A DNA stretch of 63,187 nt from Methanosphaera stadtmanae (GTDB lineage Archaea > Methanobacteriota > Methanobacteria > Methanobacteriales > Methanobacteriaceae). This document shows, in pieces, positions 1-63,187 of this stretch. The stretch spans positions 3,618-66,804 of the forward strand of contig SUTP01000002.1 of assembly GCA_015062815.1 (NCBI GenBank), in the 5' to 3' direction. The stretch's first letter is position 1; the number at the start of each line of letters is the position of its first letter. The translations under genes and the position numbers were made by a program. The notes under the pieces were generated by a model, which worked only from the letters and a program-made list of their open reading frames with translations, had not been told where the DNA came from and ran no database searches.

Positions 1-667
1 CCTCAACATCAGATTCCTGAACATCATCAACAACAGGCTCAATAACTTCCTCTTGAACTTCAACTGTTTCAGTTGATTCTGCGTTTAAATCTTCAAAAAT
101 AACTTCTGATGAATCATCAAGTATAAAATCATCTACAATTATGTCATCTACAATTATGTCATCTTCAATTACTTCTGTTGAAATTGTTTCAGTTTCTACA
201 TCTTCAACAGTTTCATTGATTTCAGCAGTAACTTCTTCTTCAGAAGATTCGGATTCTTTAGGAGGGACTGGAACATCATCATTTGATTGTATAGTTTTAT
301 TAATTTCATTTATTTCTGTTTTAGTAGTTTCTTCAGTGGATTGAGGTGAATTTTTTGTTTCTACTACATTTTCAACTGTTTTTTCAGAGGACATACTTGG
401 TATAATATTATTTGTTACTTTTTCTTGTGAATTATCAGTTTCAATAGAAGAATCTGTTGAAAGATCTATTATACCTGCTTCTGGTGCTTCTTGCCATATA
501 ATTTCTTCACTTTGAGTAGTTTGAATATCCGGTTTAAGAAGTTCTTCAAATTCATCTTCTAAGTTTTTTGTTGATTCATTACTTAATTGTGTATCTATGG
601 AAACTCCACATTTAGGACAAACATTATCTTCATCATTTATTCGAGCTCCACACTTTTTACAAAACAT
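1..667 (-). CDS. Zinc-ribbon protein with long acidic/Ser-Thr-rich region (partial, runs off window start)
   Basis: Minus-strand reading from CAT at 665-667 gives MFCKKCGARINDEDNVCPKCGVSIDTQ... (two CxxC pairs) followed by Glu/Ser/Thr-rich sequence incl. DDIIVDDIIVDD; not in ORF track because it is open at the window edge. Confidence 0.8.
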   Translation of the reverse strand, partial: MFCKKCGARINDEDNVCPKCGVSIDTQLSNESTKNLEDEFEELLKPDIQTTQSEEIIWQEAPEAGIIDLSTDSSIETDNSQEKVTNNIIPSMSSEKTVENVVETKNSPQSTEETTKTEINEINKTIQSNDDVPVPPKESESSEEEVTAEINETVEDVETETISTEVIEDDIIVDDIIVDDFILDDSSEVIFEDLNAESTETVEVQEEVIEPVVDDVQESDVE

Positions 668-866
668 TTTTTTAAGGCCCCTTTTATTTTTTAAAATGTG
701 AAATCATAAATTTATTGAGTTTTATAAGATTTTATAATATCTCTAACTTAAAATAATGATTTATTAATATTTATTTATATTTATTATATTATATAAAATG
801 AATCATGAAAAAAGAGAAACATTGAAGAAAATAACTGAAAAGAAAAAAAGTTAGAAATAAATTTAA

Positions 867-2177
867 TTAACCAATAACTCTTAATTTATTCACTAAAATT
901 TTAGGAGTTATACAAGACCCTAATTGCCTACTTTCTTCTGAAGCTGCTGTAGCATTCTGCATTATTTCAAAGATATTACCTGAAATCATAACTTTTTTAA
1001 TAGGATTTTCTATAGAACCATTTTTTATCTCAAAAGAGTTTAATGCCTCAACTGAAAAATCACCGGTTATTGGATTAGCAGTATGAGCCCCCATTACACT
1101 ATCAACAATAATACCTTCAGTTATATCAGTTATTGGTGTTACTTCTTTGAAATTTAATTTTAAATTTGTGAATCCTACAGAAGGTACTGAATTATAACTC
1201 GCACGTACAGCGTTTGCTGTTGTAGTTACATCCATTTCATCTTTTTTGGCATGATACGTGTCATAAATGAAATTTTTAAGAATACCCTCTTCAATTAAAA
1301 TCGTTTTTTGTGTTGGACTACCTTCATCATCACAAATTGCTGAGTTTAAAGCTCCAGGTATAGTACCATCATCAATTAATGTGAAATTTTCTGAGGATAC
1401 TTTTTGATTTAATTGGTCTTTGAATCTAGATCGTCCTCTTTGTTTATTTTCACTATTTAATGCTGAAAAAAAGGTACCTAATAAAGAAACAGCTGCAAAA
1501 TAATCTAAAACTACTTTAGTATCTCTTGTTTCAGTAGATTTAGCATCTCTTGAATTTAATGCTAAATTTGTTGCTTTATTTACAATCATTTGAGCATCTA
1601 TGTCTGAAGAATGACTGGCATCAAAATAGTATGCACTTGAAACTAAATCATTATCTTCAACATTAACTGATATTGAACCAGCACAAGTTGTTGTTGATTC
1701 AGATATATCCACACCATTAGAATTCAATATATGTATTGTAGTTTTTCCTACACCATATCCTCCACTAGTAGGATTACATTTTTTATCTTTAGTAAGTTTA
1801 ATAAGTTCTTCTGAGAAATCAATTGCTTCTTGTAAATCAGGATTTTCTAATTTTTTATCATATAGACCATCTACTTTTTTATAATCTTGATTTTTTTCAA
1901 TAATACCTACATTCTCATCTTTAGTATTTAATGTAGAATTTTTTATTGCCTGTTTTATTGTTTCATCAATCCTATTCATATTAGTTGTATATGAAAAACC
2001 TTGTTTTTGATCCTTAATTACCCTAATTCCAATACCATTTATGTTTTCTTCCTTTGCATAGTTTATATTATCATTTAATATATCTACATCAGTTGAATTA
2101 GAATTTTCCATATATATTTCTGCATAATCTACCTGTTTTGAAACATCATTTAATATTTTATCAAGTAATTGGTCCAT
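867..2177 (-). CDS. TldD/PmbA family metallopeptidase-like protein
   Basis: 436 aa; PmbA-like features (SGGYGVGKTT, DDEGSPTQKTILIEEGILKNFIYDTYHAKK, GDFSVEA..F.I.NG). Confidence 0.8.
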   Translation of the reverse strand: MDQLLDKILNDVSKQVDYAEIYMENSNSTDVDILNDNINYAKEENINGIGIRVIKDQKQGFSYTTNMNRIDETIKQAIKNSTLNTKDENVGIIEKNQDYKKVDGLYDKKLENPDLQEAIDFSEELIKLTKDKKCNPTSGGYGVGKTTIHILNSNGVDISESTTTCAGSISVNVEDNDLVSSAYYFDASHSSDIDAQMIVNKATNLALNSRDAKSTETRDTKVVLDYFAAVSLLGTFFSALNSENKQRGRSRFKDQLNQKVSSENFTLIDDGTIPGALNSAICDDEGSPTQKTILIEEGILKNFIYDTYHAKKDEMDVTTTANAVRASYNSVPSVGFTNLKLNFKEVTPITDITEGIIVDSVMGAHTANPITGDFSVEALNSFEIKNGSIENPIKKVMISGNIFEIMQNATAASEESRQLGSCITPKILVNKLRVIG

Positions 2178-2189
2178 TTTATCAACTCT

Positions 2190-3239
2190 TTAATCATCCA
2201 TTTTAGAATACCTGTAAGCAATATTACAAGTTCCTTCTTTACTTACCATACAAGCACCTATAGGATGTAATGGATTACATTCACCCCTAAATAAAGAACA
2301 ATCTTCAGGTCTTGCCATTCCCCTTAAAATAGGTCCACATATACATCCAGTTGGAACTCCAGAACCTTCTGGCAATTCCATATCAAATAATTTCCTTGCA
2401 TTATGATCATCAAATTCTTTTTTGACTTCATAAACAGAATTAGGTATTTCTGGGAAACCTCTCCAAACTCTACTTTCTACTTCAAAGACTTCTTCCATGG
2501 CTTCTTGAGCTTTTATATTACCTTCTTCTCTAACAGCACGAGTATATTCATTTTCTATTTTAGGATCATCATTCTTTTTCTGTTTAAGAATCATATAAAT
2601 GGATATTAATATATCTATTGGATTAAAACCAGCGACCGCTTGAGGTATATTATACTCTTTAGATAAAAATCCAAATGGTTTTGTACCAATTATAGTACAT
2701 ACATGACCCGGTTCTATTAATCCATCCAATTTTACTTCATCATGTACTAAAAAATCCAATGCTGGTGGTATTAACCTATGACTAGATAATACAGAAAAAT
2801 TTTCAGGAGGATTACTTAATAATTCATTAGCTGTTGTAGGTGCTGTTGTTTCAAAACCTGCTGACATGAATACTACATCATTATCTAATTCTTTAGCAAG
2901 TTCAACTGCATTACCTACACCATAAACTATTCTTACATCCCCTCCTTCTGCTTTAACATCAGCTAATGATTTTTCAGTACCCGGTACTCTTATCATATCA
3001 CCAAATATTGTAACAGTTACTCCCTGTTCAGCTAGAGACACACATTCATCAATCTCCTGTGATGGTACCACACATACTGGACAACCTGGACCAGCAACAA
3101 TCTGAACTTCTGGAGGTAACATTGACCTTATACCATTATACATTATAGTATGTTCATGAGAACCACAAACATGCATAATTTTCATTGGTTGTTTTATTTC
3201 ATTTATTTTCTTAAGTATATCTTTAGTAAGATTTTTCAT
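2190..3239 (-). CDS. hypD: Hydrogenase formation protein HypD
   Basis: MKIMHVCGSHEHT, GPGCPVCVVPSQEID, CGPILRGMARPEDCSLFRGECNPLHPIGACMVSKEGTC. Confidence 0.95.
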   Translation of the reverse strand: MKNLTKDILKKINEIKQPMKIMHVCGSHEHTIMYNGIRSMLPPEVQIVAGPGCPVCVVPSQEIDECVSLAEQGVTVTIFGDMIRVPGTEKSLADVKAEGGDVRIVYGVGNAVELAKELDNDVVFMSAGFETTAPTTANELLSNPPENFSVLSSHRLIPPALDFLVHDEVKLDGLIEPGHVCTIIGTKPFGFLSKEYNIPQAVAGFNPIDILISIYMILKQKKNDDPKIENEYTRAVREEGNIKAQEAMEEVFEVESRVWRGFPEIPNSVYEVKKEFDDHNARKLFDMELPEGSGVPTGCICGPILRGMARPEDCSLFRGECNPLHPIGACMVSKEGTCNIAYRYSKMDD

Positions 3240-3529
3240 GTGAATAATACTCCTAATTAACCCATTAATTGTAGAAAAATAATCATAAATAGTTCGTTAT
3301 TTTTTTAGAAAAAACTATTCTACTACTAAATAGTAATTATTAAAATTAAAATATTTATATTGTTGTACCGATTACTTTATTATAATTATATTTTAAGAAA
3401 AAAATCAATAATAAGTAAATATTAAGAAAAAATAATAAATAGTATAATATAAAAATGATTCTATAAATTCATTTTAAATTAAGGAATTGAATAACAAACA
3501 CTTAATAATCACTTAAAGAAGGTAAAAAT

Positions 3530-4759
3530 ATGCAAATTAGTGTAGTAGGTTTAGGTGTTGAAGGTCAAAAAGCTACAATATCTTTATTAAAAAGAGGATT
3601 CAATGTATATTCATCAGATATCAATAGAAATATTAAATTAGATGTCCTTAATGAATATTTAGATGATTCAGAAGAGAATTTAGATTTAGAAATCGGAAGT
3701 CATAATACCGATAAAATTTTTAAATCAGATGCTGTAGCAGTTAGTCCTAGTTTATTTAAAAAACAGATTTGTCAAACAATTATTGAAAAAAATATATTTA
3801 TTTCAGATGTTTTGAATAAACATAAAAAAATAAAAACAATAGCTGTTACAGGTACTAATGGAAAAACTACTACCAGCCATATGATATACCATATACTTAA
3901 AAATGAAAACTATAATGTTCTTCTAGGTGGAAATGGTGGGGGTGGTTTTGAAGGATACATTGACTTATTACTACAAGCTAACCAAAATAACACTTATGAT
4001 TATTTAATTATAGAAGTCTGTGATATGACTCTTGAATTCTGTCAATACGTTTTTGATATTGATATGATTGTTGTTACCAATGTTGGTTATGATCATATGG
4101 ATGTTCATGGTTCTATTGAACATTATACTGAAGAACTTGGAGAATTTATTAAGAATAAAACATGCATATTAAATTATAATGATGAAAATCTTAGAAAAAT
4201 TAAAAATAAAAGTAATAATGCATTATTTTTCAAAACATATGAATATCCACTAAATTTATTTGGTGAGTTTAACTTACAAAATGCCGATGCAGCAAGAGTT
4301 ACATGTTCACAATTAGGCATTAAGAACGAAAATATAGTTAAATCTCTTGAAACGTTCAAATCTGTTGAAGGTCGTACTTTAAAATTAAAGTATAATGATT
4401 TGAATATTGTTGCTGGAAAAACAGATAATGTTGATGCACTTAAAGCCGTTTTAGATGAAGAACAATTCAATATTTTGATTATTGGAACTGCTCGTAAAGG
4501 AGAAACATTTAGATTACATATTCTTGATTATATCAACAAATATAAACCTAACACACTTATATTATTCCCTGGACTTGAAGATACAACTTATGATTATATG
4601 AAATATCTGAACAAATTAGGTTATAATCAAGACACCTTAATTATCAAAGAAGTAGAAGATCTTATCAATTACATTAACAATCAAAAAAATGTCAACATAT
4701 TTATTGGTGGTAATGGACAATCAAAAATTACTGATATAATCAATATATTATCACATTAA
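3530..4759 (+). CDS. Mur ligase family protein (candidate pseudomurein peptide ligase)
   Basis: ATP-binding motif GTNGKTTTSHMIYHIL; EVCDMTLEF...VVTNVGYDHMDVHGS; N-terminal Rossmann-like VVGLGVEGQ. Confidence 0.8.
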   Translation: MQISVVGLGVEGQKATISLLKRGFNVYSSDINRNIKLDVLNEYLDDSEENLDLEIGSHNTDKIFKSDAVAVSPSLFKKQICQTIIEKNIFISDVLNKHKKIKTIAVTGTNGKTTTSHMIYHILKNENYNVLLGGNGGGGFEGYIDLLLQANQNNTYDYLIIEVCDMTLEFCQYVFDIDMIVVTNVGYDHMDVHGSIEHYTEELGEFIKNKTCILNYNDENLRKIKNKSNNALFFKTYEYPLNLFGEFNLQNADAARVTCSQLGIKNENIVKSLETFKSVEGRTLKLKYNDLNIVAGKTDNVDALKAVLDEEQFNILIIGTARKGETFRLHILDYINKYKPNTLILFPGLEDTTYDYMKYLNKLGYNQDTLIIKEVEDLINYINNQKNVNIFIGGNGQSKITDIINILSH

Positions 4760-4924
4760 CTTTTTCTAATTTTTTATTACAAACCGATGAGTAATATCAC
4801 ACCACAACCAACAATTTAAATAATAATTTATATAAAATATAATTATGTTAAAATAAAAACTGTTTTTACAAAAATAATCTTAATTACTAATTAATAATAA
4901 AAAAAAAGGGGGTTAAATTAACAT

Positions 4925-6139
4925 ATGGTAAAATTAAATAGTCCTTACATATTTATTGGATTATTAGTAATAACAGTTCTGATTTCCGGCGTTATGGCTA
5001 ATTCTTATGCTACAAATAATAACCAAACTACATTAATGTTCCATAATGGTTCAACCGTACAATCAGGCGATACTTTATTAGATCCAAATAATATGCAAAA
5101 AGTTCCTTTAGCTGCTGATATATCCAATATAATAAGACCTATAACAACTGGACAAATACTAACAACATATTTATCATTAATAACAGGTACTGCACCTAAA
5201 GACATAGTGAAAGATAGCAAATATATTAAGGGAAATGGACAAATATCTGATAATCTGAATGGACCTGGAACTGTAATAGTCGATAAAGATAACAAAGTAT
5301 CAATAAAACCTGCTAATCAAATGGTTTGGGGATACAAAATCCCATATGTAATTGGATTTAAAGATGGTGATTCCATTATATTAAAAGTAAATAACAAAAC
5401 CATCAAAACTCTTAGTTATTCAGAAATCAACAATGACACAGTCCCTACAGATTTTGTTACTGCATCTGCACTTAAATCTTGGTTAAATGATACTGCTCAT
5501 GATGGAGACAATATTACCTTAGATTACGGTTTAGGATACTTTAATGATAATCGAAGTGCTATATACGGAAAAGAAAATATCACAAAATACTTTGGTGAAA
5601 ATACATACAATTACATGCGAAATTTCACTTCAAGTGCACCAGTACTTGTATACGAACATAATGCAACAGAAACAGAAATAAGTAATGCTGTGAGTACTGT
5701 TGAAAGTTTAGCTGGTTATCCAACAGAGATTCGTGCAGAAAATGCAAGAGAATTTGCACGAGGATGGAATGGAACTATTATACCACCACATACTTCAGCT
5801 CATGGAAAAGACAACGTGTCATTCACATCCATTGCTGAATCAGAAGCCGCGTCAGGCAGTGCTACTCATGGTGTATGTCCAGCAGGAAGATCTTTAAGAG
5901 ATGCTGTGATGAAAATTGGAAGTCCATTACCCGTAGGTATGTCTGCAGGAGATGAAGCTATACTTTATGAATTTTTACCTACAATTGATGTATCTGTAAC
6001 TAATACAAGAGATTATCCAATAAAAATTATAATGTGGAGTGAAGGTGAAGGAGGAGCAACACAAATCTTTACAAAAGTATACGAACTTAAAGATAATGCA
6101 ACTTACCCCGATACATCTACAAATAAAACAAGTGAATAA
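4925..6139 (+). CDS. Exported conserved protein with VanW-like C-terminal segment
   Basis: N-terminal signal/TM (FIGLLVITVLISGVMA); C-terminal HGVCPAGRSLRDAVMK..LPVGMSAGDEAILYEFLPTIDVSVTNTRDYPIKI resembles VanW. Confidence 0.6.
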   Translation: MVKLNSPYIFIGLLVITVLISGVMANSYATNNNQTTLMFHNGSTVQSGDTLLDPNNMQKVPLAADISNIIRPITTGQILTTYLSLITGTAPKDIVKDSKYIKGNGQISDNLNGPGTVIVDKDNKVSIKPANQMVWGYKIPYVIGFKDGDSIILKVNNKTIKTLSYSEINNDTVPTDFVTASALKSWLNDTAHDGDNITLDYGLGYFNDNRSAIYGKENITKYFGENTYNYMRNFTSSAPVLVYEHNATETEISNAVSTVESLAGYPTEIRAENAREFARGWNGTIIPPHTSAHGKDNVSFTSIAESEAASGSATHGVCPAGRSLRDAVMKIGSPLPVGMSAGDEAILYEFLPTIDVSVTNTRDYPIKIIMWSEGEGGATQIFTKVYELKDNATYPDTSTNKTSE

Positions 6140-6149
6140 TTATTCACTT
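6130..6149. terminator. Perfect 20-bp palindrome followed by T-run; candidate terminator
   Basis: AAGTGAATAATTATTCACTT then AACTTTTTTT; overlaps the stop codon of 4925-6139. Confidence 0.6.
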
Positions 6150-6219
6150 AACTTTTTTTCGAACAATTTATTATAAATTAATTACTTATTCTAATATACT
6201 CAAAATTTGATGTGAAAAA

Positions 6220-6885
6220 ATGGATTGTGTAATTACAGCTGCAGGTAAAAATTCTAGAATGATAAACGATTTTATAAAAATGAACCAAGAACCAATACAT
6301 AAATTAAAATTAGAAATTAACAATAAACCTATTCTTGTTCATACAATAGAAAAAGTTCTAAATGCTAATATTGAACAAGTAATAATTACATTAGGTTATT
6401 TTAAGGAAGAAATATATGATGTTCTTGAAGAATATGATTTATTAGACAACGTGACAATTAAAACAAATCCCCAGTTAAATGTAGACCTATCTAAAACTAT
6501 TGAAAATAGTATTAAAGATAATACAGATAATTATTATTTATTTATGGCTGCTGATCAACCCACAATTACAAGTCAAACTATAAACAAACTCATAAATATT
6601 ATTGACAATTGTGAAAATCCTGAAAATACTTTGAGTGTTCTTAGAAGACGAAAAACCGGATGGTTAGATTCTGCAGAAGGTTTAGGTATGCCTTTTTGTT
6701 GTTACGGTAAATTATTATACAAATATGTGATAAATGAAAATTCTAATCTTAACCCCATATTACGTAAAATGATTAAAAATAATGTTAAGTTTTATGGTGT
6801 TAAAGAAGCAAATAACTTTGAATTAATGAATATTAACCAGTATCATGATTATTTAACTATAAAAAAAGAATTTGAAAGAAAATAA
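6220..6885 (+). CDS. MobA-like NTP transferase domain protein
   Basis: MDCVITAAGKNSRM...PILVHTIEKVLNA...FMAADQPTITSQTI. Confidence 0.75.
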   Translation: MDCVITAAGKNSRMINDFIKMNQEPIHKLKLEINNKPILVHTIEKVLNANIEQVIITLGYFKEEIYDVLEEYDLLDNVTIKTNPQLNVDLSKTIENSIKDNTDNYYLFMAADQPTITSQTINKLINIIDNCENPENTLSVLRRRKTGWLDSAEGLGMPFCCYGKLLYKYVINENSNLNPILRKMIKNNVKFYGVKEANNFELMNINQYHDYLTIKKEFERK

Positions 6886-7479
6886 TTAATCATTAACAAT
6901 AGCTTGAGCATCTTTTAATGTTAATGATATAATCATTTCTTCAGGTTTAATGTCTGTGAAACCTCTAGAACCTCTACAACCAAAAGTTATATTGGATTCC
7001 CCAGTTTTGTATGGTATTGAAACTGCATCAGCACATAAAGATTGTTTTCCTGAAAAATCAGCTTTGAATCTAGTATTACATTTAACCATATATTTTTGAG
7101 CTATAGTTAACGTTTGTAAAGGTATTCCATAAATTAATATTGTGTCAGGGACAAATTTAGCTTTTTCTAATGGAGCATAAGCTATAGCACCCATTTTTTC
7201 ATCAAGTTTATATGCATCTTTCATTTCTTGTTCTGTTAATCCTAAAGCATATGCTCCTCTTGGACAAGTTTGTTCTTCAAGGGTAGCATATCCACATTCT
7301 TCATCCATTGCAGTATCAAAAACATGCTGACAGTGCGTTTTTGGTTCAACTTTAGATAAATTTTCTTTAGCTTCATCTTCTGTTTTGAACAATTTAACTG
7401 CTACAGGACTTTTATCCAAATTTAACATTTCTTTTAATTTTTGAGACATTTCTTCATAGTCAATATTATTAACAGCCAT
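6886..7479 (-). CDS. DUF169 family protein
   Basis: LDKSPVAVKLF, HCQHVFDTAMD, TCPRGAYALGL, CNTRFKADFSGKQSLCADAVSIPY, FGCRGSRGFT. Confidence 0.75.
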   Translation of the reverse strand: MAVNNIDYEEMSQKLKEMLNLDKSPVAVKLFKTEDEAKENLSKVEPKTHCQHVFDTAMDEECGYATLEEQTCPRGAYALGLTEQEMKDAYKLDEKMGAIAYAPLEKAKFVPDTILIYGIPLQTLTIAQKYMVKCNTRFKADFSGKQSLCADAVSIPYKTGESNITFGCRGSRGFTDIKPEEMIISLTLKDAQAIVND

Positions 7480-7630
7480 TTTTATTAACTCCCTAAATTT
7501 TAGTTAGGTTATGTAAGAATATTTTTTTAGTTAATATTAAATATTTCCATAATAAAACAAGATAAAAGTAACAATAAGTATTTGAAATAGTGAAAAAAAT
7601 AGAATATAATGTTTTATACATTTTAAGCAT

Positions 7631-8362
7631 TTAATGTATTACATCAGTTAATTCTTTGATTTTCTTGTATGTATCATCTGTTTCCTCAACAACAGTTCCT
7701 GTGATAATAATATCTGCACCAGCATCCCTAACTTCTTTTGCATCTGCTGCTGTTCTTATACCTCCACCCACAATTAAAATTAAATTTGTTAATTTTTTAA
7801 CTTTCATAATAAAATCTAAAGGTACATGTGAATCCGCACCAGAACCTGCTTCCAAATAAATTACTTTCATTCCCAAAAATTCTGCAGCTAAAGAATAAGC
7901 AACAGCTAAATCAGATTTATTTCTTGGAACTGGTTTTGCATCACCAACCCAACCAACAGTTCCTCCAGGTTCAACAATCAAATAACCCATAGGAATTGTT
8001 TCCAACCCCATTTTTTTAATAGATGGTGCTGCTAGTGCTTGAGCCCCCATTAACCAATAAGGATTATTTGAATTTAATAAACTCATAAATAATACAGCAT
8101 CAGCATATTTACTAACACCTGTGACATTACCCGGAAATAATATAACAGGTAAATCAACATTTTCTTTTAATGCTTTAACTGTCTGATTTAGTTCATCTTG
8201 ATCAGTTATAGAACCACCAAGTAATAAAGCATCAGTTCCTGCTTTTTTAGCTTCTTGTGCCATTATAACTGCCTCATCAGGTGTTTGTTCATCAGGATCT
8301 ATTAAAGTTATGTGCATTTTATGATTCTTTAATGTTTCATTTATGTACTTTTCAACATTCAT
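7631..8362 (-). CDS. Geranylgeranylglyceryl phosphate synthase
   Basis: HITLIDPDEQ, LLGGSITDQDELNQTVKALKENVDLPVILFPGN, GYLIVEPGGTVGWVG, YLEAGSGADSHVP, VGGGIRTAADAKEVRDAGADIIITGTVVE. Confidence 0.92.
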   Translation of the reverse strand: MNVEKYINETLKNHKMHITLIDPDEQTPDEAVIMAQEAKKAGTDALLLGGSITDQDELNQTVKALKENVDLPVILFPGNVTGVSKYADAVLFMSLLNSNNPYWLMGAQALAAPSIKKMGLETIPMGYLIVEPGGTVGWVGDAKPVPRNKSDLAVAYSLAAEFLGMKVIYLEAGSGADSHVPLDFIMKVKKLTNLILIVGGGIRTAADAKEVRDAGADIIITGTVVEETDDTYKKIKELTDVIH

Positions 8363-8740
8363 AATTAATACCTACTAATAATTATTATATCTATTATTAT
8401 TCTCTTTAGAAATTATTATTTATAATATTTAATGAATTATTAAAATGTTATCAAGTTAAGGTTGTGATGTAAAATATAATTTTTTTATGACTATCTGTTG
8501 TTTCTAATGTGTTTATTGTTGAGTTTTTGATGTCACTTGTTGATGTCTTTAAAATTGGTTTGCGTTTCAATCGTTTTCCATTATAAATCTTCTGGTGTAA
8601 AAATATAAATTAATTGTATTAATCCATTAAAACAAATATGATGAAAATAAGAATATAATAAATTTAAACAAAATAAATCAATTACTTAAAAATAGTAAAA
8701 AAAATAAAAAAAAAATATTTGAATGCAAAAATCAACGTAT

Positions 8741-8887
8741 TTATCCTCTTGGTTCTTTAGCTTTGTATCTTAAACCTTTGTATCCACATTTTCTACAAGA
8801 TTTAGCTCCTGCAGGGTTTCTAGCATTACATTTTAAACAGATTTTTACATTGAATATTCTGTTTTCAGCTTCTTCAAATTTTGCCAT
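8741..8887 (-). CDS. 50S ribosomal protein L40e
   Basis: Hand translation of minus strand: [48 protein letters not shown]; four-Cys zinc ribbon. Too short for ORF track. Confidence 0.95.
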
Positions 8888-8888
8888 G

Positions 8889-9401
8889 TTATTTTCCTCC
8901 CAAAAATTCATTTTGTACTTTTACTACTTCAGCACTATTTTTTGCCTCACTATAGGCTTCTAATAAATTCTCATTAAGTGTTATAAATGTATGACCCCAT
9001 TTAAATTGATTCATCAAATCAATAGCTTCATCTTTATACCCTACAATATATAAAGTAGCACTTAAAGCTTCAGCTGTTGATAAAATACAAGGTCTACCAT
9101 AATTCACAGGATTTGCTGCAACTAAAAATGGAAGCAACCTATGATGTCGTTTAGATTTGAAATTAAACGATGAATTCTTTAACCTTTTCCATGAACAATC
9201 CAATGCAGATAACCCATATTTAGTAATTTGATCCTTATCTTCCAAAGATACTGACTTTTTAGCTTCAGCATCCAATATTATAGCATTATATGGTATTTTA
9301 CGCATATTATGAGTAATCTGTACCCTATTCTGTTTTTCTAATTTTACAGATGTGCATTTCTTTGGATCACACTCACGAGAGTGATAAATTACAATTTTCA
9401 T
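8889..9401 (-). CDS. Tsr3-like rRNA aminocarboxypropyltransferase (DUF367)
   Basis: [59 protein letters not shown]; adjacent to L40e as in many archaea. Confidence 0.9.
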
Positions 9402-9662
9402 TCTTCAAACCAAATATTATAATGAGTTATTATCCTATTATACATTACTATTTTCTAAGAATAATAGATTATTAGAATAGTATATATTAATTATAAACTT
9501 TAGTTAATAAAAAGATTTCTATCAATAAATTGAATGATCACTCATAATGTTATATAAAAATAATTTAAAAAATAAAAAATATGAGTAATTAAAAAAATAT
9601 TATAGAAAAATATAATATACATTTAAAATAAAAAAATTTTCTAGTAAATTTTAGGTTAAATT

Positions 9663-10340
9663 ATGGAAATAAATTTTTACACATTATTAGGACAGGTAGT
9701 CATTTTTATTATAATACTTTTAGTTATTTTGATATTCATGACTTTAATCTTAGGTAATTTCTTATTAAAGAAAAAAAAGTTATTGTTTCCAAGAATTCTA
9801 TTATTTGGATTAAATACCACATATCCTATAATTAAATATATTTTAAAATTATTCAGCCTTGATGATTTAATTATAGATAGAATAAGTATTGATTTAAGAA
9901 ATAGTTTAAATAAAGAAAAATTTGAAAATATAGATTCAAAAGATGTTATTATTGTATTACCTCATTGTTTAAGAAGTATTAATTGTCCGGCTAAACTAGG
10001 ACCTGCTGGAATTGAATGTATAAATTGTAATAAATGTGATATAGGTATAATAAAAGAAATTGCAGATAAAAAAGATATGACAGTATACATTGTTCCTGGA
10101 TCAAGTTTCATAAAAAATGTTTTGAAAGTAAAACCATTCAAAGCAGTTATTGGAGTAGCTTGTCCAATAGATTTAAATAAATCCATGACAGCACTATCTG
10201 ATTTTACACCAAGAGGTATTTATTTACTAAAAGATGGTTGTATAAATACAGTAGTTGATGTTGATGAAGTAATAAATTTAATAAATAAAACCCAACCCAC
10301 CACCAATTATTCAAGAGAAGATGTTACTAAAAATCATTAG
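9663..10340 (+). CDS. DUF116 family membrane protein
   Basis: N-terminal TM; VIIVLPHCLRSINCPAKLGPAGIECINCNKCDIG, VIGVACPIDL. Confidence 0.8.
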   Translation: MEINFYTLLGQVVIFIIILLVILIFMTLILGNFLLKKKKLLFPRILLFGLNTTYPIIKYILKLFSLDDLIIDRISIDLRNSLNKEKFENIDSKDVIIVLPHCLRSINCPAKLGPAGIECINCNKCDIGIIKEIADKKDMTVYIVPGSSFIKNVLKVKPFKAVIGVACPIDLNKSMTALSDFTPRGIYLLKDGCINTVVDVDEVINLINKTQPTTNYSREDVTKNH

Positions 10341-10939
10341 ACATTTTTAGAGCTTCTTCCTATAATTTTAGCTTTTTTTAGATAATTTAATTTATTATAT
10401 GAACGTTCTTCTTTTTCAGGAGAAGTATCTGTGAAGAAAAACATCCTAAATTTTTCACTTTTACCCTTAAATCTATCATCAATAAAAATTGTTTTCAATG
10501 CATCTATTTTACCATCTGATTTTAAATCATTGAATCCACTGCCTGTTATTATAATTAAATTTATTTGTTTTAATGTTTTCATTGATTCAACTTCACCATA
10601 TCGAAAACCTTTAGTGAATATTCGGGTAAAATAACCTACTAATTTTGATGGAGCATCCATCCAGAATAACGGAAAAATAAAAGTAAGTATATCCGAATTA
10701 TTAATCAAATTTTGTTCATACAATACATGTTCATCATAAAAATCATTATAGCCATAATTTTCACGTAAATACTCCTCTTCACATATATCTGAATTAAAAT
10801 CTTGTTTATATAAATCAGTAATAGAATAATTAGTGGATACTTCTTTTAATCCTTTTATATATGCTTTTTTAATCATATTAGTCATACTATTTTCCGAAGG
10901 ATGACAATAAACTATATGTACTTTATTACTTGTGGTCAT
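10337..10939 (-). CDS. Flavodoxin-like fold NAD(P)H oxidoreductase
   Basis: HIVYCHPSENSMTNMIKKAYIKGL, LTFIFPLFWMDAPSKLVGYFTRIFTKGFRY. Confidence 0.75.
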   Translation of the reverse strand: MTTSNKVHIVYCHPSENSMTNMIKKAYIKGLKEVSTNYSITDLYKQDFNSDICEEEYLRENYGYNDFYDEHVLYEQNLINNSDILTFIFPLFWMDAPSKLVGYFTRIFTKGFRYGEVESMKTLKQINLIIITGSGFNDLKSDGKIDALKTIFIDDRFKGKSEKFRMFFFTDTSPEKEERSYNKLNYLKKAKIIGRSSKNV

Positions 10940-11092
10940 GATAATAACTTTATAAATTATACTTTAAATGTATATTTTTCATAGTTTCTAAGCTGTGGAC
11001 TAAAAAATATATTATTTTAGAATAAAAATTGATAACTAATAATAATAATAAAAAATAAACTACATATTAATGATTATATTGAGGATTAATAG

Positions 11093-11431
11093 ATGAAAAA
11101 AATTGCAGTTAGTAGTAAAGAAAATGGAAAAGTTGAACATTTTGGTAAATGTGAATATTTTTTAATTTATAATTATGATGAAAATACTCATACAATTGAA
11201 TATGAAAATGTAATTGTTTCATCCAAAGATTATAACGGTACCGAAGAATGGGAAAAATCTGCAAATGCAATCGAAGGTTGTGATATAGTTATCTGTGAAA
11301 AAATAGGTATGGTTGCTAAAGCAAATGTAGAGTTAATGGGTATGAAAGTTATTGAGGATGAAGGTACCGTTGAAAATGTACTTGATAATTTTATAAAAAT
11401 TGAAACAAATAAGAACAATATAATATTATAA
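11093..11431 (+). CDS. NifX/dinitrogenase iron-molybdenum cofactor family protein
   Basis: MKKIAVSSKENGKVEHFGKCEYFLIY...CDIVICEKIGMVAKANVELMGMKVIEDEGTVENVLDNF. Confidence 0.8.
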   Translation: MKKIAVSSKENGKVEHFGKCEYFLIYNYDENTHTIEYENVIVSSKDYNGTEEWEKSANAIEGCDIVICEKIGMVAKANVELMGMKVIEDEGTVENVLDNFIKIETNKNNIIL

Positions 11432-11650
11432 TTTTATTCTTCCCCCTGTTTTTTTATAAAATCTTGTTTGATACAATCATTTTTGTTCAAAAATAGATAT
11501 TTTAATTTCACAATTTTTGAATAAAAATAAACTGAATTTTATACTTTTTTTGTTAAAGGATATCTATAATTAGATAAAAATAGAGTAGCATTATTCAATG
11601 TATATTATTAAATTAAATTTAATAGATATTTTTTAAAGGATATTTAAATA

Positions 11651-12514
11651 ATGTGTGGGGAAGATAATAAAATGAAGAATAAGCGAATATACAAGTTATT
11701 TGAAACCTTGTATGGAGATTCTTTTAATAGAATATTATTAAAAGGAAATATTGAAGAAGGATATGAACGTCATCCTATAAGAAATATCAAAGAACTATTT
11801 GACAATTATGAAAAAACAGATAATACTAATGAATCTTTCATAAGTGTATATGACTTTGATGAAGATGCAAATACCACCAAATGGTTCAAAAGTGACCTTG
11901 CATTATATGAAAAACATAGTATAAAAAATTGTATTATTATAAGATTCCACGAAAATACAGATATACTTAATGAAGAAACTGAAAAAGCAACAGAAATTCA
12001 AAAATTCATGTTTATTCGTAGAAGCATTAATTTAGGATTTAATAAAAAAATTATAGAAGAATGTAAACAAACAGCATCATTTATAAAAGAAACATATGAT
12101 TTAAACTCTTTAGCCATATTTAATGGATATAATGAATGTCATCTTTACATATTCTTTAATCCAATAGACCTTAAAAATGCTCAAGAAACATTATATTATT
12201 TTTATAGATTTATAGAAAATCAATTAAATTTAGAAAAAATGAATTATAAAAATATTGAACCATTTTCACAAGTAACTAAATTAATAGGAACTCAAAATAA
12301 AAACACAAGATTATATTCAAAACCTTTTAATTTCGAATGGGATTACTCAACAATTATAAAAAATTGTGAAAATAAGATAATAAATGAAATAAACTTCGAA
12401 AAAAATGATTCTGAAGCTTTCAAACAAGGATTAATTTCAGTAGATGAAGAAATATCAAATAATCCAAAAATAAGTAATGAACGATTGAGTGAGCTATTTA
12501 ACCCAACACATTAA
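11651..12514 (+). CDS. Conserved protein; candidate degenerate archaeo-eukaryotic primase-like domain
   Basis: 287 aa; FMFIRRSINLGFNKKIIEECKQTASFIKETYDLNSLAIFNGYNECHLYIFF...VTKLIGTQNKNTRLYSKPFNF matches AEP motif spacing by eye. Confidence 0.45.
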   Translation: MCGEDNKMKNKRIYKLFETLYGDSFNRILLKGNIEEGYERHPIRNIKELFDNYEKTDNTNESFISVYDFDEDANTTKWFKSDLALYEKHSIKNCIIIRFHENTDILNEETEKATEIQKFMFIRRSINLGFNKKIIEECKQTASFIKETYDLNSLAIFNGYNECHLYIFFNPIDLKNAQETLYYFYRFIENQLNLEKMNYKNIEPFSQVTKLIGTQNKNTRLYSKPFNFEWDYSTIIKNCENKIINEINFEKNDSEAFKQGLISVDEEISNNPKISNERLSELFNPTH

Positions 12515-12691
12515 TACATTTTTTTATTATCCTCACTTATAACTCTTTTTTTTCAAAATAAATGAATTAATTAAGAAAAAATAGATTATTTAATAACATT
12601 TATATTATACAAAAAATATAATGATATATAGCTTTATAGACTAGGTTAATGGTAAATTTAATCTATGTATAATAGATTGTTATAAAGAAAT

Positions 12692-12705
12692 ATGGCCTTT
12701 GCCAT
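12692..12705 (+). other. Short hairpin ATGGC-CTTT-GCCAT before a T-run; part of structured intergenic region
   Basis: Perfect 5-bp inverted repeat; preceded by AATCTAT-GTATA-ATAGATT (12660-12678) nested within CTTTATA/TATAAAG (12632-12638/12681-12687). Confidence 0.5.
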
Positions 12706-12916
12706 CGTATCTAATTTTTTTATAAAAAACCCTGTTTTGTTTACTATATAACCTGACGGATTTTTCAAACAATAAATTGAAAACTTTAATTAAAATATTA
12801 CAAGGAAAAAAAAGACAGTACTAGTATACTATCTTTATTTAACAAATTATCACAATTTTAAAAAAAAATAATTTGCTGCAAAATTTTTAAAAAAAAATAT
12901 ATAGGAGATTGATAAA

Positions 12917-13489
12917 ATGGCAAAAGCAAGAAGACGAGTACGTGATACATGGAAAGAAAAAGTTTGGTATGAAATTTTAGCACCATTAGACTTTGAAGAA
13001 GCAAGTTTAGGAACAAGTCCTGCAAGAGAACCTGATATGTTAGTAGGTCGTAAAATTGAAACATCTATGCGTGAATTAACAGGTGATTTCAGTAGACAAT
13101 ACATTAAATTATTCTTTGAAGTAGATCATGTTAGTGGAGAAGTAGCTCACACAGTATTCAAAGGTCACAAAGTAACAACAGATTACGTACGTAGTATGAT
13201 CAGAAGGGGAACAAGTCGTATTGACACAATAACTGATGCAACTACTAAAGATGGTAAAAAACTTAATGTTCACATGTTAGCTATAACTTTAAAACGAGCT
13301 AAAGCTTCACAACAAAGATTCATCAGAGAAACTATGCATGACAAAATCATAGAGCTTGCAGCTGAAAAAAATTTAGATGAATTAGTTAAAGATATTATAT
13401 CTGGTAAATTTGCTTCAACTATATACCATGAAGCTAAAAAAATCTACCCACTCAAAAAAGTAGAAACTATAAAAACAAGAGTTATCTAA
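12917..13489 (+). CDS. 30S ribosomal protein S3Ae
   Basis: MAKARRRVRDTWKEKVWYEILAPLDFEEASLGTSPAREPDMLVGRKIETSMRELTGDFSRQYIKLFFEV. Confidence 0.96.
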   Translation: MAKARRRVRDTWKEKVWYEILAPLDFEEASLGTSPAREPDMLVGRKIETSMRELTGDFSRQYIKLFFEVDHVSGEVAHTVFKGHKVTTDYVRSMIRRGTSRIDTITDATTKDGKKLNVHMLAITLKRAKASQQRFIRETMHDKIIELAAEKNLDELVKDIISGKFASTIYHEAKKIYPLKKVETIKTRVI

Positions 13490-13499
13490 TTTTAGATAA
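13482..13499 (+). terminator. Hairpin terminator after S3Ae
   Basis: TTATCTAA-TT-TTAGATAA followed by TTACTCTTTTTTT. Confidence 0.6.
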
Positions 13500-13649
13500 T
13501 TACTCTTTTTTTCCACATTTTTTAAAACTTCACAACCCACTTAATTTCCCATATTTTTAAACTTAGTTAAATTTTAATTAAAGCCAAATTTATTCTTATA
13601 TCTTATCATATAGATAAACATATTATTCATTAAATATAAAAGTTAATAT

Positions 13650-14324
13650 ATGATTCAATTAATATTTCTAATAATTTGTTTAATACTAGGGCTAATAGTA
13701 TATTATACAGGTGCACTTGATTTTTCAGGTTCTGTATTTATGACAATTATTGGAATATTTATTGTGATGACCAGAGGATTTAACTGGTTAGCAGTACTTT
13801 TACTATTTCTTATTTTAGGTTCTGTATTTACTAAATTTAAATCAGACTATAAAAAACGAATTGGACTAGTTCATGAAAAACGTACAATAAAAAATGTCAT
13901 ATCAAATGGAATAGTTCCTATTATCATGATAATGATTGGTAATTACCCTGGTTTTATTGGTTCTGTATCTACAGCTACTGCCGATACATTAGCTAGTGAA
14001 ATTGGTGTTCTTAGCCAACCTGTAATGATTACTAATAGACAGGATGTTAAACCTGGAACTGATGGAGGAGTATCATTACTTGGGACATCAGCAGGATTAA
14101 TTGGTGCTTTGATAATAGGCATTACTTCCTATATATTAAATGTATCTCCTGACATTACAATCAGTATTCTCATAGCAATAGTAGCTGGTATGATAGGTTG
14201 CTTTGCAGATAGTCTTCTAGGTGCAACATTAGAACGTAAGGGACTTTTTAACAATGAACATGTTAACTTAACTGCCACAATAATCGGAGCATTAGTTGGT
14301 ATCATTATAAGAAACATTTTATAA
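13650..14324 (+). CDS. DUF92 family integral membrane protein
   Basis: Hydrophobic; FIGSVSTATADTLASEIGVLS, DGGVSLLGTSAGLIGALIIG, ADSLLGATLERKG. Confidence 0.85.
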   Translation: MIQLIFLIICLILGLIVYYTGALDFSGSVFMTIIGIFIVMTRGFNWLAVLLLFLILGSVFTKFKSDYKKRIGLVHEKRTIKNVISNGIVPIIMIMIGNYPGFIGSVSTATADTLASEIGVLSQPVMITNRQDVKPGTDGGVSLLGTSAGLIGALIIGITSYILNVSPDITISILIAIVAGMIGCFADSLLGATLERKGLFNNEHVNLTATIIGALVGIIIRNIL

Positions 14325-14340
14325 TTGGAGAGGGAAAAAG

Positions 14341-15573
14341 ATGAAAGGAATTATTTTTGTGTTAGATGGAATGGGTGATAGACCTGTTAAAGAGTTAGGA
14401 GATAAAACTCCTCTTGAAAGTGCAAAAACACCAAATCTTGATAAAATTGTTGAAGAAAACATAACTGGAATAATGGATACAATACGACCAGGAGTCAGAC
14501 CTGGTAGTGACACAGCACATTTAACTTTACTTGGTTATGATCCTTATGAAGTATATACTGGAAGAGGACCTTTTGAGGCTGCTGGTGTGAATGTTGACGT
14601 TAAACCTGGAGACATAGCATTCAGATGTAATTTTTCAACTGCAGATGATAATTTTATCGTTACAGATAGAAGAGCTGGAAGAATTTTAAATGGAACAGAT
14701 AAACTTGCTGAAACCATAAATCAAATGAAAATTGATGATAATGTACAGATAATTTTCAAAGAATCTGATGCACATAGAGCTGTTCTAGTTTTAAGAGGAA
14801 ACGGATTATCTGATCAGATTACAGATGCTGATCCTAAGGAAGAAGGTCATAAACCTAAGGCCGTGAAACCTTTAGATGATTCTGAAGAAGCTAAATATAC
14901 TGCAGATGTTGTAAATCAATTTGTACAAAAATCTTATGAAATGTTAAAAGACCATCCAGTTAACCTTGAAAGGATAGAAAATGGAGAACCTCCAGCAAAT
15001 GTTGTAATTCCTAGAGGTGTAGGTGCTGTACCATCCGTAAAACCATTTGAAGAAAAATATGGACTTAAAGGTATCTGTGTTGCAGAAACCGGACTTATTA
15101 AAGGTATTGCAAAAATAGCAGGTATGGATACTGTAGATATACCAGGAGCAACTGGTGGTATTAACACCAATCTTGACAATGTTAAAGAATATATTATGAA
15201 TGCTGTTAACGATGAAAATTATGATTTTATGCTTGTAAATGTAGATGGAGCTGATGAAGCCGGTCATGATGGAGATTATATTGGTAAGAGAGATTTCTTA
15301 GAAAAAGTGGATAAACTTATATTTAGTGAACTTAAAGATAGAGATGATATAGTACTCTTTGTAACTGCAGACCATTCAACCCCAGTAAGTGTTAAAAATC
15401 ATTCAGGAGATCCAGTACCAGTTATAATGAAAGCACCTTACGTACGTGTAGATGATATAACAGAATATGGAGAAAGAGCTGCAGCTAAAGGTGGATTATG
15501 TCGTATTCGCGGATCTGATGTGATGTACATGATTAGAGATGCATTGAATGTAATACCAAAATTTGGAGCTTAA
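14341..15573 (+). CDS. apgM: 2,3-bisphosphoglycerate-independent phosphoglycerate mutase (archaeal)
   Basis: [81 protein letters not shown]. Confidence 0.95.
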
Positions 15574-15671
15574 TTATATAAAAGAAACATATTTATTTTT
15601 TTAATTTTTTATTTATTTTCATTTTTATTTCATTAGTAAATACTTTAAATTTATTTTATGGAGGATAAAAA

Positions 15672-17033
15672 TTGGTAAATAATATACCAAAATTATTCGG
15701 AACTTCCGGTATAAGAGGAAAATTTCAGGAAGATGTTACTATTAAGCTAGCATTAGATGTTTCTAGAGCATTAGCTAAATATATTGGTGGTAAAGGAAAA
15801 AAAGTGGTTATTGGTAGAGATACTAGAACCAGTGGTAAAATAATGGAACATGTTATGACTGCAGGTTTAGAAGAATGTGGTTGTGATGTTTTATTATTAG
15901 GAATGGTACCAACACCCGTTGTGGGCTATGCAACACTTAAAAAACATGCAGATGCCGGAATAATGATTACTGCTTCACATAATCCTTCACCATATACAGG
16001 AATTAAATTATGGAATTCCGATGGATTGGCATATAAACAGGAACAGGAAAGAACTATTGAAAAAATAGTTTATGGACAAGATTTTGAGTTAGTTTCATGG
16101 GATGAACTGGGTACAGAATATGATATTAGTTCATTTAAAGATGAATATATTAAAGATATAATAAAAATATCTGAAGTTGACCCTGAAAAACCTTTAAAAG
16201 TAGTTGTGGATTGTGCTAATGGAGCAGGTTCATATTTATCACCTGAAGCTCTTAGAAAATCCGGAATGGATGTTATTACACTCAATTCACAACCCGATGG
16301 ATTTTTCCCTGGACGTAATCCTGAACCAAATAGTGAAAATTTACAGGAATTAATGAAAACTGTGAAAGCATTAGGTGCTGATGTTGGATTAGCACATGAT
16401 GGTGATGCTGATCGTATGATAGCAATTGATGAAAATGGTAATATATCTGACTTTGATAAATTACTTACAGTTATTGCTAAAGAATTTGGAGGTACTGTTG
16501 TTACTACTGTTGATGCATCAGCTTGTCTTGATACAGCTATGGAAAAAATAGGAGGCAACGTACTTAGAACTCCTGTAGGAGATGTTCATGTAGCAGAAAG
16601 TATTAATAAAAATAATGCAACATTTGGTGGAGAACCTTCAGGAACATGGTTGCATCCTGATTTTTGTATGTGTCCTGATGGTTTATTATCTGGTTTAAGA
16701 ATAGTGCGCGCCATACAAAAAAATGGAAAATTATCAAAGCAATTAGATGATATTGAAAATTATCCTACTATACGAGAAAAAGTAGTTTGTCCAAATGATA
16801 AAAAACAAACTGTTATGAATGAAGTTAATAAAAATTTTGAAAAAGAATTTGAAGATATTAAAGAAATATTAAAAATAGATGGACTACGATTAAGCTTTAA
16901 TGATGGTAGTTGGGTTCTAATAAGACCTTCCGGAACTGAACCTTATGTTAGAATTACTGCTGAAGGTAAAACTCAAGAACATTTAGATATTATTGAAGAA
17001 AAATCAAAAAATTTTTTAAATAAAATAATTTAA
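15672..17033 (+). CDS. glmM: Phosphoglucosamine mutase (TTG start)
   Basis: LFGTSGIRGKF, GIMITASHNPSPYTGIKLWN, AHDGDADRMIAID, GEPSGTW, RPSGTEPYVRI. Confidence 0.9.
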   Translation: MVNNIPKLFGTSGIRGKFQEDVTIKLALDVSRALAKYIGGKGKKVVIGRDTRTSGKIMEHVMTAGLEECGCDVLLLGMVPTPVVGYATLKKHADAGIMITASHNPSPYTGIKLWNSDGLAYKQEQERTIEKIVYGQDFELVSWDELGTEYDISSFKDEYIKDIIKISEVDPEKPLKVVVDCANGAGSYLSPEALRKSGMDVITLNSQPDGFFPGRNPEPNSENLQELMKTVKALGADVGLAHDGDADRMIAIDENGNISDFDKLLTVIAKEFGGTVVTTVDASACLDTAMEKIGGNVLRTPVGDVHVAESINKNNATFGGEPSGTWLHPDFCMCPDGLLSGLRIVRAIQKNGKLSKQLDDIENYPTIREKVVCPNDKKQTVMNEVNKNFEKEFEDIKEILKIDGLRLSFNDGSWVLIRPSGTEPYVRITAEGKTQEHLDIIEEKSKNFLNKII

Positions 17034-17174
17034 CCCCCATTTCTTTGTATTTTTTTATAAAAACGACTATTTCTATCATATTAAATCCAATAATAATGAA
17101 AAGATATAATAATTATTTTTTATTAAAATTAAATATAAATAGAATATTTTTAAAAATAGTGGAAGTGTATTAAT

Positions 17175-18470
17175 TTGAAAGCTGTTATATTAACTGCAGG
17201 CGAAGGAACAAGAATGCGCCCTTTAACCACCACAAGACCAAAAACCATGCTTATTACAGGTGGAAAACCATTAATTCAATATAATATTGAAGCCTTGAGA
17301 GATGGAGGTATAAAAGATATAACTTTAGTAGTTGGCTACAAAAAAGAAGTTATTGAAGAATATTTTGGTGATGGAAGTGATTTTGGAGTACACATCAATT
17401 ATGCAATCCAAGAAGGACAATTAGGAACTGCTCATGCTATTGGTAGTGCAGAAAAATTTATTGATGAAAGTTTTATAGTTCTAAATGGAGATATTATTGT
17501 ATCATATGATCTTATACGTAATTTAATTGAAAAATATGCTACAAGAACCAGCAATAATGTAAAATCAGTTATGACTTTAATTGAAGTCGATAATCCATCT
17601 AATTATGGAATAGTTTCCATGATGAATGACAAAATTATAGACATAATTGAAAAACCAGAACCAGACAAAGCACCAAGTAAACTAGCTAATGCAGGTATTT
17701 ATTTATTTAGTCCTGAAATTTTTGAAGCTATACGGAAAACAGAACTGTCTGAGCGAAGAGAGTATGAAATTACTGATTCATTAGCTATTGAATTATCAGA
17801 AGGTTGGGAAATTCTTGGATTAATATCAAATGAAAAATGGATGGATGTTGGAAGACCATGGGAACTATTAAAAGCAAACCATGATTTCTTAGAACATATG
17901 CCAAATGATATTCAAGGTGAAATTGAAGAAAATGTAACAATACATGGTGCAGTTCATCTTGGTAAGAATAGTATAATAAGATCCGGTTGTTATATACAAG
18001 GCCCTGTTTTTATTGGAGATGACTGTGATATAGGTCCAAATACATTCTTAAGACCATATACTTGTTTATGTAATAATGTAAATGTTGGAAATGCTGTTGA
18101 AATAAAAAATAGTATAATTATGGATGGGACAAATGTTAATCATTTATCTTATGTTGGAGATTCCGTTATTGGAGTAAATTGTAATTTAGGAGCTGGAACA
18201 AATTTAGCTAACTTAAGATTTGATGACCAACATGTGAAAGTAACTGTCAAAGGTAAAAAAGTTGATTCAGGACTTAGAAAATTAGGTGCAATATTTGGTG
18301 ATGATGTTAAAACAGGTATCAACACAAGTGTAAATCCTGGTGTAAAAATTGGTAATGGAACATTCATTAATGCTGGTTGTGTAATTTATAAAGATATTGA
18401 CTCTTTTTCACTTGTATCAACTAAAGTAAATCTTATTACACATACCATAAAAGATAGAGAAATCAAATAA
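17175..18470 (+). CDS. glmU: Bifunctional sugar-1-phosphate nucleotidylyltransferase/acetyltransferase (GlmU-like; TTG start)
   Basis: MKAVILTAGEGTRMRPLTTTRPKTMLITGGKPLIQYNIEAL plus left-handed beta-helix hexapeptide C-terminus; follows glmM. Confidence 0.9.
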   Translation: MKAVILTAGEGTRMRPLTTTRPKTMLITGGKPLIQYNIEALRDGGIKDITLVVGYKKEVIEEYFGDGSDFGVHINYAIQEGQLGTAHAIGSAEKFIDESFIVLNGDIIVSYDLIRNLIEKYATRTSNNVKSVMTLIEVDNPSNYGIVSMMNDKIIDIIEKPEPDKAPSKLANAGIYLFSPEIFEAIRKTELSERREYEITDSLAIELSEGWEILGLISNEKWMDVGRPWELLKANHDFLEHMPNDIQGEIEENVTIHGAVHLGKNSIIRSGCYIQGPVFIGDDCDIGPNTFLRPYTCLCNNVNVGNAVEIKNSIIMDGTNVNHLSYVGDSVIGVNCNLGAGTNLANLRFDDQHVKVTVKGKKVDSGLRKLGAIFGDDVKTGINTSVNPGVKIGNGTFINAGCVIYKDIDSFSLVSTKVNLITHTIKDREIK

Positions 18471-18634
18471 TACTTTTCATTACTTATTTATTATTTTTTT
18501 TTCAAATAATCATTCTAATTAAATATTTTCAAAAAAAAATCAACCTATATATTACTAAACTTTTTTTTAACAGATATTAATCTAATATAGTAGTTTAAAC
18601 AAACTAATATTAGAAAATATATAGGTGATTAAAT

Positions 18635-19855
18635 TTGAGTGAAACTATTACAATATCCCCGACTAGTCGTCAAGAGGGACATGCAGAATTATCAATGGAA
18701 GTTGATGATAAAGGAATAGTGACAACAGGACGTTATTTCAGCATTACACCAGTACGCGGAATAGAAAAAATGCTTATTGGAAAAAGACCTGAAACTGCTC
18801 CCGTTATTGTTCAAAGAATATGTGGAGTTTGTCCAGTAACTCATACATTAGCTTCAGTTGAAGCTATAGATGATTCATTAAAAATAAGTATACCTAAAGA
18901 TGCAAGAATTTTAAGAGAAATGTGTCTTAATGCACATATAATCAATAGTCATGCAATACATCATTTTCTTGTAGCTCCTGATTTTGTACCTGACGCAGAT
19001 TACAAACAAGTTGTAAAAAATATTTCCGAAATAAGAAAACATGCACAATTTGTTGAAGATGTTGTTGGTGGAGAAGGTATACATCCATCAGATATAAGAA
19101 TAGGCGGTATGGCCCATAACATTAGTAAAAATACTATTAATAAAATAAAAACAAGAATTAGTGGACTTCAAAAATTACTTGAACAACATGTAGAACAAAT
19201 GACTGTATATATTCAGGAGAAAGATTTCCCGGAAAATTTAGGACAACATAATCAACCAGTATTTGCTTCTGATGATACGTATGGTTCTAGAGACAATATT
19301 TCTTATAAAGAAATTGAAGAAATTGCACCAAGTTCATGGTATGATCTTCCAGAAATTGGTAAAAGAGCTTGTTCACAAATACCATTGTACAGAGGTGAAG
19401 CTGTTGAAACAGGTCCTAGAGCTCGTGCAGAAAAATATAGGCATTTTAAAGAAAAAGGAGTTAAAGCTCAACATTTAGCTAGAGCTGAAGAAATGTTGAA
19501 TTCTGCTGAAAAAATACTTGAACTAGTAAATCAATTAAATCCATCAGGTAAAACCATGGCAAAATTTGACTTAGAAGGAACAAATCGTTTAGGAATCGGA
19601 ATTATTGAAGGACCTAGAGGAACTAATATACATACAGCTAAAATATCTGAAGAAGGTTATATTAGTGATTACAATGCAATTGTTCCTACAACATGGAATA
19701 TTCCGACAATGGGTATTGCTACCGAGGGATTCCATCATGATTTTGCTCCACATGTAATAAGAGCATATGATCCATGTTTATCTTGTGCTACTCACATGGT
19801 TGTAAAAAACGATGATACAAAGGAAATAATTGAAGATAAATATGTACAATTATAA
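18635..19855 (+). CDS. frhA: Coenzyme F420-reducing hydrogenase, alpha subunit (TTG start)
   Basis: RICGVCPVTHT and C-terminal DPCLSCATH Ni ligands, then cleavable tail; followed by frhD, frhG, frhB. Confidence 0.93.
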   Translation: MSETITISPTSRQEGHAELSMEVDDKGIVTTGRYFSITPVRGIEKMLIGKRPETAPVIVQRICGVCPVTHTLASVEAIDDSLKISIPKDARILREMCLNAHIINSHAIHHFLVAPDFVPDADYKQVVKNISEIRKHAQFVEDVVGGEGIHPSDIRIGGMAHNISKNTINKIKTRISGLQKLLEQHVEQMTVYIQEKDFPENLGQHNQPVFASDDTYGSRDNISYKEIEEIAPSSWYDLPEIGKRACSQIPLYRGEAVETGPRARAEKYRHFKEKGVKAQHLARAEEMLNSAEKILELVNQLNPSGKTMAKFDLEGTNRLGIGIIEGPRGTNIHTAKISEEGYISDYNAIVPTTWNIPTMGIATEGFHHDFAPHVIRAYDPCLSCATHMVVKNDDTKEIIEDKYVQL

Positions 19856-19868
19856 TTGAAGGTATTTT

Positions 19869-20345
19869 ATGGCATACAATCATGAAAATTTAATTATAGG
19901 TTGTGGAAATATCCTTTATGGTGATGATGGATTTGGACCTGCTGTAATTGAGTATATGAAAGAACATAATATCATATTAGAGGGAGATACTCAACTTATT
20001 GATGGTGCTACCAGTGCTCCGCATTATATATTCACGTTACCTGAAAACAAATGGAAAAATATTATCATTATTGATATTGCATCTATGAATAAAAAACCTG
20101 GAGAAATTGATGTTCTTAAATTGAATCAAATTAAAGAACAAGAAAGATATCTGGATGTTCATGGAATATCTGCTACAGATCCATTACATGAATTAGAAGA
20201 CCATATAAATATACGGATTGTTGCATGTGAACCGGAAAATGTTCCTGATGAAATGGAGTTAGGAATATCAGAAACATTAGAAAAAAGTATACCTCAAGTT
20301 ATAGAAAAAGTAAAAGAAGTATTATCTGATTTACTTAATAGTTAA
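19869..20345 (+). CDS. frhD: F420 hydrogenase maturation endopeptidase
   Basis: NLIIGCGNILYGDDGFGPAVIEYM; gene order frhADGB. Confidence 0.9.
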   Translation: MAYNHENLIIGCGNILYGDDGFGPAVIEYMKEHNIILEGDTQLIDGATSAPHYIFTLPENKWKNIIIIDIASMNKKPGEIDVLKLNQIKEQERYLDVHGISATDPLHELEDHINIRIVACEPENVPDEMELGISETLEKSIPQVIEKVKEVLSDLLNS

Positions 20346-20362
20346 AATTAATTAAATAAGGT

Positions 20363-21148
20363 ATGGTGAGACTCTTGTTTGAAAAATTAAAAAAAATCGT
20401 TAGTAACACGAATAATGAAGAAAAAAAAGTTACTACATCCCAAGTAAACTCTGGAAATAAATTAAAAATAGGTTATATCCATTTATCTGGATGTACGGGA
20501 GATTTAATGTCTTTTACAGAAAATTATGATGATTTATCAGATTTACTTGAAGCAGTGGATATTGTTTATGGACAAACACTTGTTGATAAATGGGAAATGC
20601 CTAATATGGACTTAGTTCTTATTGAAGGATCTGTTTGTCTTGAAGATGAACATTCAATAAAAGAATTAAAAGAAGCTAGAGAAAAATCAAAACTATTAGT
20701 AGCACTTGGTTCTTGTGCAGCTACTGGTGGATTTACTGTTTACTCTAAAGGTGGTCAAGGTGCTCAACCACAACATTCATCATTTTTAGCATTACAACAT
20801 TTGGTTAAAGTTGATTTAGCAATACCTGGATGTCCTGCATCTCCAGATATAATTAAAAAAGTATTATTAGCAGCAATAAATAATGATATGGATTATCTTG
20901 CACCTTTTATTGATTTTGCTAAAAATGAAGAAGCATGTGGATGTGATTTGCAGAAAAAAGTTGTGAATCAATCAATATGTATTGGTTGTGGAACCTGTGC
21001 TATGACTTGTCCAACTAGAGCTATGACTATGAAAGATGGAAGACCAAGTTTCAATTGTGATAGGTGTGTGAAATGTGGTTTATGTTATTATCAATGTACA
21101 CGTAGTTGGTGGCCAATTGATGAAATTTATAAAGAAATAGGATTTTAG
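20363..21148 (+). CDS. frhG: F420 hydrogenase gamma subunit
   Basis: [30 protein letters not shown], ferredoxin-type [17 protein letters not shown] and [14 protein letters not shown]. Confidence 0.93.
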
Positions 21149-21161
21149 GGAGGAAAAAACC

Positions 21162-22058
21162 ATGATACAAGATTCAATTCTCGGACCACATCAAGAAATA
21201 ATTACTGCAAGAGCTTCTGATAAAAAAATATTGACTAAATCTCAAGATGGGGGAATAGTTTCTACAATTTTAGCTTATGCTCTTGAACAGAACATCATTG
21301 ATGGAACAATAGTTGCTGTTGAAGGTGATGAACCTTGGAAACCTGAACCAATGATAGCAACAACCAAAAAAGATATTTTAAAAGGTGCTGGAACTAAGTA
21401 CACAATGTGTCCTAATCCATCATTAATTAAAGAAGCAACTAGAGAATACGGTTTAGAAAAAATAGGAACTGTTGGAACACCATGTCAAGTAATGGGAATA
21501 CGTAAAATGCAAACTTATCCTTTAGGTGTTAGAAATGTTGTTGATAAAATAGCTTTAGTCATGGGTATCTACTGTATGGAAAACTTCCCATACGAATCCA
21601 TAAAAACATTTATAGAAGATAAAATAGGAACAAAACCATCTAAAGTTACTAAAATGAATATTACCAAAGGTAAACTATTTATAACAACATCTGAAGGTGA
21701 AGGAACAATACCACTTAAAGAAACACATGGTTATGAACAAAGTGGTTGTAATTATTGTATGGATTACGTAGCCGAATTATCTGATCTTTCTTGTGGATCT
21801 GTTGGAGCAAAACCCGGATGGTCAACAATTATTAAACGTACTGATAAAGGTTCATCTTTAATTGATAAAGCAATTGAAGATGGCGTACTTGAAACAATGG
21901 AAACAAATGAGGGTAAATTCGGTTTAGAAATGCTTAGGAAATTATCTACAAATAAGAAAACTAAACATCAAAAACAAATTGATAAAAAATTAGATATGGG
22001 CCTCAAAATACCTTTTGCACATTCAAAAGATAAAAATGACCCTTATGAAAATAGATAA
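21162..22058 (+). CDS. frhB: F420 hydrogenase beta subunit
   Basis: SQDGGIVSTILAYALEQNIIDGTIV, GTPCQVMGIRKMQTYPLGVRN, CNYCMDYVAELSDLSCGSVGAKPGWSTII. Confidence 0.93.
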   Translation: MIQDSILGPHQEIITARASDKKILTKSQDGGIVSTILAYALEQNIIDGTIVAVEGDEPWKPEPMIATTKKDILKGAGTKYTMCPNPSLIKEATREYGLEKIGTVGTPCQVMGIRKMQTYPLGVRNVVDKIALVMGIYCMENFPYESIKTFIEDKIGTKPSKVTKMNITKGKLFITTSEGEGTIPLKETHGYEQSGCNYCMDYVAELSDLSCGSVGAKPGWSTIIKRTDKGSSLIDKAIEDGVLETMETNEGKFGLEMLRKLSTNKKTKHQKQIDKKLDMGLKIPFAHSKDKNDPYENR

Positions 22059-22075
22059 CATCTATTTTCTTTTTA

Positions 22076-22648
22076 TTAAATATTACGTATCAAATACCAA
22101 TATTGAGTTAAATACTCATCATATTTTTTGTAATCAGGAAATTCTTTTTTTATTATATTAAAAAATTCATCATTGTGTGCCAAAACAAGAATATGTGCTA
22201 ACTCATGATATATAATGTAAGCTACTAATTCATCAGGCAAATATTTCAAATTTTTAGATAACGTTATATTTTTCAAACTACTACAACTTCCCCATTTTTT
22301 AGTCATATCTCTATACTGTACCCTATTTACTTTAACATTTAATATTTTCTGGTATTTTTCTATATATTCTTGAGATAATATTTTTAATTGATTTAAATTT
22401 CTATTAATAAGTTTTTTACCAAAAGTTTGTTTTTGTAGTTTTTCATTTAACTTTTCATATTCAGTTATTTTTTTATAAATCCATTTATCTTTTTTATGAA
22501 TATAAGTTTCAATATCTCCCTTGAAATTATTAGGAATTATTAGTTTTAATCTATTTGATTTTAATTCATAACGAATATACTTGACTTTTCTACGTTCAAT
22601 TGTATAAGTTATATCTTTATCAATTATTGTAATTGGTATCTCTTTCAT
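22076..22648 (-). CDS. YgjP/SprT-like M48-type metal-dependent hydrolase (DUF45)
   Basis: RVQYRDMTKKWGSCSSLKNITLSKNLKYLPDELVAYIIYHELAHILVLAHNDEFF. Confidence 0.85.
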   Translation of the reverse strand: MKEIPITIIDKDITYTIERRKVKYIRYELKSNRLKLIIPNNFKGDIETYIHKKDKWIYKKITEYEKLNEKLQKQTFGKKLINRNLNQLKILSQEYIEKYQKILNVKVNRVQYRDMTKKWGSCSSLKNITLSKNLKYLPDELVAYIIYHELAHILVLAHNDEFFNIIKKEFPDYKKYDEYLTQYWYLIRNI

Positions 22649-22802
22649 AACATTTCTAGATATTACAACGATAATTTAAATAATTTAGTATTTCAAGATT
22701 TTGCAATATAACTAAAAGAAACATTTTAGAATAAGAATAATCTAAATATATTATAAGAAATAATTATAATCTAAGTTTAGATATATTTAAAAAGGGAATT
22801 TT

Positions 22803-24002
22803 ATGAATAATATTAAAGAAGTTGATGTTTTGGTTATTGGTGCTGGACCTGCAGGATCAATGGCTGCAAGTGAATCAAGTAAAAATGGTGCTAAAACACT
22901 AATAATTGAAAAAAAATCAGAAATTGGAACACCTAAACGATGTGCTGAAGGTATAACCCTTAATGAATTGAAAAAAAATGAAATAGATATTGATGAAAGA
23001 TGGGTTGCTAAATATATTGAAGGTGTTAAAATTGTTTCACCAGATAATACTGATGTTACATTAAATACAAAAGATTTAGATGTTCCTGCTAGAGGCGTAA
23101 TTTTAGAACGTAAAATTTTTGATAAACATTTAACTATGGAAGCTATCCGAAATGGAGCTGAAGTAATGGTTAAAACACAAGCCACAAATATGGTAAAAGA
23201 TGAAGATGGTTATTTAGTTTCAATAAAAGGACTTGATAAAGAAATTACTCATATAAAAGCTAAAATTGTAATAGGTGCCGATGGACCGGAAAGTCATGTT
23301 GGGGGATGGGCAGGCCTTAATACTACAGTTAAATTTAGTGAAATGGATTCCGGCGCACAATATGAAATGGTTAATTTAAATTTACCCTATGATGGTGATT
23401 TAATTGAATTTTATTTTGGTAGTGTAGCTCCAGGAGGTTATGCTTGGATTTTCCCTAAAGGAAAAGATGTGGCTAATGTAGGTATAGATGTATCTAATGC
23501 TAGAACCGATAAAAGTGCTATTGAACATTTAAATGAATTTGTTGCAAATTGTGAAGAAACAAAAAATGGCCAAATTGTTGAAATCAATGTTGGTGGAAAT
23601 CCCTTCTGTGGTGTATTCGATAAAATAGTTACAGATAACGTTTTATTAGTAGGTGATGCTGCTGGTTGTATTAATCCAGTCACAGGCGGCGGAATTGAAT
23701 TAGCTATTCAAAGTGGTAAAGCAGCAGGAACTATTGCGGCTAAAGCAATTAAAGAAAAAAATTATTCCGAAGAACGATTGAATGAATATTCAGATTATAT
23801 TGATGAAACTATACGTAAAAAATGTAATAAGCTAATTGGTGTGAGAGACTTCGTTTATAGTTTAAATGATGAAGAATTTAATAAATTTGCAAAAGCTTTA
23901 AATGATGCTAACTTAAAAGAAATATCTTATACATCATTAATAAAACCATTAATTAAAGTATCTCCTAAAAAATTATTTAAATTACGAAAAGTACTATTTT
24001 AA
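22803..24002 (+). CDS. Digeranylgeranylglycerophospholipid (geranylgeranyl) reductase, FAD-dependent
   Basis: DVLVIGAGPAGSMAASESSKNGAKTLIIEKKSEIGTPKRCAEGI; VLLVGDAAGCINPVTGGGIELAIQSGK. Confidence 0.88.
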   Translation: MNNIKEVDVLVIGAGPAGSMAASESSKNGAKTLIIEKKSEIGTPKRCAEGITLNELKKNEIDIDERWVAKYIEGVKIVSPDNTDVTLNTKDLDVPARGVILERKIFDKHLTMEAIRNGAEVMVKTQATNMVKDEDGYLVSIKGLDKEITHIKAKIVIGADGPESHVGGWAGLNTTVKFSEMDSGAQYEMVNLNLPYDGDLIEFYFGSVAPGGYAWIFPKGKDVANVGIDVSNARTDKSAIEHLNEFVANCEETKNGQIVEINVGGNPFCGVFDKIVTDNVLLVGDAAGCINPVTGGGIELAIQSGKAAGTIAAKAIKEKNYSEERLNEYSDYIDETIRKKCNKLIGVRDFVYSLNDEEFNKFAKALNDANLKEISYTSLIKPLIKVSPKKLFKLRKVLF

Positions 24003-24016
24003 CACCCATTTTTAAG

Positions 24017-24031
24017 ATAAGTTCAACTTAT
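24017..24031 (+). terminator. Candidate terminator hairpin after GGR gene
   Basis: ATAAGTT-C-AACTTAT followed by TTTAATTTT. Confidence 0.45.
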
Positions 24032-24130
24032 TTTAATTTTATTCCTACTTTTTTTTATTTTAAAAAAAATTTTATAAATTCAAAATAATATTTTCCACAG
24101 ATAATTTACTTCGTTATACCATTTTAAAGT

Positions 24131-24204
24131 AGGACTCTCTCTGAGAGAGTCCCCCTGTCTGACACCCCTTATGACTCTTACTCTTCCAGAGTCTCCGTGA
24201 GCCT
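24131..24204. other. GC-rich palindromic intergenic island, candidate structured RNA or operator
   Basis: GGACTCTCTC-T-GAGAGAGTCC (24132-24152) and GACTCT...AGAGTC (24173-24178/24188-24193); about 54% GC by hand count in an otherwise very AT-rich window. Confidence 0.55.
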
Positions 24205-24293
24205 TAAAATTATTTATAAAGAATATTTAAGCAATATTTTAATATAATTATAGTAATTATCTAGATAATTAAATAAATAAATTTAAAGGATAA

Positions 24294-25286
24294 ATGAAAA
24301 TGGTACTGAATATCTACAAATATATGAATTATTACAAAATAACTAAAACAATTTACTCACAAGTTATAGATTATGGTACTTTTAATACTTACAATGAAGC
24401 TTTAAATCAAAAAAAATTACTTCAAAAGCATAATTGGATAAAAAGCAAATCAACCCATTATGATAAAGAGAATATATTTCCAAAATATCTTCTTAAAAAA
24501 GATGAAGAAGATAATTATATCATAATCAATAAAAATACAGGAAAAACTTATGGATCATATAAAAGTAAGAAATATGCTAAAATTATAAAAAGAATTTTAC
24601 CATTCTATAAAGAAAATATAAATATAACGAAAATAGAAAAACAAGCACTTAAAGAATTTTATAAATATATCCACTATAATAAGTTTAAAGATAAATATCA
24701 TATTATTTATAAGAATACTACAATAGGCACATACAATACATTAATTGAAGCACTTACTGAAAGAGATTTATTAATTAAATTTGAAAATAAAGTATATTTT
24801 GAAAATCCAAACTTATTTTATACTTATGATAAAAAAAGATTACCCCCATTTTATACATCAAAAGATATTACTTATAACCCCAGCCAAAATAAATATAAAA
24901 TAACTAAAAAAATTCAAAATAAAGAGATTACCCTTGGTTTTTATTCTACATACACTTTAGCTAATAACATAAACAGATATCTTGAAAAAAATTACTTAGA
25001 ACTAAATGTAATAAAACACATCATAAAAGTAACTAAACAAATACAAAAAAGAGATAATTATATTAACAAAATTAATGGAATCTATTATATTAAACGTAGA
25101 ATCAATGAAAAAGAAATAATTTATGCAAAATATGATGATATTGAACTTGCTAGATACATACGAAACAAATTAAAAAAAAATAATTGGAAAAAAAGTTCAT
25201 TTGAAAGTTATGAATGTAATTATTATCAAAATCAGATCAAAACAAAATATTATTATGATAATACAGATTTCTTTAAAAAAGCTTAA
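24294..25286 (+). CDS. Repeat protein of unknown function; about five beta-rich/helix repeats (candidate AP2/integrase-arm-like DNA-binding repeats)
   Basis: Recurring pattern Y-x-I-x-K...(Y/L)G-x-(F/Y)-x-(T/S)-Y-x-x-A...: e.g. YYKITKTIYSQVIDYGTFNTYNEALNQKKLLQKHNW, KYHIIYKNTTIGTYNTLIEALTERDLLIKFE, KYKITKKIQNKEITLGFYSTYTLANNINRYLEKN. Confidence 0.7.
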   Translation: MKMVLNIYKYMNYYKITKTIYSQVIDYGTFNTYNEALNQKKLLQKHNWIKSKSTHYDKENIFPKYLLKKDEEDNYIIINKNTGKTYGSYKSKKYAKIIKRILPFYKENINITKIEKQALKEFYKYIHYNKFKDKYHIIYKNTTIGTYNTLIEALTERDLLIKFENKVYFENPNLFYTYDKKRLPPFYTSKDITYNPSQNKYKITKKIQNKEITLGFYSTYTLANNINRYLEKNYLELNVIKHIIKVTKQIQKRDNYINKINGIYYIKRRINEKEIIYAKYDDIELARYIRNKLKKNNWKKSSFESYECNYYQNQIKTKYYYDNTDFFKKA

Positions 25287-25353
25287 AAGAGCGATAAATA
25301 TTTTAATTAAAATAATGACTAAAAAGATTAACAATTATTAAAAAATAAATAAA

Positions 25354-25390
25354 ATTATACGTACAAAAATAAAATCAATAAACGTATAAT
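25354..25390. repeat. 9-bp perfect inverted repeat
   Basis: ATTATACGT (25354-25362) ... ACGTATAAT (25382-25390), then ATTTTTATAA. Confidence 0.5.
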
Positions 25391-25610
25391 ATTTTTATAA
25401 TATCAAATCCATATAATAATATAACGTTTTCAATACACGAACTATCTTAAATAAATTAAATATTTAGAGAATTAGTTTAAAAATAATTTAGAGTATTTTA
25501 AATTGTTAATCAAATAGTGAGAATAGAAAATATGTGTTAGGGTTAAATCCATTTTATTTTTTTATGGAAAACATGTATTAGGGGAGACTATTCAAAACTA
25601 TTACAGATAT

Positions 25611-27254
25611 ATGGAGTTTAATAAAATGATAATGAAAGGAAATATTTTAAATGTATTCACTGATGAAATATATCCAGGAGAAATTAAGATTGAAAACGGG
25701 ATTATTCAATCAATAAAAGAAATAAACAGTGATTTTAATGAAATTATTGTTCCTGGATTCATTGATTCTCACATACATATTGAAAGTTCTATGTTAACAC
25801 CTTCTAGATTTGCTGAAATAGCATTAAAACATGGAACAACCTCTGTGGTAGCCGATCCACATGAAATAGCTAATGTTATGGGTATTGAAGGTATTGAATA
25901 CATGATCAACGATGCTAATGCATCACCATTAAATTATTACTTTACAGCACCCTCTTGTGTACCATCAACCAAATATGAAACATCCGGTGCTACATTGAAT
26001 AGTAAAAATATAGATGAATTATTAAATAGGCCTGAATTCGTAGCATTAGGAGAGATGATGAATTATATGGGTGTAATTAATAAAGACAAAGAAGTAATGG
26101 CCAAATTAGATATAGCAAGAAAGCATAAAAAACCAATTGATGGACACGCTCCTCAACTAACTGGAAAAGCATTACAAGCTTATGTAAAACAAGGTATAAC
26201 AACCTGTCACGAATCAATAACAAAAAAAGAAGCTCTTGAAAAAAGACGCCTTGGTATGAAAATAATGATTCGTGAAGGATCAGAAAATCATAGTTTAGAA
26301 GAATTATTACATTGTGGAGCAGAATTCATTGTTTCAGACGATATTACATCAGAAGATTTATTAAAAGGACATCTAGACAAATGTTTACGTGAAGCTGTTG
26401 ATTTAGGTATGGATCCGTTTGATGCTATAAAATTAGTTACAATTAATCCCGCCGAACATTACAACTTAAATACTGGCAGTATTACACCTGGAAAAAATGC
26501 AGACTTAGTATTTATTGATAATTTAAATGATTTTAGAGTAAAACGAGTTATTGTAAATGGTAATACAATATTTAAAAAACAAAAATTATTATTTAGAGCA
26601 AATCCTAAGTTATTAGAAAACAAACTAGACATAATACCTAAAAAACCAGAAGAATTTAATATTAAAGTACAAGACCCTTCACATAAAAGTGCTACTGTTA
26701 ATGTTATAACTGCTAAAGATAACCAAATTATTACTGGAACTAAAACAGCTAAATTAACAATAACTAAAGGAATAATATTACCATCCATATATGAAGACAT
26801 ATTAAAAATAAGTATCGTTGAAAGATATGGTGGAAATACCATAAGTAATGGATTTATAAGTGGATTTGGAATAAAAAATGGAGCTATGGCCGCCAGTATA
26901 GCTCATGATTCACATAATATTATAGTTGTAGGAACCAATGACAAATTTATGGCTCAAGTTACAAATAAAATTATTGAAAACAAGGGAGGACTAGCTGCAA
27001 CATCTAATCATGACAGTATCGATTTATCATTACCTATTGCAGGATTAATGAGTAATAAATCAGCACACAACGTTGCTAAAGTATCATCCAAAATGAATGA
27101 ATTCGTTCAAAATATGGGCTGTCAATTAACAAATCCGTTTTCAACATTATCCTTCATGGCATCACCAGTTATTCCTTCAGTAAAAATTACTGATAAAGGT
27201 TTATTTGATGTTAATAAAAATGAATTTATGAATGTTATTATTAATGAAAAATAA
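25611..27254 (+). CDS. ade: Adenine deaminase
   Basis: VPGFIDSHIHIESSMLTPSRFAEIALKHGTTSVVADPHEIANVMG, FIVSDDITSEDLLKGHLD, INPAEHYNL.G.I.PGKNADLVFID. Confidence 0.95.
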   Translation: MEFNKMIMKGNILNVFTDEIYPGEIKIENGIIQSIKEINSDFNEIIVPGFIDSHIHIESSMLTPSRFAEIALKHGTTSVVADPHEIANVMGIEGIEYMINDANASPLNYYFTAPSCVPSTKYETSGATLNSKNIDELLNRPEFVALGEMMNYMGVINKDKEVMAKLDIARKHKKPIDGHAPQLTGKALQAYVKQGITTCHESITKKEALEKRRLGMKIMIREGSENHSLEELLHCGAEFIVSDDITSEDLLKGHLDKCLREAVDLGMDPFDAIKLVTINPAEHYNLNTGSITPGKNADLVFIDNLNDFRVKRVIVNGNTIFKKQKLLFRANPKLLENKLDIIPKKPEEFNIKVQDPSHKSATVNVITAKDNQIITGTKTAKLTITKGIILPSIYEDILKISIVERYGGNTISNGFISGFGIKNGAMAASIAHDSHNIIVVGTNDKFMAQVTNKIIENKGGLAATSNHDSIDLSLPIAGLMSNKSAHNVAKVSSKMNEFVQNMGCQLTNPFSTLSFMASPVIPSVKITDKGLFDVNKNEFMNVIINEK

Positions 27255-27271
27255 TATTCCTAAATTTTTTT

Positions 27272-27886
27272 TTAAAATAGTTTATTTAATTCTTTTTTTA
27301 TTAGATTCAAAGAATCCAAATGATTTTGATTACCTTCTTTCAATATAAACTTATAAGTTTTGTTTATTTCTTCAATTAAATTGTTTTTTTCCTCAGAACT
27401 CATTAAATGAAACCTAGAAACTTTAACTAATAAATCTAGTATGGTATTTGTTGATCGATTTATTGCAGGCATCTTATTTTTCAATTTTTTGAAACCTGTA
27501 ATTTCTGCAGTTATTCTATAATAAACTGAAGTACCATAATTATCCTCTTGAATAAATCTTAGAATATCCTCTACTTTAGCATCAATAGTATAATCAGAAC
27601 AGACCAATACATCATTTTCAATATAATCATCATCATTTAACTTATTAAAAAAAGCTTTTGTATAGATTAAAGGATTTAATGAAAATTGTACCTTAAAATT
27701 AGGATTAGATTTGATATTTTTCAAAGTAATATTAGGAAATAAGTTTAAAATAAGTTTATTGTCTATTAATTTAATCCCAAAAGGTTTTGTATGTACTTCT
27801 TCACCAACATTTTTTGTTGTTATTAGAACTTCATAAGTTGTACGTTCATCTAAAATATTATTAATTTTCATTGTATCAACATCCAC
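27272..27886 (-). CDS. DUF447 family protein
   Basis: LDERTTYEVLITTKN..EVHTKPFGIKLID...LNPLIYTKAFF, AEITGFKKLKNKMPAINRSTNTILDLLVKVSRF. Confidence 0.75.
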   Translation of the reverse strand: MDVDTMKINNILDERTTYEVLITTKNVGEEVHTKPFGIKLIDNKLILNLFPNITLKNIKSNPNFKVQFSLNPLIYTKAFFNKLNDDDYIENDVLVCSDYTIDAKVEDILRFIQEDNYGTSVYYRITAEITGFKKLKNKMPAINRSTNTILDLLVKVSRFHLMSSEEKNNLIEEINKTYKFILKEGNQNHLDSLNLIKKELNKLF

Positions 27887-28057
27887 TTAAATTAACACAG
27901 CCATTTATTTATATTTGAACTAATACAATAAATACGTTTTAATTATAATTAAAAATTATATATCATTATTGTAATATATAATATATAAGTAAGAAAATAA
28001 TAAAGTAGTTAATATATACTTTTAACTTATTTTAATGAAAATATATGGGAATTAAAT

Positions 28058-28615
28058 ATGAGCATTGCTATTATTAATAATTTTGGACAATATAACCACA
28101 GAATATCTAGAACTTTAAAATATTTAGATATAGAAAATAAACTTATACCAAATACAATTAGTCTTAAAGAACTCCAAGATATGAATCCTGAAGGTATTAT
28201 ATTAGGTGGTGGACCATCTATTGAACGTGTCGGTAATTGTAAGGAATTTGTGATGAATATGGATGTCCCAATTTTAGGAATATGTTTAGGTCATCAACTT
28301 ATAGCAGATACTTTTGGAGGTTTAACGAAAACAGCTGAACTTCAAAGTTATGCCCAAATAGAATTAAATATACTTAATGAAAGTGATTTGTTTAAAGGTA
28401 TAGGTAATTCACTTAAAGTATGGGCTTCTCATAAAGACGAAGTCATATCTGTACCCGATAATTTTGAAATACTTGCAAATTCAGATAAATGTGATGTTGA
28501 AGCTATGAAACATGAAGATAAACCCATATATGGTATTCAATTCCATCCTGAAGTTCAACATACACCCCGTGGTGGAGAAATATTCCAAAATTTCTACAAT
28601 ATATGTAAACAATAA
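28058..28615 (+). CDS. guaAA: GMP synthase subunit A (glutamine amidotransferase)
   Basis: IILGGGPSIER, VPILGICLGHQLIADTFGG, GIQFHPEVQHTPRGGEIFQNF. Confidence 0.95.
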   Translation: MSIAIINNFGQYNHRISRTLKYLDIENKLIPNTISLKELQDMNPEGIILGGGPSIERVGNCKEFVMNMDVPILGICLGHQLIADTFGGLTKTAELQSYAQIELNILNESDLFKGIGNSLKVWASHKDEVISVPDNFEILANSDKCDVEAMKHEDKPIYGIQFHPEVQHTPRGGEIFQNFYNICKQ

Positions 28616-28633
28616 TTAATGGTTGTGTAAAAT

Positions 28634-29563
28634 ATGATGATGGATACAGAAAAGTTTATAAATGAATCTGTTGAACAAATTAAAGAAGAAGTAAAAGATG
28701 AAAAAGTAATTATTGCATTATCTGGTGGTGTTGATAGTTCTGTAGCATCAGTTCTTGCATCAAAAGCTATTGGAAATCAATTAGAAGCTATTTTTGTTGA
28801 TCACGGATTACTTAGAAAAAATGAAGCTAAAGAAGTTGAAGAAACATTTAAAGATAGGTTAAACTTTAAACTAATTGATGCTCAAGATGAATTTATTGAA
28901 GCATTAGGTGGAATAACTGATCCTGAGAAAAAAAGAGAGATTATTGGACATAAATTTATAGAAGTATTCGAAAGAGAAGCTAAAAAATCCGGAGCGAAAT
29001 ATCTGCTCCAAGGAACTATTGCTCCCGATTGGATTGAAAGTGAGGGAAATATAAAATCACACCATAACTTGACATTACCTGAAGGTTTAGTGCTTGAAAT
29101 TATTGAACCATTACGTGAATTATACAAAGATGAAGTAAGAGAAATAGGTACTGCTTTAGGATTACCTGATAAAATAGTGCATAGACAACCATTCCCCGGA
29201 CCTGGACTTGCTGTACGTGTTCTTGGAGATATTACGAAAGAAAAACTCAGAATATGTAGAGAAGCTAATGCAATTCTTACAAAATACGTTGAAAAAGAAG
29301 GACTTGAGAAAGATTTATGGCAATATTTTGTTGTTTTAACTAACAGTAAAGTAACTGGAGTAAAAGGTGATCAAAGAGATTTTGGTTATTTAGTGGTAAT
29401 ACGTATGGTCCAATCATTTGATGCTATGACAGCTAATGTACCAGACATACCATGGAGTTTCCTACATACAGTTTCACAGGAAATAACTGCAGAAGTACCT
29501 GAGATAACTCATGTATCCTTATCATTAAGTAATAAACCACCAAGTACTATCGAATTTGAATAA
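28634..29563 (+). CDS. guaAB: GMP synthase subunit B
   Basis: [52 protein letters not shown]. Confidence 0.95.
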
Positions 29564-29618
29564 ACAATTCAACTCCTTTTTTAACATTATTTTTTTTTTT
29601 GACATAGAAAGTGATATT

Positions 29619-30923
29619 ATGCATCATTTAACATCAAAATTAATTGTTTATAAAAATATTTCTAATAATAGTATATTATACCAATTATCCAAATTGTTTA
29701 AACAGTATGAAACTAATGATTATAACAAAGAAGAGTTAATAAATAACATTTACATACAAATCAATAGATTATTAAATATTGCTACAGAATATGGATTTAA
29801 TAAAAATTTATGGCATAACTATTTATCTTTTTTATTAGCTACAGTTGAGAATCCTTTTACTCTTGTATCAGAAAAAATTGGACCACAAGATGGAACAGTC
29901 AATCAATTTGCAAAAAATGATTTTAAAATATTCAAAGAATTATTTGATTATGATTTTAGAAATATTGAACAAGACTTAAACATAAATTGTTTTAGCGTTA
30001 TTGAAAATTACCATGCAATAATAAAAAAAGATCAATTTTATAATAAAGAAGTTAGTCTTAAAATACAGGAACTTAGTGAAAATATTGAGAATACAAAAAA
30101 TACTGATGAACTTTATGCTGTTGTAACCAATTTTTATAAAAAATATGGTGTTGGAAAATTTGGATTAAATAGAGCATTTAGAATATCACATAATCCTGAC
30201 AAAGAATTTCTTATCCCTATTACTTCACTAGATGATGTTACACTTGATGATTTGATAGGTTATGAAATACAAAAAGAACAGTTAATAAATAATACAGAAT
30301 CATTTGTTAATGGTAACAAAGCTAATAATGTACTATTATACGGTGATGCTGGAACAGGTAAATCTACAAGTATCAAAGCAATACTTAACCAATATTATCT
30401 TCAAGGACTTAGAATAATAGAAATTTACAAACATGAAGCAAAATATCTTAATAAAATAATTTCACAAATTAAAAATCGTAATTATCGATTTGTTATATAC
30501 ATGGATGATTTATCTTTCGAAGAATCTGAGAGTGAATATAAGTTTTTAAAAGCTTTGATTGAAGGTGGTTTAGAAACTAATCCAGATAATGTTTTAATAT
30601 ATGCAACTTCTAATAGAAGACATCTTATCCGTGAAACTTGGGATGAAAGAAGAAGTGATAGTGACTCCGGCGATATGTACCGTAATGACACTATACGTGA
30701 GAAGTTATCATTGGTGGATAGATTTGGAGTGACTATTGGATATTATAAACCAAATGTTAAAGAATATTTCAATATTGTGAAAGTATTAGCTAGCAAAGAA
30801 CCTAAAATTAATAAAACAAATGAAGAATTAGAAGAAGGTGCTAATGTATGGTTAAGAACTCATGGAGGACCTTCTGGACGTACAGCACAACAATATATAA
30901 ATTATTTATTAAGTAATGATTAA
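29619..30923 (+). CDS. DUF815-type AAA ATPase (start revised from 29556)
   Basis: [72 protein letters not shown] preceded by GTGAT. Confidence 0.8.
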
Positions 30924-31086
30924 TAATTGTTTTTATTTTATTTTCAATTTTAAAAAAATTTATTTTTATTTTTTGACGAATATTAAAGTATATCTTAAAT
31001 TTTTAGAGATGTTTAGTAAGAAAAAATTTTTAGGTATACCAAAACCTTTATATACTCCAGAGTACAACATTTAATTGACTAAGAAA

Positions 31087-31102
31087 TTTAGGTAATCCTA
31101 AA
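31087..31102. promoter_or_regulatory. Operator-like palindrome adjacent to TATA box
   Basis: TTTAGG-TAAT-CCTAAA followed by CTTATATACC; second element TTAGGTATACCAAAACC then CTTTATATAC at about 31030-31055. Confidence 0.5.
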
Positions 31103-31153
31103 CTTATATACCTAAAAAGATTAGTCAGAGTTTAATAAAGACATGAAAAAAAT

Positions 31154-31228
31154 TTAAAAGAAATCGATAAAAAAAACTATTACTCCTACAATAAAATCAT
31201 TAAACACATGAAAAAATAGTTTAAACAT
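31154..31228 (-). CDS. Candidate 24-aa hydrophobic small protein
   Basis: Minus strand: AGGTGAT-TTAAT-ATG then MFKLFFHVFNDFIVGVIVFFIDFF*; below ORF-track length cutoff. Confidence 0.35.
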   Translation of the reverse strand: MFKLFFHVFNDFIVGVIVFFIDFF

Positions 31229-31555
31229 ATTAAATCACCTATTAAAACGATTCTTTTAAAAAGTCTAAAACTCACCACTCCTTATTAAAAACATAATATA
31301 ACTTGTAGAAAAAAAAGAAGATAAAAAAACTCCCTAATAAAAGCTCAGAAATGAGTGAATTATTTTCTTTTTATTTATACTTTTCAAAAAAACTTATTTT
31401 TACATAGAAACTTATCCAAGAAAAAATATTATGCTAATATTCTCATTTTAACAACAAGATAATTAATTAAAATAATTCTTTAAAGTTATATATTACCAAA
31501 AATCCATATATATAATATAATAATTTCAATGTAACTATTTAAGGAGGTTAATTCT

Positions 31556-32722
31556 ATGATTAAAAGCAAATATGCATATTTAAAAACTATTACTAAACAA
31601 CTGTACAATATGAAATCTACTACAATATCAAAAGAACTAGATGGTACAACACCTCCGTCTGTATTTATTGGTAGTTACAATTATCCAAAAGTATTTGCAG
31701 GACCTTTACTTAGTCCAAGTTATGAAGATTCTAGTATTATGGATCAACCTGAAAGATGGGTGTCTAATGACACAACACAACAAGATATAATTAGTTATAG
31801 ACTTAATTTAGTTCGTGGAAAACAAACAATAGGTATACAAGACTTAGAAAATAATTATGTTGAAAAACTACAAGAAATATCAATGGCATCACAATCCATT
31901 ATGAGTGAAGCAGAATTTAATAAAAAACCTGCGGGAATGAATTTTGGAGCTGAGAATGCACCCCATGGTCCTAGTGCAATACTTAAAAAATTTGATATTG
32001 ATAATGTAAAATGGGATCATCAACTTGAAAAAACATATTATGATACTGACTTAAAAGCAGGAGATGCTGTTGAAATATTACATGAAAAAAATGTACCATT
32101 TTCACAAATCCAAAAGGCATTTTCAGTAGGAACAATGGGTATTAAAAAAAATAGAAAACTTGTACCTACCAGGTGGTCAATTACAGCAATAGATACAACA
32201 ATTGCAGATAGATTACTTGAACAGGTAAAATATTATCCTACTGTTGAAAATTATAGAGTATATGAATTTTCAAGTTTGAACAATTATTATGCAATTTTAG
32301 AAATACCCACCCCATGGCAATATGAATGGACTGAAGCATTTATTAATGCAAATGGACAGGGCACTATGATATTTTCAGATTATGAACATAATAAGGGTAA
32401 AAAAGAGTATTCACGTGTTGGTGGATGTTATTATACTGCTAAAATGGCAATACTTGAACAATTAGAAAGAGATAAAAAACAGGCAGGATGTTTTGTTTTT
32501 AGAGAAGCTAACGAAGATTACATTCCTTTAGGCGTATTTAATGTTAGAGAAAATATTAGACATGCTGTTAGCGAAAATCCTAAAGAATTTGAAACTTTAC
32601 AGAATGCTTTAGATTATATTGATTCAAAATTAACACTTACAATTCAAGATTTTAGAAATGCGGATAATCTTATTAATGAAGTAATTCAAGGAAGACAAAC
32701 CACACTTGATATGTATTTTTAG
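31556..32722 (+). CDS. Nre family DNA repair protein (NreA/B-like) with C-terminal PIP box
   Basis: [48 protein letters not shown]-terminal QTTLDMYF. Confidence 0.88.
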
Positions 32723-32729
32723 GGATAAT

Positions 32730-33740
32730 ATGTTAAAATTAGAATATAAAAAAATACCTGAAGAATCAGTAAAAGCTATGAAAGAAGCGGTTGATTCAAA
32801 TCATGATTATTATAATGATGCCATAGTCGAAATACAAAAAATTCTCCATTCAAATGAAACACATATATTAAACAGCGCAAACAGTTGTATATTTACTGTT
32901 GTTGAAGCTATACCCGAACCGATATTGATAACTGATGAAAGTGGATGGAATGGAATTGAAAGATCTGCTAAAATACTAAATAAAAGTATATTAGAGATAA
33001 AAACCAATCTAGGACTTATTGATATTAGTCAATTGGATAAATTTCTTAGTGAAAATGATGTGGGCTCTCTGTTCATAACTAGTTTTTCAGGTTATACAGC
33101 AAACCAAGATGTGGCTAAAATACATGAAATATGTGAAATACATGATGTTCTATTAGTTATTGATATTTCTGGTTCAATAAGTGATAAAGAATTATCAAAT
33201 ATCAAATATGCTGATGTTCAAGTTTCATCTACCGGCAGCCCCAAAATTGTTAACATAGAAAATGGTGGATTTATTAATAACATTTCTCAAAAAATAAAAT
33301 TCAACAAACATTTATTGAAATCTCTAAAAGCAGATAATATCACATGTGCAGGAATAGCAGCCACAATCCATAATTCAAATAAAATTTATATAAAAACCAT
33401 GAATGCTAATATGTATCTTAAAGAAAAATTAACAGATGCACTAAAAAATGACTCAATACATAATGTAATACATAGCAATAGGTACGGAATAAACACAATA
33501 ATTAGTGAAGAAAGTAAAAATAAAGCAAAAAAATTAGCTTATAAAATAAGAAATGAAATAAAAATAACAAATAATAAAAATATAATAACCACAGGCCCTA
33601 ATTATAATAGAATAAAAAGACCGTGCATATGTATTGAAACAAAAAATATTGATACAAACGATTTAACAAAAGAAAATATGGATAAACTTGTTGAAATAAT
33701 AATAAAATCAATTAAAAATAATGGAGAGGAAAATAATTAA
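32730..33740 (+). CDS. PLP-dependent fold-type I (DegT/aminotransferase-like) protein, divergent
   Basis: VLLVIDISGSISDKELSNIKYADVQVSSTGSPKIVNIENGGFI; start revised to the ATG just after the nre stop. Confidence 0.65.
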   Translation: MLKLEYKKIPEESVKAMKEAVDSNHDYYNDAIVEIQKILHSNETHILNSANSCIFTVVEAIPEPILITDESGWNGIERSAKILNKSILEIKTNLGLIDISQLDKFLSENDVGSLFITSFSGYTANQDVAKIHEICEIHDVLLVIDISGSISDKELSNIKYADVQVSSTGSPKIVNIENGGFINNISQKIKFNKHLLKSLKADNITCAGIAATIHNSNKIYIKTMNANMYLKEKLTDALKNDSIHNVIHSNRYGINTIISEESKNKAKKLAYKIRNEIKITNNKNIITTGPNYNRIKRPCICIETKNIDTNDLTKENMDKLVEIIIKSIKNNGEENN

Positions 33741-34255
33741 TTTTCCAAAGCTAAAAGAGCTATTTTTTCATTTAAATAATTTACAATATCCACATTTTCT
33801 TTAATATTGTAAACATTTCTAATTAACTCTTCATCAAATTCTTCAAGTAAATCATCATTTTTGGTATTCATTAATGCACATACTTCATTTATTTGTTCCT
33901 TAGATGAATTTATGAATACAGCAGTGATATTTCCTTTTTCTTTGATCCCCAATAATTTTAAAGCTTCCGATATCTGTTTTTGTGCAGATAATCTAACACA
34001 TATTTCCAACCCTTTATCATTTGCAAAGTTAGTTCCTTCATCAAATGATTTTATTGCTTGTGATATAGCTTGTTTTAAATGATTACTACCACATATATAA
34101 TCAGTATCCATTAATTGGATAATAGAACCTTTTTTTAAAGAAGTTATTTTATCTACTTGCTTTAAAAAGGATGATATTTTAGTTATTGTATTATCTGAAT
34201 ATGTATGAATCTCAATATTATATCGATTTAATAATTGTTCTTGTAAATCATCCAT
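33737..34255 (-). CDS. KEOPS complex subunit Cgi121
   Basis: [49 protein letters not shown]. Confidence 0.85.
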
Positions 34256-35744
34256 TGTTCATCCTCTTTTCATCAGTTAATAACTTATTTACACCTTTGA
34301 AGTATGCTTCTACACTAGCAAGAACCACATCAGGTTGAGTACTTCTAGCTGTTACAACATTATTTCCATTTTTGAGTTTTACAACCACATCAATTAAAGC
34401 ATCAGGTCCACCAGTTATTGCATCTACATGGTATTCTTCTAAAGTGATATTTGCTACATCAGATATACTTTTTCTAATTGCAGCTAAAGCTGCATCTACC
34501 GGACCTACACCTACACCTGCAGTTATTATTTCACGATTATTTAAGGTTACACGTACTGAAGCTGTTGGTGTTATTGTATTTCCAGATACTGTTGTATACT
34601 CTTCAAGTACTAATGAATCTTCTGGATTTATATGTAATATATCATCAGTTATTGCTTGTAAATCTACATCAGTAACAGTTTTTCCCATGTCAGATAAAGC
34701 TTTAATTCTTTCAAATATTCTATTTAATTCATCATCAGTAACTTCCTGATTTGTTTCTTTAAGTTTTTCACTTATCATATGTTTTCCAACATGTTTTCCT
34801 AGCACAAACCTTCTTCGATGACCTACAATCTCTGGTTTTATTGGCTCATATGTTTCTGTTTTCTTAAGTACACCATCTGAATGTATTCCAGATTCATGTG
34901 CAAATGCATTTTGACCTACGATAGCTTTATTTGATTGTAATGTTACTCCAGATATTCTTTCCACTAATTGTGATATTTCATAGAATAATCTTGTATTTAA
35001 TCCTGTTTTAACACCATATAATGATTCAATAGTCATTACCAATTCTTCTAAAGAAGCATTACCTGCCCTTTCACCTAAACCATTCACAGTTACATGAGCT
35101 TGTGAAGCACCTCCACGAATTCCTTCAAGTGTATTGGCTACTGCCAATCCAAAATCATTATGACAATGAACACTTAATGGCACATTAAAAGCTGATAATT
35201 CTTTATAAAACTTATATGATCTTTCAGGTGTTAAAATTCCTACAGTATCACATGCACATATTCTATCTGCACCTGCAGATATAGTTAAATCATATAAATG
35301 TTTTAAATCTTCTATTTTTGTTCTAGTTGCATCTTCAGTTGATAATTCTACAATTAATCCATGACTTTTAGCATACTCTGTTGCTTCAACAGCCATCTTT
35401 TCAACTTGATCACGTGTCTTACGTAATTTATATTCTATATGTAAATCAGATGATGGGATTACAAGATGGATACTATCAACATCACAATCCAATGCAGCAT
35501 CAATATCTACTTTAACTGGACGAGCAAAACTACATATTTCTGCATTTAAATTATTTTCCGTAATTGTTTTAATACTCTTTTGTTCATCCTTAGATGTTAT
35601 CGCAGAACCTGCCTCTATAACATTTACTCCAAGTTCATCCAATTTTAAAGCAATTTTAAGTTTTTCATCAGAAGTTATTAATACCCCTGGCGTTTGTTCT
35701 CCATCTCTTAAAGTAGTATCTAATATTCTTAAATTTTCTAACAT
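34248..35744 (-). CDS. 2-isopropylmalate/citramalate synthase family
   Basis: [75 protein letters not shown]. Confidence 0.93.
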
Positions 35745-35749
35745 TTATA

Positions 35750-36823
35750 TCACCCACTTTTAATTAAGACTGTTATTATACGAGTTAAACTTTTATGCAT
35801 CCTTATACTATGTTGTTGAATAATCTGTAAATCAGTTCCTTTAATTACTTCATATAAATCAATATAATGAGGACTAGCCATACAAATATAACCATTTAAT
35901 TTTAAATGTTTGGAAATAGCAATTAATGCTTCATTATATAATTGTTTAGTATCATCCCCACCTAAAGTAGTGGAAATTCCATATGGTGGATCCATTGCCA
36001 CAGCATCAACAATTTCATCAAATTCTAATTTTCTAACATCTTCCCACATGATATTGAAATTAGTAATACCTTCATGAGCTAAATTTAATTTAGTTCCTTC
36101 AACCATGTGCTTTTCAATATCTGAACCAATAATTGTAGTATTTCGTAATCCTGCTTCAATAAGAATACCACCCGTTCCACAAAATGGGTCAAGTACTACA
36201 TCATGTTCATGAACATGTGCTAAATTAACCATACAACAAGCTAATTTAGGACTCATAGAACCTGGATGGAAATAAGGGCGTTTATGTGGTTTAGTATCAA
36301 AGAAGTGTTTTTTATCTTGTTTAATAATCAAACTACTAATCATGATTTTATTATATTTAACAGTTGATACTTCTTTATGTTCGTTAACAACCTGAACTGG
36401 ATCTGTGAAGACTAATTTAATAGTGTATTCTGCATTTTCCAATGATACGGGTTGTTGTGATATATTTTTAATATAAGCTCCAATTGTTCGCTCAAGAGAA
36501 TTCCTATGTACACTACCATGATTCATTTTTTTGACGCGTACTTTGAAAGAACCTTTAACATAGTCTTTCCAATCAATAGTTTCAACAACTTTTTCCAACT
36601 CATCAGGTGTTGTTTTTTTAATTGTTTGTAGTATTTCATGAGAATAAGATAAATGTGAACCTAATTCAACAATATCATCTATTCCTGCATCTACTTCTAG
36701 CTGAATTAACCCCAAATATTCTTCGATAATTTCATAATGAATATTTAATGTTTCAAGGCGTGCTATCAATTCAGCTTTTGGTAATGTTTCATTTTCTTGA
36801 GATAATATTACCGTGATTTCCAT
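35750..36823 (-). CDS. THUMP-domain tRNA (guanine10-N2)-methyltransferase (Trm-G10-like)
   Basis: RPYFHPGSMSPKLACCMVNLAHV..VVLDPFCGTGGILIEAGL, AMDPPYGIST. Confidence 0.92.
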   Translation of the reverse strand: MEITVILSQENETLPKAELIARLETLNIHYEIIEEYLGLIQLEVDAGIDDIVELGSHLSYSHEILQTIKKTTPDELEKVVETIDWKDYVKGSFKVRVKKMNHGSVHRNSLERTIGAYIKNISQQPVSLENAEYTIKLVFTDPVQVVNEHKEVSTVKYNKIMISSLIIKQDKKHFFDTKPHKRPYFHPGSMSPKLACCMVNLAHVHEHDVVLDPFCGTGGILIEAGLRNTTIIGSDIEKHMVEGTKLNLAHEGITNFNIMWEDVRKLEFDEIVDAVAMDPPYGISTTLGGDDTKQLYNEALIAISKHLKLNGYICMASPHYIDLYEVIKGTDLQIIQQHSIRMHKSLTRIITVLIKSG

Positions 36824-37968
36824 ATATTTCTCAATCTCCTTATTCCTATTTTTGGTACTAATTTAAACAATAAACCTGTTTTTACTAACTGCTTCAAAAG
36901 TGGTATTTGTGTATCCATATCACCATATTCAGATATCACCTGATCAACATGATATTCTTTCAATTGTTGGAACATGTAATCAAAATCATCAGTAGTCATG
37001 TCAGTCATTATATTTTGTACATTATTTTGTGCTCTGAATTCAGAACCATATTTTTTATAATATTCTTTTTCATATTCTTTCAAATAAGAATTATCTTCTT
37101 TTTCAAATACTTTATTTGAATATGTTTTAGCTATTTCAGTACAATTAAATCCAACAATTAAACCACCACCGGTTGTTGGTTTAACTTGACTTGCACAATC
37201 ACCCAACAAAATAGTATTATTATATACAATATTTTTCTTATGGTTGAATTTAGGGATGTGACCAAAATGTTTTTTAATTATTTTCGAATCTTTAGACAAA
37301 TAATTAGTTAATATTTTATCTGCCTCTTTATAATTGCCATTTGTAAATAAACCTACTCTTTGAGTATTTTCGGTTACAGGTATTTTCCATAAAAATCCTG
37401 GTAAAATAGATTCATTTAATCCAACATTTAAAAAGTTTAGTTCATGATTAGTTTTTTCAACTGTATACTGGATTGCAGTGAAATATTGATCTTTCTGATT
37501 ATTATTCATTTTTGCAGAGGTTGGAGAATTTGGACCTGATGCAACTGCTATGATAGATGATGATGCTGTTTCATTGGAAGTGGTTATCGTAGTATTTTTT
37601 AAATTTACATCATTCACTTTTGAATTTAATTTTACTTCAACTCCACTTTCTATTGCTCTATTTAACAAATAGTCATCATAATTAATCCTATCTAAAACAT
37701 ATGCTGCATCGCTATTTTTCGTTACTTTGATTGTTGTATTATTAGGTGATGAAAGATAAGCTCCTTTAATCCTATTTGATATGAATTCATGAGGTAAATT
37801 TTTTGTTTCTTCAATATGAGTTGAAACTAGTCCAGCACATTGTAAAGGTTGACCTATTTTACTTTTTTTATCATAAATTACTACATCATATCCTAATTTT
37901 GCCATTTTATAAGCATAAGTTGATCCAATGGGTCCTCCTCCAACAACAATAATATCATAATGCTTCAT
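36808..37968 (-). CDS. Second geranylgeranyl-reductase family FAD protein
   Basis: DIIVVGGGPIGSTYAYKMAKLGYDVVIYDKKSKIGQPLQCAGLVS; ILLGDCASQVKPTTGGGLIVGFNC. Confidence 0.85.
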   Translation of the reverse strand: MKHYDIIVVGGGPIGSTYAYKMAKLGYDVVIYDKKSKIGQPLQCAGLVSTHIEETKNLPHEFISNRIKGAYLSSPNNTTIKVTKNSDAAYVLDRINYDDYLLNRAIESGVEVKLNSKVNDVNLKNTTITTSNETASSSIIAVASGPNSPTSAKMNNNQKDQYFTAIQYTVEKTNHELNFLNVGLNESILPGFLWKIPVTENTQRVGLFTNGNYKEADKILTNYLSKDSKIIKKHFGHIPKFNHKKNIVYNNTILLGDCASQVKPTTGGGLIVGFNCTEIAKTYSNKVFEKEDNSYLKEYEKEYYKKYGSEFRAQNNVQNIMTDMTTDDFDYMFQQLKEYHVDQVISEYGDMDTQIPLLKQLVKTGLLFKLVPKIGIRRLRNIWKSR

Positions 37969-38022
37969 GAATATACCTCAGTTTTATTAGTCTTAAAAAT
38001 CATGCTTAAATAAAGAACAGAA

Positions 38023-38958
38023 TCATTTATTATATTTTTTAAAATTTTCCTGATGTTTTTTAAATACTTCCTCTTTTGTAGGTTGTTTTCTATTATAATC
38101 TTTTTTAGTATTTTTCCATTTTTCTTCATAACCTTTATGTTTAGGTTCATAATTATTATTTACATAAGATTCTTCAACATCAAAGTAATGACCATCATCA
38201 TTAGCTTTGTTATTATATCCCTCTTTAGGATATTGTTGACTATGTTGTGTTCCATAAGTTTGTTGGTTCATTTCTTGAGGATGAGGATATCCCTGATTAG
38301 GTTTTTGATCTTGGTAATTCATATTAGGTGGAACTTGACTTATATAATTAGGATTAGAATGATAATTGTTATAATTTGGATTATATCCTTGTCCATTTAA
38401 ACTGTTAAATATTATTTCTTCTATTTCTTTAGGTTTAGGAATAGCATATAAAACTGTTTCAGAATTATCATTAGCACCATAAATAATGATATCCCCCACA
38501 TTAAAAATTCTTTCCATAATTGATTGAGAAATATCTATATCTTGAATTTTATTGTAAGACATCATAATTTTTTCCTTATTAAACCAACCTCTCTGAATCA
38601 CAATACGAGAATCAGTTAACACATAAAGTGTATTATCCCATTCAAATAAATCAATTACTATTTTAGCCCCTAAAATCAAAATTAAAAATATTAAGACTAA
38701 TTCAGCAATAAATGTCATATTTGGTAGTACAAAATTAAAAGAATTCATCAAACTTAACTGTATTTCATGAATAAATGTAAGTATTGGTGCAAACATGAGA
38801 ATCATTAAAAATAATAAAATTATTTTTAATATAAAATTATCTACATAGAGAATCATGTTTGGTTTTGTTTCAACTAATACTCTTTCAGAATTAAATCTTT
38901 CAAAATCTGATTTATGTGTATTCTGATTATAATTATCTTTATTTGGTTTAGGCATCAT
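38023..38958 (-). CDS. Membrane bPH2 (bacterial PH) domain protein with low-complexity N/Q-rich tail
   Basis: Two TM segments, then LYVLTDSRIVIQRGWFNKEKIMMSYNKIQDIDISQSIMERIFNVGDIIIYGA, then N/Q/P/Y-rich C-terminus. Confidence 0.85.
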   Translation of the reverse strand: MMPKPNKDNYNQNTHKSDFERFNSERVLVETKPNMILYVDNFILKIILLFLMILMFAPILTFIHEIQLSLMNSFNFVLPNMTFIAELVLIFLILILGAKIVIDLFEWDNTLYVLTDSRIVIQRGWFNKEKIMMSYNKIQDIDISQSIMERIFNVGDIIIYGANDNSETVLYAIPKPKEIEEIIFNSLNGQGYNPNYNNYHSNPNYISQVPPNMNYQDQKPNQGYPHPQEMNQQTYGTQHSQQYPKEGYNNKANDDGHYFDVEESYVNNNYEPKHKGYEEKWKNTKKDYNRKQPTKEEVFKKHQENFKKYNK

Positions 38959-39072
38959 GATAATGTCCCCATATGTATATGTTAGTTATATTTGTTAATG
39001 ATAAATAATATAGTTTATAATAGATTCAGCATATAAAAATATTTTGCTAAACAAAATGAAAGAGTTCAGATT

Positions 39073-39804
39073 ATGAAAACAAAATTGGATACACAAATAA
39101 TTGATATTGAATCAACTCATATTCTGCTTAAAACAGATATTACAAAAAACAATCTTCATAAATTAATAATTGAACAAAGGAATATTATTAAAGATGAAAT
39201 AAAAAGAAACCCTCAATTTACACTATATGAACCTATAGAGATTATTAAAGATGATGGAATTCTTGAATTAATGACTATTGCTGGAAAAATATCTGATACT
39301 GGACCTATGTCATCAGTTGCAGGAGCCATTAGTCAAATATGTTTAACATACTTGAATAATTTAGGAACTAAAAATTCCATAATAGAAAATGGGGGAGATA
39401 TCGCTCTTAAAACAAATTCCAAAATAGTAATTGGATTATATGCTGGAAAAAGTCCTTTTTCAGATAATTTTGGATTAAAAATAAAAGCTAAACCGCATTC
39501 TTATGGTATCTGTACTTCTTCAGGTACTGTTGGACATTCAAAAAGTTTTGGGAGAAGTGATGCTACAATTGTATTTTCAAAAGAAGCCAGTATAGCCGAT
39601 AGTCTAGCCACCAGTATAGGTAATTATGCAAATGGTAAAAATGATTCAGAAATAGTTCATAATGCAATATCTAAAGCTGAAGAATTTAAAGAATATTATG
39701 ACGGCATTATTGTTATAAAAGGAGAAAATTTTGGAAAAACAGGACATATACCAAAGATAGTTGAAACTGATAAAAAATTAAGTGAATATTATGATATAGA
39801 ATAA
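39073..39804 (+). CDS. UPF0280 (ApbE-like) family protein
   Basis: IAGKISDTGPMSSVAGAISQICL, ENGGDIALKT, GICTSSGTVGHSKSFGRSDATIVFSKEASIADSLATSIGN. Confidence 0.88.
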   Translation: MKTKLDTQIIDIESTHILLKTDITKNNLHKLIIEQRNIIKDEIKRNPQFTLYEPIEIIKDDGILELMTIAGKISDTGPMSSVAGAISQICLTYLNNLGTKNSIIENGGDIALKTNSKIVIGLYAGKSPFSDNFGLKIKAKPHSYGICTSSGTVGHSKSFGRSDATIVFSKEASIADSLATSIGNYANGKNDSEIVHNAISKAEEFKEYYDGIIVIKGENFGKTGHIPKIVETDKKLSEYYDIE

Positions 39805-40938
39805 TTACAAATTATCTAAACATACTTCATGTAATACTTGTGCATCCGGATTATTAGGATATTCAGCTAAAACTTTAGTAAAACATTCCATAGCTGATTC
39901 AAAATTACCTAATTCCATATATGCAACACCTTTATTGTTTAAAACTATGGGATTATCACCACCCCATTTTAAAGCTTCGTTATAACATTCAATAGCTTCA
40001 CTATAACGTTGAAGGCCTAAAAGTGTATTTCCTTTACTAGCCCACGTATTAGCATCCTCATTTTCATTTAAACATAAAGCTATTGATTTATCATAAGATT
40101 CTAATGCTTCTTCACTTTTACCCAGCATATTTAGAATTGTTCCTCTTTCATTCCATACATCAGAATCAGTATCATCAATTTCTAAAATATAATCAAAGAA
40201 TTCTAATGCTTTTTCAAAATCATTTAACATTTCAAAAATAATCCCCCTCCAATAAAGTACTGTAGTATTCTTAGGATTAATTTTAAATGCTTCCGTATTC
40301 ATTTTTAATGCTTTTTCAGGATCTTCCCTATTCAAATATACAATTGCTATATTATTATACAAATACTCATTATTAGGTTCAAGTTTGAGTGCTTTTTTAT
40401 AATATCTGATTGCATCACCAAATTGACCTAATCTTGTTAAATTGTCCCCTATTCGATTCAATAGAGAAGAATCTTCAGGATCATATTCAAGAGCTGCTTT
40501 ATAACATAAAGAAGATTGATTGAATTTACCCATATTAAAAAGAATATCTGCTTTTTTAACAATCATATTCTTTTGATCAATAATAGAACCTTCCCAATCA
40601 CTAACAGGCAATTTATGGAAAGAAAATACTTGGAATTTACTTTCATTAGAACAATTGTTTGGAAAAGTTTCTTTTAGATACTGTTCTATTTCTTTAGATG
40701 ATTTATATCCTAAATCTTGAATTATTTTATCATTTTGGAGTAATTCTTCATAAGTTAATATATTAACTGAGGTTACTTCAGCTTCAAATATTTTTTCTCG
40801 TTCTTTAGATAAAATATTCCAGTAACAATATAATCTATCTCCAGGATATAAAGGATTTTTCCATAATTTTCGTATGGTTATATTTTTTTTACCTGTTATT
40901 AGATCAATATCTTTACTTTTTAGTAATAATATAGGCAT
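39805..40938 (-). CDS. ASCH/PUA-like domain fused to TPR repeats
   Basis: N-term LITGKKNITIRKLWKNPLYPGDRLYCYWNI...IFEAEVTSVNILTYEEL; then repeated TPR units (ALEYDPEDSSLLNRIGDNLTRLGQFGDAIRYYKKALKLEPNN...). Confidence 0.8.
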   Translation of the reverse strand: MPILLLKSKDIDLITGKKNITIRKLWKNPLYPGDRLYCYWNILSKEREKIFEAEVTSVNILTYEELLQNDKIIQDLGYKSSKEIEQYLKETFPNNCSNESKFQVFSFHKLPVSDWEGSIIDQKNMIVKKADILFNMGKFNQSSLCYKAALEYDPEDSSLLNRIGDNLTRLGQFGDAIRYYKKALKLEPNNEYLYNNIAIVYLNREDPEKALKMNTEAFKINPKNTTVLYWRGIIFEMLNDFEKALEFFDYILEIDDTDSDVWNERGTILNMLGKSEEALESYDKSIALCLNENEDANTWASKGNTLLGLQRYSEAIECYNEALKWGGDNPIVLNNKGVAYMELGNFESAMECFTKVLAEYPNNPDAQVLHEVCLDNL

Positions 40939-40943
40939 TGTAT

Positions 40944-41660
40944 TTACTCTTTTTTAATAATTTGATTTCCAAATTGTTTTGATTTTAAATTAATTTGAGG
41001 TACAGAAGTATCTAAACTCTTTAATATTTCAATTAATTCATCAGGATTAGGTTCTTCATAATTAGATAGTCTTGAGTCAAAAGTAATTTTGTTTCTAAAT
41101 TGCTGTAATGTATATTGATTACATTTTATTTGACTAACTAACAGTTTTATATCCTCAGGCATCAATAAATTTGGAACATACGTAGTTCGACATTCTAAAA
41201 ATACATCATTTTCTAATGTAATATCTATAGATTTTAATATTCGTTCTTTAACATCTTTTGGATAGACATCTGTTATTTTATAATACTCATCAAGAGGTGC
41301 TTTTATATCCATTGCAACATAATCTAATGATTTTATAATTTGTGATAATTCATTAGGATGAAGTCCATTAGTATCTAACTTGACAAGTAAATCTGCAGAT
41401 TTAGCTTTTTTAATTATGTATTTTACAAAATCCAAATGTAATAATGCTTCACCACCACTTATAACAATAGCATCTATGAAATCCAAATTATTTTGAATTT
41501 CTTCATCTATTTCCAGTATATCTTCAGAACTTAATTTAGTTTCCCTTAATAGCTGTGGATTATGACAATATTTACATCTTAAATCACATCCAGGTGTAAA
41601 AACTACCAAAGCCATTTTTTTAGGATAATCTAAGGAAGAATAAGTTGGTTGTATATTCAT
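40944..41660 (-). CDS. nrdG: Anaerobic ribonucleotide reductase activating enzyme (radical SAM)
   Basis: FTPGCDLRCKYCHNPQLL; VISGGEALLHLDFVKYI. Confidence 0.88.
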   Translation of the reverse strand: MNIQPTYSSLDYPKKMALVVFTPGCDLRCKYCHNPQLLRETKLSSEDILEIDEEIQNNLDFIDAIVISGGEALLHLDFVKYIIKKAKSADLLVKLDTNGLHPNELSQIIKSLDYVAMDIKAPLDEYYKITDVYPKDVKERILKSIDITLENDVFLECRTTYVPNLLMPEDIKLLVSQIKCNQYTLQQFRNKITFDSRLSNYEEPNPDELIEILKSLDTSVPQINLKSKQFGNQIIKKE

Positions 41661-41897
41661 TTTATCACATTTATTAGTAAATTATATCTATATTTTTTTA
41701 AATATTAAAACTATTTTAAATAATCAAATTTAAATAAAATTTATTTAATAATATACATAGATAAATTAAGTTTAATAATTGAATTCAAAATAAACTAATT
41801 AAACATTGATTTAATTTCAGATAAACTTGATGCTAAATATTTATATATATAATATTAAATTATTTATCATAAACAATATTTAATTCGACGTGATAAC

Positions 41898-42386
41898 ATG
41901 AGTGAAAAAACCAAAATATTTGATGGGGCTAAATTAATTGGAAATGTTGAAATGAAAGATAATGTTTCAATTTGGTATAATGCTGTTTTAAGAGGTGACA
42001 TTGAACCAATAACTATTGATGAAAATTCTAATGTTCAAGATAACTGTGTTGTTCATGTGAGTAAAAATTATCCTGTTAAAATTGGTAAAAATGTATCTGT
42101 AGGTCATGGAGCTATAGTACATGGTTGTACAATAGAAGATAATGTGTTAATAGGTATGGGTGCTATCATATTAAATGGAGCCCACATAGAAAAAAATTGT
42201 TTAGTTGGCGCAGGAGCTTTAGTAACCGAAAATAAAACATTTCCTGAAGGATCATTAATCATAGGATCCCCAGCTAAAGCAATTAGACAATTAACTGAAG
42301 AAGAAATAGAAAGCATAACTGAAAATGCAACACATTATGTCGAATTATCTTTAGAACAAAAAGAATTAAGAGGGAAAAAATGGTAA
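41898..42386 (+). CDS. Gamma-carbonic anhydrase-like hexapeptide protein
   Basis: SIWYNAVLRGDIEPITIDENSNVQDNCVVHV, VGHGAIVHGCTIEDNVLIGMGAIIL. Confidence 0.9.
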   Translation: MSEKTKIFDGAKLIGNVEMKDNVSIWYNAVLRGDIEPITIDENSNVQDNCVVHVSKNYPVKIGKNVSVGHGAIVHGCTIEDNVLIGMGAIILNGAHIEKNCLVGAGALVTENKTFPEGSLIIGSPAKAIRQLTEEEIESITENATHYVELSLEQKELRGKKW

Positions 42387-43486
42387 AAGTACGCGATGTG
42401 ATTAATGAGTTTAGTAGTTACGTTCCAGGTAAATCTAAAAAGGTAATTGCTGAAAAATATGGTGTTAAAGAAGATGAAATTATCAAATTAGGATCTAATG
42501 AAAATCCATGGGGTTCATCACCAAAAGCTAAAGAAGCAATTATTAATTCTATTGAAGAAATGAATAGATATCCTGAATCAAATCATGAATATTTGAAAGA
42601 ACTAATAGCAGAATACTCTGGTGTTAAGCAAGATCAAGTCATTGTTACTGGAGATGGTGCTGATGAATTACTTGATGTGATTGCTAAAACATTAATTAAT
42701 CCTGGAGATGAATTTATTGTCCATCCACCAACATATATGTATTACGAAGTAACATTTAAACAATATAATGCAAAGCCAGTTTATGCTAAATGGAATGTTG
42801 AAGAAAATAAAGTAGATATTCAATCAGTACTTGATTCAATTACAGACAAAACAAAAGTAATATTCCTTTGTACACCAAATAATCCTACTGGTGGATTAAT
42901 TTCAAGAGAAGATATGTTAAAAGTAATTGAAGCCGCACCAGATGCACTAGTTGTTATAGATGAAGCATATTGGGAATTTAGTGAAGTAAATAATATAGAT
43001 TTGCTAGATAAATATGATAATATATTACTTTTAAGAACCTTCTCCAAAGTACTTGGACTAGCAGGATTAAGAATTGGTTATGGACTTTCTAATCCAGAAT
43101 TTCTAGAAAAAATGAATAGGATAAAACCAGTATTTAGTGTTACTGTTCCTTCACAAAAAGCAGTAGAAGCTACACTTAAAGATTCCAAATACATTAAAGA
43201 ATCCATAGAAAAAGGTATTAAAGAAAGAGAATTTTTATATGAAAGTATTAATAAAATAGATAAAATCAAAATTTATCCATCAAAATCAAATTATTTATTA
43301 ATGGATTTACATGAAACTGGTTTTACTGCAGCAGAACTAAGTGAAGAACTTCTAAAAAAAGGTATTATCGTTAGAGATTGTACTAGTTTCTATGGATTAG
43401 ATGATTATTACATTCGCGCAAGTATTGCAACACACCCTGAAAATGAAAAATTTGTGAAAATATTAAAAGAAATTATTGAAAAATAA
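42380..43486 (+). CDS. hisC: Histidinol-phosphate aminotransferase
   Basis: KLGSNENPWGSSPKA, LCTPNNPTGGLIS, VVIDEAYWEFSE, LLRTFSKVLGLAGLRIGYG. Confidence 0.93.
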   Translation: MVKVRDVINEFSSYVPGKSKKVIAEKYGVKEDEIIKLGSNENPWGSSPKAKEAIINSIEEMNRYPESNHEYLKELIAEYSGVKQDQVIVTGDGADELLDVIAKTLINPGDEFIVHPPTYMYYEVTFKQYNAKPVYAKWNVEENKVDIQSVLDSITDKTKVIFLCTPNNPTGGLISREDMLKVIEAAPDALVVIDEAYWEFSEVNNIDLLDKYDNILLLRTFSKVLGLAGLRIGYGLSNPEFLEKMNRIKPVFSVTVPSQKAVEATLKDSKYIKESIEKGIKEREFLYESINKIDKIKIYPSKSNYLLMDLHETGFTAAELSEELLKKGIIVRDCTSFYGLDDYYIRASIATHPENEKFVKILKEIIEK

Positions 43487-43503
43487 TTTTCTAATTCTTT
43501 TTT

Positions 43504-43959
43504 TTAATGTCTGATTGGATTATGATATATCAACGCAGCTACAACACTAGCTTTATTTTTTACTGTGTGTGTTTGAATTATTGATTTATAATCTAAAAAT
43601 TCTAATTCTCTTTTTTCAATCATATATTCTGCCATAAATCTTGCTTCTTCTTCTAATTCATCTACTGTTTTATTTATTCCCGTTAATTCTATTACACAAC
43701 CCATCTCTTTTGCTCTTGCAAAAGCTAAAACTGCTGAAATTTCATCACCAGGATTATCCGAATATTGGTGAGCTAAAACACAATTAGTCATTTCTCCCGG
43801 TTTTAATTCAGGCATTGGTACAACCGTAACATCTGCTGGTAACATACTAGATACCTTAATTAGATTAACATTTCCAATTTTTGCATCAAGTAATGCATTA
43901 TCAAAGGCATTTAATTTTGTTGGTCCTTCAGATGCACCTTTAGTTAACGAAATTTCCAT
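43504..43959 (-). CDS. pdaD: Pyruvoyl-dependent arginine decarboxylase
   Basis: TKGASEGPTKLNAFDNALLDAKIGNVNLIKVSSMLPADV (Ser cleavage site context); start likely MEISLTKG rather than MWSGNMEI. Confidence 0.92.
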   Translation of the reverse strand: MEISLTKGASEGPTKLNAFDNALLDAKIGNVNLIKVSSMLPADVTVVPMPELKPGEMTNCVLAHQYSDNPGDEISAVLAFARAKEMGCVIELTGINKTVDELEEEARFMAEYMIEKRELEFLDYKSIIQTHTVKNKASVVAALIYHNPIRH

Positions 43960-44068
43960 ATTACCACTCCACATAAATAAATTAATTATTATATTCTAAT
44001 TTGATTATAATTAATAAAATTTACTCTGATGATTAAAGTGTGTTATTGTTACTTTAATTAAGATAAAG

Positions 44069-44090
44069 TATATAAGCATATTCTTATATA
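44069..44090. promoter_or_regulatory. Perfect 8-6-8 palindrome overlapping ArsR-family gene promoter
   Basis: TATATAAG-CATATT-CTTATATA, ending 8 nt before the ATG at 44099. Confidence 0.65.
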
Positions 44091-44098
44091 TTTAAGTT

Positions 44099-44416
44099 AT
44101 GGAAAATTTAAATGATCAAGAAAATAAAGAGGAACTTGAAGAATTATTTAAGATTCTTAGCAATCCTAATCGTTTAAAAATCATACACATTCTTGCTGAA
44201 AATGATAACAAAGAAGTAACAGTGAATGAAATATCCGATAAAATAAAACTAACCCAACCTGCTACTTCACAACATTTAAAAATACTTAAAAAATCAAAAA
44301 TAGTGGAATGTAACAAAAAAGGAAATAATATATATTATAAAATAAATTTAGACACTATTACACGCAGAAAAGAATGTATTGATTCTTTATTCCATAAATT
44401 ACTTAATACGCATTAA
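44099..44416 (+). CDS. ArsR-family winged HTH transcriptional regulator
   Basis: LFKILSNPNRLKIIHILAENDNKEVTVNEISDKIKLTQPATSQHLKILKKSKIVECNKKGNNIYYKIN. Confidence 0.93.
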   Translation: MENLNDQENKEELEELFKILSNPNRLKIIHILAENDNKEVTVNEISDKIKLTQPATSQHLKILKKSKIVECNKKGNNIYYKINLDTITRRKECIDSLFHKLLNTH

Positions 44417-44433
44417 ATTAGGAGTAGATACTG

Positions 44434-46890
44434 ATGACTAATCCCGAAGAAGATAATCTATCATTTACCCAATCATTAAGAAAAAATGGATTCATAGAGT
44501 CTGATAATAATACAACCAACAACATAGAAAAAGTTACTGATGTATCTGATAAATTACCCATACTTATTATCCCAAATACAATATTATTACCTCACACAAC
44601 TATGAATGTTCATGTTGATAAAAAACATACAGAGAATATACTTGAAGCTATAACCGATGACCAACATGGAATCATATTAACACCCAAACAAATACCTCAC
44701 GAAGGTCAAATTGAATTCTATGATATAGGTACCATATTAGAAATTAAAAGTTTAACTGAAGAAGAAAATGACTATCTGATGGAAATAAACGTTAAAGACA
44801 AAGTACATGTTGATAAAATAGTTGAAAAAGATGAAGTCCTCTATGGTTCTTATAAAATTATAAAAGAAAACAACACCATAACACCCGAAGAAGCAAAAGA
44901 AATAAGTAAAAATATAAATGATGCTGTTATTGCAATGTCCAATCTTATACCAAATTCAGAACAATATACACAGCAAATCATAAGTAAAATTGACATTCAA
45001 GAAAAAATTGCTGAAATATTCCCATACATAAGAGTTACTCTTAATAGAAAACAAGGATTACTCGAAATGGATTCAATTAAACTTCGAGCATTAGAAGTAA
45101 CTAATTTACTACTTGAACAAAAAGATGCCATGTTTATCCAAATGGAAATAGCAAAAAAACTTAACAAAAACATGAATGAAGCACATAAACAAGGCCTTCT
45201 TAGAGAACAAATGAAAATGATTCAAGAAGAACTTAATATGACCGAAGATGGACCTTCCTCAAAAACATACCGCGAAAGAATAGAAGAAGCAAAACTACCT
45301 CCCGAAGTAGAAAAAGCAGCATATGAAGAATTAAATAAACTAGAAAGACAAGGACAAAACAATGCTGAAGAAAACATAATAAGAAATTATTTAGATACAA
45401 TCCTCCAACTTCCATGGCATAAAGAAGAAAAAAAAGATATTGACATCATACAAGCAAAAAAACAATTGGATGATGATCATTATGGACTTAAAAAAGTAAA
45501 AGAAAGAATTATACAACATTTAACTGTCCTTAAAATGAAAAATGAAAAACAAGGCTCAATACTTTTATTTGTAGGTCCACCAGGTACTGGAAAAACAAGT
45601 CTTGGACGAAGTATAGCAACATCTTTAGATAGACCTTACATAAGAATAAGTTTAGGTGGTGTAAAAGATGAATCAGAAATAAGAGGACATAGAAGAACCT
45701 ATCTTGGTGCTCTTCCAGGACGTATAATTAATGGAATGAAAAAAGCTGGACAAACAAACCCAGTATTTGTACTTGACGAAATAGACAAATTAACAGCTTC
45801 AATCAATGGTAACCCTACAAGTGCATTACTCGAAGTACTAGATCCTGAACAGAATGATAGTTTTGAAGATCACTACTTAGATTTACCCTATGACTTATCC
45901 GATGTTTTCTTTATAGGAACCGCCAATTCACTTGCAGACATACCCGGACCATTAAGAGACAGACTTGAAATAATCGAACTAGATAGTTATACAAAACAAG
46001 AAAAAATGCACATCGCACAAGAACATTTAATGGACGAAGTTCTAGAAGAACATGGTTTAACTAGTGATGATTTAATTATAAAAACTGATGCAATTGAAAC
46101 TATAATTCAAAAATATACTCGTGAAGCTGGTGTAAGAGAACTTAAAAGACAATTAGCTGCAATAGCACGTAAAACAACTGAAAAAATAATAGTAGAAAAT
46201 ATTGAAAGACCATATGTTGTTGATGAAACCATGCTTCATGATATTTTAGGTCATGAAAAAACTCATTATGATTTAGTTCCAAGAGCTAATCCCGCAGGAG
46301 TAGTTACTGGCCTCGCATGGACACCTGTAGGAGGAGATATATTATTCATTGAATCAATTATGATGCCTGGTGAAGGTAAGTTAAAACTTACAGGTCAACT
46401 AGGAGATGTGATGAAAGAATCTGCAGAAATAGCTCAGAGTCTTGTGAAATCAAGACTAGCACTAGCTCTTAAAAATACTGAATTTGAAAATATGGACATT
46501 CATTTACATGTACCTGAAGGAGCAATACCAAAAGATGGTCCTTCAGCAGGAGTAACTATACTCACAACTATTGCATCATTAATTACCAATACTCCCGTAG
46601 ATCCAACTTTAGCAATGACTGGTGAAATATCTCTTAGAGGAAAAGTTTTACCTGTCGGAGGTATAAAAGAAAAAGTTATTGCAGCACACAGATCTGGAAT
46701 TAAAACTGTTCTACTTCCTGAAAAAAATATGAAGGACTTAGAAGATGTTCCAGAAGAAGTTAAAAAAGATGTTGAATTCAAATCTATGCAAACCATTGAA
46801 GATGTTTTAGAAGAAGCTTTAGGACTTAAATTACCCAAACCAGAACAATTAAATATCAATATAAATGATATCAACATATTAAATTCTTAA
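44434..46890 (+). CDS. lon: ATP-dependent protease Lon, bacterial LonA type
   Basis: N-terminal LAN domain (LPILIIPNTILLPHTTMNV), GPPGTGKTSLGRSIATSLDRPYIRISLGGVKDESEIRGHRRTYLGALPGRII, PKDGPSAGVTI catalytic Ser, GGIKEKVIAAHRSGIK. Confidence 0.97.
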   Translation: MTNPEEDNLSFTQSLRKNGFIESDNNTTNNIEKVTDVSDKLPILIIPNTILLPHTTMNVHVDKKHTENILEAITDDQHGIILTPKQIPHEGQIEFYDIGTILEIKSLTEEENDYLMEINVKDKVHVDKIVEKDEVLYGSYKIIKENNTITPEEAKEISKNINDAVIAMSNLIPNSEQYTQQIISKIDIQEKIAEIFPYIRVTLNRKQGLLEMDSIKLRALEVTNLLLEQKDAMFIQMEIAKKLNKNMNEAHKQGLLREQMKMIQEELNMTEDGPSSKTYRERIEEAKLPPEVEKAAYEELNKLERQGQNNAEENIIRNYLDTILQLPWHKEEKKDIDIIQAKKQLDDDHYGLKKVKERIIQHLTVLKMKNEKQGSILLFVGPPGTGKTSLGRSIATSLDRPYIRISLGGVKDESEIRGHRRTYLGALPGRIINGMKKAGQTNPVFVLDEIDKLTASINGNPTSALLEVLDPEQNDSFEDHYLDLPYDLSDVFFIGTANSLADIPGPLRDRLEIIELDSYTKQEKMHIAQEHLMDEVLEEHGLTSDDLIIKTDAIETIIQKYTREAGVRELKRQLAAIARKTTEKIIVENIERPYVVDETMLHDILGHEKTHYDLVPRANPAGVVTGLAWTPVGGDILFIESIMMPGEGKLKLTGQLGDVMKESAEIAQSLVKSRLALALKNTEFENMDIHLHVPEGAIPKDGPSAGVTILTTIASLITNTPVDPTLAMTGEISLRGKVLPVGGIKEKVIAAHRSGIKTVLLPEKNMKDLEDVPEEVKKDVEFKSMQTIEDVLEEALGLKLPKPEQLNININDINILNS

Positions 46891-46899
46891 TTTATTTAA

Positions 46900-46920
46900 A
46901 ACCTGCTATACTAGCAGGTT
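46900..46920 (+). terminator. Hairpin terminator after lon
   Basis: AACCTGCTA-TAC-TAGCAGGTT then CATCTATTTTTTT. Confidence 0.75.
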
Positions 46921-47052
46921 CATCTATTTTTTTAAATACATTACAATAAAAAAAACTTCTTAATTAAATAATCATTTTAAAAGCAACTTAATTTCCGTAT
47001 ATAAATAGTATTAAAAATAAATATATCTTTAATAGATACATGAAGTGTAATA

Positions 47053-47892
47053 ATGAATACTGATGAGATAGAATATTGGTTAAATTTGTCAAATAAATTA
47101 GCAATTAATGTCGAAAATGCTATAAATAAATCAAGAGACGACCCTTTAAATAACAATGTCACTAAAATAGGTGCTGATGGAACACCTACTCATAAAATTG
47201 ATGAATATGCTGAAGATGCAGCTATAAAAACTCTTAAAAATAGTAAAAAATCAGTTATACTTATTAGTGAAGAAATTGGAACCATAACAATTGGTGAAGA
47301 TAATGCTAAATTTTTAATGGTTTTAGACCCTCTTGATGGAACAAGTAATGCTATGAAGAATCTTCCATGTTATGGTATTTCAATTGCCATAGCTGAAATT
47401 AAAAATGGAGAACCAATAGAAAGTATTACATTAAATGACGTTGAAATAGGCTATGTAAAAAATTTTGCTAATGGCGATGTATATACTGCAGTTAAAGGAA
47501 AAGGAGCAAAAAAGAATAATAAAATTATGTCTAAAATTTCTAATATTACAAAAATAAATGAGTCAACACTTTGTACTTATATTTACAGAACTAAAAATCA
47601 AAAAGTCAAAGAATTGTGCTCATCAGTCCGAAGAATGAGAATATTAGGTTCTATTGCTATTGAATTATGTTATGTTGCTGAAGGAACTTACGATATCTTT
47701 CTAGATGAAGGCAAAATTATTAGAATATTTGATATTGCAGCAGGACAATTAATATTAAAAGAAAACAAGGGTGTTATAACTGACCGTTATTCCGAAAAAT
47801 TAGTGAATAATTTAACATTAACTGAAAAAACATCACTTGTTGCATGTGCTAATAAAAAATTACATGAAAATGTTATAAAATTATTAAATTAA
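47053..47892 (+). CDS. Inositol monophosphatase/fructose-1,6-bisphosphatase family
   Basis: ISEEIGTITIG, MVLDPLDGTSNAMKNLPCYGISIAIAE, RILGSIAIELCYVAEG. Confidence 0.9.
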   Translation: MNTDEIEYWLNLSNKLAINVENAINKSRDDPLNNNVTKIGADGTPTHKIDEYAEDAAIKTLKNSKKSVILISEEIGTITIGEDNAKFLMVLDPLDGTSNAMKNLPCYGISIAIAEIKNGEPIESITLNDVEIGYVKNFANGDVYTAVKGKGAKKNNKIMSKISNITKINESTLCTYIYRTKNQKVKELCSSVRRMRILGSIAIELCYVAEGTYDIFLDEGKIIRIFDIAAGQLILKENKGVITDRYSEKLVNNLTLTEKTSLVACANKKLHENVIKLLN

Positions 47893-47905
47893 ATGTGGGA
47901 TATTC

Positions 47906-48733
47906 ATGAAAATAGGAATAGTATCACGTACAGACAGAGAAGATGCATTGGAATTAGTAACACATGTAGTAGAATATTTAATCGATAATAAAATAGAATT
48001 AGAAATAGACACAAATATTATTGAAAAACTACCTGATTATTCAGAATACTCTAAAAACATAGAAAATATGACTTCAGATATAGTAATTGTAATGGGTGGT
48101 GATGGCACCATACTTAATGCACAACATTATTTATCTAGAAAAAAAATTCCTGTATTAAGTATAAATATGGGAACCGTTGGTTTTTTAACTGAAGTAGATC
48201 CTGAAGATGTATTTGAATGTTTGGATAAATTATTAAGTTATGATTTTTTCATAGAAGAACGTATGCAATTAGATGTATTGTGTGATGGTGAATGGACAAC
48301 CGTATTAAACGAATTAGTTCTAATGACAAATCAACCAGCAAAAATGTTAAATTTAAAAATTTTTGTAGATGATGAACTTGTTGATATCATTCGTGCAGAT
48401 GGTTTAATTGTATCCACACCAAGTGGATCTACAGCATATTCAATGTCCGCTGGAGGTCCTATAGTAGATCCCCGCGTAGATGCATCTGTAATTGTACCAA
48501 TATGCCCATTTAAATTAAATGCCAGACCAAAAATTGTTCCTGGAAATAGTACAATTAAAATTAAATTCCTTAAAGAAGGTAAAAAAGCTGTAGCTGTTCT
48601 TGATGGAGTTACAAATAAAGTATATAACTACTTAGAAGAAATTCAACTTAAAAAATCAGATTATCCTGCACATTTTGTTAGATTCAAAAAGAATTTCTAT
48701 GCTAGTGTAAACAAAAAACTTAACGTAGGATAA
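47906..48733 (+). CDS. nadK: NAD kinase
   Basis: IVIVMGGDGTILNAQHYL, INMGTVGFLTEVDPE, DGLIVSTPSGSTAYSMSAGGPIV. Confidence 0.95.
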   Translation: MKIGIVSRTDREDALELVTHVVEYLIDNKIELEIDTNIIEKLPDYSEYSKNIENMTSDIVIVMGGDGTILNAQHYLSRKKIPVLSINMGTVGFLTEVDPEDVFECLDKLLSYDFFIEERMQLDVLCDGEWTTVLNELVLMTNQPAKMLNLKIFVDDELVDIIRADGLIVSTPSGSTAYSMSAGGPIVDPRVDASVIVPICPFKLNARPKIVPGNSTIKIKFLKEGKKAVAVLDGVTNKVYNYLEEIQLKKSDYPAHFVRFKKNFYASVNKKLNVG

Positions 48734-48775
48734 TTCTTGTTTTTCTTTTTCCAAATTATTTTTTCAGGTTAAAAC

Positions 48776-50125
48776 ATGACAAAAAATATTATTATTTCTG
48801 ATGCAAATCATGGTGGATTAACATTACTCCATGAATATTCAAAGTACACAAATAACAACTTATTTTTTTATGATGTTTATAATAAACTTACTAATGAAGA
48901 AAAAAAAGATATTAATAAAAAATATAATGTTACATTTCTATCATTAGATTATATAAAAGAAAATAGAGACAAATTTACAATTATCAGCCCTATTCATATG
49001 AAACCTGTTTTTGAAAGTGATTACACCCATCATGAATTTACTTCATATTTAATTAATAAACATAGGACTAGATATAATTGGAACTTTAAAATTATTGAAG
49101 TGACCGGTGTTAAAGGAAAAACTACTACTGTATCTATGATTAAAGATGTTCTTAAAAATAAGAATTTACTTGTTCTTAATAGTAATAACTTAAGTTATAT
49201 TTCAAATGGAAAAACTAAAACATTGATAAAACATTTAAGTATAACACCAGCCAGCATTATAACTGCACTTAATAAGGCAAACAATGAAAAAATACTAGAT
49301 AAAATTGATTATTGTATATTTGAAGTTTCATTAGGTGTTACTCCCAATGCAGATATAGGTATTCTAACAAATATTTTAGAAAATTATTCTATTGCAGATA
49401 AAACTAAAAATGCCCATATTGCAAAAAAAACAGTATTCCAGTCAAAAAAAATAATTTGTGATAAAATAGCTTATGATACTTATTATTCAGATGTTAAAAA
49501 AGATATAATCACCATAAGTTTAAATGATCAAAAAGCTGATGTTTATTTAGAAAAAATTCAATATAATCTAGAAAAAACTAGATTTACTGTGAATTATTAT
49601 GGAAATAAATTAAATTTCTCCTGTTTTGGATTAAGTGATTTTTATATCAATAATTTAATGTTTGCTATAACTGTTGGTTTATTGATAAATGATTCAAATG
49701 AAACATCCCATAATTTAAAAAATATTAAACCTATTAATGGCAGAGGATCATATAAATACAAATCCAATAAGTTAATCATTGAAGACATAAATCCCGGACT
49801 TAATACTACAGCCATAAAAGAATGTATCTCTAACATAAAACGTTATTCAAATAATTATATATTAATCATTGGCGGAGATTATGGAATCACTTGTGAAGAA
49901 ATTGATGAAAAAATATTAATAGAGTTCATAAAAACATTGAACGAAGATATTATCTTTTCAGGAGCTGTTGGACACAATCTTTACAAACAAGTAGATAATA
50001 AAAACTATGAATATATCCATGATATAAATAAGGCTCTTAATTATTGTTTAAATAAAAATGTGGAAATTATAGAAATATTATATAGAAGTGAATATAATCA
50101 GGAAATAAACCTTTATAATAAATAA
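48776..50125 (+). CDS. cfbE: Mur ligase-like protein, probable coenzyme F430 synthetase
   Basis: [40 protein letters not shown]; next to hemC. Confidence 0.7.
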   Translation: MTKNIIISDANHGGLTLLHEYSKYTNNNLFFYDVYNKLTNEEKKDINKKYNVTFLSLDYIKENRDKFTIISPIHMKPVFESDYTHHEFTSYLINKHRTRYNWNFKIIEVTGVKGKTTTVSMIKDVLKNKNLLVLNSNNLSYISNGKTKTLIKHLSITPASIITALNKANNEKILDKIDYCIFEVSLGVTPNADIGILTNILENYSIADKTKNAHIAKKTVFQSKKIICDKIAYDTYYSDVKKDIITISLNDQKADVYLEKIQYNLEKTRFTVNYYGNKLNFSCFGLSDFYINNLMFAITVGLLINDSNETSHNLKNIKPINGRGSYKYKSNKLIIEDINPGLNTTAIKECISNIKRYSNNYILIIGGDYGITCEEIDEKILIEFIKTLNEDIIFSGAVGHNLYKQVDNKNYEYIHDINKALNYCLNKNVEIIEILYRSEYNQEINLYNK

Positions 50126-50336
50126 TTCCAAAAATAATTGATTTGAGAAATTACATGAAGTTATGAAGTAAAATAATTAACCACTGTTTAAAATATTAAT
50201 GGCATAATAAAACTTTATTAGATATTATAAATATATAATAATAAAGAGTATGAAAATAATTTAATAATATATTCAAGTAATAGAAATTATTGTAGTATCA
50301 AATTAATCAAAATGAGAGTTAAGGGAGGTATGTTTA

Positions 50337-51209
50337 TTGATAGTTGGTACAAGAGGCAGTAAACTTGCTACGACTCAAACTCAAACTGTTGTGAATGAAT
50401 TAGAAGAGATAATTGGTGAAAAAATAGAAACCAAAATTATTAAAACAACAGGGGACAAAATTACAAATTCACAATTATACAATATGGATACAAAAGGTAT
50501 TTTCACAAAAGAGTTAGATGAAGCTCTTATTGATGGAAGTGTAGATTTTACTGTCCATAGTTTTAAGGATTTACCCAGTGAACTAAACGACCAACTCATT
50601 ATAACTGCAATTCCTAAACGTGAAGCTATTAATGAAGTATTAATATCTAATTACACCTGGGCTGAATTACCCCAAAACGCTACAATAGGTACTAGCAGTA
50701 TTAGACGAGAAGCATTCTGTAAATTTCATGGAAAAAATCTTCAACCTAAACCTTTAAGGGGCAATGTAGAAACCCGTATTCGTAAAGTTGAAGAAGGTGA
50801 ATATGATGCTACAATCATGGCTTTAGCTGGAATTAAAAGATTAGGTCTAGAAGAACATGTTCAAGAAATATTCGATGAAAATTATATTGTACCACCAGCA
50901 GGCCAAGGAGCACTAGCTATTATGACACATAAAGATTCAGAATACAATGATGTGATAAGCAAATTAAATCATGAAGATTCACGAACTGAAGCATTATGTG
51001 AAAAAGCATTACTTGAAGGATTAGGTGTTGGATGTCAATGGCCTGTAGGAATAATTTCAAAAGTTAACGGTAACAAAATCAGCATTTCATGTAAATTATT
51101 ATCTCCTGAAGGTAAATTATTAGCTGAGATTAATGAAACAACATCTATTGAAAAATCTATTGATACTGCAAGAGCAATAGGAGAAAAATTAAAAGGAGCT
51201 ACTTTATGA
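50337..51209 (+). CDS. hemC: Porphobilinogen deaminase (TTG start)
   Basis: IVGTRGSKLATTQTQTVV, FTKELDEALIDGSVDFTVHSFKDLPSEL, GTSSIRREA, PPAGQGALAI, LGVGCQWPVG. Confidence 0.95.
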   Translation: MIVGTRGSKLATTQTQTVVNELEEIIGEKIETKIIKTTGDKITNSQLYNMDTKGIFTKELDEALIDGSVDFTVHSFKDLPSELNDQLIITAIPKREAINEVLISNYTWAELPQNATIGTSSIRREAFCKFHGKNLQPKPLRGNVETRIRKVEEGEYDATIMALAGIKRLGLEEHVQEIFDENYIVPPAGQGALAIMTHKDSEYNDVISKLNHEDSRTEALCEKALLEGLGVGCQWPVGIISKVNGNKISISCKLLSPEGKLLAEINETTSIEKSIDTARAIGEKLKGATL

Positions 51210-52159
51210 AACAAACAAATGTGGGTGTTATTGGAGTAGGTTCAATGGGTTACAACCATGTACGTATCTATTCAGAATTAGAAAATGCTAATTTAGTTGC
51301 TATATCAGATATGGTAAGAGGTACCCTTGATAACGTCTCCAAAGAATTTAATACAGTAGGTTATGTTGATTATGACAACATTCTAAATATGGATGATGTC
51401 GAACTAGTAAATATTTGTGTGCCAACAGTATTTCATCACGAAGTTGTGATGCGAGCATTAAAAGCTGGAAAAAATGTTCTAGTTGAAAAACCAATTGCCT
51501 CAGATTTATGTGATGCAAGAGAAATGATAAATACTGCTAAAGATGAAGGAGTATTACTTGCAACAGGACATGTTGAACGATTCAATCCAGCAGTACAGGC
51601 AGCAAAAAGATTACTTGAAGACAATATTATTGGTGATGTTGTAACTGCTGATGCTAAAAGGTTAGGTCCATATCCACCTAGAATAAGAGATGTGGGAGTA
51701 GCAACAGACCTCGCAATACATGATATAGATATATTTAATTATTTATTTGGCGGTAAAGCAGAAGTAGTCTTCGCTAATATGAGCAGTAATCATAGAAACT
51801 GTGAATTCGAAGATCATGCAGAAATTATCACAAAATATGATAATGATGTTTTAACCATTCTCGAAACAAATTGGTTAACCCCTTATAAAAAACGTCAACT
51901 CAATATTACTGGTGTGGATGGTATAATTACTGTAGACTACGGAGAACAAACTGTAACATTATACCAAGAAAACAATAAAGTAGAAAAAATTAAAGTAGAA
52001 AATAAAGAACCTCTCAAAGAAGAATTACGTTCATTTATAAATGCTGTTCAAAATAAAACCCAACCAGAAGTAACTGGTCAAGATGGATATGAAGCATTGA
52101 AAATTGTAGAAGCAGCAAAAAAATCTTCAAAAGATAAGAATTTAGTATATTTAAATTAA
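51206..52159 (+). CDS. Gfo/Idh/MocA family oxidoreductase
   Basis: NVGVIGVGSMGYNHVRIYSEL, KNVLVEKPIASD, TGHVERFNPAVQAAK, DLAIHDIDIFNYLFG. Confidence 0.92.
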   Translation: MKQTNVGVIGVGSMGYNHVRIYSELENANLVAISDMVRGTLDNVSKEFNTVGYVDYDNILNMDDVELVNICVPTVFHHEVVMRALKAGKNVLVEKPIASDLCDAREMINTAKDEGVLLATGHVERFNPAVQAAKRLLEDNIIGDVVTADAKRLGPYPPRIRDVGVATDLAIHDIDIFNYLFGGKAEVVFANMSSNHRNCEFEDHAEIITKYDNDVLTILETNWLTPYKKRQLNITGVDGIITVDYGEQTVTLYQENNKVEKIKVENKEPLKEELRSFINAVQNKTQPEVTGQDGYEALKIVEAAKKSSKDKNLVYLN

Positions 52160-52160
52160 A

Positions 52161-52763
52161 GTGATTAAAATGAATTCCCAACTAATTGAAAAAGCAACAG
52201 AATTAAGAAATAAAGGATTAACGACTGGTGAAATAGCAGATGAATTAAATATTTCAAAAGATACAACACAATGGTTAATCATGCAAATGACTTCTGTTAA
52301 AGCAAAATCTAAATCCAAACCAGATGATTTTGCAATTAATTGGAAAACTATTGGTGCTAGTTCTGCAAGAATTAAATTTATCTCCGAAGCATTAGTTGAT
52401 TTAACTTTAGAATATGATGTAGATGCTATTGTAGGCATTAGTGTTAGTGGAATTCCTTTTGCAACTATAATGGCAGATATATTAGGTTCAGAACTATCAG
52501 TATTCCATCCAATCAAACACATGAAAAACGAATCAGCTGAAAATGGTACACTAAGTAATAATTTTACCAACATAAAAAATAAAAACGTTGTCATAGTTGA
52601 TGATGTTATAACAAGTGGACGTACAATTAGTGATGCAATAGAAACCTGTAAAAATCATGGTGCTAACCCCGTTAGCGTAACAGTACTTGTAGATAAAAAA
52701 GGAATTAAAGAAGTAAATGATGTTCCTATTCAGTCACTTATTAAAATTAATAAAGTAGGATAA
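52161..52763 (+). CDS. HTH-PRTase orotate phosphoribosyltransferase-like (GfcR-type) protein
   Basis: N-term HTH TGEIADELNISKDTTQWLIMQ; PRPP motif VVIVDDVITSGRTISDAI. Confidence 0.88.
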   Translation: MIKMNSQLIEKATELRNKGLTTGEIADELNISKDTTQWLIMQMTSVKAKSKSKPDDFAINWKTIGASSARIKFISEALVDLTLEYDVDAIVGISVSGIPFATIMADILGSELSVFHPIKHMKNESAENGTLSNNFTNIKNKNVVIVDDVITSGRTISDAIETCKNHGANPVSVTVLVDKKGIKEVNDVPIQSLIKINKVG

Positions 52764-52957
52764 TAACCCCCACAATTACACTTTTTTTAAAAAATAATAT
52801 TAAATCTTTAAAAAATTATATATCTAATGTAATTTATAATATATATTATATATGAAATAGTAGTTAATAAAAAGAATACTAATCTTAAGCTAATAACTTA
52901 CCATAAGTATAAATAATTAATTTAAAACAACAAGGAGAATTTTGGAGGAAATATAAT

Positions 52958-53296
52958 TTGAAAAAAACTAATAACAATAATAAAAAAGGTAAAAACAACA
53001 CCAATAATACTCAACCAACAGAGAACATACGTGTAAGATCACCTAGAAAAGGAGAAATACCTGGAATTGTAGAACAAATTTTAGGACATGGAAAACTAAA
53101 AGTTAGATGCAATGATAAAAATATAAGATTATGCCGAATTCCAGGTAAAATGAAAAAACGAATATGGATTCGTGAAGGTGATGTGGTTTTAGTAAAACCA
53201 TGGGATTTCCAAAGTAATGAAAAAGCAGATGTCATATGGAGATATACACGTACTGAAGCAAATTACCTTGAAAGAAGAGGTTTTCTTAAAATATAA
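52958..53296 (+). CDS. Translation initiation factor aIF1A (TTG start)
   Basis: GIVEQILGHGKLKVRCNDKNIRLCRIPGKMKKRIWIREGDVVLVKPWDFQ. Confidence 0.94.
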   Translation: MKKTNNNNKKGKNNTNNTQPTENIRVRSPRKGEIPGIVEQILGHGKLKVRCNDKNIRLCRIPGKMKKRIWIREGDVVLVKPWDFQSNEKADVIWRYTRTEANYLERRGFLKI

Positions 53297-53339
53297 AATC
53301 CAATAATTACATATATAATAGTAGCAAAAGGGGAATTAC

Positions 53340-54284
53340 ATGAACCTATTAGAGAAAAGTGAACCAATATTCATTTTTGTAGCTATTATATTTGGTTTAT
53401 TATTTAAGGATGTTGACATTCTAACTAACATAAGCCCCCATCTAATAAATATTTTTTTAGCTTTAATGCTTTTTGCTATTTTTTTAGATGTTCCACTAAA
53501 AGAGATTAAAGATAGTTTTAAAAATACTAAATTTACTACTACGAGTTTAGTAATCAATTTTATATGGACACCACTTTTTGGATACTTTTTAGGAGATTTA
53601 TTTTTAAATAGCAATATTAATTTATTCATAGGGTTCTTCATGTTAATTTTAACACCCTGTACTGATTGGTACTTATTATTTACAAAAATGGCTAAAGGAA
53701 ATGTTCCTTTAAGTTTATCCATATTACCACTTAATCTAATATTGCAGTTAATATTATTACCAGCATATTTGTTATTATTCTTCTCTAGCTCAAACACTAT
53801 TCAACTGGTTGATTTGATGGATAGTTTAATAACATTAGTAATTATTCCATTTATTACAGCACAGATAATTAAGTATATTATAAAAAATAAAAATGCAAAA
53901 AAAAAGATTATTTCTTTCTTTTCAAGTAGTCAAATAATATTTTTATGTATAGCTATATTTGGACTATTTAATACTGAAGCAAGTAGTTTATTTGAAAATT
54001 TAAATGCAATAGGATTCATATTAGTTCCTTTAATATTGTTTTTCACAATAAATTTTATATTAGATTATTTAGTTTCAAAAAAATTAGAATTTAATTATGA
54101 TAATTATGTTAGTTTAACATTGACAACACTTGCCCGTAATTCACCACTTGCTTTAGCAATTGCTATCCAATCATTTCCTAACAACCATTTGATCGCAATA
54201 GCACTAGTAATTGGACCTTTAATAGAATTACCTATATTGTATATTGTATCAAGAGTTTTATTAAATATAAAGAAAATATATTAA
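53340..54284 (+). CDS. ACR3/bile acid:Na+ symporter-like (BART superfamily) membrane transporter
   Basis: About 10 hydrophobic segments; FLALMLFAIFLDVPLKEI, LTPCTDWYLLFTKMAKGNVPLSLSILPLNL, LTTLARNSPLALAIAIQSFP. Confidence 0.8.
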   Translation: MNLLEKSEPIFIFVAIIFGLLFKDVDILTNISPHLINIFLALMLFAIFLDVPLKEIKDSFKNTKFTTTSLVINFIWTPLFGYFLGDLFLNSNINLFIGFFMLILTPCTDWYLLFTKMAKGNVPLSLSILPLNLILQLILLPAYLLLFFSSSNTIQLVDLMDSLITLVIIPFITAQIIKYIIKNKNAKKKIISFFSSSQIIFLCIAIFGLFNTEASSLFENLNAIGFILVPLILFFTINFILDYLVSKKLEFNYDNYVSLTLTTLARNSPLALAIAIQSFPNNHLIAIALVIGPLIELPILYIVSRVLLNIKKIY

Positions 54285-54285
54285 T

Positions 54286-55071
54286 GTGATTAAAATGAAC
54301 AAACACTATGATAATGCTGATAATCAAATGCGTAAACTTGAAGAAACTAAAAGAATTAAAAGTGTAGAAGACAAACAAGTTGCAAGTGAAGTATTTGATG
54401 ATAAAACATTACAATCTTTATATAAACTTGCTAAACAAGGATATATTAATAGTTTAAATGGAGTTATTAGTACAGGAAAGGAAGCTAATGTTTTTTTAGG
54501 AATTGATGATGATGGTGAAAATGTTGCTGTGAAAATTTATCGTATAGTTACTCTAGATTTTCGTAAAATTAAAGAATACATCGCTGGAGACCCTAGGTTT
54601 AAAAGTTTAGGAACAAATAAAAGACAATTAATATCTGCATGGACTCAAAAAGAATTTAAAAACCTTAGTAGATTATATAATATAGGAGCTAATGTTCCTG
54701 AACCATATACTACTCAAGATAATATTTTAGTAATGGAATATTTAGAATGCTCTGAAGAGGATTCAAGTGCAGCAACACCTCTCCATAAAGCAAGACTCAA
54801 TAATCCTGAAAAAGTATTTGAGGAAATTATTAATTTCATGGATATAAGTTATAATCAAGCAAATCTTGTTCACGGAGATTTATCAAGATATAATATACTT
54901 ATGTCATGTGGACATCCGTATGTTATTGATTTATCACAGGCAACACTTACAAGCCACCCTTTAAGCAGAGAATTATTAGAACGTGATATTAACAATATTG
55001 TTTATGATAGCAAAAAGTTTAATGTGAATTTAAATTTTGACTACATCAAAGAGAGAATTATTAAAGAATAA
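54286..55071 (+). CDS. RIO1-type serine protein kinase
   Basis: GVISTGKEANVFLGIDDDGENVAVKIYRI, LVHGDLSRYNILMSCGHPYVIDLSQAT. Confidence 0.95.
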   Translation: MIKMNKHYDNADNQMRKLEETKRIKSVEDKQVASEVFDDKTLQSLYKLAKQGYINSLNGVISTGKEANVFLGIDDDGENVAVKIYRIVTLDFRKIKEYIAGDPRFKSLGTNKRQLISAWTQKEFKNLSRLYNIGANVPEPYTTQDNILVMEYLECSEEDSSAATPLHKARLNNPEKVFEEIINFMDISYNQANLVHGDLSRYNILMSCGHPYVIDLSQATLTSHPLSRELLERDINNIVYDSKKFNVNLNFDYIKERIIKE

Positions 55072-55405
55072 AATTTATTTAATTGACTACAAAAAACATG
55101 TCCTTATTTTATATAATAAATAAAATACCAATAGTAATACCTATTCAAATAAATAGTTAAATGTTGAAACCATTTCTTAAATAAATGAATAATAATTATT
55201 AAATACTATGTTTAAAAAAGATAATAGTAAGAACAATAATAAAAAATATTTAACACCAACAAATTAATCTTATGCATACTATTTATTAAGATTAAATAAA
55301 TTAAAAGTTATATCTCTTATTTATCATATTAATAGTTCAAATTCAATCCAATTAAAGAACAAATATTACTTAAATAAGAATTAATAAAAAATTAGGAGCT
55401 TTATT

Positions 55406-56116
55406 ATGGATAATGTAGAATATCTAAAAATACCAAAAGATAGAGTAGGAGTAGCCATAGGTAAAAATGGGAAAATAAAACACCAATTAGAAATCATTAC
55501 AAGAACTGAATTAAAAATAGATAGTGAGACAGGTAATATATCTATAAGCTCAACTGATGAAACCGAAGATCCATTAGCAATTTGGAAAGCAAGATACATG
55601 TTAAAAGCTATTGGAAGAGGTTTTAATCCAGATATTGCATTAACTCTTGATAATGATGATTTAATATTAGAAATTATCAACTTACAAGATTATGTTGGAA
55701 AATCTAAAAAAGCTTTAGTCAGACAAAAAGGAAGAATTATAGGTAAAGGTGGAAGAACCAGACAAATTATTCATGATATGCTTGATATTGAAATAAGTAT
55801 TTATGGTAAAACTGTCTCTTTAATTGGAAAAATGGAAAATATCCAAATGGCTAGAGAAGCTATTGAAATGATACTTGATGGGTCTAGACAAAAAACAGTT
55901 TATGCCTACCTTGAACAGATGCAGGATAAACTCAAAAGAGAAGAATTTGATGAAATGGTTCATGGTAAACCAGACATGAAAAAATTCTTAAGGGAAGATT
56001 TAGATACTGATGAAGACTTTATTGATGCAGAAGAAGATTATAATCAAGAAGCTATTGATAAAGAAGAATCAGAAGAAGAAAAAGAAGATATGGCTTTAGA
56101 AGTTGAAACAATATAA
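55406..56116 (+). CDS. KH-domain protein (Dim2/Pno1-like)
   Basis: [68 protein letters not shown]. Confidence 0.92.
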
Positions 56117-56515
56117 TATCAACCACTTTAACCTCCTTTTTAATACATATCTAATTTTACAATTATAATAATTAAAATTTAAATGATAGTAATATACTTA
56201 TTCAAATATTATATTCAAAATAGAGTACTTATCAGGACCCCCCTTAACTTTACAAAAAAAATTCTTATAGGGTATATAGAATGTTTTATATTATATGTTT
56301 TACATACAATATAGTATGAAATAAAACTGTGTTTTTTACTATGTCATGTATATGAATTATAAAAAAATACTTAAATTAAACTATAATTACCTTATGCTTA
56401 ATGATAAAATTAAGAAAAAACTAGTTTTAAAAACTATTAATTAATACTAAAGAAAACTAAAAGTAATAAGGATTATACATTATTTAAACAGTAGAATAAT
56501 TGGAGGTATGAAACA

Positions 56516-58180
56516 TTGGAACGTGATACATCAGAACTATTTGAAGAATTTAAAGAATTAACAGCATCAGAATTTTTCAGACGTAATAAACAAATGTTAG
56601 GTTTTTCTGGAAAAATAAGATCATTAACAATCGTATTTCACGAACTTATAACAAACAGTCTTGATGCATGTGAAGAAGCAGGAATATTACCTGAAATAAC
56701 CATTGAATTAAAAAAATTAGGTAAAGAACATTATTTACTTAAACACGCAGATAATGGACCAGGTATTCCTGAAAATTATATAACAAAAGTATATTGTCAA
56801 ATGTTTGCAGGAAGTAAATTTAGAAATATTCAATCAAGAGGACAACAAGGTCTTGGATGTAGTGGATGTGTACTTCTTTCACAGATGACAACAGGACAAC
56901 CAGTAAAAGTTAGATCAAGATATAAAGACGGCGAAACATTGAAAGGAGTTGAAATGACTCTAAAATTAGATGTTAAAAATAACACAGGTATAATACTAAA
57001 TAAAAAAGAATTTGAAACTGATAGAACTGGTTCAGGTATAGAAATTGAATTTAAAGATGTATCTTATTCCATGAGTGAACAAGGTGCATATGAATATATC
57101 AGAAGAACTGTTATAGGAAATCCTCATGCTAAAATTATATTTAAAGATCCTACAGGAAACAAATACACATTTGAAAGAGCAACTGACCAAATACCACCTC
57201 TTCCAAAAGAAGTATTACCACATCCAAAAGGAGTTACAGCAGACGACATAATAAATTTATGTAGAACCTCCAATAAAAAAAGATTCAAAAATTTATTAAT
57301 GGATTCATTATCACGTGTTTCATCATCCAAAGTACAAGAAGTAGAAGATGCTACTGGTATTGACATGAAAAAAAGACCAAAAAGCATAACTTGGAAAGAA
57401 GCAGAAGCTGTTGTTAAACAGTTTGATCAAATGAAATTTATGGCTCCCCCAACAAATGGATTAAAACCAATTGGAGATGAACAAATAGAAAAAGGTATTA
57501 ATGAAATATTGTTACCTGAATTTTCAACTGCAATTACACGTAAACCTCAAGCATACCGTGGAGGAGTATCATTTATTATTGAAGCCGGAATCGCTTACGG
57601 TGGAAATGCAGGTAGACTCGTTGGAAATCAGAGAAAAGCAGAAATAATGAGATTTGCTAATCGTGTACCTTTAACATTTGATCAAGGTAGTTGTGCAATA
57701 ACAGAAGCTCTTAAAAGTATTGATTGGAGACGATACGGTGTTAGAGATTTAGATAATGCTCCAATATCAGTATTTGTAAATATTATTTCAACAAACGTTC
57801 CTTATCTTTCAACAGGAAAACAAAGTGTAGCTCCAGAACCAGAAATTGTTAAAGAAATTAGACAAGCTACTATGAAAATAGCACGTAGATTAGAAAAATA
57901 CATTAGAACCAAACGAGCAGCTAAAAATGAGGAAATGAGGGCAAAAATATTTGAAGATTTAGTTCCAGTAGTAATAAAACAATCCGCAATTTTAGCTGAA
58001 AAAGATGTTCCCGAATATGATAAAATCATGGATGAAGTTACACACAAAGCTAAAATTATGGATATGAAAAATCGTCTTAAACAACCAGAAATTGAACCTA
58101 TGCAAGTTAAAATGGAACAAGCAAACAGATTCAAAGCAGAACCTATTCGTAACGATGAAGAAGAAGTTGATGAAGAATAA
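56516..58180 (+). CDS. top6B: DNA topoisomerase VI subunit B (TTG start)
   Basis: [70 protein letters not shown]. Confidence 0.96.
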
Positions 58181-58198
58181 TTTTTAAGAGGATACAAA

Positions 58199-59272
58199 AT
58201 GATAGATAGAAAACAATTAGCATTAAATAAACTTCGAGGTCTTGGAGACGAAGTACTTGAACCATTACTCCAAGAAGAAGTTCCTAACATTAAAATTCCA
58301 TCAAGAGGAACTGGAAATATTATTTATAACGAAGACAAAAGATATTTTGAACTTGGTGAACGTAAAGGAACAAGATCCCTAGGTAATGTAAAACAAATTA
58401 AAAAAATGGCACAGATGATGTGTGTAGGTAATTTCTGTAAAGAATTAGTTAACATCCAAAAAACAGCTACTATGAGGGAAATGTATTATGTATCTGAAGG
58501 ATGGGATGTTGGATTTGATAACCAGCAGGAATCAAACAACATTACTGAAGATATTGAAGTAACATTAGGTATTTCACGAGAAGATTTAGGTCTTCTTCCA
58601 GAAGAAGATGGTGCAGCAGTATATGGAGATATAACTCTCCGTGATGAAGATGTTGAATTCAATGCACTTAGACTTGGAAAATCAGGATACACCATACCAC
58701 CTACAGTAGATGATGTTGAAATTGTAGGCCATGATGTAGATAGAATTATATGTGTGGAAACAATGGGGTTATACCACCGATTAGTACAAGAACATGCTTA
58801 TGAAAAATTCAATACATTAATTGTAGGATTAAAAGGACAAGCGGCACGTGCAACACGTAGATTTATCAGACGTGCTAGTGATGAATTAAAAGTTCCAGTA
58901 TACATTTGTAACGATGGAGACCCATGGGGATTTCACATCGCCATGGTAATTATCTCTGGAAGTGCTAAATTAGCTCATGTAAATCATGATTTAGCAACAC
59001 CTGATGCAAAATTCCTTGGTGTGACTGCATCTGATATTATTAATTATGATCTTCCTACTGATAAATTAAAAGATATAGATGTTTCACGTCTAAAAGAATT
59101 ATCTGGAGACCCAAGATACCGAGGAAAATTCTGGCAAACAGAAATTAAGAAAATGCTTAAACTTGGTAAAAAAGCAGAACAGCAATCTTTCTCCAAATAT
59201 GGTTTAGAATATATTGTAGATACTTATCTCCCTAATAAAATAAATGCTATTGAAGGAGAAAATACATTATAA
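58199..59272 (+). CDS. top6A: DNA topoisomerase VI subunit A
   Basis: [16 protein letters not shown] (catalytic Tyr region), [26 protein letters not shown]. Confidence 0.96.
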
Positions 59273-59291
59273 TATTTAAGGATTTGGTAAC

Positions 59292-59666
59292 ATAAATATT
59301 AAAAACATATTTAGTGGTAAATGTATATTACTAGGAGTTCTATTAATTATAATTTGTTCGATTATAGCTGGAGATTCTGGTAGTATTTTACCTTATTTAT
59401 TTTTTATAGGAATATTAATAGGTATCATAAAAAATGAAACTAAAACTCAAGCTCTATTATCTACTTTAATTACAGTAATCATAGGCTCATTAATATCAAC
59501 TATAATCTCCATAATCATATCATATTATGATGATGGTGGTTTATATACCATTTTTTTAATACAGTCAGTACAAATAATGATAATATTTTACGTTTTCATT
59601 ACATTAGTGGGCGGAGCTTTAGGTTATTATATAGCTGAAGAACTTAAAATAAAAAACAATGGATGA
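59292..59666 (+). CDS. Small integral membrane protein (DUF5518-like), apparent non-canonical ATA start
   Basis: Hand translation INIKNIFSGKCILLGVLLIIICSIIAGDSGSILPYLFFIGILIGIIKNETKTQALLSTLITVIIGSLISTI...LVGGALGYYIAEELKIKNNG*; upstream AAGGA. Confidence 0.6.
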   Translation: MNIKNIFSGKCILLGVLLIIICSIIAGDSGSILPYLFFIGILIGIIKNETKTQALLSTLITVIIGSLISTIISIIISYYDDGGLYTIFLIQSVQIMIIFYVFITLVGGALGYYIAEELKIKNNG

Positions 59667-59677
59667 AGGTGAAAAAT

Positions 59678-60046
59678 ATGGATTTAAATAAAATTACCAA
59701 AGGAAAATCTATACCATTAGGAATTATCATAATAATAATCACTTACTTAATTAGTGGATTAAGTACAAGTGTAGCACCATTTATATTATTTACAGGAATA
59801 CTTATTGGATTAATGAATAGTGATGATATTAAAGAAGCAGCAGTTGCAAGTTTTTTAGCCTCTTTAATAGCATCAGTAATTGTTATTATAATTTCATTAA
59901 GTATTATGACCATGTCTTATGGTATGGCATATGTAGCATACTTTGCTAGTCCTTATATACTCTATGGCATTATGTACGTTATTGCTGGAGTAATTGGTGG
60001 AATAATTGGATATTACATTAGTAATGAAATTAATTTATATGATTAA
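59678..60046 (+). CDS. Small integral membrane protein (DUF5518-like), paralogue of preceding frame
   Basis: MDLNKITKGKSIPLGIIIIIITYLISGLS...FILFTGILIGLMNSDDIKEAAVASFLASLIASVIVI...VIGGIIGYYISNEI; better RBS (AAGGTGA) before ATG 59678 than 59663. Confidence 0.75.
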   Translation: MDLNKITKGKSIPLGIIIIIITYLISGLSTSVAPFILFTGILIGLMNSDDIKEAAVASFLASLIASVIVIIISLSIMTMSYGMAYVAYFASPYILYGIMYVIAGVIGGIIGYYISNEINLYD

Positions 60047-60259
60047 TTTCATTTTTTATTTTAAAAAACGACTCTCCCCACCCATTCATAAAACTAATTT
60101 TATAATTTTTTTAATGAAAAACAATTCTTATTATCAAATCTTAAATAACTATAAATAAATTTATTAGCTTATATAATATTATAAATTAAGGATTAAATGT
60201 TTTAAATAAAGTCCTTATAAAAACCTAAAAAATCATCAGATTAGTTTAAAGGTGTAATT

Positions 60260-61273
60260 ATGAAGAATATTGGAATTAATGGATATGGAACCATAGGTAA
60301 AAGAGTAGCAGATGCAGTATCATGTCAAGATGATATGAAAATCGTCGGAGTTACTAAAAGATCACCTGATTTTGAAGCAATGACTGCTGTAGAAAAAGGA
60401 TATGACTTATATATTAGTGCCCCAGAAAGAGAAAGCCAATTTGAAGAAGCCGGTATTAAAGTAACAGGAACTGCTGACGAATTATTTGAAAAATTAGATG
60501 TCGTTGTAGATTGTACACCTGGAGGTATAGGTGCTAAAAATAAAACTGATATCTATGAAAAAATTGGATTAAAAGCTATTTTTGAAGGTGGAGAAGACCA
60601 TGATGCTATTGGTTGCTCATTCAATGCAGAAAGTAACTATGAAGAAAACTTAGGTAAAGATTATACTCGTGTAGTATCATGTAACACCACTGGTTTATGT
60701 CGTACTCTTAAACCTATCTATGACCTTGCAGGCATAAAAAAAGTTAGAGCTGTAATGGTAAGACGTGGAGCAGACCCTGGTGAAGTCAAAAAAGGACCTA
60801 TAAATGGTATAGTACCTTCAACTGAAGTTCCATCACACCACGGACCTGATGTACAAACAATTATCAAAGATATAAATGTTATCTCCATGGCCGAACTTGT
60901 ACCGACAACACTTATGCATATGCATAATGTAATGGTTGAACTTGAAAATAACATAAGTACAGATGATGTGCTTGATGCATTTGAAAATGCATACAGAGTT
61001 ATAAAAATTAAAAAAAGTCTTGGAATTGATTCAACTGCAGCAATTATGGAATATGCAAAAGAACTTGATCGTTCAAGAGGAAATATGTACGAAATACCCG
61101 TTTGGGAAGAATCAGTTAATGTACAAGATGGAGAATTATATTATATGCAAGCAGTTCACCAAGAATCTGATGTTGTACCAGAAAATGTGGATGCAATCAG
61201 AGCACTGCTTGAATTAGAAGAAGATTATGAAAAATCTATTCTTAAAACTAATAAAGCTATGGGTATAATATAA
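60260..61273 (+). CDS. gap: Archaeal glyceraldehyde-3-phosphate dehydrogenase
   Basis: [68 protein letters not shown]. Confidence 0.96.
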
Positions 61274-61482
61274 ATTCCCAATATTCTCCTCCCTTTTACT
61301 TGACTATTTCTTCCATTTTTTAATACACACAATAATACACGGATTATATATTAAATATTTTATTTTTAATTTTTAAAAAATAAAATAGTTATAGTATGAA
61401 TTAGAAAAATAGTAAATATTTATCAATCAATAATTTACAAATCATTATAATTAATTACAAGAAAATAAATTAAGGTGATAAA

Positions 61483-62706
61483 ATGTATTCACAAAGAGTA
61501 AAACTATCTGGTCATATCATTGATTCGTTCACCTTACCAAGAACACTTGATGAAATAATGGATCAGGGTGGTGACCTCGAGTTTGAAGAGATGAAAGTTG
61601 GAAAACATAAAACAGACCCAAGTAGTGCGATAATACGTATAACTACTGAAGATGAAATTACATTAAATAGAATTTTAGATAATATTCAAGAATATGGTGC
61701 AAACATACTTGATGAAGAAGAAGTTGTATTAAAAGAGTCTCAAAAAGATAAAACAGTTCCAGAAAATTTTTATTCAACAACCAACTATGACACTAGCATC
61801 AAATTTGATGGAGAATGGATACCTATAGAAAATATTGAAATGGATTGTGTTCTAACAGTGGACACTGAAAACAAAAAAGCTATGTGTAAACCTTTAAATA
61901 ATATTAAAAAAGGTGAAAAAATAGTAGTAGGTGGCCAAGGTGTTAAAGTTCGTCCACTCGAGAGAGTTAGAGGAAAAAATATTTTTGAATTTATGAACAG
62001 CGAAGCTTCATCAGAAAAACCTACACAAAGTATAATACATAAAGTAGCTACTCAAATGTTGGAAACTAAAGCAAAAGGTGGAAAAGTTTTAGTTGTTGGT
62101 GGACCTGCTGTAATTCATACAGGTTGTTCAGAAGTTCTTGCTTCTTTAATCAGAGAAGGATATGTGAATAAATTATATGCTGGAAATGCACTTGCTACAC
62201 ATGATATTGAAAATGCACTATTAGGAACATCACTTGGAGTAAACATGGATGATGGTTCACTTGTAGTAAGTGGACATAAACACCATCTTATGGCAATTAA
62301 CACAATAAATAAAGCAGGAAGTATAAAAGATGCTGTAGAACAAGGTGTTTTAACAAAAGGTATAATGTATGAATGTGTCAAAAATGAGGTACCTTACGTT
62401 CTTGCCGGAAGTATTAGGGATGATGGACCACTTCCTGATGTAATTACAGATTCACAAATCGCCCAACAAAAAATGAGGGAAGGCTTGGAAGATGTGGATA
62501 TGGTTATTATGATTGCAACATTACTTCACAGTGTTGCTACCGGTAACCTTATGCCTGCAAGAATTAAAAGTGTATGTGTAGATATGAGCCCAGCATCAGT
62601 TACAAAACTTTCAGACCGTGGAAGTGCACAAGTAATTAGTATTGTAACAGATATTGGATCATTTTTACCTATGCTTAGAGAAGAACTAGCAAGATTAGAA
62701 GAATAA
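61483..62706 (+). CDS. TIGR00300/LOR-SDH family protein (archaeal ornithine cyclodeaminase-type)
   Basis: [97 protein letters not shown]. Confidence 0.85.
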
Positions 62707-62741
62707 TCTTTTAATCTTTTACAATTTTTAGGAAATAAAAT

Positions 62742-63187
62742 ATGGATATAATAACTTTTTTAATGTTAATTATAGGATTTGTATTTTTAATCAAAGGAGC
62801 AGACTTTTTTGTAGAAGGAGCAAGCGATTTAGCTAAAAAATTAAAAATACCTTCAATGATTATCGGTTTAACTATTGTAGCCTTTGGTACAAGTATTCCA
62901 GAATTAACTGTATCAGTGACTTCTGCATTAACTCATAGTAATGCTATAGCTGTAAGTAATGTTGTAGGAAGTAATATTTTTAATATGCTTGCAGTAATAG
63001 GTATAACTGCTATTCTTTATAAAATTGATATTAAAGAAAATGTTTTAAAACAAGATTTACCGTTACTTCTTATTTCAAGTATTTTATTACTATTATTCAT
63101 ATATACAGGAGATATTATCAGTAGAATTGAAGGTATAATCTTTTTAATAATTATAATAATATATGTGTTATTTTTAATAAAAAGATC
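62742..63187 (+). CDS. CaxA/K+-dependent Na+/Ca2+ exchanger family (partial at window end)
   Basis: Hand translation MDIITFLMLIIGFVFLIKGADFFVEGASDLAKKLKIPSMIIGLTIVAFGTSIPELTVSVTSALTHSNAIAVSNVVGSNIFNMLAVIG (alpha-repeat motif GTSIPEL, GSNIFN). Confidence 0.92.
   Translation, partial: MDIITFLMLIIGFVFLIKGADFFVEGASDLAKKLKIPSMIIGLTIVAFGTSIPELTVSVTSALTHSNAIAVSNVVGSNIFNMLAVIGITAILYKIDIKENVLKQDLPLLLISSILLLLFIYTGDIISRIEGIIFLIIIIIYVLFLIKR

Follow-up and report, generated by a model that had tools for sequence, protein, structure and literature searches.

The window, meaning the whole 63,187-nt stretch of Methanosphaera stadtmanae DNA that was analysed, carries an ORF of 287 codons between a NifX/FeMo-Co-family gene and the gene for ribosomal protein S3Ae. 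A first-pass annotation made from the sequence alone had read this ORF as a catalytically degenerate paralogue of the archaeo-eukaryotic primases (AEPs). The features of the locus are as follows.

11093..11431, plus strand: left neighbour, a NifX/FeMo-Co-family protein (Pfam PF02579, E 4.5e-18; synteny)
11651..12514, plus strand: AEP-like protein, 287 aa, very probably an AEP fold without catalysis (ORF, 20/20 orthologues, AF2 model, Foldseek and hhalign)
11672, plus strand: alternative start of the AEP-like ORF at Met8, the point at which most orthologues begin
12637..12765, plus strand: candidate conserved structured RNA, model R1 (covariation and covariance model)
12917..13489, plus strand: right neighbour, ribosomal protein S3Ae (eS1) (named so in the first-pass annotation; orthologues and synteny)

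Because of the begin point of most orthologues, Met8 is as plausible a start as position 11651. The AEP-like gene has a single orthologue per genome in all 20 Methanosphaera genomes examined, including the 13 of high quality, and the gene order NifX/FeMo-Co-like, AEP-like, S3Ae and others up to glmM and glmU is kept wherever both flanks could be read. In several related genera (for example at loci L103-L106) the NifX-like gene is followed directly by S3Ae with no gene between, so either the Methanosphaera lineage acquired the AEP-like gene or the others lost it, acquisition being the simpler explanation. Among the genomes searched, the gene was seen in Methanosphaera only. Two ORFs at the equivalent place in other genomes were considered and set aside: a 251-aa ORF in a sister genus (L099) was ruled out as an orthologue by profile comparison (hhalign 1.3%), and a 155-aa ORF (L107) appeared flavodoxin-like by eye.

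Single-protein searches of Pfam and NCBIfam did not recognise the AEP-like protein, and a PDB sequence search gave a chance match only. No relative turned up in viral contigs, whether these were scanned with the protein or with its alignment, tblastn against phages and plasmids yielded nothing past weak primase matches, and the PHROG family 'DNA primase' was matched weakly by the single sequence (E 0.011). The AlphaFold (AF2) model was of high quality (pLDDT 91.2, pTM 0.89) and contains an RRM-like AEP core with the strand and helix order of PriS and the Prim-Pols. Comparison of a predicted structure with the PDB had been named in the first-pass annotation as a check, and in our Foldseek search the top match was the CRISPR-associated Prim-Pol (CAPP; E 1.7e-6, prob 1.00), followed among the leading matches by LigD-Pol domains, S-2L PrimPol, Pri1 and human PrimPol. 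Essentially every PDB match down to rank 43 was an AEP, the first clearly unrelated chain standing at rank 44, and a viral structure library likewise returned primases. The TM-scores were moderate (about 0.45 by query and about 0.6 by the smaller target), as is expected of remote AEP members, and sequence identity to AEPs is only about 15-20%.

The clear relatives elsewhere in the order are proteins of 380-420 aa that combine an AEP domain with a C-terminal DnaG-type zinc ribbon (AEP-Zn primases) and carry the textbook motifs DRLFFDFD, SGxKGxH, D-x2-V and RxxRxPYS; they are the sole relatives found in the order outside Methanosphaera. The Methanosphaera family aligned with them in hhalign at 98.2% (E 6e-14, 249 columns; 5.5e-15 in a second comparison), and a profile built from them retrieved the AEP-like ORF with an E of 3.1e-12 as the only match in the source genome. 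The model of one such relative (L053, pLDDT 77.8) also retrieved AEPs with Foldseek and has its elements in the same order as the AEP-like protein, namely a helix, the motif I strand, three helices, the motif II hairpin and a helix. The C-terminal CHC2/DnaG zinc ribbon is absent from all Methanosphaera orthologues.

The host primase subunit PriS is a distinct gene in every Methanosphaera genome searched, and the AEP-like family scored only 0.5% against the PriS profile in hhalign. The profile comparison suggested at the outset thus upheld kinship with AEPs with intact motifs and failed for PriS, and the word paralogue is not demonstrably right with respect to the host PriS. Since PriS is separate, its profile is unmatched and the AEP-Zn primases are matched, a mobile-element donor is favoured, and we regard such an origin of the gene as probable. 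The alternative of a diverged PriS duplicate, with no capture from a mobile element, draws on PriS being an AEP itself and present in every genome searched; it is nevertheless improbable given the gap between the two profile scores.

The positions of the former motifs, located by profile alignment, secondary structure and residue frequencies, are listed below.

11930..11950, plus strand: former motif I strand CIIIRFH, residues 94-100 (DSSP strand, alignment with FFDFD, residue frequencies)
12008..12037, plus strand: MFIRRSINLG at residues 120-129, lying in and just beyond helix 115-127; no other segment of the family is as well conserved
12107..12154, plus strand: former motif II hairpin, residues 153-168, with LAIFNGYNECHLYIFF at residues 154-169 (DSSP, frequencies, profile alignment)
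12242..12322, plus strand: former motif III and flange, residues 198-224 (residue frequencies, profile alignment)

In the hhalign alignment, R98 and H100 pair with the two Asp residues of the FFDFD of the relatives, in agreement with the DSSP strand. All 20 orthologues have Arg at position 98, and 18 of them carry Arg or Lys at position 100 (R, K, H or I overall, with His in the source species). The first-pass annotation had put the place of motif I at KFMFIRRSINLG (IRRS, residues 122-125), which falls in helix 115-127 and not in the true strand. Its statement that the acidic pair is replaced holds for all orthologues, none of the 20 having such a pair when motif I was inspected across them as had been advised, but the replacing residues are R98-x-100 rather than IRRS. 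A motif I at YDFDEDAN, proposed by a MAFFT alignment, was dropped, as the profile and secondary-structure alignment place the motif elsewhere.

For motif II, the Ser is replaced by Asn158, Gly159 is retained and the second Gly has become Glu162 (20/20), so that Ser-Gly-x-x-Gly-x-His now reads Asn-Gly-x-x-Glu-x-(variable) in the Methanosphaera family. The original assignment of motif II to this hairpin agrees with its alignment to FSGSKGFHxxxFF of the intact-motif relatives; the His said to be kept there is not genus-wide, because only the source species has His at position 164 (1/20), the remaining 19 having L, Y, S or C. The motif III Asp corresponds to Asn198, an unconserved position (N, I, T, K, L, V, F or Y across orthologues) that is never acidic. 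In the flange, Arg is replaced by Gln207 (20/20), while Leu221 and Tyr222 are invariant, and TKLIGTQNKNTRLYSKPF, correctly taken as the stretch after motif III, aligns in the profile comparison with RxxRxPYSxxxxTxLYxxPI of the same relatives.

Active AEPs are defined by hhhDhD/E in motif I, sxH in motif II and hD/E in motif III, with motifs II and III variable in some AEP families (PMC5862659), and the 20 orthologues lack this set. We infer that the AEP-like protein would be incapable of priming or polymerising, because two of the three metal ligands are basic in nearly every species. The possibility of an enzyme with altered chemistry was weighed against this reading, as E109 and E162 are conserved in 20/20 orthologues and E/D203 in 19/20, and these could be relocated acids in the AEP cleft; motif III is known to vary, for example to Gln in RepE/RepS (PMC5862659). 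However, neither motif I ligand is acidic in any orthologue, the residues there being basic or neutral, and E/D203 aligns with a downstream Asp of the relatives rather than with the catalytic motif III Asp. To our knowledge, no AEP works with R-x-R/K in motif I. With conserved acids near the site, unusual chemistry is strictly speaking still conceivable, at a very low probability. The model with its Foldseek matches, the profile match and the absence of motif I acids from all orthologues together bear out the degenerate AEP of the first-pass annotation, and we consider it very likely that the AEP-like protein is a non-catalytic AEP.

The gene is under purifying selection, with dN/dS of 0.07-0.27 in the informative species pairs (one pair with almost no changes was counted as uninformative). 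Between pairs of orthologues the median dN is some 6.5 times as high as for S3Ae, and this rapid divergence fits weak constraint and an arms race equally well. The distances between orthologues run parallel to the S3Ae distances (Spearman 0.83, Mantel p 0.0005), and therefore the gene was inherited vertically. Its fast divergence and the loss of the zinc ribbon and catalytic residues might suggest a relic, that is, the degenerating remnant of an inserted mobile element without present function, but the ORF is intact in 20/20 genomes, dN/dS is well under 1 and 17 columns of the family alignment are invariant, charged ones included. Because of the intact ORF and the purifying selection we do not take the gene for a relic, an explanation to which we give very little credence, and its conservation as a host gene encoding a non-catalytic AEP is highly likely.

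The conserved positions are also related to those of the primases. Among 29 columns invariant in the related primases, six are invariant in Methanosphaera as well, compared with 12 among all 225 columns (p 0.0015); the test is small and dependent on a single alignment. In three of the six doubly invariant columns the residue itself has been replaced (from the related primases to Methanosphaera: D82 to R98, G160 to E162 and R206 to Q207). Judged from the alignment, shared invariant columns with swapped residues are the pattern that would be expected of a cleft kept for a non-catalytic use. That an unrelated RRM-like or ferredoxin-like protein merely came to resemble AEPs is scarcely credible, for although identity is low and RRM-like sheets are common to many proteins, the structural matches are specifically AEPs and the profile match runs collinearly over motifs I-III and the flange.

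Among known systems, the closest are the AEP-Zn primases of Methanobacteriaceae (L023/L052, L053, L054 and L055), which are uncharacterised and probably belong to mobile elements. The AEP-like protein shares with them the AEP core, collinear motif regions, the helix and strand order in the model and a significant profile match, whereas they keep DFD, SGxKGxH, the motif III Asp and the zinc ribbon, none of which is conserved in the acidic AEP-like protein. The Marinitoga CAPP (PDB 7p9j / 7nqe), the best PDB fold match, is an active enzyme whose catalytic residues are missing here. PriS (DNA_primase_S, PF01896) is likewise an archaeal host gene of the AEP superfamily, but the AEP-like protein has no Pfam or PriS profile match and exists beside a separate PriS. 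PriX of the Sulfolobales is also a non-catalytic, primase-related archaeal protein, an analogy of function only, as it is related to the PriL/PriCT domain and not to the AEP core (PMC5862659).

We propose that Methanosphaera acquired an AEP domain in its common ancestor, the most likely source being an AEP and zinc-ribbon primase of a mobile element, that the captured primase then shed the zinc ribbon together with the acidic residue at each of the three catalytic positions, and that vertical inheritance has since maintained it as a host gene in single copy. The old active-site cleft may persist as a re-wired pocket formed by Arg98, Arg/Lys100, Asn158, Gly159, Glu162 and Gln207, which could bind a nucleotide, or some other phosphate ligand, with no metal involved. 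The protein might then work without enzymatic activity, as a regulator or as a partner of other proteins, for example by contacting replication proteins, and one conceivable role would be to damp the priming of invading elements through contact with their helicase-primase machinery. A ligand-binding regulator of some kind is a tentative suggestion, and the specific anti-element role is unlikely. No PADLOC anti-phage defence model matched the protein, and no genomic partner hinting at its function was seen.

The nucleic-acid-binding role that had been proposed is unproven, since the AEP-like family has an acidic median pI of 5.0 with a net charge of -12, whereas the related AEP-Zn primases are basic (pI 9.2, charge +12; 7.8-9.5 for the AEP domain alone) and PriS is mostly basic. 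As computed from the sequences, this acidity would speak against binding of template DNA or RNA.

A whole genus of gut methanogens thus appears to retain a dead AEP in which basic residues stand in for the metal-binding Asp pair and parts of the cleft are still conserved. Non-catalytic members of enzyme families often become regulators or scaffolds. Searches of the open-access literature for inactive or domesticated AEPs turned up no account of a catalytically dead AEP that serves as a core host gene, and the AEP-like protein offers a clean case for asking what role a primase fold takes on after the ability to prime is lost. M. stadtmanae is in culture.

The gene had been described as sitting alone beside a structured intergenic region, which is accurate: the fold signal of this region (z = -2.75) is due to a conserved RNA block of about 130 nt. 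In the window it begins 122 nt past the AEP-like gene and ends 151 nt ahead of S3Ae. The block is conserved genus-wide, is preceded by a conserved TATA-like stretch and contains the invariant stretches GTATCTAA and GACGGA. Its consensus fold has 41 pairs, with compensatory changes in 17. In alignment A6, 96% of cells pair, compared with 90% after column shuffling and 39-52% for slid alignments, and in the set of 19 distinct sequences both sides have changed at 23 of 40 pairs, compared with 9 in shuffles, for an alignment fitted to the model. The covariance model hit once per genome in 19 of the 20 Methanosphaera genomes, two of the hits being weak. It found no copy in other Methanobacteriales under strict filters (151 genomes searched in all), its matches around mobile-element primases and among sister genera were at chance level only, and a search of Rfam gave no match. 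The block is a candidate new structured RNA with strong covariation.

In 13 genomes measured, the distance from the RNA to S3Ae is steady (149-218 nt) whereas that to the AEP-like gene varies from 94 to 1657 nt, and the RNA may therefore be a leader of the S3Ae (ribosomal-protein) gene or a free RNA. In view of this spacing we are cautious about pairing it with the AEP-like protein; a single ribonucleoprotein or RNA-controlled regulator made of both, possibly guarding replication against mobile elements, would be a long shot. Two genomes (L040 and L039) carry about 1.5 kb of additional DNA between the AEP-like gene and the RNA block.

Several further observations were made on the primases of the order. 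At L054:468-5003, an AEP-Zn primase is found together with an integrase-like ORF and with a 622-aa ORF that has a P-loop-like stretch, beside a uvrA-like gene, apparently a small integrated element. A related primase ORF at L056:6922-8091 is interrupted by one in-frame TAA, either as a pseudogene or through an assembly error, and an extra zinc-ribbon ORF lies at 6122-6391. ORFs of about 1060 aa in three genomes of the same family (L140, L141 and L143) match the AEP-Zn primase profile and are perhaps primase-helicase fusions. Four genomes (G007, G018, G005 and G012) have two or three PF01896 (PriS) matches rather than one, the additional copies probably belonging to plasmids or elements.
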